Origin: Ascidia mentula
Lineage: Eukaryota; Chordata; Ascidiacea; Phlebobranchia; Ascidiidae
Reading direction: 5' to 3'
Assembly (NCBI GenBank): GCA_947561715.1
Contig: OX387198.1
Span: forward strand, 16,926,001-16,990,000
DNA length: 64,000 bases
The number at the start of each line of letters is the position of its first letter. Position 1 is the stretch's first letter. The notes under the pieces are model-generated. The model did not search any database. It was not told the origin of the DNA and saw only the letters and a program-made list of their open reading frames with translations. This document shows positions 1-64,000 of this stretch, piece after piece. The position numbers were made by a program, and so were the translations under genes.

Positions 1-3000
1 TTTCTGCATGGTAAGCCTCTATCAGGAAACATTCGGAAGAAAGGGAAACTAGGACTTAGACACCACAACAACAACATACTTGGCCTAATCACATATCATC
101 TCGTTTGTCACATCAGCGCAAATTTCATAGACTTTGTTCGAAAAATATGTCAGTTGTCATGTAAAAAAGAAAACGTAATTAAAAATAAACCATAACAAAC
201 ATGGCCGCTTGAGTATTTGAGACTACATTTGCGACAACTTGTGTCAGACCTTTCACAGCAAAAACGACTAGAAATAGTTTTGGAAACACCTAAAACTAAA
301 AATTTTATTTCAAAAAGCCACATATTTTCCTGAACCAAATTTAGAAACTCAAGTTAGTTAAGTAGGTATCTGATGCTGTTTGCTGATCACTATCGCTTGG
401 AAACTTATTGTTCAAGGTGAATTTCAGACTGGCTGGCTTTCTGTGGTCTAAGGGTCAAAAGGGATTAGTAAAAATAACTTTTACGGGACGCTAGAAAGCG
501 AGACGTTTAAGTCAGCCCGCTGATGGACTTGGCTTTGCGGGCGTCACAACAATTCTAAATATATGTTTGTCGCTGACTGGCGATAGGTAAATGACCTTTG
601 GAGCAAAAATCAACTAAAAGTTTGCTTTACAGGTCAGTGGTCAAGTGGCCGAGTCTAATGTAATTTACGCATATCGTGAAAATGGTTTGTGCAAGCAAAA
701 TAATCATAGCACTGCAACAACTACTGAGCCTCAGTTCTTAGTTAAAGTGCACACACTAACCTTTTGTAAGTGGACACGTCCGCCCTGGGAGCTTCCAAAC
801 CAACACGCCATCCGCAAAATGGCGGCTTCGCATTTTGAACTGTAAGCTTGTTTCGCCATCGTCTTGGTGCCTGCAACAACACATATTTAAACCTTTGTAT
901 TGCAATGAAAGTTTAGTTAACAGCCACCCTAATTAAACCTAAACCTCAATTAAATAGAAGCATATTTCGCTGTGATAACATTACAAATTTTATGTGACAA
1001 TTTATGTAACTTCCACCAACGACAATCTTGACCATTTGGCAATTGTCTGTCTTTCAAAGCGGAAACTTGTCCTAAATTCATAATCAGACATCACAGCTGA
1101 AAACAGTTCGAACCTGACCTCGAATAGTTCAACCGCTTCCCCAGGCGAACTTTGGTTTGACACCCATTCATATTCTTCCTCGTCCACCCAGCGTCCCTGT
1201 GTTTTACTGTGAGTCAAGTAGTCGCTCGTCAAAATCCATTTCCCTGCGACAAAAACGGGCCGAGTCAAAAAGAATTAATCTAATTGGTCCTCCCCAGGGC
1301 TGAGGGATGATTTTTTTAACTCGTAGATACGCGTCGAGATCAGACCGAGGGATTAACCCCGACGTTTCAACGTCCCCACTCTTTACTCGTCGAGCCGTTA
1401 AGGGCCTTGTTTACTTGTCAGGGGATTAAACTTCGTGCTTGACAGATCGTTATTTACAGCTAGCTTCGGTTTCACAATGCCAAGGATATAAAAAATCGGG
1501 TGTCAACGTTTAACGTCAACGAATGTGGTTTAGTAGAAGCTTCCACCCATTGTTGGTCTGTGCCATGCGTGATATTTGCACAGATTGCCTATATATCTAG
1601 TGAGTGCTTTTGTCTCCAAGTAGCAGAGAAAAAAGATGACATTAACATTCAAAAAATGGAAAATACATACAGCTGCGTGCATATAATGTAACAACGTTTG
1701 CAACACAGCACTTGCAAAGTGGCATTGACAAGACGAACTTGTTCTAGATTACCTGACAGTTCACATATTACTTAGTTTCAAAAACAGTGGTTTGATGTTT
1801 GTCCCAATTTATGAGGAAAAGGGAGGACACATGTTTCGTTGGTCAATGTTTACAAAATTGCCTGATTAAAAGCCAGGAAAAAAGCCGACAAGGTGGACAA
1901 AATATTGTGGGGTGAGGCGGAAGCTGCATCTGGTTATGATTTTTCTTATTAACTAAACCACCAATGGAATCTGATGCGAAATGTCAGCCATTATTTCCAA
2001 TTCCCATGCACTTATCAAACGAAACGTAACAAAAAACCCTTTTATTAAGATATGTGTGGGTATAAAAATGAGGCAAAGCATAGCAAAAAAATTGTTTGTT
2101 GCAATTTTCATTCAGTCTGTGTGTGCAGATAATAAATTCAAAATGTCTCTGACATCAAAAAACAAAGACCAAGCATTTCTTTGTACCACAGTACTACCAG
2201 GACCTCTAAAACTAATTTGTCTACCCTTTTTTTAAGTTTTTACTGATATGTTCAGTGAAATAACACTGCAATAATTTAGTTTATTCATTTTTTAATTGCA
2301 GTATGAAAAAAAATACATAGAAACAGCAATCACATTATTATACTACATTGTTCTAAAGTAGTTCAACTCTAGGAGGGCTGTTATCAAACAAACAAAAATT
2401 TGATGTCATAACGGTAACAAAATGGTTACAAGCCAAATCTTGAAAAACTCTGTGTAGGTATTTTACTTTCAAAATAAACTATAATGAACAAGGGCAAACT
2501 TACAACATCAATGTCGACACAAACTTAATTTTGCTCAAAGAATTTCTACTTGGCAGTTGACTCTATCTTTGGCCAATATCCAGGCACAGAACAGTGTGAC
2601 ACATTATATATATACACCCTTTTTGATACCAGATGAAATGCACCAGACCAAAGCCTGCCAATGTCATCAATAAAATTCAGCAGTGTCTGGATCCAAAGTG
2701 GTTGGATGGAGTGAAGAAATTTAAACTTACTTAGGGCCCCAAATGATCCTTTATCGGTTCTGCACATATTACATTCAAGTTTGAGACAATTCTTTGACTG
2801 TTGGTAATTTTTAGTGTTAAGACATGTCTACCCCCCTTCCTACACATACAAAGTGAGCTGACACTTTTAGGGTTTGGTTTGGCCTTAAACTTGGACTAAC
2901 ATAAATTAATTCTTAAAGAATTCACACTCTGCCACAACTGTGCCTAATTTTAATTTCTTTTTTAAATGTTTTGCTTTATGTGCATTTATTTACAGCAATT

Positions 3001-3454
3001 TTACTTTTATTTCATTTGTTGGATTATTTGATTCAAAAGGTAAAAAATTATTCGTTGTTTGATAATTTTAACAACCAGTATTTGATAACAGCCCTAGAGT
3101 CTGATAGTTTGCATCTAGTTTGGTACCCAATGAAGTGTTTTCACAGCAAAATCACCTGGCTATATAACAAGCAAAACAATGATCTTTGCCAGCTGCGATG
3201 ATCAGACCTGATGGGTCAAGACAGTGCAGCTAATATTTTTGTAACTTTTGAAACTTGATGTTAGTTGAACTTTGAACATACCTGAAGCAACAGCTGATAA
3301 AAACTTTAAGCTTTTGCAAGGTCTCTTTGCAATCATGTGAGTGCAACCTGGAAGAAATGCCTAAAAATTAAAATAAGTTTTATTTTACTAGGCCAATATC
3401 CTGCAATAATTTTTCCCATAGATAAACATTAGCAAATTTATGCTAAATGTCTCA

Positions 3455-3517
<63 letters not shown>

Positions 3518-6069
3518 AAGTATACTGACATTGAAGCTGAAGTAGAACCACATGTATTTAATTAATAACTTTTTATGTTTCTTATTTCAGAAAATCTTAT
3601 TACCGTTAGTTCTTAACGTGTTCCAAAGAACTAGTGGCTTTTTTTAAAAAGAACTGTCCTTCTGGCATTTAGTTACTTGGATTTTATTGTGACCAACATT
3701 TCATCTGCCTTTAGTAAATCTAAACTAGTGGACAGACCTCAATGCAATATTACATTACGCTGCTAAATATATTTTTCAGAAAAATGATTGAAGATATATA
3801 TTCAATAATAACCTTTGAGCCAAATTTACGAAGAGCTTAGGGGTCATGCACGCAAACATGTGGGAAGATTAGTCTTGGACGCGCAAGATCTCATTGGAAA
3901 CTGCCATATTCTGCAGACTGGTACATCGTATATATGCATACTTGATACCATGACACTGCTACTTTTAAAAATAATAATAATGCTAAAACAATGCTTTTAA
4001 GTTTTATTTCATGACAATACTACACAATTTTCATTTGGCATCTATACCAATTGTGATTGAATATTTATTAGTATTAATCAGTATGTGTAGCATTTCTAGC
4101 AGAGCTTGTATATATAAACCCATTTCAATCTGACTTTTAAAATAAGAGAAGCATCACATAAGTTTGAAGGTTCCCATATACACAGTCCTGTAACCTACAT
4201 CAAAAATGGTTACAACAATTACCTGGGAATCAGCTGGATTATATATAAATACTCCATTCATCTGCTTTATAATATTGATAAGATAAAGACGTTCTTCCTT
4301 TTCAAAGCCAGTCAACATGAAACAAGGGTTTTTCATTGTTTCAGTACATGCTACAATTTCTTAAATAATGAAAAGATAAATATCTAAAAAAAAATTGAAT
4401 AATTTACATTTCAACTAAAGGTTCAGAAAATGAATAAAAAAGGGTTTTAAGATAAACTTTTGGTTCGACCAACACTGTCTGGTACAAAATAATGTTATTT
4501 AGCCAGTATCTTCAGTTTGGATAAATACAATAAAACGCAACCGCGCACTTCCGCAAGAATAAAAAACTACCGCATTACTGCATTGCAGGAAGAGTGACCC
4601 AAGATCAAATACGGGGATATCCCTGATTAGAAACTTGTACAGATCTGTGCTGTGAAAGGTGTTTAGTTTTCTATGGCTTGGTAGAATCGCCAAGTATTAG
4701 CAGAAAGTATTGCGCATTTAAATGTACAGTAAGACAATTTAGGCAAAAGTAAGAAGTTTTGTATTGAATGCATGTACTGTGTTCGCTACACATTGTATTT
4801 GAAATATCGAAAAGTCTCCAAACGCAACAGCAATATGTAGATGTAGCTGATTTCAATTTTGAAACCAATATCAAAATCAAATAAAATGATGCTTTTAACA
4901 AATAATTGCACTCGCTACAACCTTTTGTTTTTCCTTGAAAAGACTTGGAACAAAACTTCTGTATATGTACTGCCATCTAGTGGGTCATCTTTCTTGGCGG
5001 ACAGTTTGCTTGTTTTTATGTTTGTTTTTTTTGTTTATTGTCAGTTGCTTCTCATTTTTTTACGATTCGACCAGACTGGTCTTCCAGGTGGTACGCGAGC
5101 ACTTTACGTAAGTCGACTTTCTGGGCTGAAGTAGGAGAACTTCAAATTACACATTGTGCATAATAACTTTTATTCTGGTTTCACACGTTTGTAAGGCATT
5201 TAAGCTAGTCATGTAGGAAGAGGACTTTATAGGGCTGTTACACATTACAATGTGCATTTTATGCCACACTGATGGATGTGGCAAACAGAATCTGAATATT
5301 CGGATTCGGCCGAACAGTAAATACTTTTTTACATTTTTAACTAAATCTGCTTTAAATCCTATATGTTTCACACATTGTTGTTGGGCTAAATTTTTTTATT
5401 AGAAACAAAAACACTGTCAAATTTACTACATCAAAATGACATCATAATAAAATTATGTCGCTATTGGTAAATATAAGTGGTGGGTGTGTTTTTGGTGACC
5501 AATATGTGAATTTATGATGTCATCACTATTCGGATGGAAAAGTCTGGGAATCACTGGCGTTGAGCAAAAATAAAAACAAAACGTCGCGATCTTCCATGCA
5601 ATTAACGACTGTTGAATCCCGTGTACAAATAACAAACTTTCCAATCTGGGTGTTGAGCAGGGACATGTAACTAATATAATTCTGTGGTTCGTATTTAAAT
5701 AACAAGAACATATGGGGCAGGCATTTTGCAAAGAATGATGATATAATTGAAATTTATGAATACAATTTACTTGTAGCACTGTATATTATATTGCGTAATT
5801 TGTTTAACTTTCAAGTCACTACAATTTTTTTGTTGTTCAAGTCTTAATGTAGTCAAAAAACTTATGTGGAGAAGCACTAAACAGATATTACCTATGGGCT
5901 GTTTGACTCCCCTGTTTGCTACTGTTCCAAATTGGAAAAATTTTCATGAACCTTTTTGAAAACTTACCAATAGCCTGTGCAAATTACAAACTTTGCTATA
6001 TGGATACGGTTTAGCTTGTGCCATGCTTATAATGCTAAAATATCTGGTTATGTATGGATGATATTTTTG
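1..6069. other. Intergenic region without a supported gene
   Basis: AT-rich sequence with only short open frames in all six frames and no chain of frames joined by plausible splice sites. It contains one AC/AT microsatellite (listed separately). The right end probably includes the promoter and 5' untranslated region of the nucleoporin gene. Small exons of a neighbouring gene could be hidden here, because single exons under about 100 bp cannot be recognised by eye. Confidence 0.5.
3457..3517. repeat. (AC)n followed by (AT)n microsatellite
   Basis: About 21 uninterrupted AC units run directly into about nine AT units. It is a simple dinucleotide tract with no coding potential. Confidence 0.95.
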
Positions 6070-6114
6070 TTTTATTTTAGTTTTAGTTTGCAGCTTGTAC
6101 TTCGTGAAAATTTA

Positions 6115-7053
6115 ATGGATTCTGCAGAACCGATGAACCTTGGTTCTCCAATAGGATCTAGTGTTACAACACCCCCTTCACACCAACCAGGGCATGGACA
6201 TCAATTTTTGCCTGGCTTTTTGATGGGAAACCTTGCCCAGGGCAGTCCCCCACAATCCCTAAACCAATCATTGTCTGGGCAGAAACACCAACAAGCTACA
6301 TCCCCAATCTTTGGCACTAAATCCACAGGACGTTCTTTTGGTCAAAGACATGAAGATCGATTCAAGATGCTTAGCAACGGTGGTGAGAGTCATTTGAAGG
6401 AAAAGGGTGGAGCCCCTCCTTTGGCAAGTTTAAGTGATGAAATGGCAATGCTTGAAAGACAGGCAGGACATAAAAGCAACATTACATACGGGTCCAGTAT
6501 AAAAATATTTTCACCACCCAAAAATATTTCTCCTACAAGAACTGGTTTAGATCGCACTCACTCTGGCTTGATGACGGCATCCAGTCTTGATGGAATGTCA
6601 CCAGATGGATTTCAAACACCAACCGCTATTACAAGTGCATGGGTGACTGTTTTTGGTTTCCCCCCACAGCAAATGTCACTAATTCTTAAACAGTTTTCAC
6701 AGTTTGGAACAATTTTGTCATACCATGTTGCTGCTGATAATGGAAACTGGGTTCACATTCAGTATGAGACTTTGCTTCAAGCTAAAAAGGCTTTAAGTCG
6801 GAATGGAAAAGTTTTGGGTGACAATATGATGCTTGGTGTTATGCCTTGTAAAGGTCCCCCAAACAATGAGGACAAACATATACTGGAAGATAGCATGCTG
6901 TCCATTACGTCTCCCTCAATTCCAAACCGAAGGCCAATACAGATAAGAAATCTCTCAGCATCCGTACATTCGCCAAGTCCACAAGTTGGAAATTCAACTC
7001 CACAAAAATCAAGCACTGTAATTACAAAAGCAATGGACTTCTTTTTTGGCTGA
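6115..7053 (+). CDS. NUP35: Nucleoporin Nup35/Nup53 (MPPN-type RRM)
   Basis: Structural nucleoporin of the inner ring of the nuclear pore complex, which contacts the membrane and the Nup93 and Nup155 group. The product is 312 residues; human NUP35 has 326. Three family landmarks can be read. Near the N-terminus EPMNLGSP is followed by QFLPGFLMG. In the middle AWVTVFGFPPQQMSLILKQF begins the atypical RRM (MPPN) dimerisation domain, about residues 172-262. The extreme C-terminus TKAMDFFFG matches the amphipathic membrane-binding tail, although the usual final tryptophan is missing because TGA follows FFG directly. The ATG at 6115 was chosen because it lies just after a polypyrimidine-AG acceptor at about 6071-6080 and puts EPM at the expected distance from the start. 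The open frame upstream of it is low complexity and probably intronic. Confidence 0.93.
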   Translation: MDSAEPMNLGSPIGSSVTTPPSHQPGHGHQFLPGFLMGNLAQGSPPQSLNQSLSGQKHQQATSPIFGTKSTGRSFGQRHEDRFKMLSNGGESHLKEKGGAPPLASLSDEMAMLERQAGHKSNITYGSSIKIFSPPKNISPTRTGLDRTHSGLMTASSLDGMSPDGFQTPTAITSAWVTVFGFPPQQMSLILKQFSQFGTILSYHVAADNGNWVHIQYETLLQAKKALSRNGKVLGDNMMLGVMPCKGPPNNEDKHILEDSMLSITSPSIPNRRPIQIRNLSASVHSPSPQVGNSTPQKSSTVITKAMDFFFG

Positions 7054-7274
7054 TTTATGTTTTTTTATGTAAAAAATGCTTGGATAGGAAAATATACAAA
7101 GGTTTGCATAAACACAATGAAAGAAATGAACTCTGTTGATATATTTATTTGTAACAAATCATTTTGTGCAAATTTATTTTTAATGGTTCATTTTAAGTGG
7201 TAAGCAATGAAGAGAACTATGGAAGTATGTAAAATTTATTCTGTTTTTCATTGGTTTCAGGTACTTTAGGTAAA

Positions 7275-8246
7275 ATGGTTGTCATGACAGAAACCAATCT
7301 AGAACAAGAGGATGATACAACAGAAGAATTTCCAATTAAACCTGAAAAAAGTGGGAATAATTTGAACACTACTCTGTATAATTTTGGATATGCACCAGTT
7401 GAAGTAATTGAAAAATTCCAGTGGTTTTGTTTTGAGCATAACACACTCGCAGATGCCATTGATTCTCTCCTAATGCGTGATAAGTTATTGGTGACAAAAT
7501 ACCGCTTCATGAATCCACCAGTCCTTCATCAGATGTTGGCAAAGCCGACATCAGTTGACTCGCCAGCTGCCGTGAAAAGAGCCATGATTGCTCTGCACAA
7601 GTACACTAAAGAAGGAAGGTACAAATCAGTTGCAGATGCCATTGAGGAACTCTTAATTTCTCCTGAACTGTCCGGTTTTATGACTGACATGACTAATCAA
7701 GAAAGCAAAGAACCTTACACCATGGTCACACCTTCTGAGGAAGAAGCGCTAAACAAAATTGCAGACGCTTTGTTCGAACGAGTCAAATCAATGGCACCAA
7801 CGACAGGCAAAAAGTCAACGTCAAAGAAACGCAATTCCCCAAACAAAAACAAAACTTCAGAAATATCAGGCAAATCTACAACGATTGCTTTAAAGCAAAC
7901 CAAAACCGTGAAAGTATTTGATGATGACCCTGACTACAATCCTGAATCAAATGAAAGTAGTATTGTGTGGGGTGGTAAAAGGCAGCTTATCAAAAGTCTG
8001 TCTCTGTATAAAGACAATCATGGCAATGGGGAATCTAGCTCCAAGCTTTCTTTATTAAATGCACCTGATGCTAAGGTTAATATACCATTGCTACACTTTT
8101 CTTCAAATTATGTCAAGCCAAATTCGAAACAATCCATATTAAGCACCCTAACAAAGCAAAAGGCTGGAAATGACTTACAAACAGATTTTTTGCTCAGCAA
8201 TCTTAACCTGTTGCCTAAACACGTTTTCTCGCTTAATCAGGCTTGA
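7275..8246 (+). CDS. Unrecognised 323-residue protein
   Basis: A single open frame whose ATG lies 15 bp after a good splice acceptor (TTGGTTTCAG, ending at 7260). The N-terminal 150 residues look globular and alpha-helical, with conserved-looking stretches such as YNFGYAPVEVIEKFQWFCF and DAIEELLISPELSGFM. The middle is a Lys/Ser-rich basic linker (KKSTSKKRNSPNKNK), and the C-terminal third is polar with low complexity. I do not recognise the family. It starts about 220 bp after the NUP35 stop on the same strand and ends about 430 bp before the NEK8 start, so it may share transcription with either. I see no clear AATAAA between NUP35 and this gene. A protein-structure search of residues 30-150 would be the most informative test. 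Confidence 0.75.
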   Translation: MVVMTETNLEQEDDTTEEFPIKPEKSGNNLNTTLYNFGYAPVEVIEKFQWFCFEHNTLADAIDSLLMRDKLLVTKYRFMNPPVLHQMLAKPTSVDSPAAVKRAMIALHKYTKEGRYKSVADAIEELLISPELSGFMTDMTNQESKEPYTMVTPSEEEALNKIADALFERVKSMAPTTGKKSTSKKRNSPNKNKTSEISGKSTTIALKQTKTVKVFDDDPDYNPESNESSIVWGGKRQLIKSLSLYKDNHGNGESSSKLSLLNAPDAKVNIPLLHFSSNYVKPNSKQSILSTLTKQKAGNDLQTDFLLSNLNLLPKHVFSLNQA

Positions 8247-8677
8247 CATGATGGTTTCCTTAAGTGTTGTGTATTATATGTACTTACTTTTTATGCTAGT
8301 TGCCTTTTTAAGGATTTTGGGGCACTATCGATTGTTAACTGTTTGTAATATGACTTTGTTATGATGTGCATAATATTCACCACTAGCAAAAACATTTTCT
8401 TTTCAACAGTAGCAAACACCAAACTCCACTGTAAAATCCAGTATTATCAAAAACTGGAGAAAAAGTGTTATGTAATGTGTAGACATGCTTAAATTTGTCA
8501 AAACTGCCAATGTTTTGTTATGTAAAGTAGCCCATGCTATTATGTCAACACAACACCTTTACTGCCAATTTATTTGCATGAAAAGTTCATGGTATCAACT
8601 TCATTTTTCTCAAAGGTAGGACGCTCACCATGGAAACCAGTGTTAAAGTTTAATTTATGTTTAAAAGATTGGTTGCA

Positions 8678-11600
8678 ATGGACAAGTATGAGAAAGTGAA
8701 AGTTGTTGGAAAAGGAGCATTTGGGTGTGTATTTGTATATTTAACCTTATTTGTATAATTAAATGATTGCAAGACTGAAAAGTCTTGCTCCTTGTAAGAC
8801 ATCATTTTAATACCAGCAACAAATATTTTTGCATTGGTACTACATTCTATAAAGCCACAGACTTTGGACATCCATCGAGCAATGTCAGCTTGTTTTATAA
8901 AATCACCGGGAGTTAATGTCACCTACATTGCCTTCAACAAAAGCCCAATATACAATACTGAAATTGATTGTGTGGCAAATGACGTTTTAGTTGTGACTTT
9001 TTGACTAAATAGTGTGACAAATGTATTCACAATACCTCAGGCAGCTTGGGATGAAATTCATATTTTGACAAGTCATGGTCTTCATTTGTTGATGTTTCTT
9101 TTGCATCCATTATTTCACTGTTTGGTTTGTTAGGTTGGTGAACCTTGCAATGAGACACATGGACAAGAAGTTACTCATATTGAAAGAGATTTCCATGGAA
9201 GATCTTTCTGCTGAAGAACGTGCAAGTTCACTCAACGAAGTTCAAGTTTTGAAGAAGGTCTTGTCGTAATTCATTCTTGCCATAAAAATGTAAACTAAAT
9301 TACATACACAAATATCGTTACGTTTAACACATTTATACAAGTATGTGCCTATTTACTAAAAAATACACCACTAAAATAAAAAGTAGTAATGAAAGCACAA
9401 TGTCCAAGTTTATATGTTTTGCCAAAACTTGTGTTAATAATGTAAACGTAAGTTAATTTGTAGGTTTTGAACCATCCCAACATAATCCGATACTATGAAA
9501 ACTTTCTTGAAGGAAACAAACTTGTTATCGCCATGGAATATGCACAAGGTTGGTTCATTGAAAATATCACTAAAGCTGATTTGACTTTAATGAAAAGCAA
9601 AAATCCTGTTTCAGGTGGAACCTTGCACGATTACTTAAAGCAGCAAAAAAACAATCTTAAGGAAACGGTAAATTAAAACTTGTAGTCATTTAAAAAAATA
9701 TTTTACCCTATGTAATATTATTTACAGAAAGTTTTAAGTTTGTTCATGCAAATTGTGGAGGCACTACAACACATACACTCACTCAATATATTGCACAGGG
9801 ATTTAAAAACTCAGAATATATTGCTTGATAGAAAGTGTACTGTGTGCAAAATTTCCGATTTTGGGATTTCAAAGATTCTCAACACGAAAACAAAAGCATT
9901 CAGTGTACGTTGAGATTTTGGACTTGGCTTGTAGAACTTTATCAATTTGTTTTTGTTGAATATATTGTAAAACTTGGTAATTGCCCCAAAACAAATTATG
10001 GCTGTTTTTTAAGCAATCAAATTAAATTAAAAGCTGCAGACAGGGTGTGTACACGCACTGTTTCGACCTGTAATGTCTCATCAGTGCAGGTGTTGAGTGG
10101 CACTGTGCTAGCTTTTACACTAGCAGGCACACTAATCTCCATTTTGTGGTACCTTTCGGTCAACGTCGAACTGCAGAGTACCCTATACTGAGTACCGATA
10201 ACAGAAACGACGAACCACTGTGGAGCGCACTATGGACAAACGGATCTGCTTGGTAACCGATAGTGCAAAAGGCAAAAAACACCAATGCAATATATGGTTG
10301 AAAACAGTGCGCGTACACACCCTGTCTGCAGCTTTCCAATAGTATGGCTTTTTTTGCACATAAATTAAATTAACATGTCTAAAATATGAAAATGTGTTTA
10401 TTTTTACCAACAAATTTTTTGTGTTCGTCATTTTTGTTGAATGAGATGAACTATTTTTAGGATGAATTGGAGTACTTACTGTATACGACTAACTAATTGC
10501 AACATGATTTAGATTGTGGGTACCCCATGTTACATTTCACCAGAACAATGCAAGGGAGATCCTTACAACCAAAAAAGTGATATTTGGGCTTTGGGTTGCA
10601 CTCTCTATGAATTGCTAATGCTAAAAAAAGCATTTGAAGCTCTGGTAAACATTGTGGCATTTTAGACATTTTTATGTAAAGTTGTCAAATTAATTAAATA
10701 TACAGAAAAAAATCATCACAAATGTATAAAATTAAATAAACCATCAAGTGGTACAGTTGTATAGTTTGTTTAGAAATCTTAAACTTTTGTATTTTTCTCA
10801 TACATTTCTAACACAAGAAATCTTTTTGTAACACAGAACCTTCCAGCACTTGTAAACAAAATTGTGAAAGGCACATACAATGCTGACTTTCCAAAAACCT
10901 ATAGTACTGCTGTTATCGATATGTTAAAACTAATGCTAAATGTGGATCCAACAGCAAGACCTTCTGCTCACGAACTTATGACACATCCTGTCCTCATGTA
11001 TTCACAATTGGATATTTACTGCAATATTGGGGCTGTAGAAGTCAAGTAAGTTCATTATATGTGCAAAAAAAGCCATAATAATATTGGCAAGCTGCAGACA
11101 GAGTGTGTACACGCACTGTTTCGACCTGTGAGGTCTTATCAGTGCAGCTGTTGCAGTGGCACTGTGCTAGCTTTTACGCTAGCAGGCACACCAGATTCCA
11201 CTTTGTGGTGTCCGGTCAATGTCGATCTGTTGGGTACCCTATACTGAGTACCAAACAACAGAGACGAACCACTGTGGAGCGCACTATGGCCAAACGTAAC
11301 TGCTTGGTAACCGATATCGCTAAAGGCAAAACACCAATGCAATATATGTGCAAAAAAAGCCACAATACTGCAACAGCTGCACTGATGAGACCTCACAGGT
11401 CGAAACAGTGCGTGTACATACCCTGTCTGCAGCTTGCCAATATTAAGTAAGTTCCTTTCCAGTGTTTTCATGGTTTCATAAATTGCTATTATAATGTTGT
11501 ATGCTATTGGAAAAGTGTACAAGCTATTTTCAGCAATAAACTTTTGTTTAGAAATGCAAAAACTTCATCTATTCCTGTTGGAGTTCGCAGAAAAATTGGG

Positions 11601-14600
11601 AGTGCCCTCCACCATACTTCATCGACCATGTCTGTTGAATCATTTTCTGCTGTAAGTTTGTGCATACACTTTCTAAATGCATCAAAAAAAATAAAAAAGC
11701 TCAAATTTTGTGGCACCAATGGCGAATGGCACAGTGAAAATTATGTGTAGAGTGGTAGACCTGCAGATAAGTTGCTTTGTAAATTTGGTCACCTTGGAAG
11801 CAAATAAAATCAACAACCAAAGATAAATAACTTAGACATAAATTCCAGATACTAATATGCTTATTGTAAAACAAATCAACATGATTTGTTATTTATCTGC
11901 AAGACAGTCATTTTGATTAGTTTTCGATTAAATGGTAAACTTATGTTTAGAACAAGAATGCTTATCACTATTGTGTTTATCACTGGGGTGGTGGAGTTTC
12001 ATCTCCAATCAAACTTCCTCTTCCACATTCTGACACACAGGTAAGTGTTTATACTTTGAACCTCAACTTTTTTCACAGAACATGACTTTTCATTTTGAAA
12101 GTTGTTGTTTGTGTTGAAAGTTTTTCAATTTTGTTTTGGATTAGATGATATTGTTACATTGTTGCATATTTTTGCGATTTGAAGTCAAAATATTTTGGAT
12201 TAAAACACCAAGGCTTCATTCTAGGACTAATAACAAATATCCATCATATATAAAATAATTTTGAAAAAACAGTTGTCGTATCAAAAATAATGCAAGAAAT
12301 TAGTTCTTCAGCATGTGTTTTCTTTGAAGAATTATGCTGTACATATGTTAAATTAAATCTTTTTTTTTTGGTGTGGAGGTTGTTCAAGCTGCAACCGGGC
12401 GAACCAAGAAAGCTTGCGTGACAGAAAATGGACGACTTATTGTGTGGGAGGTAACTTTTAATTTACACTATGTTCCTGCATGTTGTTTTTAACAGCAAAT
12501 GATATCATTAATATAAATACGAAAGTAAAATTTAAGGTATATACAGATTGAGAAAATATGCCTATCTGAGTAGTAATTTTGTTACATCTTTTCGCTGGGT
12601 ATACACATGCAATGATAAGATATTAAAATTTTGTCTACACTTCACTCACAATGATTTTCTGGGTCACCTACACAGTCTATTATGTTCATTATTTAGTAAA
12701 CTGTTCAATTCTCTTTGTTTCCAGGCAACAGCAAGTGCATCACTTCCCGGTGCTCTTGGTGACTCACAGAACATTCCTTCATTTGTTCCAAGATTCATGG
12801 AAGGACAATCAGGAGTCAGCCTTAAACAGTGAGTATATATTGTTTGCTGTAGTTGCATGTTTATTGTTTATGTTCATTAATTGCACTGTTTATAATGACT
12901 TACATCGATTTTAGTTTTCACAAAAATTCATAATTGAAGTGCACTAGTGTATTCTGAAAGTTAATACATGTTAAATAGTATGCTTTCAAATGTCGGAAGA
13001 TTTTCTTTCAACATGGTCACCTTTTTATGACAGCATAAACACTGTTTTTTTGCATAAAACATTTTCAGGGTTGTATGTGGTGACTTGCACACTGCCTGCC
13101 TGACAGATCGTGGAATTTTGATGACATTTGGAAGTGGAAGCAATGGCTGTCTTGGTCATGGAACATTGCACGACATTGATAAGGTAATCACATTTCTATA
13201 GACGAACCATATAAGATATTTGTATCTGCTTATACATGGTTTGATCTACACTTAGCCAACCATTGTTGAAAAGTTGCTGGGTTGCGAACTTCTTCAAATT
13301 GCCACTGGATCTTACCACATGTTGGCAGTAACGAGTGACAACGAGGTGTTTGCTTGGGGAAGAGGAGATAATGGTAACCTCTATCACCATTGTCATTATT
13401 TAATTACTTTTCTGTAACATAGTGTATGTTGTGTGTGCTTTCTCATATGGCATTGATTAAGTTAAGATTAAGCTTGTATGCTATGATATTTATTGGTTTA
13501 TTGTAGTTGCTCAAAAACTCAAATAAAGAATATAATTTTAAATTATTTCTCAGGCAGACTTGGACTAAGTTCAGATGAAATTCATGCATCGCCAACTTTG
13601 GTGGACATTCCAGAACAGATAGAACCACTGTCTGTTCATTGTGGTTCAGATTATTCCATGATTTTGACGAGAAGCAAAATGTTGCTTGCTTGTGGAAACA
13701 ACACACATAATAGGTATTGTGTATATATTTATGAACATGCATAATTATGTCACTGATGTACATATTTTTAATATGTTTGTGTCGTTAGGTTGGGTTTGGA
13801 TGTTATCCATGACAACAAGGTGTTAAAGCAAATTGATGAATCCGCTTGTTTCATTCCATTGCGATCTGAACCTCTGTCATTTGGTAATATTCAAAAAGTT
13901 GCTTTGGGAATGCAACATTCCTCTGTCATCACAGGTGGGGTTTTGAAAACACAATAAATGCTTATCTAACCCCCATATGTTGTCGTTGTAATTGAACACT
14001 TCTGGGTCATCTTTTGTGCTTGCCTAAAATATTGTCATTCAACAAGTAGAATGGAATAGTTTGAAACCGGTAATGACATGTTTTGTTCTTTTTTCCTTTA
14101 AAAAGTGTTTTTTGCAGGTTGACTTTTGGAGTGTAGGAATAAAAATTGCAAGACCCGAAAAGTAGTTACTGAACAGCACAGAATTTTGCATCCAATTGTT
14201 TTTTGTATTAGTTTGAGGTAATCTTGATTTTAATAATTTGCAGATGATGGACGATTATTCATGTTTGGAAATAACAATCATGGTCAACTTGGTGTTGCTC
14301 CAAATAAATCGAATGCATCTCGTATTCCCAATCAAGTAAAAATTGAATCTAATCCTGGGTAAGAAATAAAAAATCTAAAAATGGGGCTTATTATACAAAC
14401 CACACACAATGAGGATAGTAAAGGCAAAAATTTTGCAGCAAAACATTCACAGTGATCAACAAACACTCATAAATATTTCAGTACTTTTACTGAGATTTTG
14501 TGAAAACAAAATGTTTTACCGTTGTTGTTTTTAGTAAAGTTTTTAGTGAATTCAGCTAATTATGTGCCAGGTAAATGTGGGTATTTTGGGTAAATTTCAA

Positions 14601-15147
14601 AAGATATTCAGTTGTGCGAAACCTAGTCTCAATATTCACATACGGCAGAATTCTTAAGCATATTTGAATACGAATATTATACCAATTATCCCACATGCAA
14701 TGTTCAAAATTTCATTTTAATCAATAGTGTTTGGATTGGGTCGACATATTTGTTCAGTTAGTTTATTTATTGTGGCGTGAGGAAAATGTTGTTACGTTTT
14801 CCAATACTTTTTTCAACTAAGATTCAACAGACTTTTCGAATTATGCAGGAACGTTGACAGTTATTTTCCCTTAAAAAAGACAATGAAATATTTATTTGGT
14901 CAATATTTTCAGATTCATGTTCGTTGGTTGCGGGGGAACTTTTACTGTGGCGGCAACCAACGATTCAAAATTATATTCATGGGGTAAACCATCACGTGGT
15001 CAACTAGGTCGACCCAGTTCGTCGTCAAGGACCTCCCATGACCCCCAAGAAGTGACCCCACATAACCTCCCGGTTGATATGTCGGTCGTATCATTATCTG
15101 CAAGTCATGGCAACACACTACTTGTTGTCTCAGGTTGGAACCCATGA
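8678..15147 (+). CDS. NEK8: NIMA-related kinase 8, 17 exons
   Basis: Ciliary kinase of the inversin compartment. Exons by GT-AG sites: 8678-8724, 9134-9257, 9464-9548, 9615-9667, 9728-9904, 10513-10644, 10837-11045, 11552-11651, 11951-12040, 12379-12450, 12725-12828, 13069-13183, 13256-13373, 13554-13713, 13789-13934, 14244-14358, 14913-15147. They sum to 2082 nt, 693 residues; human NEK8 has 692. The kinase domain fills residues 1-260: loop GKGAFG, catalytic Lys33, HRDLKTQN with Asp128, DFG at 147, then [12 protein letters not shown]1-type repeats fill about 310-690, with family strings such as [15 protein letters not shown] and [17 protein letters not shown] 8678 ([11 protein letters not shown]) matches the human start; an in-frame ATG at 8657 would add seven residues. 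Introns 5 and 7 each contain a hammerhead-bearing mobile element. No frameshift or stop was met. Confidence 0.96.
10031..10361. mobile_element. Hammerhead-bearing inverted element, copy in NEK8 intron 5
   Basis: A 331-bp insertion flanked by the direct repeat AAATTAAATTAA at 10019-10030 and 10362-10373, read as its target duplication. The left end carries a minus-strand hammerhead ribozyme. The right end carries, on the plus strand, only the 3' half of the same motif (GAAA, stem III and TGCAGC), so the ends look like a 30-bp terminal inverted repeat. The centre has a second short hairpin (GCTAG/CTAGC). There is no coding capacity. It lies wholly inside intron 5 and should be removed by splicing. 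Confidence 0.75.
10033..10090 (-). ncRNA. Type I hammerhead ribozyme motif
   Basis: Read on the minus strand: the stem I strand CCTGCA, the core CTGATGA, stem II GACATTACAGGTC (three outer pairs, one inner mismatch), GAAA, a stem III hairpin of about ten pairs with two mismatches, and TC before TGCAGC. Stem I pairs five of six positions. All core nucleotides known to be needed for cleavage are present. It is antisense to NEK8, so cleavage would act on the element's own minus-strand transcript, not on NEK8 pre-mRNA. Confidence 0.75.
11054..11444. mobile_element. Hammerhead-bearing inverted element, copy in NEK8 intron 7
   Basis: Flanked by AAGTAAGTTC at 11044-11053 and 11445-11454. This repeat includes the intron 7 splice donor itself, so the insertion duplicated the donor. 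Both ends carry the hammerhead unit, giving a terminal inverted repeat of about 75 bp (11081-11155 against 11370-11443). The left, minus-strand unit (11091-11148) has CTGATAA in place of CTGATGA, a change at the catalytic G8 position, so it is probably dead. The right unit is intact and listed separately. The centre resembles the copy at 10031. A 27-bp block with an A7 run occurs both at the left edge and just inside the right repeat. Confidence 0.75.
11376..11433 (+). ncRNA. Type I hammerhead ribozyme motif, intact core
   Basis: The stem I strand GCTGCA, the core CTGATGA, stem II GACCTCACAGGTC (five pairs, CAC loop or smaller), GAAA, a stem III hairpin, and the cleavage triplet GTC followed by TGCAGC, which pairs all six positions of stem I. 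Predicted cleavage follows 11427. It is in the sense direction of NEK8, so an active ribozyme would cut within intron 7 of the pre-mRNA; cutting inside an intron need not harm splicing if it is slow. Confidence 0.8.
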
Positions 15148-16402
15148 GTTAATTTTAGATAAGAGTGTGGTTGAACGCAGCGGAAAGTTTTTTGTCTCTT
15201 AACATTCTCCATGAGTTTCTGTATGTTTTTAATGATATCCGTGGCAGGGGCAACCGCACAGGTGTAAAATGTCATGATCAGCAAAAATGTGGTTTTCAGA
15301 TACCAGCAATTACGTTAACATGTTTTGATATTATATTGCGACACGAATTCCAATTCAAATTGCACTCTTCCGTCGTATGATGGCTACCGTCACAGATGCG
15401 CTGTCGAGGGAGACACAGAACTTTTGATGTTTATTAATTTTTAGCTGACTACGCCTATAAAATACATTATAAAAAAATGTAACAACAGACTCCTGACAAC
15501 CGATTCCCTGATAACCGCGAAAGATGCATATAGCCAAATATATTTACCTCACACAAAAGCCAATAGATTTTACCCAGAAAACAAATTTTCCCAAAATGTA
15601 ATAACACTGAATAAAGCCAGTGAGGGTTAGAAAGTGGGGCCGTATAGAAAACGACGAACATGGGTGCAAGAGCATCAACAAAATAATACGATTTTTTTAT
15701 TCAAAGGATCGGAACCAAGCGTGGAGACGAAATTTCGCAATAGTTGGGATACCAACATGTGGAGAGAGGAAGGAAAAAAGGCTTCCTCGCCCAGATAACC
15801 TTACCTACCTTTATTACCTTTTTAGTACATGTGTTACCTGCAATTGAACCATATGTGCTCTCCTGTTTCCATTTTGCACTTAGAAAGTTAAGGTTCTATT
15901 TTCTACCTTTTCGTCCTTTCTATTCGATTATTGACAAACACTATTAGTGCCGCGTTTTAATAAAGAAATACAAATTTTAAGTTTGAAGTTGACTCAAAGA
16001 TTCTTTTGGATTGAAGAAAAGCTTTCCCTATATTTACGATGCAACAAAAGCACATCAGAAGAAACCCGCTTTCCTTGTCGAAATAGGTTGATAAATTTCA
16101 AATATAAAGATTCCGTTAAAATGACACTGTTTCAATTTTCCCATTGTGAGTTCCCAACGCTAAAATAAGAGGATTATCTGTGGGCCTTTCTGCAAGAACG
16201 CCATTTACCCAAAATAAAAAGGTTTGCACGTTATTGCAACTGGCTAAATTCTTACCTTCGAATTTGCGAATGCTGGACTACATATGGGATAAAGCCTCAG
16301 GGTGTCTAAAAGTGACCATACGTGGCTTGCGCCATTGGTTTGAAATTGTGTTGCACATGGTTAGGACAAAGTTTTCGATTAAAGCTTTTTAAGTTTACAA
16401 GT
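15148..16402. other. Spacer after NEK8, nothing recognised
   Basis: Holds the NEK8 3' untranslated region and AT-rich spacer. Open frames of 60-75 codons occur on both strands but show no recognisable motif, no splice-linked partner and no codon signal. Confidence 0.5.
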
Positions 16403-17600
16403 AGGGGAAAGTCGTGTAATTTGGACCCTGCGTGTAATTTGGTTTACCCGTTTTTTTTAAAATATACGCTAGATGGCGAAAAATCTTTTGTACAGCTTGA
16501 AAGAAGACCCGATAAAACGGGAAAAGCAGACGAGTTGAAACTGTGCGCAGTACTGCCCGGTAGTTAGAAGAGGAATTGTAAAAAATCTCCAATTGATATT
16601 TGTTTTAAAAATTAAACTGTTAGTGATTATCTCCCTACTGTGTATTGCAAATCCAGCTGGGCATGGTTTTTGCGTTATATAACTGTAACTGCTTTCGGTA
16701 TATTAAGCCCAATCTACTACTGCTTCTCAAGAGTAAAGTAGAGTAGGTACAAAAAATGTGTTGATAGTGTGTAATTTGGACCCCTATGATGTGTGTAATT
16801 TGGACTGGGCATTAAATATGTCAACACGAGAGTCTAGAAAATCTAGGAATGTATCTGAATTGGTCGGAAGAGGCAATGCAACTGAGTAATAAAGTCAGTT
16901 ACTGAAGGAAAATTAGGCAAAGACCTATAATGTACCAAAAACCACATTAAGGAGACATGTTGAAGGCAAAAATATGCATGCTGTGGCCTCCAAGAAACAC
17001 ATAGGAATGTGCACAGACCAGACCTTCCCGAAGATTTAGAACATCAACTGGTTGAACATGTCTGCAGCTCTTCAATTATTATGGCTTTTTTGCATAACAT
17101 TGTAGTTGTTTTCAATGGTTGTAATGTTTTTTGCTTTGAATATCTTTATTTTATGGTATTGTTTTGCAGTGTTCAAGTTTGTTTGTCATTTTTAGTTATT
17201 TTACTGTTTCATATTTTAGAAATACTGTTTAATAAAACATATGAGCTCAAATTAAATATTGTGGAAATGTACAAAAAATTGTGACAATGTTTTTTGTGTA
17301 AGGTTGTCATTACTTTTTAGCAACTTAGTGAAAGAGAAATCACATATGGATTGTGAGTGGTCCAATTTACACACACTACTGGTCCAAATTACACACCGAG
17401 TGTGTAAATTGGACCACTCGGTCCAAAATTTTTAATTACTAATTATTCCCTACATGATAACAACTAGAATCTGATTTTTTGCTTGACAATAGTTTGGGTG
17501 ATAACATACCAAATCGTGTCAATAACTCTTCTGATCAACTACTATATTTTTTTTATTGGGGTTTTAACTTAAGTGGTCCAAATTACACGACTTTCTGTTT
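16403..17600. mobile_element. Decayed pogo-like DNA transposon
   Basis: A terminal inverted repeat with AAAGTCGTGTAATTTGGACC is present at 16408-16427 and inverted at 17575-17594. The GTGTAATTTGGACC word recurs inside, near 16432, 16768 and 16787, and inverted or palindromic near 17366-17420, as if marking repeated transposase-binding sites. At about 16930-17060 a broken frame encodes NVPKTTLRRHVEGKN and, after a frame change, LPEDLEHQLVEHV. These resemble the psq-type helix-turn-helix region at the N-terminus of pogo/Tigger transposases. The DDE catalytic domain is missing, so this is a non-autonomous remnant. Confidence 0.7.
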
Positions 17601-19288
17601 TATACTGTTTTATTTGCCGCCAAAAAGGAAGAGAACGAACTGTACTGGACTACTGGTGGAACGCAAAGACCTAAAAAAATAGTGCTGCTGCGAGGAAGTT
17701 TTTTTTGAAACTCCATGAGATTAAGATATGTGGAACCAAACTTTATGATATAAATCCTTTTAGTTTCAAAGCCGGCTGAAACAATTGTCACATAATTATT
17801 GAGCTAATTATCAAATTTTTAAATTTCCAAAAGACGTGCCCAAAGCGCAAGGTGCAAATGCGCCCAAAGCGCAAGGTGCAAAAAAAGCGAGACAACACGC
17901 CCAATTGGGCGTAAAAGTGCCCGACTGGCAACACTGGTCTTCCGATAATCAAGAACAAATAAGCCTCGGCTTTGTGACGTCACAGTGACAAATTTTAGTG
18001 TGGTGTTTGTGTAAAACCTTGTGCAGACCTTTGAGGTAACGTAATCTGTGGATTCTCCTATGTTTGAAACTATTCGATATATGCAATATAAAGCGCCTTC
18101 TCCAATGTAAACAATGCATTTTTTCGACGCGAGCGCCTTGTGTGAAAAAACGTTAGATGTAATAGCGCCCCTTTGTGTCGATCTGACGTCATTTTCGGCG
18201 CTGGTTTAAAATTTTGGAATTTGTTGTTGCTCTTTGCTTTTGTTGCGAAGCGTGTCTTTTGTTTGAAGAAAGACGGATTGTGTGGTGCATTGTTGTATCT
18301 AAACTTAAGCTTTTTATAAAACTTGTACTGCCGGTAATTGGTGCTTATTCGAACTTTAAAGACATTATTTGCAAGATGTACGGTTTGTCTAAAAGAAGTT
18401 GTTGAAGACGTCAACTTGACGTAATGCGACATTTGTGCTCGTTCTAATATTTATATTTGTGCTTATATATTACTTTCATATCCAGGAAAATTTGTCTGGA
18501 AGACAATAGACATTGCTGTATCGATGTCCATGATTGGAAAGTTCGAAATTTGCGTGCAAAATGTTTTAGATTAAAAATGCTAACATCGACAAAAATTAAT
18601 GGACAGGGGCTGGGCTGATGTTTAAGAACTTTACCACGTCTGTTTAACTTGATATATACAATTTATACAAATAACATAGAGTTATGTGAAAAAGTTGTAT
18701 TTGTTTTTGTCCTGTCCTATAGACCCTGTTGGAAAAAAAAGTCGTGCGCAGAGGATCAATCCACTTTTGCAAAAATTTACTGCTGACCCATGCAATAAAA
18801 ATTAGTTACTGAAAAGCACCAAAGAGAGTGGTATTCTTACTGCCAGGCATCGTAATTTTTAAAAACTGTTCTTCAGAAAAAACACCAAAGATCTTTTATC
18901 ATATCAGACTGGATGTGGATCCTGTGAACAAAAATATAAGTTTCTTTATTAGGTTACCTCTCAAAAACGCTGGTTGGCTTCTGCATAATATACATATATT
19001 TTGTTATAGACCCGCTCTACTGTAAATACACATCGAAACCTTTTCCGGTGTAACGATATATCTAAAACTGAAATATAATAATCCACATAATTACATAGAG
19101 TGAGTTATGCCTAAATATGCATATCTTGACAGTCATCATGTGCAAAAAAACTTCCTCATGCAACTTATGAACTTTCCAATCTGGTATCCAGACAGTGGCA
19201 GTTGTGTTACTTCGCATGCATACAATTTTATTTCTTTGAGATAAATACGTCATTGTCTTCACTTGTAAGTATATATTGTTTTTTTCAG
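17601..19288. other. Spacer before Aurora kinase, nothing recognised
   Basis: No supported gene. A short direct repeat (GCCCAAAGCGCAAGGTGCAAA) occurs twice near 17840-17882. The right end has a polypyrimidine tract and AG (ending near 19288) that could be the acceptor of a 5'-untranslated intron or a trans-splice site for the kinase gene. Confidence 0.45.
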
Positions 19289-19354
19289 ATTACTTTTAGG
19301 TTTTTCATTTCTATTCATCAAGCACTGTCATTAAGTTATTATTCTGACTGAAAC

Positions 19355-20278
19355 ATGAGTTCGTCCAGCAACATTCCTATGAGTGAAACCATCAACAAAT
19401 CCAAAGAAAACAAACCCCCATCAAAACCTATGGAAAAGAAGCCAGAGAAAAAGGAATGGTCTTTAAAAAATTTTGATATTGGTAAACCCCTCGGCCGTGG
19501 AAAATTTGGAAGTGTTTATCTTGCCCGAGAGCGTGAAAGTAAATTCATTGTGGCTCTTAAAGTTTTGTTCAAATCTCAGTTGGTGAAAAGCAATGTGGAG
19601 CACCAACTTCGCAGAGAAATTGAAATTCAATCTCATTTAAGGCATCCTCATATTCTTAGATTGTATGGCTACTTCCATGATGACACAAGGGTTTATCTGA
19701 TTCTTGAATATGCCCCAAGGGGTGAAATGTTTAAAGAACTTACAAAACAAGGACGATTTTCAGAAGAGCTTACAGCAACATACATTGCTGAGCTGGCAGA
19801 TGCACTAAAATACTGTCACAGCAAAAATGTCATTCATCGTGATATCAAGCCTGAAAACCTGCTCATGGGTCTTCGTGGTGAATTAAAAATTGCCGACTTT
19901 GGCTGGTCTGTGCATGCTCCATCTTCCAAGAGGCAGACACTTTGTGGCACCCTAGATTATTTGCCCCCAGAAATGGTTGAAGGTCACAACCATGATGCAG
20001 GGGTTGATCTTTGGACCCTGGGAATTTTGTGCTATGAGTTTTTGGTTGGCAAACCTCCTTTTGAGTCACAATCCAGCCAAGAAACCTACGGTAGAATCAC
20101 CAAGCTGAAATACACCTTTCCAAATCATGTGTCAGAGGGTGCAAAAGATTTAATCCGCAAACTCCTCCAGAGAAATCCACGACACAGACTTCCTCTGGAT
20201 GAAGTTATGGCTCATGAATGGATCAAAGCAAATGCAAAAGTTCACAAATTTGGCCCAGACGGTCGACCATTGTACTAA
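19355..20278 (+). CDS. Aurora-family mitotic kinase, intronless
   Basis: Serine/threonine kinase of chromosome segregation, 307 residues in one uninterrupted frame. The short basic N-terminal extension (about 40 residues) is unlike the long Aurora A tail. The kinase domain starts at [20 protein letters not shown]. It has Lys69 in [12 protein letters not shown] with Asp163, [10 protein letters not shown] from 181, the activation-loop threonine in QTLCGT (195), and [10 protein letters not shown]. The strings [16 protein letters not shown] and [16 protein letters not shown] are closer to Aurora B/C, although invertebrates may have a single Aurora or independent duplicates, so I give no symbol. 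Absence of introns in a window of intron-rich genes could mean an old retrocopy or lineage-specific intron loss. All catalytic residues are present, so it looks functional. A candidate AATAAA lies near 20578. Confidence 0.93.
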
Positions 20279-20577
20279 CATTTTCATTCTGAGCTTCACA
20301 TGTAAATACAATTTGTACTTTCCTGGAAACTTGGTTGTTTCTTTCGAATATTATGCTCACTCAATTCTACTTTGTATCTCGATATGGTTTATGTAAATAC
20401 TTTTTTCATTGTTCTCCAACATAACCTGCCACTCTTTTACATACTAGAAGCAAGTTACACCAGAATGTTGTGACAACCACACACACAAATTGAAAAGAAA
20501 AACATACATGTATAAATGTTATGAATGCAAAAATCTTATTATTTTTCCTTTATTAGCATTTCTTAAAATCGGAAAAA

Positions 20578-20583
20578 AAATAA
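20578..20583 (+). terminator. Candidate polyadenylation signal of the Aurora gene
   Basis: AATAAA about 300 bp after the stop codon, within an AT-rich 3' flank. It is the first canonical hexamer on the plus strand that I noticed downstream of this gene. Confidence 0.4.
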
Positions 20584-20599
20584 ACTTCACTTCTCTATA

Positions 20600-21589
20600 T
20601 TTCGATCGAGTATAGTCCGACCGATTTAGCATGTTACACAGGGCATTCCTGTGTGGATACATAAAAAACACATGCTATGGTGAACACAGTGGTCGGCCAG
20701 CAGTAGCGCATTTCAAAAGCCTTATCACAGCGTGGGTCTTCGGCTACCAATACCAGTGGAAACATCTTTACCTCGAGAGTCTGCAAATCTGCATACAAAT
20801 AGTGTTTGAAATACGCCAATAGTTTTGTCGCTTCGTAGAGATATAAACAACATCCTTAATCGCCTGAGAAGTCTGAAATCTCCACCTAGTGGCAGCCGAC
20901 GTCACTACACTCCATCCAAACCTACGCAGGGACTTCATGTGACAACAAAACAAAAAAATACTATAAAACCCCTCTGAATTCTGTAGTGACGTAATAACTC
21001 TTACAATTTGGGTTAAATTGTGCCACAAAATGTTGAAACCTTAAGTGTCACTTCACGGTATAAAGGTTACGTAGCACTGCCCTAACCGAACGTACGGACA
21101 ATGTTACCCGACCACATCAAGTAGATCTCGACTGAAAGTGGTTGGTTGTACTGCAACGAACTTACAGTTACCAAGCTAAATTATAAAGCAGATCCTGTTT
21201 CACTTATGAACCGTTAAGTGCTGGTTTATGTTATAGTGTTAAATGTTTCCTCTGCTCTGGCGTTTGGTCATTTTATTCTGATTCTTTTCTATACGAGATC
21301 CAATGCGATGCTAGTAAAGTTACTGACCGTTGACTAAGTTAAAGTGTTTAGCAGCACTTGGAATTAATAGGAATTGATTTCAGGGGCTTCAATAACATCA
21401 ATAAAGAAATACAATGAAAAGAATGTTTTTTTTTTTGTACATCGTTGGTGTGATGCAAACAACACCAAATTTCTTTGACCACGTTATAACGCAAAGCATT
21501 TGTTAGCATTGCAGGGGTTGCAATATACACGTGTATCACGGCGAATGCCATGCTTGCTGCACATTCGATATCTTTTTTTTGGAGAGGTT
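20600..21589. other. Spacer, nothing recognised
   Basis: No gene, RNA or known repeat could be supported. Short open frames on both strands lack motifs. Confidence 0.4.
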
Positions 21590-22945
21590 GCCTGAATGAA
21601 GCCAGCAGTTCAGCCAATCGTGTCTTGTGAAAGTGATAACAATTTGCATATTGGGAAAACTAACTTCAACTGGAATCACGTGATGTTAAGCGGGATGACG
21701 AATTTTTCGCGTTAAACAGAACCATAAGGCGTTATGGACTGCAATATCCATCAACTAGATACTAGAAAATAACTTTCCTGGTCTTCTTCACGCTTTTTTT
21801 GGTACCGAGATATCAGGAGATCATTTGATCCACATGGTCAACATTTGCCATATACTGAAATGACCTTGTTTGGTAACGCGCGTTTCCAGTGTCCATGTGT
21901 AGTGAATGCCATTGATCTCAGACTCGTCTCTGAGTAATGCGAATATCATTTCCTTCAATGTTTTATTTTCTAGACTGTATATATCCATATCCCAGCAATA
22001 TCAAGTCACATTACGCCTTTGATGCCGCATACTTTGTAGGTTTTATCCTTAAACTCTAGTCTGCTAAGATAGTCTGCATACTTTAACGTCAATAGCGATG
22101 TAATCACCAAATCAGTACAATTCCTTCCAACTAGCGTCAAGCGAGCTATACACAGGTATTATATGTCTAAGTATATCTGTGCTGTGCAACCATCGGGGAT
22201 TAAAGAATTTACATTTGAAGTAAAGGTATGTTGTTGAGAGCTGCAGGGTGTACACGCTGTTTCGACCTGTAAGGTCTCATCAAGTTATGTTCTGATAAGT
22301 AGAAAACTATCCCTAGGCATACATTGGCCGAAGAACGGGTTGTGTATTGTCGGATCTAACGATCAAAGGCACCTTTGTGTCCACGACATCTGTGTTCAGA
22401 CAAAGCCAAAATACACCTCAAATTTCTCTCTCGAAATTGGTTTCCATCTTGACGCCTCGAATTGCGGGAAAACACTGCGCTAGATAAATGTTGATATATC
22501 AGTTTGTAATAGTTGCGATGTGATCCAACAAGGTATTTAAAATGGAGATTATTTATATTCGTAGGGAGACTGGGTTACTTATTGCCGCTGTCCTTGATTT
22601 CTAATGTAAACCCATAAGGTGTGAGGCGCCTTCAAGCGTCATCACACTTCTATTGCTTTCGTTACCTCGTAACGTTGGTGTAGATTACCTGCATTGACGT
22701 TGACGGTCTGTTTTCGTCTGTATTACATCGACTTCGCTTTTACAGCGAGAGATACCAATCCGACCCTTCGTCTACATCGCTTGCTTTCATAATTTGTCCA
22801 AGCACATTTAGTGCTGTTCACTGCAATGTGCCGTAATTTTTCTTCGCTCTGTTTTCAGTCATACTCAAGCTTGTCATGCTTCAATGCTCACAAAGAGAAA
22901 CACATCACGGGTTTCCTTCGGTTGCATGTACTGCTCCTGTCTCCC
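21590..22945. repeat. Duplicated unit U, copy 1
   Basis: The same sequence recurs at 26790-27625 plus 29040-29896 (copy 2, split by a Harbinger element) and at 45705-47006 (copy 3). Shared landmarks include CTGAAAGTGATA, ATCATTTGATCCACATGG, ACTGTATATATCCATA, TGCGCTAGATAAATG and GTCATGCTTCAATGCT. At 22240-22285 it contains a decayed minus-strand hammerhead unit: the core C is changed to T in TTGATGA, and the cleavage site is lost. I find no protein domain in the unit. Confidence 0.7.
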
Positions 22946-24460
22946 AAATTTAAAAATACTGCATAACACATAACATGCTGAAATATGAACAAATTATACA
23001 GTTTTATTACGTCTGAGATGTTAGATAACTTAAATGTTTTTATACAGAGCCGAGCAAATGATATTATTTTTTGCGAAAGTCTCTGTAAAATAGAGTTGCC
23101 TCATCCTCGTCCCGAACGTTGTTTGTAAACAAAAGTTCTCCAGTTTCGCTGTCCACATAATCCTTATACGCAATGCTTTTGATTGGAGTGAAACCTTTGG
23201 ACACAGCAGTTTTGTATGAGGGTGTATTTATTGTAAGTACAGTCATCAGTTTGCAGTTTTGTTTTAAGGTTAACTTCTCTAAAGTGGTTGAGGTTAGGTG
23301 TAAAATTCCCTTATTTCGTAGGTTTGGAATTACGCAAGTCGGTCCACCCTCAGCGTACACATCGACGTTGAACTTGGAGAAGAAGTCGATCTCAAAAAGA
23401 TTGTAAAATCGTGTGAGAGCTTGGCACTCTTTTGAGGGTTGAAATCCACGTTCTCTTAAATAACGATCCACGTCAATTTTGGGTCGGTTTCTGTTGTGTA
23501 ACGTAGCCATGTTAATAGCAGCAAGCTCATCTGGTTTTTGAAAAATACCAATAGCAAGATTTTGCTTTAGGGCAAGTAAACAACGGTATCTATGAAACTG
23601 ATATGTTTCTTGAGGAGAAACTCCAGACATTTTGTAAACTATTTCCAGATTTGTGTAATATTCCTTGATGAAGTTGAGAACAACAGAGGTATCTTGAAGG
23701 GAAAACCGCTTAAGTCGAAGATTAAACATTTTTGTATATAAAATAAATACACCCTGAATAGAGCAAATAGAGAATTCCTGAAACAAATGCAAAAACATTC
23801 ATTTATGGAACATAAAAATACGAAATAATTTACAGTATGGATACTTACACTCGAATGTGTCTATTTGAAATCAAGAGCTTGCAACTTTCGCTACACATAG
23901 TTGTGACTTGAAAAATCATCAAGCTTGCAAGTATCCTTACTACTAAATATTATAATTGTTATCACCTTGTACTTTAATACCGAACTTAACACAGTATACC
24001 CACTATTCAATAAATTTAAAAAGGTTCAATATATTCCAAACAGCTTCTGTTACGCTTTTGCAGTTTTATTTTGGCGTAAACTAAATTAGTCACTTACGTG
24101 TCACAACAAATGAAACAATTGAGGAAAAATAAGATGACCTTTCAGAAAATTGCCAGAACTTACTATTATAGACAAATGTCATTACTGAAAAAAACTTTCA
24201 AACCTGACAAAACATTGACCCAATTACAGGTTACAAGTATATTTGTAGACTGCGAACCAAAATCGTTGTTGACTAGCTTGCTGAGCATGACGCAAATTAC
24301 GGTTCGGCGAATACTCAGCACAAAGCGAGACCAATTGCTAGATTGCACCCTTTTGCAAACTGAACCGTGAAATTTTTTTGCCTAAACGAGCTTGCTGTTA
24401 GAGTAGATGACGTCAACTCAAATAAATCCCTTCTTAAATTGAATTTTGTGCAAAGTTTTG
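22946..24460 (-). repeat. Left arm of a large inverted duplication (GNAT unit)
   Basis: This 1.5-kb arm carries GNAT-like copy 1. It is repeated inverted at 25205-26622 and in direct orientation at about 30480-31980. The two arms of the inverted pair are separated by about 745 bp. The arms share not only the coding part but also the 5' intron and about 700 bp of upstream DNA, so the copies arose at DNA level. Confidence 0.8.
23064..23729 (-). CDS. GNAT-fold N-acetyltransferase-like protein, copy 1
   Basis: 221 residues from the ATG that opens MFNLRLKRFSLQD. The layout matches arylalkylamine (dopamine) N-acetyltransferase-like GNAT proteins. There is an N-terminal strand and helix (LQDTSVVLNFIKEYY), a beta strand around LAIGIFQ, an acetyl-CoA loop region around VIPNLRNKGI, and the C-terminal INTPSYKTAVSKGFTPIKSIAY, which resembles the family's 'S..A..K.GF' element followed by a DY-type ending. 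The canonical Q/RxxGxG/A loop is only partly matched (PNLRNKGI), so catalytic activity is uncertain. Upstream, minus-strand GTAAGT (just after the ACATTCGAGT block) and TTTGTTTCAG mark a 5'-untranslated intron ending about 23777. Function is inferred from fold-level similarity only. Confidence 0.65.
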   Translation of the reverse strand: MFNLRLKRFSLQDTSVVLNFIKEYYTNLEIVYKMSGVSPQETYQFHRYRCLLALKQNLAIGIFQKPDELAAINMATLHNRNRPKIDVDRYLRERGFQPSKECQALTRFYNLFEIDFFSKFNVDVYAEGGPTCVIPNLRNKGILHLTSTTLEKLTLKQNCKLMTVLTINTPSYKTAVSKGFTPIKSIAYKDYVDSETGELLFTNNVRDEDEATLFYRDFRKK

Positions 24461-25204
24461 TGTAAAAAAAAAAAAAAATTTATGTAAAAAACATCCAGGT
24501 AGCTTGTGTTTGTTTCCCTTATAAACCTCGTGTTTAGAACAGATAAAAGAAAGAACAGGCTCATTCTAACAATATCATAATTTTAGTCAGAATCTGGGGA
24601 TTAAAGTTGGACAGAAATTGTAATGTGTTTTGAAGTCATGTTTATGTGAACTCTTATTTCATGAACGTTTTAGATTTGCCAGACAAATAAGCTAACTTCC
24701 TTTCATAGAACTTTTATAAGTCCTTTCATCTACAAACGTTTTGCCGCAACTTATTCTGTAAAACATCATTACGAACAAGTCAACAAGGATAGTCAGAAAG
24801 GAAAAAGGCGATGGGGACTTCAAGTACGCGACATTGATTTAAAAAAAATGCTTACTCAGGAAAGCGTAAAACTACTGAAGCGAAAAAGCAGTTACCTGGA
24901 AACAGAAATATGCCAGATGTGGTTTCGGGGAAACAGGAAACCACTTTGAGCCAAGTTTAAAGGCAGCGTCTCGAATATGACATCAGCATCTGGTCAACCT
25001 AACTTGAAGGACACTGACATTAAATTGACAGAGATGTTACTGAGTGTGTATTTCAATCCTGAATCTCTCAATATCTCGTCAAAAAACGCGTTGATATTTA
25101 TCGCCGTGTTGGCGTTTCACTTTGCTTGTCCTGATAAAGGTCTGTTGCATAACGTCGTCCAAACAAGTAATTTTCTTGCCAGGGGAGCTTTAAATTATTG
25201 AGAA
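24461..25204. other. Central spacer of the inverted duplication
   Basis: About 745 bp between the two arms. It starts with an A-rich run and a TTTATGTAAAA stretch. No protein or RNA gene is recognised; one 74-codon plus-strand frame lacks motifs. Confidence 0.4.
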
Positions 25205-26622
25205 AAAGTGAAACGCTACGTTATAGCAAGCCCGTTGAGGCAAAACATTTAACGGTTCAGTTGGCAAAAAGGTGCGACATTGTATTTGGTCTCGCTTTGT
25301 AGGTATTCATCGAACCGCAATTTACGCCATGCTCCACAATTGGGTCACTTTTTTTGTCAGGTTTCAAATAATTTTGCAGTAATGACATTTGGCAGTAATG
25401 GTAATAAGTTTCGGCAATTTTCTAAAAACGTCCACGCTTTTTTTCCTCAATTGTTCTATTTGTTGAGGCAGCTGCTTGACTACGATAAATTGCGCCAAAT
25501 TAAAAACGCCAAAGCGTAACAGAAGCTGTTTGGCATATGTTGTACCTCATTAAACTTATTTAAAAGAGGGTATACTGTATGGAGTTCAGTATTAATGTAC
25601 AGGGTGATAACATAGTATTTAGTAGTAAGGATGCTTGTCTGCTTGGTGATTTTTCAAGTCACAACTGAGTGTAGAGAAAGGCTCTTGATTTCAAATAGAC
25701 ACATTCGAGTGTAAGTATCGCCGTTACACATTTTTCGTAATTTTCTGTTCCATAAATGAATGCTTTTGCATTTACTTTGTTTTAGGAATTCGCTAATTGC
25801 TATATTCAGGGCGTAGGCTATTTTGTTTACAAAAATGTTTAATCTTCGATTTGAGCGGCTTTCCCTTCAAGATACCTCTGTTGTTCTCAAATTCATCAAG
25901 AAATATTACACAAATCTGGAAATAGTTCACAAAATGTCTGGAGTCTCACCTTAAGAAACATATCAGTTTCATAGATACCGTTGTTTACTTGCCCTAAAGC
26001 AAAACCATGCTGTTGGTTTTTTTCAAAAAACAGATGAGCTTGCTGCTATTCACATGGCTACGTTACACAGCAGAGACCGACCCAAAATTGACATGGATCT
26101 TTATTTAAGTAAACGTGGATTTCAACCCTCAAAAGAGTGCCAAGCTCTCACACGATTTTACAATCTTTTTGAGATCGACTTTTTCTCCAAGTTCAACATC
26201 GATGTGTACGCTGAGAGTGGACCGAGTTGCGTAATTCCAAACTTACGAAATAAAGGAATTTTACACCTAACCTCAACCATTTTGAAGAAGTTAATCTTAA
26301 AACAAAACTGCAAACTGATTACTGTACTTACAATAAATACACCCTCATACAAAACTGCTGTGTCCAAAGGTTTCACTCCAATCAAAAGCATTGCGTATAA
26401 GGATTATGTGGACAGCGAAACTGGAGAACTTTTGTTTACAAACAACGTTCGGGACGAGGATGAAGCAACTCTATTTTACAGAGACTTTCGCAAAAAATAA
26501 TATCATTTGCTCGGCTCTGTATAAAAACATTTAAGTTATCCAACATCTCGGACGTAATAAAACTGCATAATTTGTTCATATTTCAGCATGGCATGTGTTA
26601 TGTAGTATTTTTAAATTTGGCC
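25205..26622 (+). repeat. Right arm of the inverted duplication (GNAT unit)
   Basis: Reverse complement of 22946-24460, with small indels. It includes the upstream intron of the GNAT-like gene (donor GTAAGT after ATTCGAGT, acceptor TTTGTTTTAG) and the coding copy at 25835. It shows more substitutions and indels than the direct copy at 30480, so it is probably the older or less constrained one. Confidence 0.8.
25835..26500 (+). pseudogene. GNAT-like protein, copy 3, nonsense mutation
   Basis: Same reading frame as the copies at 23064 and 30600, but the glutamine codon after GVSP is TAA (25952-25954), ending translation after 39 codons. The frame is otherwise open to the shared C-terminus (LFYRDFRKK, stop 26498-26500). 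A 148-codon internal frame from 26054 could be translated in principle, but would lack the N-terminal part of the fold. The downstream part is still clearly alignable with the intact copies, so the stop may be recent or a sequence error. Confidence 0.75.
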
Positions 26623-26789
26623 TCAAACATATTGTTTGCCAAAAACTGTTGGTCTGTTGTCTATAATAGCATCCTGCATTTTTTATCGTAGTGTTCTTCA
26701 ATGAAATTTTACAAAATATATCGCTGCATTACTTTCCTCTTGGCACAAATTGTTCGTAAATCGTACTATGAGTTGGGAGAGCAACAAGA

Positions 26790-27625
26790 TTAGGTCGAGG
26801 TTGCCTGAAACAAACAAGCGGTTTCCATCAAAGTCAACCGTGTCTTCTGAAAGTGATACCAATTTACATATACAGAAAACTAACTTCAACTAGAAGTAAT
26901 GTTAAGATGATAGGCGGGATAACGCGTTGAACAAATTCAAGGCGTTGTGGACTGAAATTTCCATTAACTAGAAAATGAGTTTTTTGGCCTTCTTCAGTTT
27001 TTTTTTGGTACAGGGCTATTAGGAGATCATTTGATCCAGATGGTGGATCCTGAGTCAGGAGTATATTCGTTTTTGTCGACAAAGCAGGCGGGTTTTGAAA
27101 TAGTATCGTGAATTCTTTGTATTCTTCTTTCAATGTGAATCCGCCATGTTGTGTGCTTATTATTTTTACCAATCTTTTATCCTTCCAAACCAGCACAATC
27201 ATTTTTTCGTTGTCCTTTTTGCAATGATAGTAACGCTTCGCTTTACTCCAAGGGGATTTAAAAGTTTTCATGAGTAGTGAATGACATTAATTCTCAGACT
27301 TAGTCGTCTCTAAATAAAGCAAAGAATATTTCCTTGAATTTTTTGTTTTCTTGACTGTATATATCCATATCCCAGCAATATCAAGTCACATTCCTAACTC
27401 TAACTCTTGTAGGTTTATCCTTAAAGTCTAGTCTAAAGTGTGCCAAGATAGTCTGCCACTTCATCATCAATAGCAATGTAATTCCAAAATCAGTACAATT
27501 CCTTCCAACTAGCGTCAAGCGAGTTATACACAGGTTTTATATATCTTAGTATATCTGTGCTGTGCAACCATCAGGGATTAAAGAATTTACATTTGAAGTA
27601 AAGGTATGTTGTTGAGAGCTGCAGG
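26790..27625. repeat. Duplicated unit U, copy 2, left part
   Basis: Direct copy of 21590-22250, continuing at 29040 after the Harbinger insertion. It ends in a remnant of the hammerhead element (GCTGCAG at 27618-27624, with a doubled CTGTTTCG just after it). Confidence 0.7.
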
Positions 27626-27639
27626 TTGTACCCGCTGTT

Positions 27640-28752
27640 TCGCTGTTTCGGGCCTTCGAAATATTCGCCAACGAGTGGCCAAAATCCCAAATGTATTTTC
27701 AATAACTCGTCTAGCACGAGAAAGTCTGTAATTAAAAATGTTCTTGCCAACAGGTAAATGTTTTCCGGGATAGGGTCTCATTAAGTTAGACCGCAATGGA
27801 AAGGAAGCATCACCAACAATACAATATGGTACAAATATATTGGTGTTTGGCAAGCATGCATGACTGGGAATATTTAATTCTCCATCCATAAACTTTTTAC
27901 CAAATTCAGAATTGGCAAACACCCCACCATCACTGCGTCTTCCTGAGTCACCAATATCTATCATCGTAAAGCAATACTGTGCACCACATACTGCAAGCAA
28001 AACAATGCTATGTGTGCCTTTGTAGTTGTAATACTCCGAACCGGCATTTCCAGGTGCTTGAATAATGACATGTTTGCCATCAATGGCCCCTAAGCACATT
28101 GGAAAGTTCCACATGTCATTAAACTCATCAGAAATCCTCTTCCATTCTTCCTCCGTTGATGGTGGTTTGAGAACTTCTGGCATCAGCACATCCCAAAGAG
28201 CTTCACATGTTTCGAATATAATTTTGTTGACAGTTGAGTGCCCCACCCGGAAACTTAAGGAAATGGTTGACTGGGAATCACCAGTAGCAAGATATCTACA
28301 CAATGTAAAGTTAAAATAATTAGTGTTTCACATGACTATGCTGTTGTAAAGTCTACTGCAGTTACCGTAAAGTTATTGCAAGCCTTTGTGCTGGCGAAAT
28401 GGCTTTCCGGTAATGGGTGTCCTCTTTCACTATCAAATGTTCCACTTTGTGTAGCAACTCACAAAAAGTTGCTACATTCATTCGGCAATATTTTTGAAAA
28501 CTTTCCTCATCTTCATACATGTCCTTCACCAAATTAAATTCCCCCAATCTGTCTCGGTCTTGAAAAATAGGTTTGACCCATTCCCTGCACAAATTACACA
28601 TAATATGCATATAGACACATAAAGTTCATTTTGGAGCAACCAATGTACAAACCAACTTACCTTCTGGGGTACAAAATCTTGTACATCAGTGCCACTAACA
28701 ATATCACTTGCTGATTTAGCAGTAATATCACAACTAAATCAAAATTATTCAT
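27640..28752 (-). pseudogene. Harbinger (HARBI1-like) transposase, 3'-truncated
   Basis: DDE_Tnp_4-type transposase in three exons on the minus strand: 28661-28752, 28366-28584 and about 27640-28295. All junctions are GT-AG and keep the frame. Exon 1 encodes a short hydrophobic start ending in ILYPR. Exon 2 has EWVKPIFQDRDRLGEFN and the helix-turn-helix-like region. Exon 3 has the catalytic core: CLGAIDGKHV (first Asp), YCIVGDASFPL (second Asp) and RRVIENTFGILATRWRIF (Glu). The natural C-terminus after IFRRP is lost, and the frame runs on into flanking repeat to a stop at 27587. All three acidic catalytic residues remain, but loss of the left inverted repeat should make the copy immobile. Confidence 0.88.
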
Positions 28753-29041
28753 TTTACACTTGTGCTAAGGAAACACACTAGACATAAATATTTTATTTCA
28801 TTACAGATTTAAATGTTCAAACGATAATTGGCTTTGTCACAACATTTTACGATGCAGAGACGCTGAAATTGGCTGGCACATTGGCCTAGTTTTCGTGGCA
28901 ACAAAAAATGATTTATTGCCGTCAGCGCCAACCGCTCTGCGGTTGTGAAGCCCCCTGCCGCTTCGAACGACGCGCGAAAAAACCGCGACGGCACCGCATC
29001 GCCAGCCTCTACCGTCAACCGCGTCTGGTGTGCAGAGCCCT
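27640..29041 (-). mobile_element. Truncated PIF/Harbinger DNA transposon
   Basis: The right end is a typical Harbinger terminus: a GC-rich stretch ending TGTGCAGAGCCC at about 29041, next to TTA. The left terminus is absent: the transposase is cut off at about 27640, inside a hammerhead-element remnant, so the left inverted repeat and the last codons have been deleted. Comparison with unit U copy 1 shows that it inserted into the hammerhead unit at the point equivalent to 22263. Confidence 0.85.
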
Positions 29042-29896
29042 TAAGGTCTTATCATGTTATGTTGTGATAAGTTGAAAACCTCCCCGAGGCAGACATTGGT
29101 CGAAGAACGGGTTGTGTATTGTCAGATCTAACGATCAAAGGCACCTTTGTGTCCACGACATCTGTGTTCAGACAAAGCCAAAATACACCTCAAATTTGTC
29201 TCTCGAAATTGGTTTCCATCTTGAAGCCTCGAATTGCGGGAAAACACTGCGCTAGATAAATGTTGATATATCAGTTTGTAATAGTTACGATGTGATCCAA
29301 CAATGTATTTAAAATAGAGATTATTTATATTCGTAGGGAGACTGGGTTACTTATTGTCGCTGTCCTTGATTTGTAATGTAAACCCATAAGGTGTGAGGCG
29401 CCTTCAAGCGTCATCACACTTCTATTGCTTTCGTTACCTCGTAACGTTGGTGTAGATTACCTGCATTGACGTTGACGGTCTGTTTTCGTCTGTACTTACA
29501 TCGACTTCGCTTTTGCAGGGAGAGATGTGCGTATCGTCTTAAGCCAATCCGACCCTTCGTCTACATCGCTTGCTTTCATAATTTGTCTAATCACATTTAG
29601 TGCTGAGTGTAAAGAGACTGGCCCATATTGCTATCAACACTGTCATCATGGAGCTACACAAATCGCGTCATTCAAACTGATGATGACATAAGTTTTGGCC
29701 GAAACGTCTTTTTTTAAACATGACAGTGTTAATAGCAATATGGGCCAGTCTCTTTATACTCAGAAATTATGAGAAAACCCGTGAGTTGTGTCCCTATATT
29801 TAGTGCTGTTCACTGCAATATGTTCCGTAGTTTTTCTCTCTGTTTTCAGTCACATTCAAGCATGTCATGCTTCAATGCTCACAAAGAGAAACACAG
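29040..29896. repeat. Duplicated unit U, copy 2, right part
   Basis: Continues unit U after the Harbinger element, matching about 22270-22905. It is interrupted by a 0.2-kb palindromic insertion at 29606-29808. Confidence 0.7.
29606..29808. mobile_element. Palindromic mini-element with a decayed hammerhead
   Basis: Absent from unit U copy 1 and flanked by ATTTAGTGCTG (29595-29605 and 29798-29808), an 11-bp target duplication. Arms of about 35 bp, sharing GAGACTGGCCCATATTGCTA, form an inverted repeat (29612-29647 and about 29721-29757). Between them is CTGATGA (29677-29683), then GAAACGTC (29701-29708). That is the two-pair stem III form of hammerhead typical of Penelope-like elements. Stem II is not well paired here, so cleavage is doubtful. 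Confidence 0.65.
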
Positions 29897-30441
29897 AACG
29901 AGTTGATGGACAAATAAAACTGCGCATTGTTCATTTACAGAGCTTCTGTCACAAGGGCTATTAACTGTTTTATAAAAATCAAAAAGGTATCTTATTTTTT
30001 GCTTCCCTTATAAATCTTGTGACAAGAACAAACAAAAATTTTAATACTTTGGCATATTTTGCGACATGCAATTTAAATTTAAATGCACATAAACTTTCAT
30101 TGACTGCTAAAACACAAACCAGTCATTCAAGAATGTTGGCTGACAAATTACTTCCAAATATATTTCCAAATATATAGAGAATTTAAGAAATGTTTTGTGT
30201 AAGCTGCAGACAGATGGCCACTGTTTCGACCTAAAAGGTCTGATCAGTGCAGCTAGTGTGACTGTCAGACGACTTTGCTGACCAAACGGCCAAGCAAAGA
30301 CTTCCACTTTGTGGTGACTATACAATCACCGTCATCCGTTGGGCATCAAACTAGGTGTAACCTTACGGAGAAAACAAGGTGGAAACACTATGGCCAAGCA
30401 AAGCTCAACCAATAGTGTCGTCTATTTACGGAATATCTGCA
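29897..30441. repeat. Insertion in copy 2 related to 48076-48120 and 49727-49990
   Basis: Relative to copy 1 this stretch is extra. Its first 300 bp match the sequence that surrounds the Penelope insertion (CATTGTTCATTTACA, CATTCAAGAATGTTGG, AAATTACTTCCAAATA), showing the two loci share ancestry beyond unit U. From 30203 it contains a hammerhead element copy. Confidence 0.6.
30203..30440. mobile_element. Hammerhead element copy, core mutated
   Basis: The minus-strand unit at 30203-30257 keeps GAAA, stem II GACCTTTTAGGTC, the GTC site and stem I, but the core reads CTGATCA, a change at G8, so self-cleavage is unlikely. The inner part is longer and divergent from the NEK8 copies, and the right terminal unit is not recognisable. 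Confidence 0.6.
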
Positions 30442-30479
30442 ACATCACAGGTTTCCTTCGGTTGTACTAGTCCTGTCTC

Positions 30480-31980
30480 CCAAATTTAAAAATACTACAT
30501 AACACATGCCATGCTGAAATATGAACAAATTTTGCAGTTTTATTACGTCTGAGATGTTGGATAACTTAAATGCTTTTATACAGAGCCGAGCAAATGATAT
30601 TATTTTTTGCGAAAGTCTCTGTAAAATAGAGTTGCTTCATCCTCGTCCCGAACGTTGTTTGTAAACAAATGTTCTCCAGTTTCGCTGTCCACATAATCCT
30701 TATACGCAATGCTTTTGATTGGAGTGAAACCTTTGGTCACAGCAGTTTTGTATGAGGGTGTATTTATTGTAAGTGCAGTCATCAGTTTGCAGTTTTGTTT
30801 TAAGATTAACTTCTCTAAAGTGGTTGAGGTTAGGTGTAAAATTCCTTTATTTCGTAGGTTTGGAATTACGCAACTCGGTCCACTCTCAGCGTACACATCG
30901 ATGTTGAACTTGGAGAAGAAGTCGATCTCGAAAAGATTGTAAAATCGTGTGAGAGCTTGGCACTCTTTTGAGGGTTGAAATCCACGTTCTCTTAAATAAA
31001 GATCCAAATCAATTTTGGGTCGGTTTCTGTTGTGTAACGTAGCCATGTTAATAGCAGCAAGCTCATCTGGTTTTTGAAAAATACCAATAGCAAGATTTTG
31101 CTTTAGGGCAAGTAAACAACGGTATCTGTGAAACTGATATGTTTCCTGAGGAGAGACTCCAGACATTTTGTGAACTATTTCCAGATTTGTGTAATATTCC
31201 TTGATGAATTTGAGAACAACAGAGGTATCTTGAAGGGAAAACCGCTTAAGTCGAAGATTAAACATTTTTGTACATAAAATAAATACACCCTGAATAGAGC
31301 AAATAGAGAATTCCTGAAACAAATGCAAAAACATTCATTTATGGAACATAAAAATACGAAATAATTTACAGTATGGATACTTACACTCGAATGTGTCTAT
31401 TTCAAATCAAGAGCTTGCAACTTTCGCTACACATAGTTGTTGCTTGAAAAATCATCAAGCTTGCAAGTATCCTTACTACTAAATATTGTAATTGTTATCA
31501 CCTTGTACTATACCGAAATTAACACAGTATACCCACTATTAAATAAATTTGAAAAGGTTCAATATATTCCAAACAGCTTCTGTTACGCTTTTGCAGTTTT
31601 ATTTTGGCGTAAACTAAATTAGTCACTTACGTGTCACAACAAATGAAACAATTGAGGAAAAATAAGATGACCTTTCAGAAAATTGCCAGAACTTACTATT
31701 ATAGACAAATGTCATTACTGAAAAAAACTTTCAAACCTGACAAAACAATGACCCAATTACAGGTTACAAGTATATTTGTAGACTGCGAACCAAAATCGTT
31801 GTTGACTAGCTTGCTGAGCATGACGCAAATTGCGGTTCGGCGAATACCCAGCACAAAGCGAGACCAATTGCTACGTTGCGCCTTTTTGCAAACTGAACCG
31901 TGAAATGTTTTTGCCTAAACGAGCTTGCTGTTAGAGTAGATGACGTCAACTCAAATAAATCCCTTCTTAAATTGAATTTT
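30480..31980 (-). repeat. GNAT unit, direct copy
   Basis: Direct-orientation duplicate of 22946-24460, nearly identical over the coding frame and about 700 bp upstream, including a plus-strand 90-codon frame (31631) that is probably just conserved by recent duplication. Similarity stops near 31980. Confidence 0.8.
30600..31265 (-). CDS. GNAT-fold N-acetyltransferase-like protein, copy 2
   Basis: 221 residues from the ATG opening MFNLRLKRF, intact to the stop. It differs from copy 1 (23064) at only about a dozen positions, scattered along the frame (for example DVDRY to DLDLY and GGPTC to SGPSC). Same domain reading as copy 1: N-terminal GNAT strand-helix, PNLRNKGI near the acetyl-CoA loop, and a C-terminal SYKTAVTKGFTPI element. 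The same 5' intron signals lie at about 31313-31383. Two intact copies this similar suggest recent duplication, conversion, or a family with retained function. Confidence 0.65.
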   Translation of the reverse strand: MFNLRLKRFSLQDTSVVLKFIKEYYTNLEIVHKMSGVSPQETYQFHRYRCLLALKQNLAIGIFQKPDELAAINMATLHNRNRPKIDLDLYLRERGFQPSKECQALTRFYNLFEIDFFSKFNIDVYAESGPSCVIPNLRNKGILHLTSTTLEKLILKQNCKLMTALTINTPSYKTAVTKGFTPIKSIAYKDYVDSETGEHLFTNNVRDEDEATLFYRDFRKK

Positions 31981-32223
31981 GCGACAAAACGTAGTGTTTC
32001 ACTTTATTTTAATTTCGTCGGGGATTTTATTTTAAGTTTGTCTGTTCCAAAGGCAAATATTGCTCCACAGGTCGTAAAACCTTGCTTTCTGTTACTTTCT
32101 TCAGTATTCAATTTCGGTTTTACGACGTGTCGGTCTCAGTTCTGTGACTTCTGTAGCTTAACTAGTTACTAACTTATTTAAACCGTTGCGAACGAAATCG
32201 TTCGAAAGCGAGATTTAGTCGTG

Positions 32224-32415
32224 CAGAGTGCTGACAACAAGCCTGTAAGGTCTCATCAGTGCAGCTGGTGACTGTGGCACATGGCTAGCTGGTAAACTGG
32301 CAGGCAAACAGATTTTCACTTTGTGGTATCTTTCGGCCAGTCGTCGATATGTTGAGTACCAAACTAGGTACATAGACCTTACAGGTCGAAACAGTGTGTA
32401 CACCTGTCTCCAGCT
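32224..32415. mobile_element. Hammerhead element copy, both units incomplete
   Basis: The left unit (minus strand) keeps CTGATGA and the first stem II strand but has lost GAAA and the cleavage side. The right unit (plus strand) keeps stem II, GAAA, GTC-like CTGTC and CAGCT but lacks CTGATGA. The central GCTAGC block is as in the NEK8 copies. It sits immediately left of a Polinton fragment. Confidence 0.6.
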
Positions 32416-32464
32416 CTCATTGACTACTTTGGATCTTTTGCGCATATAATACAGTTTAGTATAG

Positions 32465-32996
32465 TGTAACGAATTTTATTTCCTCCACGTCACCTTACAC
32501 TTTTGTTACTTATTGCTTGTATTTCATTGTTTTCCCCTTTCTTCCTGTCACCTTATAATTTCACTGTTTTCTTTCGTTGTTACCACGTTGTTTGTTATAT
32601 TGTTTTACCCACGTATATCGCTTTTAAGGCACGCACTTCACTTTCACCACACTATTTTATTACCTTCGTCTTCCCTCCCTATCCTATTATTTTACGCTCC
32701 GCTTATTTTTGTATGCCACGGATGTGCCGCGTGTCGGAAAGGCGCATCCTGATTGGTTAGCGATTGTATGTAACGAACGATTGCCCTAAAACGGGCGAGT
32801 CTTCTTCTGGGCGTCGCGTTGATAACACCTCTTTTACAGGGGTTGTGTATGAGCAATCGAGATCTTGGCCAGTGGCATTTTGTACTGTTTTTATTCGTTT
32901 TATAGTTGAACACGACGTCCAATAAGTTAAATCAGCCTGGGTTACTTTGGCTTTGTGGTGAGCCGTTATTGCAGGGTTCTGGGCAGTATCAGAATT
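32465..32996 (+). mobile_element. Polinton fragment (polymerase end)
   Basis: About 530 bp homologous to the reverse complement of 61310-61830. It holds the leader (ACGTATATCGCTTTTAAG), GATGTGCCGCGTGTCG, ATCCTGATTGGTTAG, a polypyrimidine-AG acceptor near 32906, and the first codons of the DNA polymerase B exon (LNQPG-like). It has stop codons in the polymerase frame, so it is a non-functional relic. Homology ends abruptly near 32996. Confidence 0.8.
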
Positions 32997-32999
32997 AGG

Positions 33000-34600
33000 G
33001 AGGCAGTTTTGTGCAAAGTACCGAATTAGGTAGAAGGGTTAATTGGGGGATAACATCGCCACCCAAAAACATCTAACCGCTTAATTGCAAAGCTGCCGAA
33101 ATAATTCCGTAACAATAGTTTTACATTAAACAGGGCACAACAAGTGAACATGTGCAACAAACGAATTTTATGTTAATTTGAGCTGCAGACAGTTGGCCGC
33201 TGTTTCGACCTATTATGTCTTATTTAGTTGCGTAATAATAAATCAATTACTGGGTCAGGGTGTTATTGTGGTTAAAGCTTTCATTATCGCTGACGTGATG
33301 TATGAACCTTTAAAACACAGCAGATGCAAACCGTCAATTAAGCATTGCCGTTTTGTCCAATCACAGCAAAAGATAGAAGTAGTCAAATTATGAGGCTTAA
33401 TGACCAAATTAGCTAATTATGCAACAGAGTTATTTTGTCATATACCATATTTTTCCTGGCAGAAGCGTTGCCTACGAGATCGCGCCATAACTGATTTTAT
33501 TAATTCGCCACCATCAACCACTAACGTATTTTTCGCTATATAACTCGAAATTTTGGAAGCATTAAATTAAATTCAATACAAAGGCGAGGTTAGAGGTATG
33601 ACATTACACCCAAAATGACGTCATGTAATGTCCCTGAGCAAAGAACGCACCCTCGCCGTCCATCTGACATAAACTCGTTTTAGTCGAGAATGCAGGTGGG
33701 TTTGAAATAGTTTTTCTGTTTATCATGTTTACAAACTATTTATCTTCCTAAACCAGCAGAATCACTTTTTCGTTGTTTTTTTTGCAAAGGCCTCGCAGTA
33801 ACGCGTCGCTGAACTCCATGGGTTTTTAAAAATATTCTTGTGAAGTGAATGCAATTGATTCTTCTCGTTTGGGTTTGTAGTGATCTGTTATATCAGTCAG
33901 ACCTAGTAACAGTATACTGAAGTGGCGTGACTATGAAAACTTTTTTCTTTGCCAATATTCGCTTTGTTGTCGTTTGTCGGAAATACAAATCTCGATTGAT
34001 TTGTCGAGATCTCCATAACTCAGTTAATAGAGCGTTAGAGCGACTTGTCGGATAATGGTGGCTTTGATCTAGCTCTTTGAAACACCCAGCGGTGCCAGTG
34101 AGCCGATTTTACTTTTCTTGACACAATTTCATGTTTTCAGTGGGAAATTAGTTTTTGTTAGCACTGCAGTGAAGTTTGCAGTTTTGTAGATGCAGTTGTA
34201 GATGACATCGTGCTAACCATTTTGGTTTTATTTTTATTTATTTGCTTATTTTAGGTACATGTAGCTTCGAGTGTTTTGGTGAATTTTATTTACAAAAACT
34301 AATGATGCCTAAATGCAAGCGAAAACGATTGTTCACAATTTTAAAAGATAAACCAACTGACGGTAATCATAAACACTTTGTTTCAAACACTTGTATCAAC
34401 CATTGGAGCATAACAAAAAAGTAACAAACAATAACAATGCAAAATCGTTACTCTATGTGTTACAAGTTTTGATATTGCTGCTATTCGAAATTGTTGTAAA
34501 TTCGTTTGGCGCGGTTATTGCTTGAACGTTAATCAGACTCAGATTACAAGATCCTGATTATTAATGGTTGCACAATTTAAAGAATGTTTATCATATCTAT
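33000..34600. other. Spacer, one hammerhead remnant
   Basis: No gene supported. At 33181-33230 there is a decayed minus-strand hammerhead unit (stem I, GTC, GAAA and part of stem II remain; CTGATGA has become AAATAA-like). Near 33700-33870 short matches to unit U appear, for example around AACCAGCAGAATCA. Confidence 0.5.
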
Positions 34601-34666
34601 AGATGCACTCGAAACAAAGTTTGAATTCAAGCATCAACAGAAAGCAAAAAACCTTCGCTCATTTAT

Positions 34667-36241
34667 CTATGGAAGATGGCAATTGTAAATTCCCCTGCAA
34701 AATGGTGGAACATTATCGTACGTGATTTTGCAGTGGCAGCCGTTTGTACATTGAGAGCAGTTGGTTGCAGTTTCAGAGCATATGCCAAAACAGAAACAGA
34801 TGTCCACTACAATTGCCCAGTTTCTCACGCAACCTATGATAGGTAAACAACGTTACAATATACTAAGTTAAATTAAACAAACACAACGTGGAGGAATTAT
34901 TCGCTTGTGTTTCATCTTGCTTGTTTCAAAACGTGAAATATTTTGTTTCTTAATTAATTGCCACCCCGACATGATAGAAAATTTTGATTCAACAAACCGT
35001 CGTCGCATTGTTCATTGCTTATGTATCTTCCTCCGAGAAAGTACTCGTTATGGCAACCTCCACACGTACTGATTTTACAAACCGCAGATGTGTATTTTCT
35101 ACATTCGGAACCCAAACAAGGATTTTCACTGCACTGCCCATAGGCGACACCTGGTGGACATTTTTCTGCAAGTGTTTTAACAAAATACAAGTGTATATTT
35201 TCCTTTGAAGAAACAAACTTAACAGAGATTTTCACAAAGAGCATAAAAACTTACCGCATTGTTCCACACATCCAACTCCAGTTGAATAATAATCTTCACG
35301 ACATCCACATTGTCCTACTGGATAATATTTACAAATGTGTTCTTGGTCAGTGCAAATTTTTTCACATCTGTAGCTACTCGAGTAATAAATTTGATTTGGA
35401 GAACATTCTACAAAAATTCAAATCTAAATGTTTGAACCAGACAGAGGCCTTGAGTCTACGATGTACCAAAGAGAAAATGTTCTTAGTTTAACTAATTATT
35501 TGACTGTTTAATTTATTTGGTAGTTGTACTTCAAACTTGGTAACGATTCTGAAGTTTTACCATCAAGTGTAGGACACATGTAAAGATGCTCACCATATTC
35601 TTTTTCAGAGAATTTACTCCCACGGTTGACAGAAAAATCTCTACACTCTCTAATAATCATAAACCTGCATTGTGCCTTAGTTTTATGCGCAAACCTTGCT
35701 GCACCGGATTTACAGGGATCTTCAATGCACACAAAATACCGGCGATCTTCATCACAATATTCTAAAAATAATTTTATCGCGTTGGAATTTTTTTCTATCA
35801 GACCAAATGTCTTTTATAAACCAAATATATATCCCTTACAAATCTACATTGGCTTTAGTACAAAAAAGTAATCTTTTAAACAATACATTTTTTACGTTTA
35901 AAATGAATTTTGCACTAAACCGTCAATCGAACTGGTGTATCTGCAATTTTCTTCAAATAATTGGGTTCCTTGGCATCCACAAATCAAGGTGACACTTTTA
36001 TCACATGAGATATATTCAAAAGAAAATTTCTGAATATTGCATCCATCAAATGTATAAGGCACGTTAGGATCTAATGTCAGAAGTTGCTCAAACACTAAAA
36101 ACAATTGCGATTTTGCGGATCTTATTTAACAGTTATTAGGTTTAGCAAACCTATAACCCTACCTTTACGGTTATGCAATCCAAAGATGCCATAATTGCAA
36201 ATACTTGCAAGAACAAACAACCAGAAGCATAATTTCGCCAT
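34667..36241 (-). CDS. Secreted cysteine-rich protein with TIL-like domain, six exons
   Basis: 302 residues on the minus strand. Exons: 36163-36241, 35921-36094, 35594-35761, 35255-35407, 34998-35165, 34667-34833; GT-AG introns, all in phase 1, 909 nt. Exon 1 encodes a signal peptide (MAKLCFWLFVLASIC). Exon 4 (SPNQIYYSSSYRCEK..., then GQCGCRED, then VGCVEQC) has the cysteine spacing of a trypsin-inhibitor-like (TIL) module. Exon 5 has a PPGVA start and a CGGC motif, a cysteine module seen in invertebrate extracellular proteins. Exon 6 is another compact cysteine module (CSQCTNGCHCK). A role as secreted inhibitor or matrix protein is an inference. Two paralogues lie at 39633 (plus strand, frameshifted) and 50080 (minus strand, ruined). 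No stop or frameshift interrupts this copy. Confidence 0.85.
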
Positions 36242-37366
36242 AGGGTATTTAAACGTTTACTTGAAATTTACGGTGCAAAAATAGAATAATTTTTTGTGCG
36301 CTGCGAAACAACGAAAACATTTTGTTACGATGTATATGATCAATAATTTAAGTAACTGTTTCCAAAATAACTGCTGTGTGCACGCCTTGAAAATACTCCA
36401 CGTAGTGGTTAGTACTGTTTTTAACCGCTTTGCTTTCCAACAGCAAATAATATAAAAACGAAGAAGAGCGCAAAGCAAAACAATGAACCCTAGTGCAACC
36501 AATATCCGTACGACGACAGAGGTCAACGCGAGCTTTCGTTTACAAAAACCGATATTCAATTCAAACCCGAATTATGCGTTTGTGCTCAACCGTAATAACT
36601 TTTTGAATTGACACAGATTGAAAAATTAATGCCCGAAACTTTCCCTACTCTATCAGAAATAATCAGGAGATTTTGAAGTCGCAAAGTATGACCATGCACA
36701 AATAATGAAAGGTGAACCAAGAAAAGCAAAACTTTTTCCCATCTATAAAAACTAAATCGCGTTAAAACAACGAATCACTGAGTGCATTGAACGCAAAATA
36801 ATAGAATCGACATGCTCAAATTGCTGAACGAAGTTGAGAAAATAAACGATAACCAGGACAACGTTTTCTTGCTGTGCCGAAGTCCAATGTTTTCTATAGG
36901 CTATATCAATATTGTAACATTTTAAATAAACCTTTGCATCAAACGTCCCAATGCTATACAATAAAGTTTAAAAAACATTAAATAAGATTCCCGCTTTGCC
37001 ATAAACAACAAACCAACACACAAAACTCGAAGCTTACGTCACGGTTTCACTGCAAATCGAATATATGTTTTTTTTGCTATAATGTAAACTGAATAAAGTG
37101 AAAATAAACACTTTATATTCCCTCTGCAATGTTAAATCGTATTTTGAGAGGAACGACCAACGGATTATAAACAGTACAAACGCTCTAAGAAGAACCCCTG
37201 CCGTGTAAGCTATAGGTGAAAGCACGTCACAGTAACCGCGGGAATACAGTGCTCGAAGTTGTCAACAACAGGTTCGCTTAGGTCATTCAATTCCAGGAGC
37301 AGGTTCGCGCGAACCGGTGCGAACCGGCTGAATCCCACCACAGCGTGTAACCTAAAGCTTAGAGAA
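36242..37366. other. Spacer upstream of the cysteine-rich gene, nothing recognised
   Basis: Presumably includes the promoter of the minus-strand gene. No convincing coding or repeat signal. Confidence 0.4.
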
Positions 37367-37376
37367 CAAAGCGGTT

Positions 37377-37463
37377 GTGTGAAAGCTAGCACAGTGCCAC
37401 TCAACAGCTGCACTGATGAGACCTTACAGGTCGAAACAGTGCGTGTACACACCCTGTCTGCAG
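37377..37463 (+). mobile_element. Solo monomer of the hammerhead element
   Basis: Only 87 bp, flanked by CAAAGCGGTT at 37367-37376 and 37464-37473 (10-bp target duplication). It contains the GCTAGC/CACAGTGCC block and one complete hammerhead. Its left end begins inside the sequence that continues further in the NEK8 intron 5 copy, so it looks 5'-truncated. Its right end lies five bases past the ribozyme cleavage site. Confidence 0.8.
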
Positions 37464-37464
37464 C
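37407..37464 (+). ncRNA. Type I hammerhead ribozyme, best copy
   Basis: GCTGCA (37407-37412), CTGATGA (37413-37419), stem II GACCTTACAGGTC (37420-37432, five pairs), GAAA (37433-37436), a stem III hairpin with about eight pairs and two mismatches, GTC with predicted cleavage after 37458, then TGCAGC, which pairs perfectly with the first strand. Every invariant core position is present. Confidence 0.85.
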
Positions 37465-37899
37465 AAAGCGGTTCTCGTTACTCAAAAGAACGTAATTTTA
37501 AACCTGTTACATCAATTTAAGTTCAATCGCCGTGGCCTCACGCAATTGACTTGTTTCAAATAACAGTGCCCCTTGAAATAGATTGAATCAGTCAAATTGG
37601 AAAACGCGACAGGAAGATTTGTTACGTAGTTTCTATCATCAGGTTTGGGTTCTTTTCGGGTTTAAAAAAGTCACGACTTAATTATAAGAACTATTCACAC
37701 AGCTTAAATGACAAATCCTTGCTGTGATGAGAGGCCACTATAGAACAAGAGATACTCTTTATTCAAAAGAACGTATATTTAAACCCAAGCCACCAATTTG
37801 GGTCAAAGAGAAACACAAAATCTGATAAAATTCCTGCCGTCTATCTGGTGGCTCGTCGGAAAGTTGGTACAAAAAGTCTCCGAGATATTCATAGATAGT

Positions 37900-38250
37900 G
37901 TAGATGGTCTATATTAAAGATTTGCGCAATGGTGCTACAAGGTCGAAACGAACCATAATGTAATGATTCCTTAGTAAAGCATGATTGTGATTGCAAAGCA
38001 TTCGACGCAGATCCGTATATCTACATATATATACCAAACCTAACACAAAATACTCCAACATATTTGCCTAATCCAAATTTATCTCTTTTTTTTTTTTTGC
38101 TACTCCGGGATTTGAACCCAGGAATTTTCACACTAATGTTATACTTCCCCCATAGCGGATGTACTATACAACCGTTTTTTCCGCACGGTGGCGATGAGTA
38201 ACAGTCTATTAAGAATTTTGTCGCGCATTGGTGTTTCTTGGCGGGTGATT
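37900..38250. repeat. Dispersed repeat, partner at 42700-42960
   Basis: Shared blocks include TTTTTCCGCACGGTGGCGATGAG and the stretch around AATTCCTTA. Together with the pair at 38966/42349 it brackets the plus-strand cysteine-rich gene, but in a different order on the two sides. Confidence 0.65.
38090..38130 (-). repeat. tRNA-derived SINE 3' end with A tail
   Basis: On the minus strand a B-box GGTTCAAATCCC is followed by GGAGTAGC and then a run of about thirteen A. This looks like the 3' part of a tRNA-derived SINE or a retroposed tRNA. A second B-box, in GGTTCAAATCCAGG, lies on the plus strand at about 38322-38335, followed by an A-rich stretch. Confidence 0.45.
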
Positions 38251-38965
38251 GGCAGCATAGTTCCTGAACCCGACCCATATACCAAAAACCCGATCGGGGT
38301 TAGTGGCCAGAATATCCTGGGTTCAAATCCAGGTGTTCTAAAAAAGAGGAGTTTCTGGGTTTGTGCAACATATTTGAACAAAAGAGACGCTGGTTGACAA
38401 AACCTCTTTTTTCAGTAACTCTTCCCTTTCTCAATGGATGTTGATGATTTTTACACAAATTGCATAGAACGACATGCACTTTCAAAAACATAAAAAAACA
38501 AAACCGACCTTATATTCGGAACAAATATCACTGTGCATTGTCATAAATCGATTATAACTTCGTCCATTAATTTGCTGCCCCAACTAAACTTATACCATTA
38601 GAAAGCTTGTCATAATACATTTCAAAACATGCCTTGTTTTTGATCAGAAGAATTGCTTGCTTGCTTTTTTTCTACTTATATTTTTATCACATCTGCATCG
38701 CCCCAACTTAGCCTATACCATCAGAATGCTTGTTACCTTTCTAACCTCAACTGACTTGTTTAATGGATTTTGGAAACGCATGCCAACCGACGAGTATTAA
38801 TCATAAACGTCATTATGATCGATGAGAGGTGCTGTGTGTGTTGGCTTGTCATTGATTTGTTGTCTATTCAAACTTTCAGGCATTATAGTTTGTTCGAACG
38901 AGTTTTTAAGTTGCTGTCTGTAATGTTTATGTTGAAGCCAGCAAGTATGTGGTAGGTTATCTTCC

Positions 38966-39125
38966 ATTTGAGGAAATTGAATCGATGGCATGCAGGGTGT
39001 TAATATACTACACTAACTATAACGGAAACGCCGCCATCAACATATAGCTGTATCCATAAATTTTCACATTTTGGCATGTCAATGTGGTAGGCCTAGTATG
39101 TATTTTGCAACATCGCAAAGTATCA
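38966..39125. repeat. Direct repeat flanking the cysteine-rich gene, left copy
   Basis: Matches 42349-42513 (GAAATTGAATCGAT, ATATACTACAC, CGCCGCCATCAACATATAGC, TCAATGTG, CGCAAAGTATC). The two copies bracket the gene at 39633-41366. Confidence 0.8.
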
Positions 39126-39632
39126 TTAATGCTCAGTCTGTTCGGATTTTTGTCGAATGGCGTGTTTCTGAGTGGCTACATTAACTTAGTTTTCACGAAG
39201 AATTTGCAATATTATAACTTTAATATTTAGTTTATTTATGCAAAAACGTTGTTACACACTAAGAGCATATTGTTTTTTGGTAGATTTGCCTAAAGACCGA
39301 GAATTTTGATACTTTAGGCCGTGTGTAGCATTACCGAAGCACGTGGTGAGCGATACAAACGTTTTGTTGATGGAATATGTTTTGCTTGTTTTTGGAAACC
39401 TCTATACAATGCCTTGTTAATTATTTTAGTTCAGAAAGAATGATATTTTAGGCAATTGAGTTATAGGCGGTTACTTAGACGGAATTACAGTGAATCATTT
39501 CCAAATGAGGTAGTGAAATATTAAACTTTACAGCGGCCATTTACTAGCGCATACTTGTTAAAACGCATGATTTTTTTCAGTACATCCCGAAACATTAAAT
39601 TAATATATTTTTAGTGCAACTCTGACTCAACC

Positions 39633-41366
39633 ATGTGGAATTGTGTAATATTTGCATTTATTTTTGCAAATTTAGGCAGGGCAGACGAGATGCTACCGGA
39701 TACATATGATGGTGGTTATGCTTTACAAATAGTTTTTTTAGTCGCATAATGGTCTTGTTGTTTGCAGATAATGAAAATAATATGGGGGATGACACAATGA
39801 TGTCTCCAGAGTGGACAAATGGTTGCAATGTTACAAAATTCTCCAAAACACTTATTGAATGCCAGGAAAATGAAGTTTTGTATTGTGGATGCAAATCTTA
39901 TCAAAGAAAAAAAAGTTTCTGCCAAAAAAACATTCACAGATTTCACGGTTAAATGTATTTTTTGGATTTAAACAACAAAATTAACAAATATTGTTTTATT
40001 TACCTAAAAGACGTTCTACTTTAAATCATTTTATCAATACTACATTACCTTTAAAAAAGGTTTGCATAAAAGGGCAAAATGGCTGAAAACTCAAATTTTT
40101 TTATTAGGTTTGTGTGAGGAAATTGTGTACGTATGTATAGAAGACTGTAACCCGGAAGCAATATGTCATGTACACCCAAAAGCGAAGTGTAAGATTCAAA
40201 TAGACAGAGAATATGGATGCGGTTACTTATTTTTCTTTTTATCAATGGTACTTTCAGCGAAAGACTGCGGTAAGACCTATCGTTACCTATGACGAGGTAT
40301 TGTAAAATTGTTTTTTTTCAACAATTTATTTCAAATAAAAGAAATGATAACAATTCCACAAAGTGTTTCATAAGTATGATAATTGTTACAGCTACATGTA
40401 GCGGATTTAAATAATGCACAGGTCGACTGGGTTATCAGCTATGGTATATTAGGCATGGATAATGACAGCAGTAAATGCTTGTTTATCCATGCAAAGTTTG
40501 CTGTTTTTCATGTACCAAAAGTTTTTACGCCGCATTCTATTTTGTAATGTTGTTCGAACGATTAAAGACATTTTTAGTCTCAAAATTCAATATTTATTAC
40601 ATTTCCGTAGAATGTAAATCATCTGAAGTCTTTTTTCCCGATCGCATCCCATGTCAAAAGACTTGTGCTGGCCATGAAGTTTGTTTGTCCGAACCAGGAT
40701 GTAGATGTCGTGAAAACCAATATTCAAATGGGGTGAAATGCTTGGATGAATGTGGTTAGTTTAAGAGTTACTTTGTTTGTTATGGACGGCAAAAGATAAA
40801 TTCAATTGATATAGATGAAAAAGAATTAACTTGATTTAATCCTAATGTTTTTGAAACTTGTTTATATTGCAGAAGAGTGTCCATCAGGTGTCGCCCGTGG
40901 GCACTGCAAGAATGATCCGTGTTTGAATTTGAAATGTAGAAAATACAGGTCTGCAACTTGTAAAGTCAGTGTATGTGGAGGATGCCATGCTGAATTTTTT
41001 GTCGAAGGAAAGTACTTGAGTGCAGATCAATGTGATAAAGGTTTGCGTTCAATTCTGAATTTTTTAGTTTTTTGACTGGTCAGCGGTGCATTAGGTACCA
41101 AGCATTTTCTGCAAGCTAAGATATTTTTGTAGTGATGGTTTGCTGAAATATCGTAGTTGTTTTATGGTACATGGAGATATTTTGTTTTGTTTACATTAAG
41201 GTTGTTTGAGGAACTGGAGAGTTAAGATTGACTTGTGTTATTGCACCGGTAAATGTTCTGAAACTTCCCAACCTGTTCTCAATGCCAACATGGCTGTCGC
41301 TGCAGTTTCTCATACAAATTTTATTATCCAGATTGTTGGGGAACATACGATTGCTATCTCCCATGA
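39633..41366 (+). pseudogene. Secreted cysteine-rich TIL-like protein, frameshift in last exon
   Basis: Plus-strand paralogue of the gene at 34667, with the same six-exon plan and phase-1 introns: 39633-39711, 39768-39947, 40108-40269, 40611-40754, 40873-41040, 41201-41366. Exon 1 is 79 nt, as in the paralogue, and encodes a signal peptide (MWNCVIFAFIFANLGRA). Exon 4 is the TIL-like module (PCQKTCAGHEVC, GCRCREN), and exon 5 the PSGVA/CGGC module. Exon 6 begins GCLRNW as expected, but a single-base deletion at about 41272-41275 moves it out of frame; the family ending (stop at 41364) is still legible in another frame. As read, translation would continue to a stop at 41434, replacing the last cysteine module with unrelated residues. 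A sequencing error is possible, since everything else is intact. Confidence 0.8.
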
Positions 41367-41921
41367 ACTTTTGACATTTCGTTTTACTTCTTGGCTTTTA
41401 GTGTTTTGTCACTTTGCCGAAATATCATATTCATAACTGTTGTAAAGTTACCGCATTTAAATTGCTTATAACTCATGACACATTTACCTTAAATCGGACA
41501 AAACACTAAAATTAAAAACTAAGAAGAGATCTTTCAACTAAAATGGTACATCTGTTAAAAATGTATTTTAAAACAAACTTTAAAAGATTCGAAATCACAT
41601 TGGCATGCACCAGCCCTTCGAAATACCACAAAGACTAAATAATATTTTGTGCAAGGATAGAATCACCGCAGACCACGTTGTTAAAAATTACAACCTGAGT
41701 CCTGCAAAATACATTGTAAATAGAGGTTTGATGAAGATACTTGTTATGAATGGACAAATTGCGGTTTGTTGAAGTGTTTTTGTGGCTTCTGGTTTCTTAC
41801 CAAAAATTAGAAACTGAATTGCGCAACAAAGCGAAATACCAACGGTAAGATTACAAAGTGCGTAAGGTCAGACACACGGTAATGTTTTCCGCAATGTCGT
41901 GCAGCGGAGCAAAACATCCAA

Positions 41922-41979
41922 GCTCCTGGTGAGGTTTGAACTCACGACCCTGGTAAAACCAGCTCAACGCTACAGGAAC
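41922..41979 (-). pseudogene. tRNA-like sequence lacking a D arm
   Basis: On the minus strand a 7-bp acceptor pair (GTTCCTG with CAGGAGC) and a 5-bp T arm (GTGAG, loop TTCAAAC, CTCAC) are perfect. The part between them is only 27 nt and can form one hairpin with the loop GTTTTAC, which would place anticodon TTT. A normal tRNA needs about 14 nt more. It may be a D-arm-deleted tRNA pseudogene or part of a SINE. Confidence 0.4.
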
Positions 41980-42348
41980 TCAGTGGTTTCACGTGGTAAA
42001 TTCTTGCCAAGGTACACTGCTGCGCAAGCGCACAACTTGCCGGACAACCTTCACATATTCGTAAGGTCAGTTATACAGGAATCTAAGGATATAGGCAAAT
42101 TTGGTTATCACTGCTCGTTTTGTAGTGGCATCTAGTATTTGTGTGCAAAGTTTCAAGTCGCTTGATCAAAAATTGTTTAAATCGCAGGCGGACAACTGTC
42201 AAAATCAATTACTTCCGCCGAATCTTAGCCACCATAGCATCAAACAAGCGTCACTCATATCTGTACATTTGAATAAAGTAATGCATTGATAGTGAGGAAA
42301 CAAATAGAGCATCACAAAAATTTTTTGAATCTTAAAGAGATTACTTTC

Positions 42349-42513
42349 CATCTGTGGAAATTGAATCGATAGCATGCTGGTCAGGGTGTCAATATACTAC
42401 ACCAACTATAACGGGAACGCCGCCATCAACATATAGCTGTATCCATAAATTTTCACTTTTTGGGATGTCAATGTGATACGTATGAATTTTGCAACACCGC
42501 AAAGTATCTGTAT
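42349..42513. repeat. Direct repeat flanking the cysteine-rich gene, right copy
   Basis: Partner of 38966-39125, in the same orientation and about 3.4 kb away. Confidence 0.8.
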
Positions 42514-42699
42514 AATCCCACTCCACCAGCATGAGTCACTAAAATTTGAAAAAAGAGTATGGGCCGGATGGACTTTAAGGGGGTTTGGGGAGAATAAAAA
42601 ATTGCCAAGTTTAAAGAGGAAAGGTCACAGGGCCCTTCCCTTTGGTCCATTTCCGTGTAAAAACCAGTATTATACCGAAAAGTGTAGTTGCCAAGTACA

Positions 42700-42960
42700 A
42701 ATGGTTTGTATTAAAGCTTTGTACAATGATGGCCACAAGCTCTGAACAAAGCATTATGTAATAATTCCTTAATTAAGCAAGTTTAAATGATTGTGCTCGT
42801 AAAGTATTCGACAGTCATTTGCCCAATCAAAATTTTTATCTAAAAATTTGTTTTACTCTAATGTCTTTGTTCTTAATAACGGATGTACGATAAAAGAGAT
42901 TTTTCCGCACGGTGGCGATGAGTGTCAGTCCGTTAGAATTTTTGTCGAGCAGCGGGAAAA
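42700..42960. repeat. Dispersed repeat, partner of 37900-38250
   Basis: Same orientation as its partner; shares the CCGCACGGTGGCGATGAG block. The intervening part is divergent. Confidence 0.6.
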
Positions 42961-43308
42961 AACAAAACAAAAAACAGCGTGTTTCTGAGTTTGTGCAAAA
43001 CATTTTTGTTTGGATTTTAACTTCTAGCTACTGAGTAGTTCAATCTGAGTAGGTGGAGATTATTTCCAATGTGTCGTTGTGACAAAAGTAAGAAAATAAC
43101 ATTTGATGCCGAAGGTCGATTTGTCATGCCGAAAAGCAAGTGCAAATATTCATCATGCAGTAATTTCTTGAATAAAAGTATTTTGCACAGTTCTTCTTTA
43201 AACTCTTTCCTTTTCTGTTCTATAATTTTGTGTAACACAAGATGGTAACTTAATGTTTTGCTGAAATGTGTTTGAAGGTTTGTTGTTGGTGCTTAGATTG
43301 CATATATA

Positions 43309-43336
43309 TATTTTTTTTTTGGGGGGGGGGGGGGGG
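43309..43336 (+). repeat. T-run followed by G-run
   Basis: A run of about eleven T followed directly by about sixteen G. Low complexity and prone to length errors in sequencing. Confidence 0.9.
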
Positions 43337-43339
43337 TTT

Positions 43340-44580
43340 ATTGCAAATATATATTTTTTGTAGTTCAGTGTTGAAAAACCTTGAAAGTATTCAAAGTAGA
43401 GGCAGTAAAGAGGCTTCTGCTATAAGCAGCTTGATCAAATGCCTTCTCCACAATAAAAATCTTAGTCATCAAATCCGAATAAAATGTGTTTAACTTCCAT
43501 GTGTGTAAAAAGTGTAAAAAATGTTAAAAGGGTCGAGAATTCAAGAGTTAGAATTGCGTCTCGTTGTATCGAATAGAATCGAACGACCAAGTGACAGACG
43601 GCAAATAAAGGTGGTCTTAAACTGGGAAAACAATTTACGCTCTAACATGGATTATAACACTAACAGTTCGCTGGGAAAACTGGATTTGTTTAACCCACAC
43701 ATGCATTGAGCATATTCACAACTTAGCCACAACTCAGCGGTTTGCAATAATGATGTAGCAATTTGACCTTTTTTTAAAATAGTTATTATAAATGATTTGT
43801 TGTTATCATAGTTATTATACAGATTGCTCGTGCAATCACGCGTGTACAACCACTGTTTTAACACACCGATATTCGAGCCTAGGTTATCATTACCACAATT
43901 CCTGATCACGTGTTCTTGTCGGTATATTGGTCGGGCGCTTAACCAATGTTGCCAATCCCACGCCCACACATGGCAAAATATTTCCGCATGCAAACTGTTA
44001 AATCTCCTTGTGGAAACGCTGACGCAGCACAGGACTTTTTTCGTTTGTACATGATTCAGCAAACGTATACATTGTGCCAATGGGACCATGACTTTTCATT
44101 GTCTCAGGTAAACAATATGCATATTTGTCGGACCCAAACCCTGGGAAACCCAATGCGTAATTTGGTTGTTGTGTATAAACTTATCGCTGTAATACCACGT
44201 TAAGTTTTAACGACCTGCGTAAACCCATCAAATATTGTTTGTAAATTTAAGAATTTGGCCATAAACGTGTGCTTTGTGGAGATGGGAACATACAAATAGT
44301 AATTTAGATTCGACGAACATAGCAGAAGTCGAATATTAAACCCATCGATTTCTTTGTGGCTGCTGAGGCATGGCGCAAGAGTCACCCCACTAAGAAGAAC
44401 TTAGAAATCGTCACAAATCCTGATTACTTCAAGAGTTTTTATGGAAATCGAAACTTTTGCATTTGGCCCCCTGTCGTAGTTTTATTGATTCAAGTGGTTT
44501 AATGAATCATCTTCTCAAACCACCACCTACTTAGAAAACCTCAGTGTTTAAATTTCAATTAAATTCATTGAAACGTTTTA
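43340..44580. other. Spacer, nothing recognised
   Basis: No protein, RNA or repeat could be supported; overlapping open frames on both strands at 43650-44200 have no recognisable motif. Confidence 0.4.
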
Positions 44581-44584
44581 TCGG

Positions 44585-44890
44585 CGTTTAAAATGCAAGA
44601 CCAACTTACTGTTGTCGCTTTTCGGCAACCACCAAACCTCAGATCCTTTGTGCGGACAACAACCAAAATGAATTTCGAAACATACCCATGTGGAGGCACG
44701 ATATGCGCATTGAGCAACATGATATACCCGGCTAATCAGCTCATCACAAACAAGGGGCCACAGCGCGCTGCCCATTAGCTGTGCATACATCGGACAAACC
44801 GGAAAACCACTGCGACAAGGGATGATTGGACATAAGAATGATATCCAGCACAACATCACCGACAAACTGATATGGGTCTATTTCAATGTT
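44585..44890 (+). mobile_element. Penelope-like retroelement fragment (RT end and GIY-YIG)
   Basis: A broken plus-strand frame encodes VAFRQPPNLRSF, the motif at the end of the reverse-transcriptase part of Penelope-like elements. After a stop and a frame change it encodes CAYIGQTGKPLRQGM followed by IGHKNDIQHN, the start of the GIY-YIG nuclease. The two pieces are in the right order and spacing. No further part of the element is recognised. It belongs to a different lineage from the element at 48121. Confidence 0.7.
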
Positions 44891-45175
44891 TATAATAGTT
44901 TATGTTTATTATTTATAAACACGGCTACATTTTTTTAATATTTTATCCTCATAGTAAAGCTTCCAAAAAATAAATTTTCATTTTTGTTTATCCTCATGGT
45001 AGCTTTTTTCGCAACAGATGAGAAAAAGGAATATTATGCCGGAAACCAAAAGTCAATCCTCGTAATAGCAGGAAAATGTTTTCTGTAGAAAACAAATCTT
45101 ACCGTTATGTTTGCAGCAGCAAGAGGCCTACTAGGTAACGGAACAGAGTCGGTAGAGACAATACTTTCATAAACC

Positions 45176-45415
45176 AGGGGTGCGCAAAATTTTCGACTCG
45201 GTCAAAAATTAACAATTTGAAAACTAACCCACTTATTCTAATTAACGGTTAAATACTGTAACACAAAAAACCGCTGTCCAAAATAATTACATTAAACTGC
45301 GATATGGACAGTTTCCGGAGTGACATTAATTTGTGTTAACCCCTGGCAAGTCAAACTTAAAGACCCTACGGGCCAGATTTGACTCGCAGGCTGCAGTTAG
45401 CACATGCAAACAATG
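45176..45415. mobile_element. Possible hAT-type MITE remnant
   Basis: Begins CAGGGGTGCGCAAA and ends with a GGGCCAGATTTGACTCGCAG block followed by TTAGCACATGC, the arrangement common in short non-autonomous hAT elements. The right inverted repeat is decayed. No target duplication was identified. Confidence 0.4.
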
Positions 45416-45704
45416 CTGCAATGTTGGAGCATTTAAACTTTGGCAAGGTTTCAATTGATTTTGGTAAAATTATTTTATTTGTAACAGTTTCAATGCTATA
45501 CCATGTTGAAAAGTTTTGTCACACATAGACACGTCCATCAACCTGAAGCCACCAGAGTACTTGCATACACTTTCCCCCAACTTGTTCACGTTGCAATAAT
45601 GAAAACATTCCAGTAAATTGCTGTAAAGAAATATATAATGTACATTCGATATCTTCTTTTTGAAGAAGGCGGCAATTTAGTCTCCCGCAGTGGTGTTTAA
45701 AACC

Positions 45705-47006
45705 ACCAACAAGATCAGGTCGAGGTTGCTTGAATGAAACAAGCGGTTTCCATCAAAGTCAACCGTGTCTTCTGAAAGTGATAACAATTTACATACATAG
45801 AAAACTAACTTCAACTGAAAGTAATGTTAAGATGTTAAGCGGGATAACGCGTTAAAGAAATTCAAGGCGTTGTGGACTGAAATATCCATCAACTAGAAAA
45901 TGAATTTCTGGGCCTTCTTCAGTTTTTTTTTGGTACAGGGTTATAAGGAGATCAGCAAAGTCGTCTGAAAGTCACGCCAGCTGCACTGATGTAATCTTTT
46001 AGGTCGAAACAGTGGCCATATGTCTGCAGCTTACACAATTCATATTATTGGCTCCACTTTGCTTTGCTATTAGGAGAATAATTGATCCACATGGTGGATC
46101 ATGACATATACTAGTTTTAGTCGACACAGCTGGCGGGTTTTGAAATAGCATCGTGAATTCTCTATATTCTTTTTTCAATGTGAATCCGCCATGTTGTGTG
46201 CTTATCATTTTTACCAATCTTTTATCCTTCCAAACCAGCACATTTTTCGTTGTCTTTTGCAATGACCTTGTATGGTAACGCTACGCTTAACTCCAAGGGG
46301 GTTTAAAAGAGTTCATGTGTAGTAAATGCCATTTATTCTCAGACTTGTTTCTAAATCAAGCGAAGAATATTTCCTTAAATGTTTTGTTTTTTTGACTGTA
46401 TATATCCATAACCCAGCAATATCAATTCACAGTACGCCATGACGGCGTATATTTTGTAGGTTTATCCTGGTTATAAACTTTAGTATAAATGATAGACTGC
46501 TCCCTCACTTTAACATGTCCATCGTTGACATCTCGATTTGCGAGAAAACAATGCACTAGATAAATGTTCATAGGTATATCAGTTTGTTGTGGTTACGATG
46601 TGATCCATCAATGTATTTGAAATAGAACTTATTTATATTTATAGGGTGAATGGATCACTTATTGCTGCGTCCGTGGTCCCTTGATTTAAAATGTAAAAGA
46701 AGATGGTGTGGGTTGCCGAGCGTCATTACACTTGTATTGCTTTCGTTAATCTCGTAACGTTGGTGTAGATTATACCTGTGTTGACGTTTACGGTCTTTTT
46801 TCACCTGTACTTACATGGTCTTCGCTTTTGCAGGGAGAGATGAACGTATCGTCTTAAGCCAATCCGAACCTTCGTCTACATCGCTTGCTTTCGTATTTGG
46901 CCTAATCACTAATATTGCTGTTCATTGCAATGTGTTCCGTACTTCTGAACAACTCGCTCTGTTTCCAGTCGCACTCAAACATGTCATGCTTCAATGCTAA
47001 CAAAGA
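45705..47006. repeat. Duplicated unit U, copy 3
   Basis: Direct copy of the unit at 21590 and 26790, more divergent. At about 45955-46070 it contains an extra insertion with a plus-strand hammerhead remnant (45980-46032; CTGATGT in place of CTGATGA, weak stem II). Confidence 0.65.
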
Positions 47007-48082
47007 GTCGCCCTAGAAACGCGTCGGCCACGCACTTATTACACGTAAAGCTTTTTCTCGAAGTAAACCAACTTGCAGTCGCATTTTTTGACAAACAATT
47101 CACGTCGGTTACGTCATTTTGCAATATATATTTAAAACGTCTTTTGAAGCAGATATTAGTCCAATGCAATAAAAGTGTAACAGGCGGAACAAATCCTAGC
47201 AGTGTAAATAACTCTAATTGTCTCAGACATATTTAGCAATGCCTCGATAGCGGGATCGCGGGATAAGTTGTAAAATCTCCTTCTACCTCGTTATGCAAAG
47301 TAACCAGATCCTAGATAATAACCCGAATAATGATTGTATTGAAATCCGTTACAAGTTTCATTGAAATTGTACATTACGAAACTCTGCAATACGAACGTTT
47401 CAGAGAGAATTTGCAGTTAATATCAGAATAGCAGTGTAATAGTGGAATAAGTAGAATGAATGTACAAGTACACATTGGGTTTTATAACTCTCCCTACTGA
47501 GAGCTGATTGATCAATAATGTGGGCGTGATATCATGAATCGCTTGATACAATAAAATACAAGAACATGCACACATGATACTGTAAACATAGGGCATATGG
47601 CTCGGTATATACAGGATAGGTGATTCACATGATCGGACGGTGGTTGGTTTCTGAGTCATTGTTGGATACATTCTGGGGGGATACTAACCGGAGGCGATCT
47701 CTCGTGTGTTATCTGAGAGGAGAATATTTTATATGGTAAACAGGATGTGGGATATTCGAGAACATTCGGTGGATAAATCATTTGGGATACATTATGAGGT
47801 TATGTTTACACTTAGGTCAGAAGTTGCGAAATAACCAATGCATGTGGTTGCGGGGCTTGCAAATGCTTGTGCAATGCTGCAAGCGAGATGAATTATGCAA
47901 TGCTGCAAACAAAACATTACACAATACAAGTATTTGTTTCTCTTGGTATGTTACACCAGCATCAAATCGTGTTTTCTTTGTAGCAACAAAATTCTAATTT
48001 TGTTATTTTCTTGCGCTAATTTCGCCAGTACAGTTGCATCGACATATATTCGTTTCTAAATAAGAATATTCATGCAACAAAG
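47007..48082. mobile_element. Unclassified insertion of about 1.1 kb
   Basis: Comparison with unit U copies shows extra DNA bounded by AACAAAGAG at about 46998-47006 and 48076-48084, a likely 9-bp target duplication. There is no terminal inverted repeat and no recognisable protein. The sequence includes a stretch rich in GATAC/GGATAT words at 47660-47790. Confidence 0.45.
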
Positions 48083-48178
48083 AGCGAGTTTTTGGGCAAA
48101 TAAAACTGTGCATTGTTCATAATAATGTATTAAAATCCCAAAACAGCGATCTGTAGACAGCTCAGATCGATTTATTGA

Positions 48179-48220
48179 GAGAAAAATATATTTCGCCTAA
48201 AACGGCATCATCAGTTTCTC
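48179..48220 (-). ncRNA. Hammerhead-like motif in Penelope arm
   Basis: On the minus strand: GAGAAA, CTGATGA, a U, stem GCC with loop GTTTTA and GGC, GAAA, a two-pair stem III, then TTTCTC pairing with GAGAAA. Very short stem III is typical of Penelope-type hammerheads. The unpaired U before stem II is a deviation. Confidence 0.6.
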
Positions 48221-48680
48221 CATTTACCAAAACTGCCAAAAAGGAAAAACAGAAAGGAAAAAGTCAAGAATCTAACGCAAAAAGGTTACGCAAGCTAAAA
48301 ATAAATAAAAATTAATAAAAACTATAAAAATATTCGGGTTTCAAGCATTAACTAAAAAATAATAAAAGTATGAATTAACTGCATGTGGTTAGACCTGTCT
48401 GTACTACTTTACTTTCAAAAAACCACTGGCGCTGACACCGAGTGAGCACACAAACATACAGAAGCAACTGAATGTAAAAACAGAACAAAAGTGGAAGGGG
48501 AATGGACGTCACGAACTGCAGACAGGTAGGCCTGTGGGCGAACAGGTGTGACCGATAAGACTCGGTGACTGATAAGACGATAAAAACAGGTTAACAACAC
48601 AGGCAAAGTCATCAACCCATTACAGCGAAAACAAGCGCAAACATAAACATAGTCCTACGGGCGGGGAATAGCAAAAAGAA

Positions 48681-49085
48681 CTATTTGCATGATGGTGTTA
48701 CCATGGTTTGCACATTGATTTGTGCCCGTATTCTGTGCAACCATAAGTCCTCATATAGATCCAAACTCCCTGCAGGTGGTTTTTGCACGAACGTCACGTC
48801 ATAGCAACTTGGGAATATGGGTCTTTGCTGGAATGTTTCGCTATGCTTCTTCAGGTAGTGGTTACCCAGCGCCGTAGCATCGCTATCTAGCGAGCACTCG
48901 AACTGGTACCAAGTAGACCTGTGAGCATTCCAGCGAGTGGAGAACTTGTTTTTCGTCTGCCCAACATACTGGGCTCCGCAGGTTTTGCACGAGGCCACAT
49001 ATATCCCATAGTCGCGACATGTTAATCGCTGACGCAACATTATTCTGCCTTTGGGGGTACACAGGAAGGTAGTTGTGGGCACCAT
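48681..49085 (-). CDS. Penelope GIY-YIG endonuclease domain (partial element ORF)
   Basis: 134-residue minus-strand frame. GIYVASCKTCGAQYVGQTKN holds the GIY and YVG halves of the GIY-YIG nuclease core, with a CxxC knuckle between them. STRWNAHRSTW gives the conserved arginine-histidine helix, and a later SLDLYEDLWLHRIR segment resembles the end of the domain, including a glutamate. In complete Penelope-like elements this domain follows the reverse transcriptase; here nothing upstream codes for it, and the apparent start is probably the truncation point. Expression is not expected. Confidence 0.82.
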   Translation of the reverse strand: MVPTTTFLCTPKGRIMLRQRLTCRDYGIYVASCKTCGAQYVGQTKNKFSTRWNAHRSTWYQFECSLDSDATALGNHYLKKHSETFQQRPIFPSCYDVTFVQKPPAGSLDLYEDLWLHRIRAQINVQTMVTPSCK

Positions 49086-49537
49086 GGGCTCGTGGTTACC
49101 ATGGTGCCCGCACAGCGCACAGCTTGTTTTCGCTGTAACGGGTTGATGACTTTACCTGTGTTGTTAACCTGTTTTTATCGTCTTATCAGTCACCGAGTCT
49201 TATCGGTCACACCTGTTCGCCCACAGGCCTACCTGTCTGCAGTTCGTGACGTCCATTCCCCTTCCACTTTTGTTCTGTTTTTACATTCAGTTGCTTCTGT
49301 ATGTTTGTGTGCTCACTCGGTGTCAGCGCCAGTGGTTTTTTGAAAGTAAAGTAGTACAGACAGGTCTAACCACATGCAGTTAATTCATACTTTTTTTATT
49401 TTTTAGTTAATGCTTGAAACCCGAATATTTTTAAAGTTTTTATTAATTTTTATTTATTTTTAGCTTGCGTAACCTTTTTGCGTTAGATTCTTGACTTTTT
49501 CCTTTCTGTTTTTCCTTTTTGGCAGTTTTGGTAAATG

Positions 49538-49579
49538 GAGAAACTGATGATGCCGTTTTAGGCGAAATATATTTTTCTC
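49538..49579 (+). ncRNA. Hammerhead-like motif in the other Penelope arm
   Basis: Mirror copy of 48179-48220: GAGAAA 49538-49543, CTGATGA 49544-49550, a stem II hairpin 49552-49563, GAAA 49564-49567, and TTTCTC 49574-49579. Predicted cleavage would follow 49573 in an AUU triplet. Confidence 0.6.
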
Positions 49580-50079
49580 TCAATAAATCGATCTGAGCTG
49601 TCTACAGATCGCTGTTTTGGGATTTTAATACATTATTATTGATACGGTGTGCGATCGACAGCCTGCCAGGGGCCTTTGGTTTTTTGATCCAGTTTTGATT
49701 TACTAATCACATTGTGCATTGTTCATTTACAAAGCTTCTGCTACGAGGTCTTTTAAATTTTTTATAAAAATCATCAAAAAAGGTAGCTTGTTTTTGTTTC
49801 CCTTATAAACCTTGTTACAAGAACAGAGAAAAATCGTAATACTTTGGTGTATTTTGGGAAATGCAATCTAAATTTAAATGCACGTAATTATTAACTGACT
49901 CTAAAATACACAAACCAGTAAAGTCATTCAAGAATGTTGGCGAACAAATTACTTCCAAATAGTTAACGGTTGGGCAATTTAAAAAATATTTGCAATATCC
50001 CAGGTTTCCTCGAAACGCAGTTTACTTTATACATTATAAAAACATGAATTGTAATCACAAACCTGTTGTCAATTTTTGT

Positions 50080-51015
50080 TTATTGAAGGTGGCCATCGTA
50101 AGTAGCCCAGCAAAATGGATGATCAGAATCGTACGTGATTTTGCAGTGGCATCCGTTTGTACACTGAGAGCAGTTCGTTGAAGTTTCAGAGCATGTCGAT
50201 TCACAGAAACAACTGTCCACCAAAACTGGCCAGTTTTTCACGCAACTTAAAATGGTAAAAAACCTTATAACAAGTACTAACATTCATACGTCGTTGTACA
50301 TCTTGCATTCGGCGAAACCGAAAAACACATTTTGTATTTATTAAACTCATTTTACATAGTCAACAAACCATCGTCACAATCGTCAACACTTATGTATCTT
50401 TCTTCGACATAAAACTCGGCATGGCAACCTCCACACGTACTGACTTTGCATGTTGCATTTTGAATTTTCTGCATTCGGAATCCAAACACGGATCTTTACT
50501 GCACTGCTTATGGGCGACACCTGGTGGACATTTTTCTGCGATTGTTTTAACAAATTACAAGTGTATTTTTTTCTGTTGAAGAAACAAACTTAAACAGTGA
50601 TTTTCACAAAGAGAATAAAAACTATCCGCATTGTTCCACAAGTCCAACTGCAGTTGAATATTGATCTTCACGACATCCACATTGTCCTGCTGGATAATAA
50701 TTACAATGGGTTCTTGGTCAGTGCAAGTTTTCTCACATCTATAGCCACTCGAGTAATAGATTTGATTTGGAGAACATTCTACAAAAAGTCTAATCTAAAT
50801 GTTTGGACCAGAAAGGGGCCTTGATTCTACGAGTTGTAACAAAAAGAAATGTTCTTATTTTAACTAATTATTTGACTGTTTAATTTATTTGGTAGTTGTA
50901 CTTCAAACTTAGTAATGATTCTCAAGTTTTGCCATCAAGTGTAGGACACATGTAAAGATGCTCACCATATTCTTTTTCAGAGAACTTATTCCGAAGGTTG
51001 ACAGAAATATGTCTA
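50080..51015 (-). pseudogene. Third cysteine-rich TIL-like gene copy, decayed
   Basis: Minus-strand copy of the 34667 gene retaining the last exon (stop 50080, intact: CFCESTCSETSTNCSQC), exon 5 (about 50370-50537, with a one-base deletion after the CRK codons), exon 4 (about 50630-50780, with a one-base deletion and a GT-to-GA change that destroys its splice donor) and the end of exon 3. Homology stops at about 51015, where Polinton-region DNA begins, so exons 1-2 and most of exon 3 are missing. Three independent lesions make function very unlikely. Confidence 0.85.
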
Positions 51016-51479
51016 CACCCATCAGTAGTATACTAGGTGAAAGCTGTCGCGGGAGTCATAAATCCCTTTTAGTGAGCCATCATGATGAGCCTTCCTTAGT
51101 GATGATGCTACGCCATTCACGTGCTAAGTTAAGGCCTACGCTGCTCACAGAGCAGCCGAGTGCTTGTGCCGGGTCGCCGAGAGGTCAAGTCAGTGCTCCG
51201 ATTTACGACCTCTCGCTGCAAAGGATAGCGAACGTTAGGACCGGTCGTAAACATCAGAGTGATCGACGTCCAATTCCACGCTGCGAATTCCAGCTGGGGT
51301 CGTGTATTTATGACCATCACTGTGTGATTGGGGGAGCTCTGTTCTGTTATGCGAATGTATTGTTGTGTCGGAATCGAAACGGAACCCATGCTGCGTTTCC
51401 CTGTTCGACCATTGATGTTCTGTTATTTGTTTTCAAGCGTAAACGGGAAAGGGTTTTTTTTCGGCGCAAAGTTGTGGTG

Positions 51480-51487
51480 TATAAATA
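51480..51487 (+). promoter_or_regulatory. TATA box ahead of the BIR gene
   Basis: TATAAATA lies 52 bp before the ATG of the BIR-domain frame, a reasonable distance for a TATA-driven viral-type promoter with a short leader. Confidence 0.45.
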
Positions 51488-51538
51488 CAGTCGCGGTTTG
51501 CAAGATAGACACACAGCCTTCTTGGTAACTTACAAACG

Positions 51539-51938
51539 ATGTCGAACAACGAATGGACCACGCTGACCGCTGGTGAGCTGTAAAGTATGGGAACACCTTC
51601 CTGGCTCGTGGAACGAGCAAAAAGATTTCCGTGTCTTCAACCCCGAGTGCCGTGCATGACGGACGAAAGACGGCGCTGGCGATCTTTTCAGATCTTTTCT
51701 GTGGCCGTTCCATATTACCGCATCACCTGCAGAGCTCGCGGAGGCCGGTTTTTATTTCACAGGTCGCGACGACAAGGTGAAATGTTATTACTGCGGGCGG
51801 GGTTTGTTTCACTGGGAAACAAACGACTCTCCGTGGGTGGAGCACGCCCGCCATTCACCACGATGTGAATATCTGTTACGGAAAAAAGGAGAGGACTTTG
51901 TGAGCACCTTTGCGGCGAGTAGATTCCTGACGATTTAA
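51539..51938 (+). pseudogene. BIR-domain (inhibitor-of-apoptosis-like) gene, broken
   Basis: The frame opens at ATG 51539, meets TAA at 51581-51583, and shifts by one base near 51705; the rest is open to 51938. The second half encodes a textbook BIR zinc module: C-x2-C, sixteen residues, H, six residues, C, within a region starting WPFHITASPAELAEAGFYF. No RING domain follows. BIR proteins bind caspases or IAP partners and are carried by several large DNA viruses; its place at the left of a Polinton suggests captured anti-apoptotic cargo. Two lesions mean no functional product is expected here. The frame ends exactly where the ATPase tail begins, so the 3' end may be a deletion junction. Confidence 0.82.
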
Positions 51939-52303
51939 TGCGCGAATGCGATCAACACGTGACCAATATTTTTACTAGAGGAAGTCATCACAGAAACATT
52001 AGTGTAATTTATATTGTGCAAAATCTATTTCACAAAGGTCAAGACCATAGGACCATTAGTTTAAATGCACATTATCTAGTCGTTTTTAAATATCCCAGAG
52101 ACGCGTCGCAAATCGGTCACCTCGCCAAGCAACTCCAACCTGGACGCGGAAGAGCCCTGCAGGAATCATATAGGGACGCGACAAGCAGGCCGCACGGTTA
52201 TTTAGTCTTGGACTTTAAACAGTCAGCACCTGAGCAATATCACATGCGGACCAACGTGTTTCGCGGGGAAACTCAGATTGTGTACGTTCCGAAAAAGGTG
52301 TAA
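51927..52303 (+). pseudogene. Polinton packaging ATPase (FtsK/HerA type), C-terminal piece
   Basis: About 120 residues match the end of the Polinton genome-packaging ATPase. VTNIFTRGSHHRNISVIYI, NAHYLVVFKYPRDASQIGH and a PHGYLVLD-type strand near the C-terminus are recognisable, the second being the sensor-like region. The Walker A and Walker B segments are missing, lost at the junction with the BIR gene near 51925. It is open to its natural stop. Confidence 0.85.
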
Positions 52304-52304
52304 C

Positions 52305-52646
52305 ATGTCAAGTCACGTCTGCGACCAAGCTCCGACTCTCCTCACTCAGGCGTCGGCAAAACCGAAGCTGGTTCGCACGATTATAAATGCCGGCGACCGA
52401 CAGTTAATTCAGTGCATTTGCGAGTGTGCGTATAACGTCTTAAAGGGGAACGTACCGATGACTCGCGCCCAACGCGTCAAACTTTGCAGATATAAAAAGG
52501 GGATTCGCGAGTTGAGAAAAAAGTCGGTGTCGCTAGCCAAAAAACGTCGAATTATCAAACGAGGTGGCTTTCTTTCCGCGTTGATTAGCCCTCTCATAGG
52601 ATCGGTAATTCCAGTCCTCGGTAAACTCTTAACCGGCGGAAAGTGA
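52305..52646 (+). CDS. Small basic/hydrophobic capsid-associated protein (pX-like)
   Basis: 113 residues, two bases after the ATPase stop. The basic middle (RELRKKSVSLAKKRRIIKRG) is followed by the hydrophobic glycine-rich tail GGFLSALISPLIGSVIPVLG, an arrangement typical of the small Polinton/adintovirus protein compared with adenovirus core protein X or VI. It is intact and shows the usual gene order after the ATPase. Function is an inference from arrangement. Confidence 0.65.
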   Translation: MSSHVCDQAPTLLTQASAKPKLVRTIINAGDRQLIQCICECAYNVLKGNVPMTRAQRVKLCRYKKGIRELRKKSVSLAKKRRIIKRGGFLSALISPLIGSVIPVLGKLLTGGK

Positions 52647-52647
52647 G

Positions 52648-52770
52648 ATGGAAGGTGTACAAAAACTTGCCCTCGTGGATCCGAGCATTTTAAAGTCCCT
52701 CCAGGACAAATATACCTCGCGATCAACGCCCGTTGATCAGGTGTCGCTCTTATCCGTGCGTTCGAGGTGA
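52648..52770 (+). pseudogene. Start of a Polinton protein of unknown role
   Basis: ATG shortly after the previous stop; about 37 codons (MEGVQKLALVDPSILKSLQD) resemble the N-terminus of a Polinton-conserved protein lying after the pX-like gene. At about 52762 the sequence passes into the middle of the integrase, marking an internal deletion. Confidence 0.5.
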
Positions 52771-52899
52771 TCTTTGAAAGCACCACACATAGACCAAAAA
52801 AACTGCACACGGATCGTGGCAAGGAGTTTGTCAATAAACAATTTCAAGATTGGTTGCGAAAACACAACATTGAGTTTTTTACAACCTTTAACGACGAAA
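52763..52899 (+). pseudogene. Polinton integrase, central fragment
   Basis: Retroviral-type (rve) integrase from the second catalytic motif: KLHTDRGKEFVN contains the middle Asp of the D,D-35-E triad. The N-terminal zinc domain and first catalytic Asp are missing because of the deletion at 52762. The frame is broken at 52899 by a LINE insertion; the gene resumes at 57068. Confidence 0.85.
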
Positions 52900-52906
52900 T
52901 TAATGA

Positions 52907-53375
52907 TTTGGAGCAGTATGGCCGTCGGCCATGCCTGGAGTTTAAAGGCCTTCCCTACTCAGATGAGGAGAGCACCGACGACCTGGTCATCTCTGTCGCG
53001 AGGAAGCTGGATGTCACTGTTACAAAACATGACATCAGCATATCCCATCGACTGCGAAGACCGTCAAAAGATCACCCAAGGCCAGTAATCATTGCTAAAT
53101 TTATAAATAGGAAACTGCGGGATGCCATTTACTTCAACAGGCATAAACTAAAGGCGGTCAACCGAGGTGTGGCTCCAGAGAAGCAGATTTTTGTCAATGA
53201 GAGCTTGACAAAGAGGAACCGGGACAGATTTAACACCTGTCTCCGGTACAAACGGGAGCACCACTTCCACCACATCTGGACTCGGAATGGAACAACTTAT
53301 TTAAAGAAGGATGAAGAGAGCAATGTCATTGTCATTCGCAATGACAATGATTTGGTACGTCACAAAATTCTATAA
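52907..53375 (+). pseudogene. LINE ORF1 protein, C-terminal part
   Basis: About 155 residues. LEQYGRRPCLEFKGLPYSD, SISHRLRRP and PRPVIIAKF are the RRM and C-terminal-domain motifs of ORF1 nucleic-acid-binding proteins (Transposase_22-like). The coiled-coil N-terminus is lost by 5' truncation. The frame runs unbroken from the integrase into ORF1, a chance fusion. Confidence 0.8.
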
Positions 53376-53446
53376 TATTTACTTATGTAGTTGTATGTTT
53401 ATTATATATTTTGTGTCAAAGATTTCAATATTAGTAATACCTCCTC

Positions 53447-56423
53447 ATGATGGCCCAGTTTAAAACTAAGTCCCCAGACCTATGTTTTTTGGCTAGTAAT
53501 GAACACACTCACTCACAGTACTATGATCATGCATCACTGGATATGACACTGAGAAATATGTTGGAGAATGATCTATATATTATCCACATTAACATTTGCA
53601 GTTGAAAAAAAACACAAAGATGATTTAGAGAATTGGATATCAAATATGTCTAAAATTCCTGATATAATAATGATAACCGAAACGAGAATGAAGCATAGTG
53701 TTATTTACACCACAGATATTGAAGGGTATGAATTTTGCCACATTGACACAGTTTCTAATGCGGGTGGTGTAGGAATGTACATTAAACAGTCACTTTCTTT
53801 TCACATAAGGCATGACATCACACTCCTTTGTCAAGATAGTGAAAACTTATGGGTTGAATTATCACTTAAGAAACAACAAATTGTCCTTGGTGTAATATAC
53901 AGACATCCCACATACTCTCATGACTCATTCCAAGATGCACTTTCCCAAACCTTACATGATCTTAATAAACATAATATTCCAGTTTATATTGGTGGTGATT
54001 TTAACATTGATTTGATGAAACATAACAGTTCTGACTCAGTGCGCAATTTCATAGATACCCTTGCCTCATACAGTTATACACCTCTGATATGCCAACCTAC
54101 CAGGATAACTCCCCACAGTGCAACTCTAATTGATAATTTTTTCTCTACTAATTCCAATGTAAAGTTTAAATCTGGTATTATTACAACAGACATATCTGAC
54201 CATCTTGGAATATTTATCATACTCCACACAGTAGCCCTCAGTAAACCACTAGAGAAAATACTTGTTAGAGATATGCAACATTTTTCTGCCCCAAACCTAA
54301 TGCAAGACATAAACTTTCTGATCGAAAGCTTAACTCATTCCAACCAAAACCCTATTGATCAATTTACTCATTTTGTCCAAAACTTTATTTCCATTTTACA
54401 ACATCATGCACCACTATCCCACCTGTCCAGAAGAAGAAGGAAACTAGCACAGAAACCATGGATAAGCAAAGCAATATACACTTCCATTAAGAAAAAAAAT
54501 AGACTTTTTCACATGTTATGCAAATCACATTTTTCCAGTATTAGCAAATACAACCAATATAAGGCATACAGAAACCGTTTGAACCATGTAATGAAACAAG
54601 CGAAAATCATTTTTTACAAGAAAAAACTAAAAGGTAGTGAAAAAGACATTGCTGGAATATGGAAAATAATCAACAGTATATTGCAGCGTAAACAGTCCAA
54701 ACCCCATAAACCCACTGTTGTAAGAACAAACCATGGAAATATGTCACATGACCCTTTAATTATATCGAACACTTTTAATTCCTTCTTTGCCAGCATAGGA
54801 AATAGCATTGCACTCTCCATACCGTCTCCAGATAAACCCCTCCCAGCTGTTGCTTTAAGTGGCAATGTGTCTTCATCCTTCTTCTTCTATGAAACAACAC
54901 CAGACGAGATAGAAATGTATATATCCCTTTTAGATGCAACAAAATCGGTACCATCTCATGATATCCCCATTAGGTTCATTAAGCTAGTTAAATACATAAT
55001 TTCACCCTTCCTGTCGGAGGTGTATAACTGGTGTATTCGTAATGGACAATATCCCGTAGTTCTTAAGTCGGCAGAAGTAATTCCCATACACAAAAATGGT
55101 TCTGTGAGTGAGTGCACTAATTACAGGCCAATATCATTATTGTCCCCTTTTGCAAAAATTTTTGAAAAAATTATTCACAGCCGCCTATATAACTACCTTG
55201 AAAAAAGTAAGTTAATTTCACAGCATCAATACGGATTTAGAAGTAAACATTCCACGTCACTCGCCATTTACGACATTTACGAGAAGCTGCTAGAATCTTT
55301 CGACAATAAACAGTTTACATGCGCCATTTTTCTAGACCTGTCTAAGGCATTCGACACCGTAAATCACGAGAAGTTGTTGGAAAAGTTAGAGCGCCGGTAT
55401 GGAATTAGGGGAAATACCCTACACTTAATCCACAGTTACCTTGTAGGTAGAAGTCAATGCACTAGAATAGGAAATTCTGTGTCGGATATTAAACCCATAA
55501 CATGCGGTTGCCCACAGGGTTCGCCATTAGCTCCTTTACTTTTTTTATTGTACATCAATGACCTTCCGCAAGTATCCTCTTTTACAACCAAATTGTTTGC
55601 TGACGACACGGTTCTTTCAATGACCTCCCCTTCACTTATTGACTTACAATCCCGTGTTAACGAACAACTCACAAATGTTGACAACTGGTTAAGGCACAAT
55701 CGACTTTCTCTCAACATTCGGAAAACAAAGTTCCTATTGTTTTCCCCTTCCACCTCAAGCACTGGCAATTTCACCGTCACCATCGGTCATGAAAAACTTT
55801 TGCGATCAGATAATATTAAGTACCTCGGTGTATACATTGATGACAAACTAACCTGGACAACTCACATTCATTATTTAGAAAAGAAATTGTCACAAGCATG
55901 CGGCACTTTTTTTCAGTTGCGAAATTATCTTGACGTTAAAACTTTGAGAAACGTTTACTATTCATTTGTATATTCCCATATTCAGTACGCTATCGGTGCT
56001 TGGGGTGGAGGATCGGCACTCTCACTGAAAAAACTCAACACTATTCATAATAATATACTCCGCTCCATAACCTTTAGTTCCTTTCAAAGCCACGTCACGC
56101 CATTATACAAGAAATTAGATCTCACAAAAATTAGAGACATTTACAAACTCGAACTGGCCAAAGTAATGCACGATTTCCATACCGGCAATCTACCGGCCTC
56201 CTACAACTCCTTATTTTCGTTAGTAGGCACAGTGCACGATCATTTCACAAGAAATGCATCGCAAAAGAACTTATTTCACCCAAGAGTTAACACCACCTTC
56301 GGCTTACGTATGCTAAAACATAGGGGCCCACAGATATGGGAGGAAATAAACCCTTCCATTAGATCGCTCTCCCGTCCATCATTTAAAAAAAAAATCCGCC
56401 AATATTTCACATCTCAGTATTAA
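53447..56423 (+). pseudogene. LINE ORF2: endonuclease and reverse transcriptase, one frameshift
   Basis: The ATG at 53447 opens 52 codons, then TGA (53603-53605) next to an A8 run; a one-base loss there moves the remaining 940-odd codons into the next frame, which is open to 56423. In that long frame the apurinic-type endonuclease occupies residues 1-230 (DIIMITETR, GGDFNID near 141, SDHLGIFI near 214). The reverse transcriptase occupies about 480-760 (VIPIHKNG, NYRPISLLSPF, FLDLSKAFDTVNHE, CGCPQGSPLAPLLF and FADDT near 677, the catalytic aspartates). The C-terminal region carries the usual conserved helical part. Apart from the homopolymer slip no lesion is seen. Confidence 0.92.
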
Positions 56424-57067
56424 CTTCCTTTTTCATCCACCCTGTTAGCAGTCCGTTTTCCCCTTTTTTCTTGTAGTCCTCCTGTCGTTTATTGCGTTTC
56501 TTCTGTCTTTTTTTTATGGTGTTTTTATTTGTGTTTTTATGTATATTCCACTGTACACTCTACGCCTAAATGAACAATTTACTGCCGTAGGATCCGTTGT
56601 TGTTTCAGACCTAGGAGCGCTGCACACCAACATCATAACGTGCGATTGATCATCAGCAAGACCTACGATGATTCAACAAGCGCAACCTCCATACGATCCT
56701 GACCATCTCCAACCAAAACCACCACGTTTGGACTGTCCTCGGGACGTTAAGGTCTGTCGATGTGGATCAAAGGAAACGTTCTAAGAACCGAGTTGGCGTT
56801 TGCGTTTCGATGGGTTTTGCTTTGGCCAGCACGGCCGGGTGGCCACCTTTTCGTCACATGCAGCTTGTCGCAACCCATCACCTCCCAGTGCGACTGGCTG
56901 CGATCCTACGGCAGACGGTGATTCTCCGTGAGGAAATCACCTTTACATGGGCGCCTGACTCGATAACCTTTATGGTTTTATCGGTGCCCATGCCATTTCA
57001 TTTCCTTGTTTTTTGTTCGTCGCGTAGTTGCTTTTCTCGCAAAAATAAACATGATTTGATTTGATTT

Positions 57068-57636
57068 GAAACCAAGGCTTCGGTCGTAGAACGTTTTAAT
57101 CGTACCTTAAAACAGCGCATGTGGCAGTATTTTACGCACAAGGGCGAAATGAAGTACATCGACGTGCTGAAGGACTTCGTCGAGAGATATAACAATTCCT
57201 TCCACAGGAGCATTCGAACGAGCCCGGCGTCGGTGAGTGCAGCGAACCAGGAGTTAGTTTGGGAAACTTATACGGCGATCCTCCGCGACTGGCCAAGGAG
57301 TGGAAATTCGCGGTGGGGGCCATGGTGCGAATCGCCGTCACTCGTCGAACGTTCAAAAAAGGATATCTGCCAAACTGGTCTGACGAGGTTTTCTTTGTCA
57401 ACGCTCGCCGTCGGACAAACCTCCACACCTATACCCTGATCGAGGAGCTAATAAGCGGCTCCTTTTACGAACAGGAATTACAAAACGTGGAAAAAAATCT
57501 TTTCACAGTCGAGAAGGTATTGGGAAAACGAAAAAGGCGTGGGATGAAAGAGCTGCTTATAAAATGGTCAAATTACCCTGAAAGTTTTAATTCCTGGGTA
57601 AACGCGAAGGACGTTGTACATTTACCGACCCGCTGA
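57068..57636 (+). pseudogene. Polinton integrase, C-terminal part with chromodomain
   Basis: Continues the integrase after the LINE: KASVVERFNRTLK holds the catalytic Glu, followed by RYNNSFHRSI. A one-base change of frame lies near 57262. The second frame then runs GNLYGDPPRLAKEW (linker), an SH3-like basic barrel, and a chromodomain at the end (FTVEKVLGKRKRR, LIKWSNYPESFNSWV). Chromodomains in integrases target insertion to marked chromatin. Stop at 57634-57636. Confidence 0.85.
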
Positions 57637-57643
57637 CATTTCG

Positions 57644-58210
57644 ATGACGCCAAAAAGCGATTGGATTTGGTGCGGTCGAATCTTACCCCGCGCAGAAGTT
57701 GTATTTTTCACCCAAGTCATTCTCGTGTTCGTCGTGGTGGCCGCCAGTCTCGTGAATTCGAATCCGAATCTTTGGACGGCTTTACTCGCGAGCGGCGTGG
57801 GTTATCTTTGGCCGGCACCCACTTTGCAAAAGAAACATGTTTTTCATAACGCTTCCGAGCAACAGCAGTTTACAGTATTACCCCCAGAACACGACGACGA
57901 ATTACACGACCAAGCTTCCGAAAGCGATCCACCTCGATCAGGGGCGATAAAGGAGATCGCTCTGAGCGACATTCAATATCCGCTCAGTTGGGCGAACGTG
58001 ACATTTAACGAAATGTGGTTCGCCATTAAGATACGATCCGCAGACGAAGTTGTCAGGGAAACCTTTGTTCTGCCCGACGGCCAATACAAATCGGGAAGGG
58101 AAATTGTGGGCGGTATGATGACGTTATTGAGATCACAAGGGTCGAGGGGTTTCAGAAGGCTTCTTCGTGGCTTGGAGATCGAACATTTTCCCCCAGCGGT
58201 GGAACTGTAA
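57644..58210 (+). CDS. Membrane-segment protein fused to penton N-terminal part
   Basis: One open frame of 188 codons that appears to join two Polinton genes. Residues 1-60 (KSDWIWCGRI, a membrane helix at about 19-37, then LLASGVGYLWPAPT) match the small single-pass protein found next to the integrase. From about residue 65 the polar stretch leads into IALSDIQYPLSW, a strong signature of the Polinton penton-like minor capsid protein (single jelly roll). The boundary between the two genes is unclear, and a small deletion may have fused them. The frame ends at 58210, while penton homology resumes in another frame at 58234. Confidence 0.65.
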   Translation: MTPKSDWIWCGRILPRAEVVFFTQVILVFVVVAASLVNSNPNLWTALLASGVGYLWPAPTLQKKHVFHNASEQQQFTVLPPEHDDELHDQASESDPPRSGAIKEIALSDIQYPLSWANVTFNEMWFAIKIRSADEVVRETFVLPDGQYKSGREIVGGMMTLLRSQGSRGFRRLLRGLEIEHFPPAVEL

Positions 58211-58536
58211 AAAATCTCGTTGTCTTCGACTTCGTGACGCGTTATACCACTGTGAATATACCCGAGGGGTGCGAGATGACACTCTCGGTCGAATTGGCGC
58301 GCATGCTGGGCTATGAAACGACCAACGAGTCCCTTGTCGTTGAATCGGGTAGACACAGAAGCGGAAAACGATGCGCGCTTGAGAGTTATACGTTTTCGTC
58401 CATATTCGTGTATTGCGATATTCTTGAACTGCGCGTTGTCGGAAACATTGCGGTGTTCCTTATTGCGTCCAAAATGACATTCACGATTTCGAAAGATATT
58501 ACGTTACACAAGCCGGCGGCGGGATGCCGTTCTTAG
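58211..58536 (+). pseudogene. Penton-like protein, C-terminal part
   Basis: After the stop at 58210 the homology continues in a shifted frame: SVELARMLGYE and SIFVYCDILELRVVGN are characteristic of the second half of the Polinton penton. The usual PLL motif after VVGN is altered (NIAVFLI). A frameshift near 58205-58235 separates it from the first half. Confidence 0.75.
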
Positions 58537-58640
58537 CGGGGTCCGTTTCAGAACGAGGCCACGGTTTAGGCAGAATATTCGCCAGTCTCGGTAAAGCGGT
58601 GTTGCCTTTGTTGAAAAGTGGAGCTAAATTGGGATTGACA
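58524..58640 (+). pseudogene. Small capsid protein (pVI-like), N-terminal part
   Basis: Overlaps the penton end. ERGHGLGRIFASLGKAVLPLLKSGAKLG was cut to its key features: an RGHGLG start and an amphipathic helix ending LLKSGAK, seen in the short Polinton protein that normally precedes the major capsid gene. Homology stops at about 58640, where an unrelated segment begins. Confidence 0.65.
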
Positions 58641-59560
58641 GTGGTAGAACTCGAACGATTCCACGCTTTCAATCAGTGGCCTCAAATAGGCGAAGGGCGA
58701 AAACACCGATTTCGACTTGAAGCTTATGCCGATGCCGTTCGCCGAAAGGTCCACCGACAGAGATTGATCAAACAATCGTCCAGAGCGACCGAGGTCGACC
58801 AGTGCACAACCTGCACCCGACAAAAGCCGTCCCCCGTCGGTTTGGGAATCAACAGCACGTAGGGTGACTCCGAAAACAAGCTTTTCGCGAGCTGTCTTAA
58901 TTCATCGTTGTCAAACAATTCCCCTCTGAATCACACGTAAAGCGTAGCGCAGTGAAGTCTGGTACCTGTCAAACAACGATAGGTGAGTGAACGGGTGGCG
59001 GCGACCACGACGACGAGGTGGCAAACAATCGAATATTTCCTGCGGGTACTTTTCTTTTGCATATTTCGGTGAGAATTTCAGTTGCGGTTTTCGGCTTGCC
59101 TCCGCCGCTGCTGCCGCCGCGAGAATCCGCCACATCGTCGGGGTTCGCTCCTTTGCTGAGAGACATTATTTCCGTCGCTGTTGTGTTTGCTTTATCGATG
59201 GACAACGTCCCCGGCCTACCGACGCCGCGTTATTTATAACGAAAAAACAACAGGAAATGACGTCAAGTCTTTTGTGCCGACGACGGAGGTTGGTCGAGTC
59301 CGCGGTCTTGCACACGATGGTGCAATCCACTCTCTCAAAATGATTTGTCACGAACAAAGAAACTTAAACTGTCTCGTGTCGCATCTAATCGTCGAAAGGT
59401 TTTACGACCCTACCCGATTACGAGCCCTTGCACGACGGGGGATCGCTGACGGAGTGTTGTTGTCAAACAGCATTCGCACCGACCCGGACTGACCCTGAAG
59501 CTCTTAACTCGCTGTGTCGCACAAAGCCACAGCCAACACCACGATTTGTTTTCGTTTTAT
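58641..59560. other. Unassigned Polinton-internal segment
   Basis: No gene recognised. Minus-strand frames at 58566-58918 (LRQLAKSLFSESPYVLLIPKPT, then in another frame GRSGRLFDQSLSVDLSANG) look protein-like and could be a broken gene read opposite to the penton. Another minus-strand stretch at 58970-59205 is alanine/glycine-rich. A plus-strand piece near 59385 (ERFYDPTRLRALARRG) faintly recalls the N-terminus of Polinton integrases. The major capsid gene that should lie here is not recognisable. Confidence 0.4.
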
Positions 59561-59578
59561 TGCTTTACGAAAAAAAGA

Positions 59579-59613
59579 ATACACACACACACACACACCC
59601 ACACACACACACA
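59579..59613. repeat. (AC)n microsatellite
   Basis: About seventeen AC units with one CC interruption, just beyond the 3' end of the polymerase gene. Confidence 0.9.
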
Positions 59614-59667
59614 AAGAGAGAAAGTGGTTCGATGCACAACCGACGGCGGTTGTTCAATCTCGGAGGT

Positions 59668-61403
59668 TCACAAATCCAACGGTACGGTGGAAACGCCGTC
59701 GGCCAACACTTTACGTTTACAATAAAATTACCGATTACACTTCGCGATTGTTCGTAGGTGAAAACGGACTGGTTCATGACCCGAAATCCGGTGTTTTTTC
59801 CCGCCACGCTCACGCCGGTATTAAGCACGTCGAGATAGTGCTGAAAAGAAAGCGGGTTTTGGGATTTGTTGAGTCCCTTTGACGTTTGCTTGTGGTCCCC
59901 TTCGCCACCTTTACAAAAATATGTTTTTGCGGCGAGGGCCACAATTCCAGTTCCCCGCCACTCGATCTTAAAAAGACCGGGTGTGCGAAGGTCGGAACGC
60001 TCGCGAACTTTATACAGCACGGATGCTGGATAAACGGACGATGGGAGACACGCGTTTCGACAAACTCGGAGCGATGGAGGTCACAACAAGGCGATGGGAA
60101 CCATTTGTGTTTTTTTTGAAAAAATTCACGTTTCAAGCTGGGGCAAACCACGTCATCGAAACTGTCGGCCACCAAAGCAATATAAAACGAATCGGTGTCC
60201 GAAACTGTCAACTCAAAATTACAACGGTCGACATAACGATCGATAAAATCGTAGTAGAACTCGAGCATGTGCAATTTAGCATATTGCAAACAAAGAAACC
60301 AACATGAACCGGTAGATTTTGATGGATTGTTTGCTTTTTGAGTTTCATCTCGTACAGATCGTCGTTAACCTTTTCGACGTGCTTGAAGCGGGGAGAGTTG
60401 ATCAATCTTTTTGCGTTTTTTTCGCACAGATACTTTGTATCCAAATGTTTTCGTTTGTTCGTGATCACTTTACCGTAACTGGCATTGCCTGGAAAAGGAC
60501 GAAGAAGATTAACACAAAAGTTACATAAAAAGCACAACAAAAACATTTGACTAAACAACAATATTTACCGAGTAGTTTGAACGTGTCTCGGATTAGCTTT
60601 TTCTCAGGTTCAACATCCCCCAAGCGACGTGCTTTGGTGACCGCGTCCGTGAACGATTCGAAACAACGGTTGGGTTTGTAGCATATGACTTGGTAAATGT
60701 GACTGACAACCAGACCGTGCGATAAACACCACCGTAACAAAGGGGTGGCGAGCAAAATTTTGTCCCCTTTAAGACTCGCGATTAAAGATCGACGTTTGGT
60801 AGTTAGAATGCCGTGTTTTTCTGCAAAATTTCTCATGTATTTCCCGATATCGGCACGCGAAATATCTATGTTTTTGAAAATCGGACACATCTCGCTAAAA
60901 TATTCGCGCTTTTCGGGTAGAACAGCGATATCGCATTCGACCAAGCCAAACAGGGTGCCGGAACGGACAGCCTCGAGTACGTTAGCAAAATTCCGAACCG
61001 TTGGAATGCGAAGTTTTTGAAACATCCGCCCAGCAACGAAATCGCGCACGGACTTGTCGCCACGCTGCAGTGCGTACCATTCACACTCCCATATGTGCAA
61101 AACCTCGTACCCAAGCCGCCGAAAATAGGCCGTGACTTCGGTGGTTTTTTCGCGGGCAACCACCGGGGCATTTTTATCTTTGTAACGAAAACGCGATGAG
61201 CACGTTTCACACCCGTGAAAATAGCAACCGTGAAACTGAAAAATTTTTCTGTGTTCGTGACAATAACCGTCCACCGGGATGTTACGCTGACCTATACGAA
61301 CTTCGCCTTTATTGAACTGATAATGCCCAGAACCCTGCAATAACGGCTCACCACAAAGCCAAAGTAACCCAGGCTGATTTAACTTATTGGACGTCGTGTT
61401 CAA
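59668..61403 (-). pseudogene. Protein-primed DNA polymerase B, C-terminal portion, with intron
   Basis: Minus-strand DNA_pol_B_2-type polymerase. The 5' exon (60569-61403) has DGYCHEHRKIFQFHGCYFHGC. A GT-AG intron of 80 nt (60489-60568) interrupts the NASYGK motif; because 80 is not a multiple of three, splicing is needed to keep the frame. Downstream are LPVH, then a frameshift near 60280, SDTDSFYIAL with the two catalytic aspartates (60188-60199), a second frameshift near 60030, TPGLFKIEW and KGLNKSQNPL, and a third frameshift close to the C-terminus, where the expected ending and TGA (59668-59670) lie in another frame. The exonuclease and N-terminal parts are absent. Upstream of 61403 an acceptor-like AG suggests a further intron. 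Confidence 0.88.
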
Positions 61404-61835
61404 CTATAAAACGAATAAAAACAGTACAAAATGCCACTGGCCAAGATCTCAATAATCCACAACACCGTAAAAGAGATGCTCACTACACGACGCCCAGAAG
61501 AAGACTCCCTAGATTTAGGGAAATCCTTCGCTACACCACAATCACCAACCAATCAGGATGCGCCTTCTCGACACGCGGCACATCCGGGGCATAAGCGGAG
61601 CGAAAAATAATAGGAGAGGGGAGACGAAAGTAATAAAATAGTGTGGTGAAAGTGAAGTGAGAGACTTAAAAGCGATATACGTGCGTAAAACAATATAATA
61701 AATAAGTGGTAACAACGAAAGAAAACAGTGAAATTACAAGGTGCCAGCAAGAAAGGTGAAAACAATGAAATACATACAATAACTAACAAAAGTGAAAGGT
61801 GACGTGAAGGAAAGAAAATTCGTAACACTTTTATA
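61404..61835 (-). promoter_or_regulatory. Leader and TATA box upstream of the polymerase
   Basis: Minus-strand TATAAAAG (61828-61835) is followed by a pyrimidine-rich leader and, just before the polymerase exon, a TTTTATAG acceptor. The whole stretch is conserved in the fragment at 32465-32996, which supports it as a defined part of the element. Confidence 0.45.
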
Positions 61836-64000
61836 TCCGTAGTTTGGTAGAATTTGCTGTTGTGTGAAGTGGTTTTTCCATTTGTTATGGTTATGTCGAA
61901 GTTTGAGTTTGATTAGTTATGGAAAACCACTAGTTAAATTTAAAGTTTTCAAATGCAAAATCTAATTCATGTGATGCATATTTGTTCTTCGCCGGCAACG
62001 CTATATAAGTATTAATTGATTGTGTTTTTGCCATTGGCTGGTCGCGTAAATATTTCAACCATTAAAAAATTACGAACTGTGTAGATTAGGCATTTTACTA
62101 CAAGTATGATAGAACTTGTCCAAACAAAGACTATAATCGGTTGGAGTGTAAAAATATACCACGTGGTTGGATGTGAACAGTTGGTGCAGATACATGAGGT
62201 CACGTATATAATCGGGGATGCTTTGGAAGCAATAAACATTTTATTTTTAATAAACTACAACCTACTGAACAACTTTTACGCTTTTTGCAACAACGCTTTC
62301 GTAGGTTTTTGGGAGCTGCGTTAAGAGCTAACCTCTAGCCTGTCCCCGTACGACGGATGGTAGGTAATAACTGACGTCATACTCTCATGACAATGGGCGA
62401 TTGTTAGGGGTCAAAATCGGACTGTAAATAGGATTGGCAGTACAATTTTGCAACATTTTCATCTCATATTTTCTGTTATGTTTTAGTGCAATTACGCCTT
62501 CGCACTTAGACATCGTTAAAAACGTTCAAGATATCTTTAACTTGTGATTTTGCATGACTAATTTTCTCGTCTAATTTCGATATAAATTTTTACTTCACAA
62601 AGTGGTACTCAATCACCGCACCATGCTTTCTGTGACATAACTTTTGTCGATTTTTTAATCATTCATTGTCTTGCCTTTATAATCTGCCGCTGTCAATGCG
62701 ACGACCTGGAGGCAGAAGAGTGCAATTGTATATATAAAAAACTTGAACTACATTATGTGATAATTGTATCACTTTGTTTTGTAAATTAAATTCCGCATTA
62801 TTCTTGAAAATTGATCTTGATTTTATAATGTGATTTAAAACGTCGTAACTTGCATTTATCGAAGTAACTTGGTTTGAGACACTGTAAATACATTGGTGGT
62901 GTTGCATAACGTTGTAAGAAAATAGTTTGTAAAACAGTTTAGTGAGGTTGGTTTGTGTAAAAGGAAGTTATAAAGTTATCTTTGTGCTAGTTTGCTCAAT
63001 AACGAACTCAGTAGGCAGTGGTGGCAAGAACGGACATAACCTTTCACGTCGGCCCTTCACCCGGACCAGAAGTGTCTTTTTCCTATAACCTCAGGACGCT
63101 GCGTTAACGGCTAACCATAATTTAGCGTAGAAAGCATCCCGGGAAGGGCATTGCATCTTCTTCCTCATTGGTCGATCGACATAGCGCATCGGCGTGACCG
63201 TGTTTCTCTCCCAGGCGATGACACGCAATCCGATCTCCTAACAATAGATTTAATTACCGGTTTTGGGTGTACGTCTGTGCTATTCCCGGCACGGTTACCC
63301 GTGATTTGCTTGGTGTCGGACTTTGCTGGGAGGGGTTTACCTGCGATGAGGGTTGTACAGACATAAATGGACATAATCTCGGCGGGCCGGACCGTTGAAG
63401 TCCACTAGTTGACGGTCCTTGAGACCCCGCACAAAGCAAGAAGCTTCATCTCATTTTTAATGGCTGCGTCGGCTGCGTTCGTGTAAGCATGTACTGCTAG
63501 AGCCATGTTTTTGTTTCCTTTGGATTCGGTTGACTAATTGGCTTCTCAATGCGCATTGGCTAGTGGGGTTAGCTTCGATCGCTTTGGCTTTCATAACTAT
63601 CTCATCGAATTGCATTTCGTGCAGGTTTTCAGCCTCGTTTGAATGTCCCAAATAAAGTCATTGTCAACGTTTGTTAAAAAAAGATGCTTCTTAGTTTCTT
63701 CCGTAACTTTGTTGCGGCGCATTTTTTGGGAATTAAATACTTCAAAATGAAAGTTTTAATGAGGGGCGAATGTTAAAACCCATAATCCGGATGGTGAGAA
63801 ACAGTTTATTCCTTCACGTGTGACAGGAACGCTTTTTTACGGTTGCAGCGTCCTGGCACTCGTCAATTTCGTGTTACGCTTCTTAAAACAATAACGCTTT
63901 CCTAGGTCGAATGGAAGCTGTGTTAACGGCCGCCATTATGGTCGTTTTCGCTTTCCTCCAAATAAAATATTTATTCTCGAATTTTCAAGTAAAATAATAC
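61836..64000. other. Right flank, weak gag-like trace
   Basis: Mostly unrecognised. A minus-strand frame at 63457-63651 (MQFDEIVMKAKAIEAN) faintly resembles the end of Ty3/Gypsy Gag before the zinc knuckle, and the frames at 63165-63439 could be its degraded continuation. The word GCGTTAA(C/G)(G/A)GCTAACC occurs near 62319 and 63100, hinting at a short repeat. None of this supports a gene. Confidence 0.3.

Follow-up and report, generated by a model that had tools for sequence, protein, structure and literature searches.

What is an 87 bp insert that consists of little more than a hammerhead ribozyme, and what placed it in the genome of the ascidian Ascidia mentula? The insert lies within the window, i.e., the whole stretch of 64,000 nucleotides that was analyzed (Table 1). 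The original prediction described a 5′-truncated retroelement insertion flanked by a clean target duplication, and this is supported. The sequence bears out a perfect 10 bp duplication, CAAAGCGGTT, around an 87 bp insert with one type I hammerhead. The parent is a 291 bp unit (retrozyme A), of which the insert contains positions 210-291 followed by positions 1-5, position 1 being the first base 3′ of the cleavage site. As predicted, the left end is shorter than in related copies and the right end falls 5 bases past the predicted cut. The first base of the right duplication, a C, also extends unit A (1 bp of microhomology). A copy this short had been called unusual, which does not hold. Locus L053 contains a 43 bp insert with an 11 bp duplication, and the alignments of six more one-ended copies cover 63-80 bp. 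In a search for an empty site (best 40 of 69 candidates), none of the matches listed crosses the joined flanks of the insertions. A solo copy with one ribozyme cannot free a unit by two cuts, and the window insert is therefore probably a dead-end, 5′-truncated copy of a metazoan non-LTR retrozyme. In itself it is a new, truncated example of a known element type.

Table 1. Features of the window; numbers in brackets after short and long are end positions past the cleavage site.
Feature	Position	Strand	Basis
Left copy of 10 bp target duplication CAAAGCGGTT	37367..37376		sequence
87 bp insert, 5′-truncated retrozyme A	37377..37463	+	100% match to 291 bp unit
Type I hammerhead ribozyme	37408..37463	+	sequence; sub-threshold RF03152 and RF00008 matches
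Right copy of target duplication CAAAGCGGTT	37464..37473		sequence
Head-to-head retrozyme A insertion, duplication ATTAAATTAA, left short (8), right long (37)	10030..10371		alignment extent
Head-to-head retrozyme A insertion, duplication AAGTAAGTTC, left long (40), right short (17)	11056..11445		alignment extent
Left target duplication TGTGCATTGTTCAT (14 bp) of Penelope-like element insertion	48107..48120		sequence
Head-to-head Penelope-like element fragment, family P1; GIY-YIG match 48915-49010	48121..49712		genome profile match, end reading
Right target duplication TGTGCATTGTTCAT of Penelope-like element insertion	49713..49726		sequence

The hammerhead motif is not a chance match. Its core reads CUGAUGA at 37413-37419 and GAAA at 37433-37436. 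Stem I (CUGCA/UGCAG, 37408-37412 with 37459-37463) is paired at 5/5 positions and might gain a sixth pair from the first duplication base, C. Stem II is GACCU/AGGUC, and stem III is ACAG/CUGU plus a longer mismatched extension. The site is GUC, with predicted cleavage after 37458. The complete core and fully paired stem I of the original prediction are thus confirmed from the sequence. The core pattern CTGATGAGN{3,30}CGAAAC occurs three times in the window, against a shuffle mean of 0.01. Across the whole genome it has 2488 matches vs. 10 for the reversed pattern, and the hammerhead family is therefore real and large. In the Rfam check that had been proposed, RF03152 (28.3 bits, gathering score 56.3) and RF00008 (24.9 bits, gathering score 48.5) fit the insert below threshold, but no family reaches its gathering score in a scan of the whole window. 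Below threshold, hammerhead models also fit three other places in the window. The predicted hammerhead fold (-12.3 kcal/mol) is not the minimum for the 61 nt considered, the lowest-energy structure being at -18.9 kcal/mol, and the 87 nt show no excess of folding stability over shuffles (z 0.21). Within 37403-37463, the stretch GCACUG, which lies partly ahead of the core and partly inside it, is complementary to CAGUGC after GAAA, and the helix predicted from this pairing would inactivate the ribozyme. A similar but shorter competing helix is predicted in subfamily B, described below.

A DNA search finds at least 41 places that are identical across all 87 bp, a lower bound because the best 40 of 1690 candidates were scored. 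An array at C70:2551296-2554804 contains eight copies in one direction and four in the other, mostly every 291 bp; unit A is therefore 291 bp. A second subfamily, B, has a 285 bp unit that forms an array in L061. The GC contents of the two units are 47.8% and 47.4%. On tripled units the longest ORFs starting with M are 70 and 46 aa, i.e., there is no coding capacity. Metazoan non-LTR retrozymes, as described in PMC7229834, are ribozyme-bearing tandem repeats of ~150-450 bp, with units of ~300 bp, a type I hammerhead, GC below 50%, no coding capacity, duplications of more than 4 bp and Penelope-like elements (PLEs) in the same genome. Judged by sequence, our units match them: we find the 291 and 285 bp arrays, a type I core (sub-threshold in Rfam), low GC, no coding, duplications of more than 4 bp and resident PLEs. 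They differ in that the host is an ascidian, a group absent from the main text of PMC7229834, and in that the window insert stands alone and is truncated. That paper leaves the enzyme hypothetical, whereas the junctions described here point to one. An Aurora kinase ORF of this genome looks ascidian: ranked by identity, its nearest named match is Phallusia mammillata (90%), followed by Ciona intestinalis (87%) and Clavelina (84%), although two longer entries labeled as plant, at 64-66% identity, take the first and third places by score. Animal genomes have been known since 1987 to contain type I hammerheads (PMC7229834), and nine are listed for the ascidian Didemnum (PMC8704543). The LTR retrozymes of plants are likewise non-autonomous and ribozyme-bearing, with a circular RNA intermediate in the proposed cycle (PMC7761336). 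They differ in having a type III hammerhead (PMC7229834), LTRs, a PBS and PPT, 4 bp duplications and Gypsy machinery (PMC7761336).

We read insertion junctions from 82 of 100 fetched loci and from the window. Of the 95 insertion rows obtained, 69 are independent as judged by shared flanks. The 18 excluded loci are 17 that overlap others, among them every one of the 12 in the C70 array (which enters no junction count), and L035, a look-alike of L034. Insertions less than 60 bp from a locus end were excluded, and a second L053 insertion (ends 16 and 37) was lost when the 95 rows were grouped to 69. The loci were located via the ribozyme or the 87 bp query, a route that misses ribozyme-less copies. 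A target duplication at the match threshold is present in 32/95 rows vs. 1.15% of 2000 mismatched flank pairs. This leaves 22 independent, duplication-confirmed insertions, with duplications of 9-14 bp (median 12) that are 80% AT, compared with 62% for the window. In these 22, each junction was placed where the insert meets the longest matching duplication, a choice that counts up to 8 bp of microhomology as duplication; the alignment edges otherwise lie at 6-19 and 36-56 (28 in L049). Positions were extrapolated past the alignment for L049 (4 and 11 bases), L096 (4), L089 (4), the window insertion at 11056 (2), and L039 and L099 (1 each).

The element-3′ junctions of the 22 insertions fall into two zones. 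All 33 lie past the cut, 17 of them at 5-17 nt (short) and 16 at 34-48 nt (long); none is at the cut or between the zones. Half of the insertions (11/22) are two-ended and head-to-head, and every one of these combines a short with a long end, the two sites being 23-37 bp apart. The other 11 have a single element-3′ end and a variable 5′ break. A short (16) and a long (39) end are likewise found, by alignment, in the C70 array. When the two arms of the 11 head-to-head insertions (one of which gave no arm) are compared for common variants, the own-arm difference is 0.08 (10 pairs) vs. 0.35, but arm truncation and the mixture of subfamilies deprive this contrast of meaning.

The full set of 69 shows the same layout less sharply. 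With short and long split at position 27, chosen after seeing the data, the 23 two-ended insertions comprise 18 short plus long, one short plus short, none long plus long, and four with an end beyond 60. The 46 one-ended insertions comprise 26 short, 17 long and three beyond 60. The nominal chance of at least 18/19 short plus long at 0.5 is 3.8e−5, for a split that was itself fitted to the data. Eight of 92 element-3′ ends lie at 21-35 and seven beyond 60; seven of those eight belong to copies of at most 91% identity, in which the alignment edges are imprecise.

Nested patterns in subfamily B address the ends from the whole genome. Of 100 listed zero-mismatch copies that are perfect to position 22, the match remains perfect up to position 33 in 93, up to 52 in 30 and up to 67 in 29. 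The large loss in these listed copies is between 33 and 52, with little before or after. The totals at up to three mismatches are 3054 (to position 5), then 325, 166, 99 and 62. These totals alone do not show the gap, because they also drop between 22 and 33, as would be expected from diverged copies and short ends near 20; their first drop is confounded by related subfamilies with other tails. Among the retrozyme neighbors listed (100 places of 2488, and 100 zero-mismatch places of 325 matches), the only tail-to-tail pair is C70:6587388+/6587712- (G000:C70:6587388-6587752).

A link between animal retrozymes and PLEs was put forward as a hypothesis in 2020 by Cervera and de la Pena, and in that account rests mainly on co-occurrence, tandem layout and common ribozymes (PMC7229834). 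In the anole, the purified PLE protein cuts and extends both target strands, and two neighboring sites inside the RNA serve as starts of reverse transcription (PMC11167929). The stretch between the two start sites becomes a tail in the genome, which is said to be common to and unique to PLEs (PMC11167929). Bdelloid PLEs have inverted ends, a 31 bp tail and 8-10 bp duplications (PMC3846280). The retrozymes resemble PLEs with a tail and inverted pLTR (PMC3846280, PMC11167929) in their head-to-head ends, one-sided tail, short target duplications, hammerhead near the ends (PMC11167929) and tandem copies. The two-site tail, head-to-head 3′ ends and short duplications are all seen in the 22 insertions and less sharply in the 69. 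Unlike PLEs, the retrozyme units encode neither an RT nor a GIY-YIG endonuclease, and no similarity was found between these units and the tails of P1 and P2, two PLE families of this genome (local alignment scores of 15-19 vs. shuffle means of 16.0-17.4). With no long ORF in the units, the retrozyme is not itself a PLE, and is PLE-like only at its ends.

PLEs are abundant in this genome. There are at least 150 GIY-YIG matches (best 150 of 382 candidates scored), and the neighbors within 8 kb among the matches listed form 22 head-to-head pairs and 14 pairs of like orientation, but no tail-to-tail pair. Families P1 and P2 each have an open PLE frame, of 943 and 886 aa, respectively. P2 is above the Pfam cut-offs for RT and GIY-YIG. 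The RT of P1 scores 28.3 bits, slightly below the cut-off of 29.6, and its GIY-YIG domain scores 23 bits in the genome search (cut-off 22.6) and is absent from the Pfam scan. In the PLE insertion of the window, both ends are element 3′ ends, the left short and the right long as read by eye, and each arm contains a minimal hammerhead. All seven PLE loci (six fetched and the window) have 12-14 bp duplications and unequal ends, six of the seven having been picked as head-to-head (-,+) pairs with both outer ends readable. The longest match in 30 mismatched PLE flank pairs is 11. Like those of the retrozymes, the PLE duplications are AT-rich (79%, n = 7). The extra stretch matches the family's own element sequence in 5/7 loci (partly by eye); in P4 and P5 it has no internal unit for comparison. 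The interval between the two PLE sites, read from offsets, is roughly 28-79 bp. The start sites in P1 are about 69 and 142 nt from the ribozyme (by eye) vs. 5-17 and 34-48 nt in the retrozymes. No cognate PLE was found among the families compared, P1 and P2.

We propose, with a probability of roughly three in four, that insertion of circular or multimeric retrozyme RNA is the work of a PLE enzyme, and that the window insert is a resulting truncated copy. The tandem 291 bp copies would be transcribed, and by analogy with published retrozymes the hammerhead would either cut the RNA to unit length, with ligation of the units into circles, or leave multimers uncut. The GIY-YIG/RT protein of a resident PLE may then make a staggered cut, 9-14 bp wide to judge by the duplications, in AT-rich DNA. 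Reverse transcription would begin inside the RNA, at sites that the junctions show to be ~5-17 or ~34-48 nt past the cut, and run through the ribozyme. Priming by both strands, one per site, would yield a head-to-head copy with a ~30 bp tail at one end. Priming by one strand and an early stop would yield a solo copy with the layout seen in the window insert. Because the junctions of the duplication-confirmed set are beyond the cut, and the copies align across it, the template is taken to be circular or an uncut multimer. Internal initiation, as for a PLE enzyme, fits the junctions better than a self-cleaved 3′ end, and in this cycle the ribozyme has no part in defining the 3′ end of the insertion.

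More broadly, animal retrozymes are probably parasites of PLEs, whose enzyme would take up retrozyme RNA, start at two internal sites and be primed by both strands, so that retrozymes spread across animals by the third class of eukaryotic retrotransposition. If so, ribozyme RNAs across animals owe their spread to this class, and a PLE enzyme recognizes retrozyme RNA with which it has so far no evident common sequence. A PLE two-site tail at retrozyme junctions would name the enzyme class and allow a direct in vitro test. Such junctions would, in addition, establish that the 3′ end of the insertion is not set by the ribozyme. Retrozymes would then offer natural RNA templates of less than 300 nt for studies of PLE reverse transcription. 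We found no report of two-site junctions for retrozymes in the open-access literature searched, and priority is not established.

A narrower version of this reading is that the PLE enzyme inserts from uncut multimeric transcripts, with the ribozyme and circles having no role in transposition. We regard this as possible but rather doubtful. The junctions do cross an uncut site, and ribozyme mutants of the anole PLE leave insertion in vitro unchanged (PMC11167929). However, unit-length circles are the form in which published metazoan retrozymes accumulate (PMC7229834), and such a circle spans the site just as well; the present data do not separate circle from multimer.

It is improbable that an APE-type LINE enzyme moves the retrozymes, with the inverted copies arising from twin priming. 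The window does contain an uninterrupted 951 aa ORF (53568-56423, + strand) that appears LINE-like by eye, and LINEs can make duplications of 9-14 bp. However, twin priming yields an inverted internal piece and no second 3′ end, whereas both outer ends here are element 3′ ends and lie in two zones. A poly-A tail is absent from the retrozyme junctions read by eye, those of the insert at 37377 and of L061. The two-site tail is, moreover, called unique to PLEs (PMC11167929).

The original prediction suggested an RNA intermediate with a 3′ end set by self-cleavage, followed by 5′-truncated reverse transcription. The window insert seems to invite this: it is 5′-truncated and stops 5 nt beyond the predicted cut. 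In addition, L024, one of the 69 insertions, has by alignment an end at position 1, although it lacks a target duplication. The 22 duplication-confirmed insertions contradict this reading, and we consider it very unlikely. An RNA cut by the ribozyme would end at position 0, whereas all 33 duplication-confirmed junctions lie 5-48 nt beyond, in two zones, the long one accounting for 16, and the alignments cross the cut. The comparison of 3′ ends across genomic copies that had been proposed thus upholds target duplications (22 independent cases) but places the ends away from the cut. Least credible of all is a MULE-like MITE whose terminal inverted repeats contain a hammerhead by accident: 9-14 bp duplications and inverted ends in 11/22 insertions would suit such a DNA transposon, but we reject it because the other 11/22 are one-sided with a variable 5′ break and the ends vary within their zones with no fixed base, and the tandem units, 8 vs. 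4 by direction in the C70 array, also argue against it.

Insertion by a PLE enzyme is therefore the reading that we prefer, and some further observations concern the surroundings of these copies. The two head-to-head retrozyme A insertions of the window are near exons that by eye resemble a NEK-type kinase gene. More fragments similar to retrozyme A or B are found at 17059-17091, 22248-22282, 30193-30422, 32242-32453, 33181-33223 and 45952-46064. The loci L045-L051 represent one retrozyme B insertion, with the duplication ATATTTTTAACT, that is seemingly carried within copies of another repeat. The window also contains two near-identical 244 aa ORFs (23064-23798 and 30600-31334, - strand), which may reflect a segmental duplication or a repeat. 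By eye, an ORF at 27587-28303 (- strand) is transposase-like, and ORFs at 59565-61403 (- strand) resemble pieces of a large DNA transposon.
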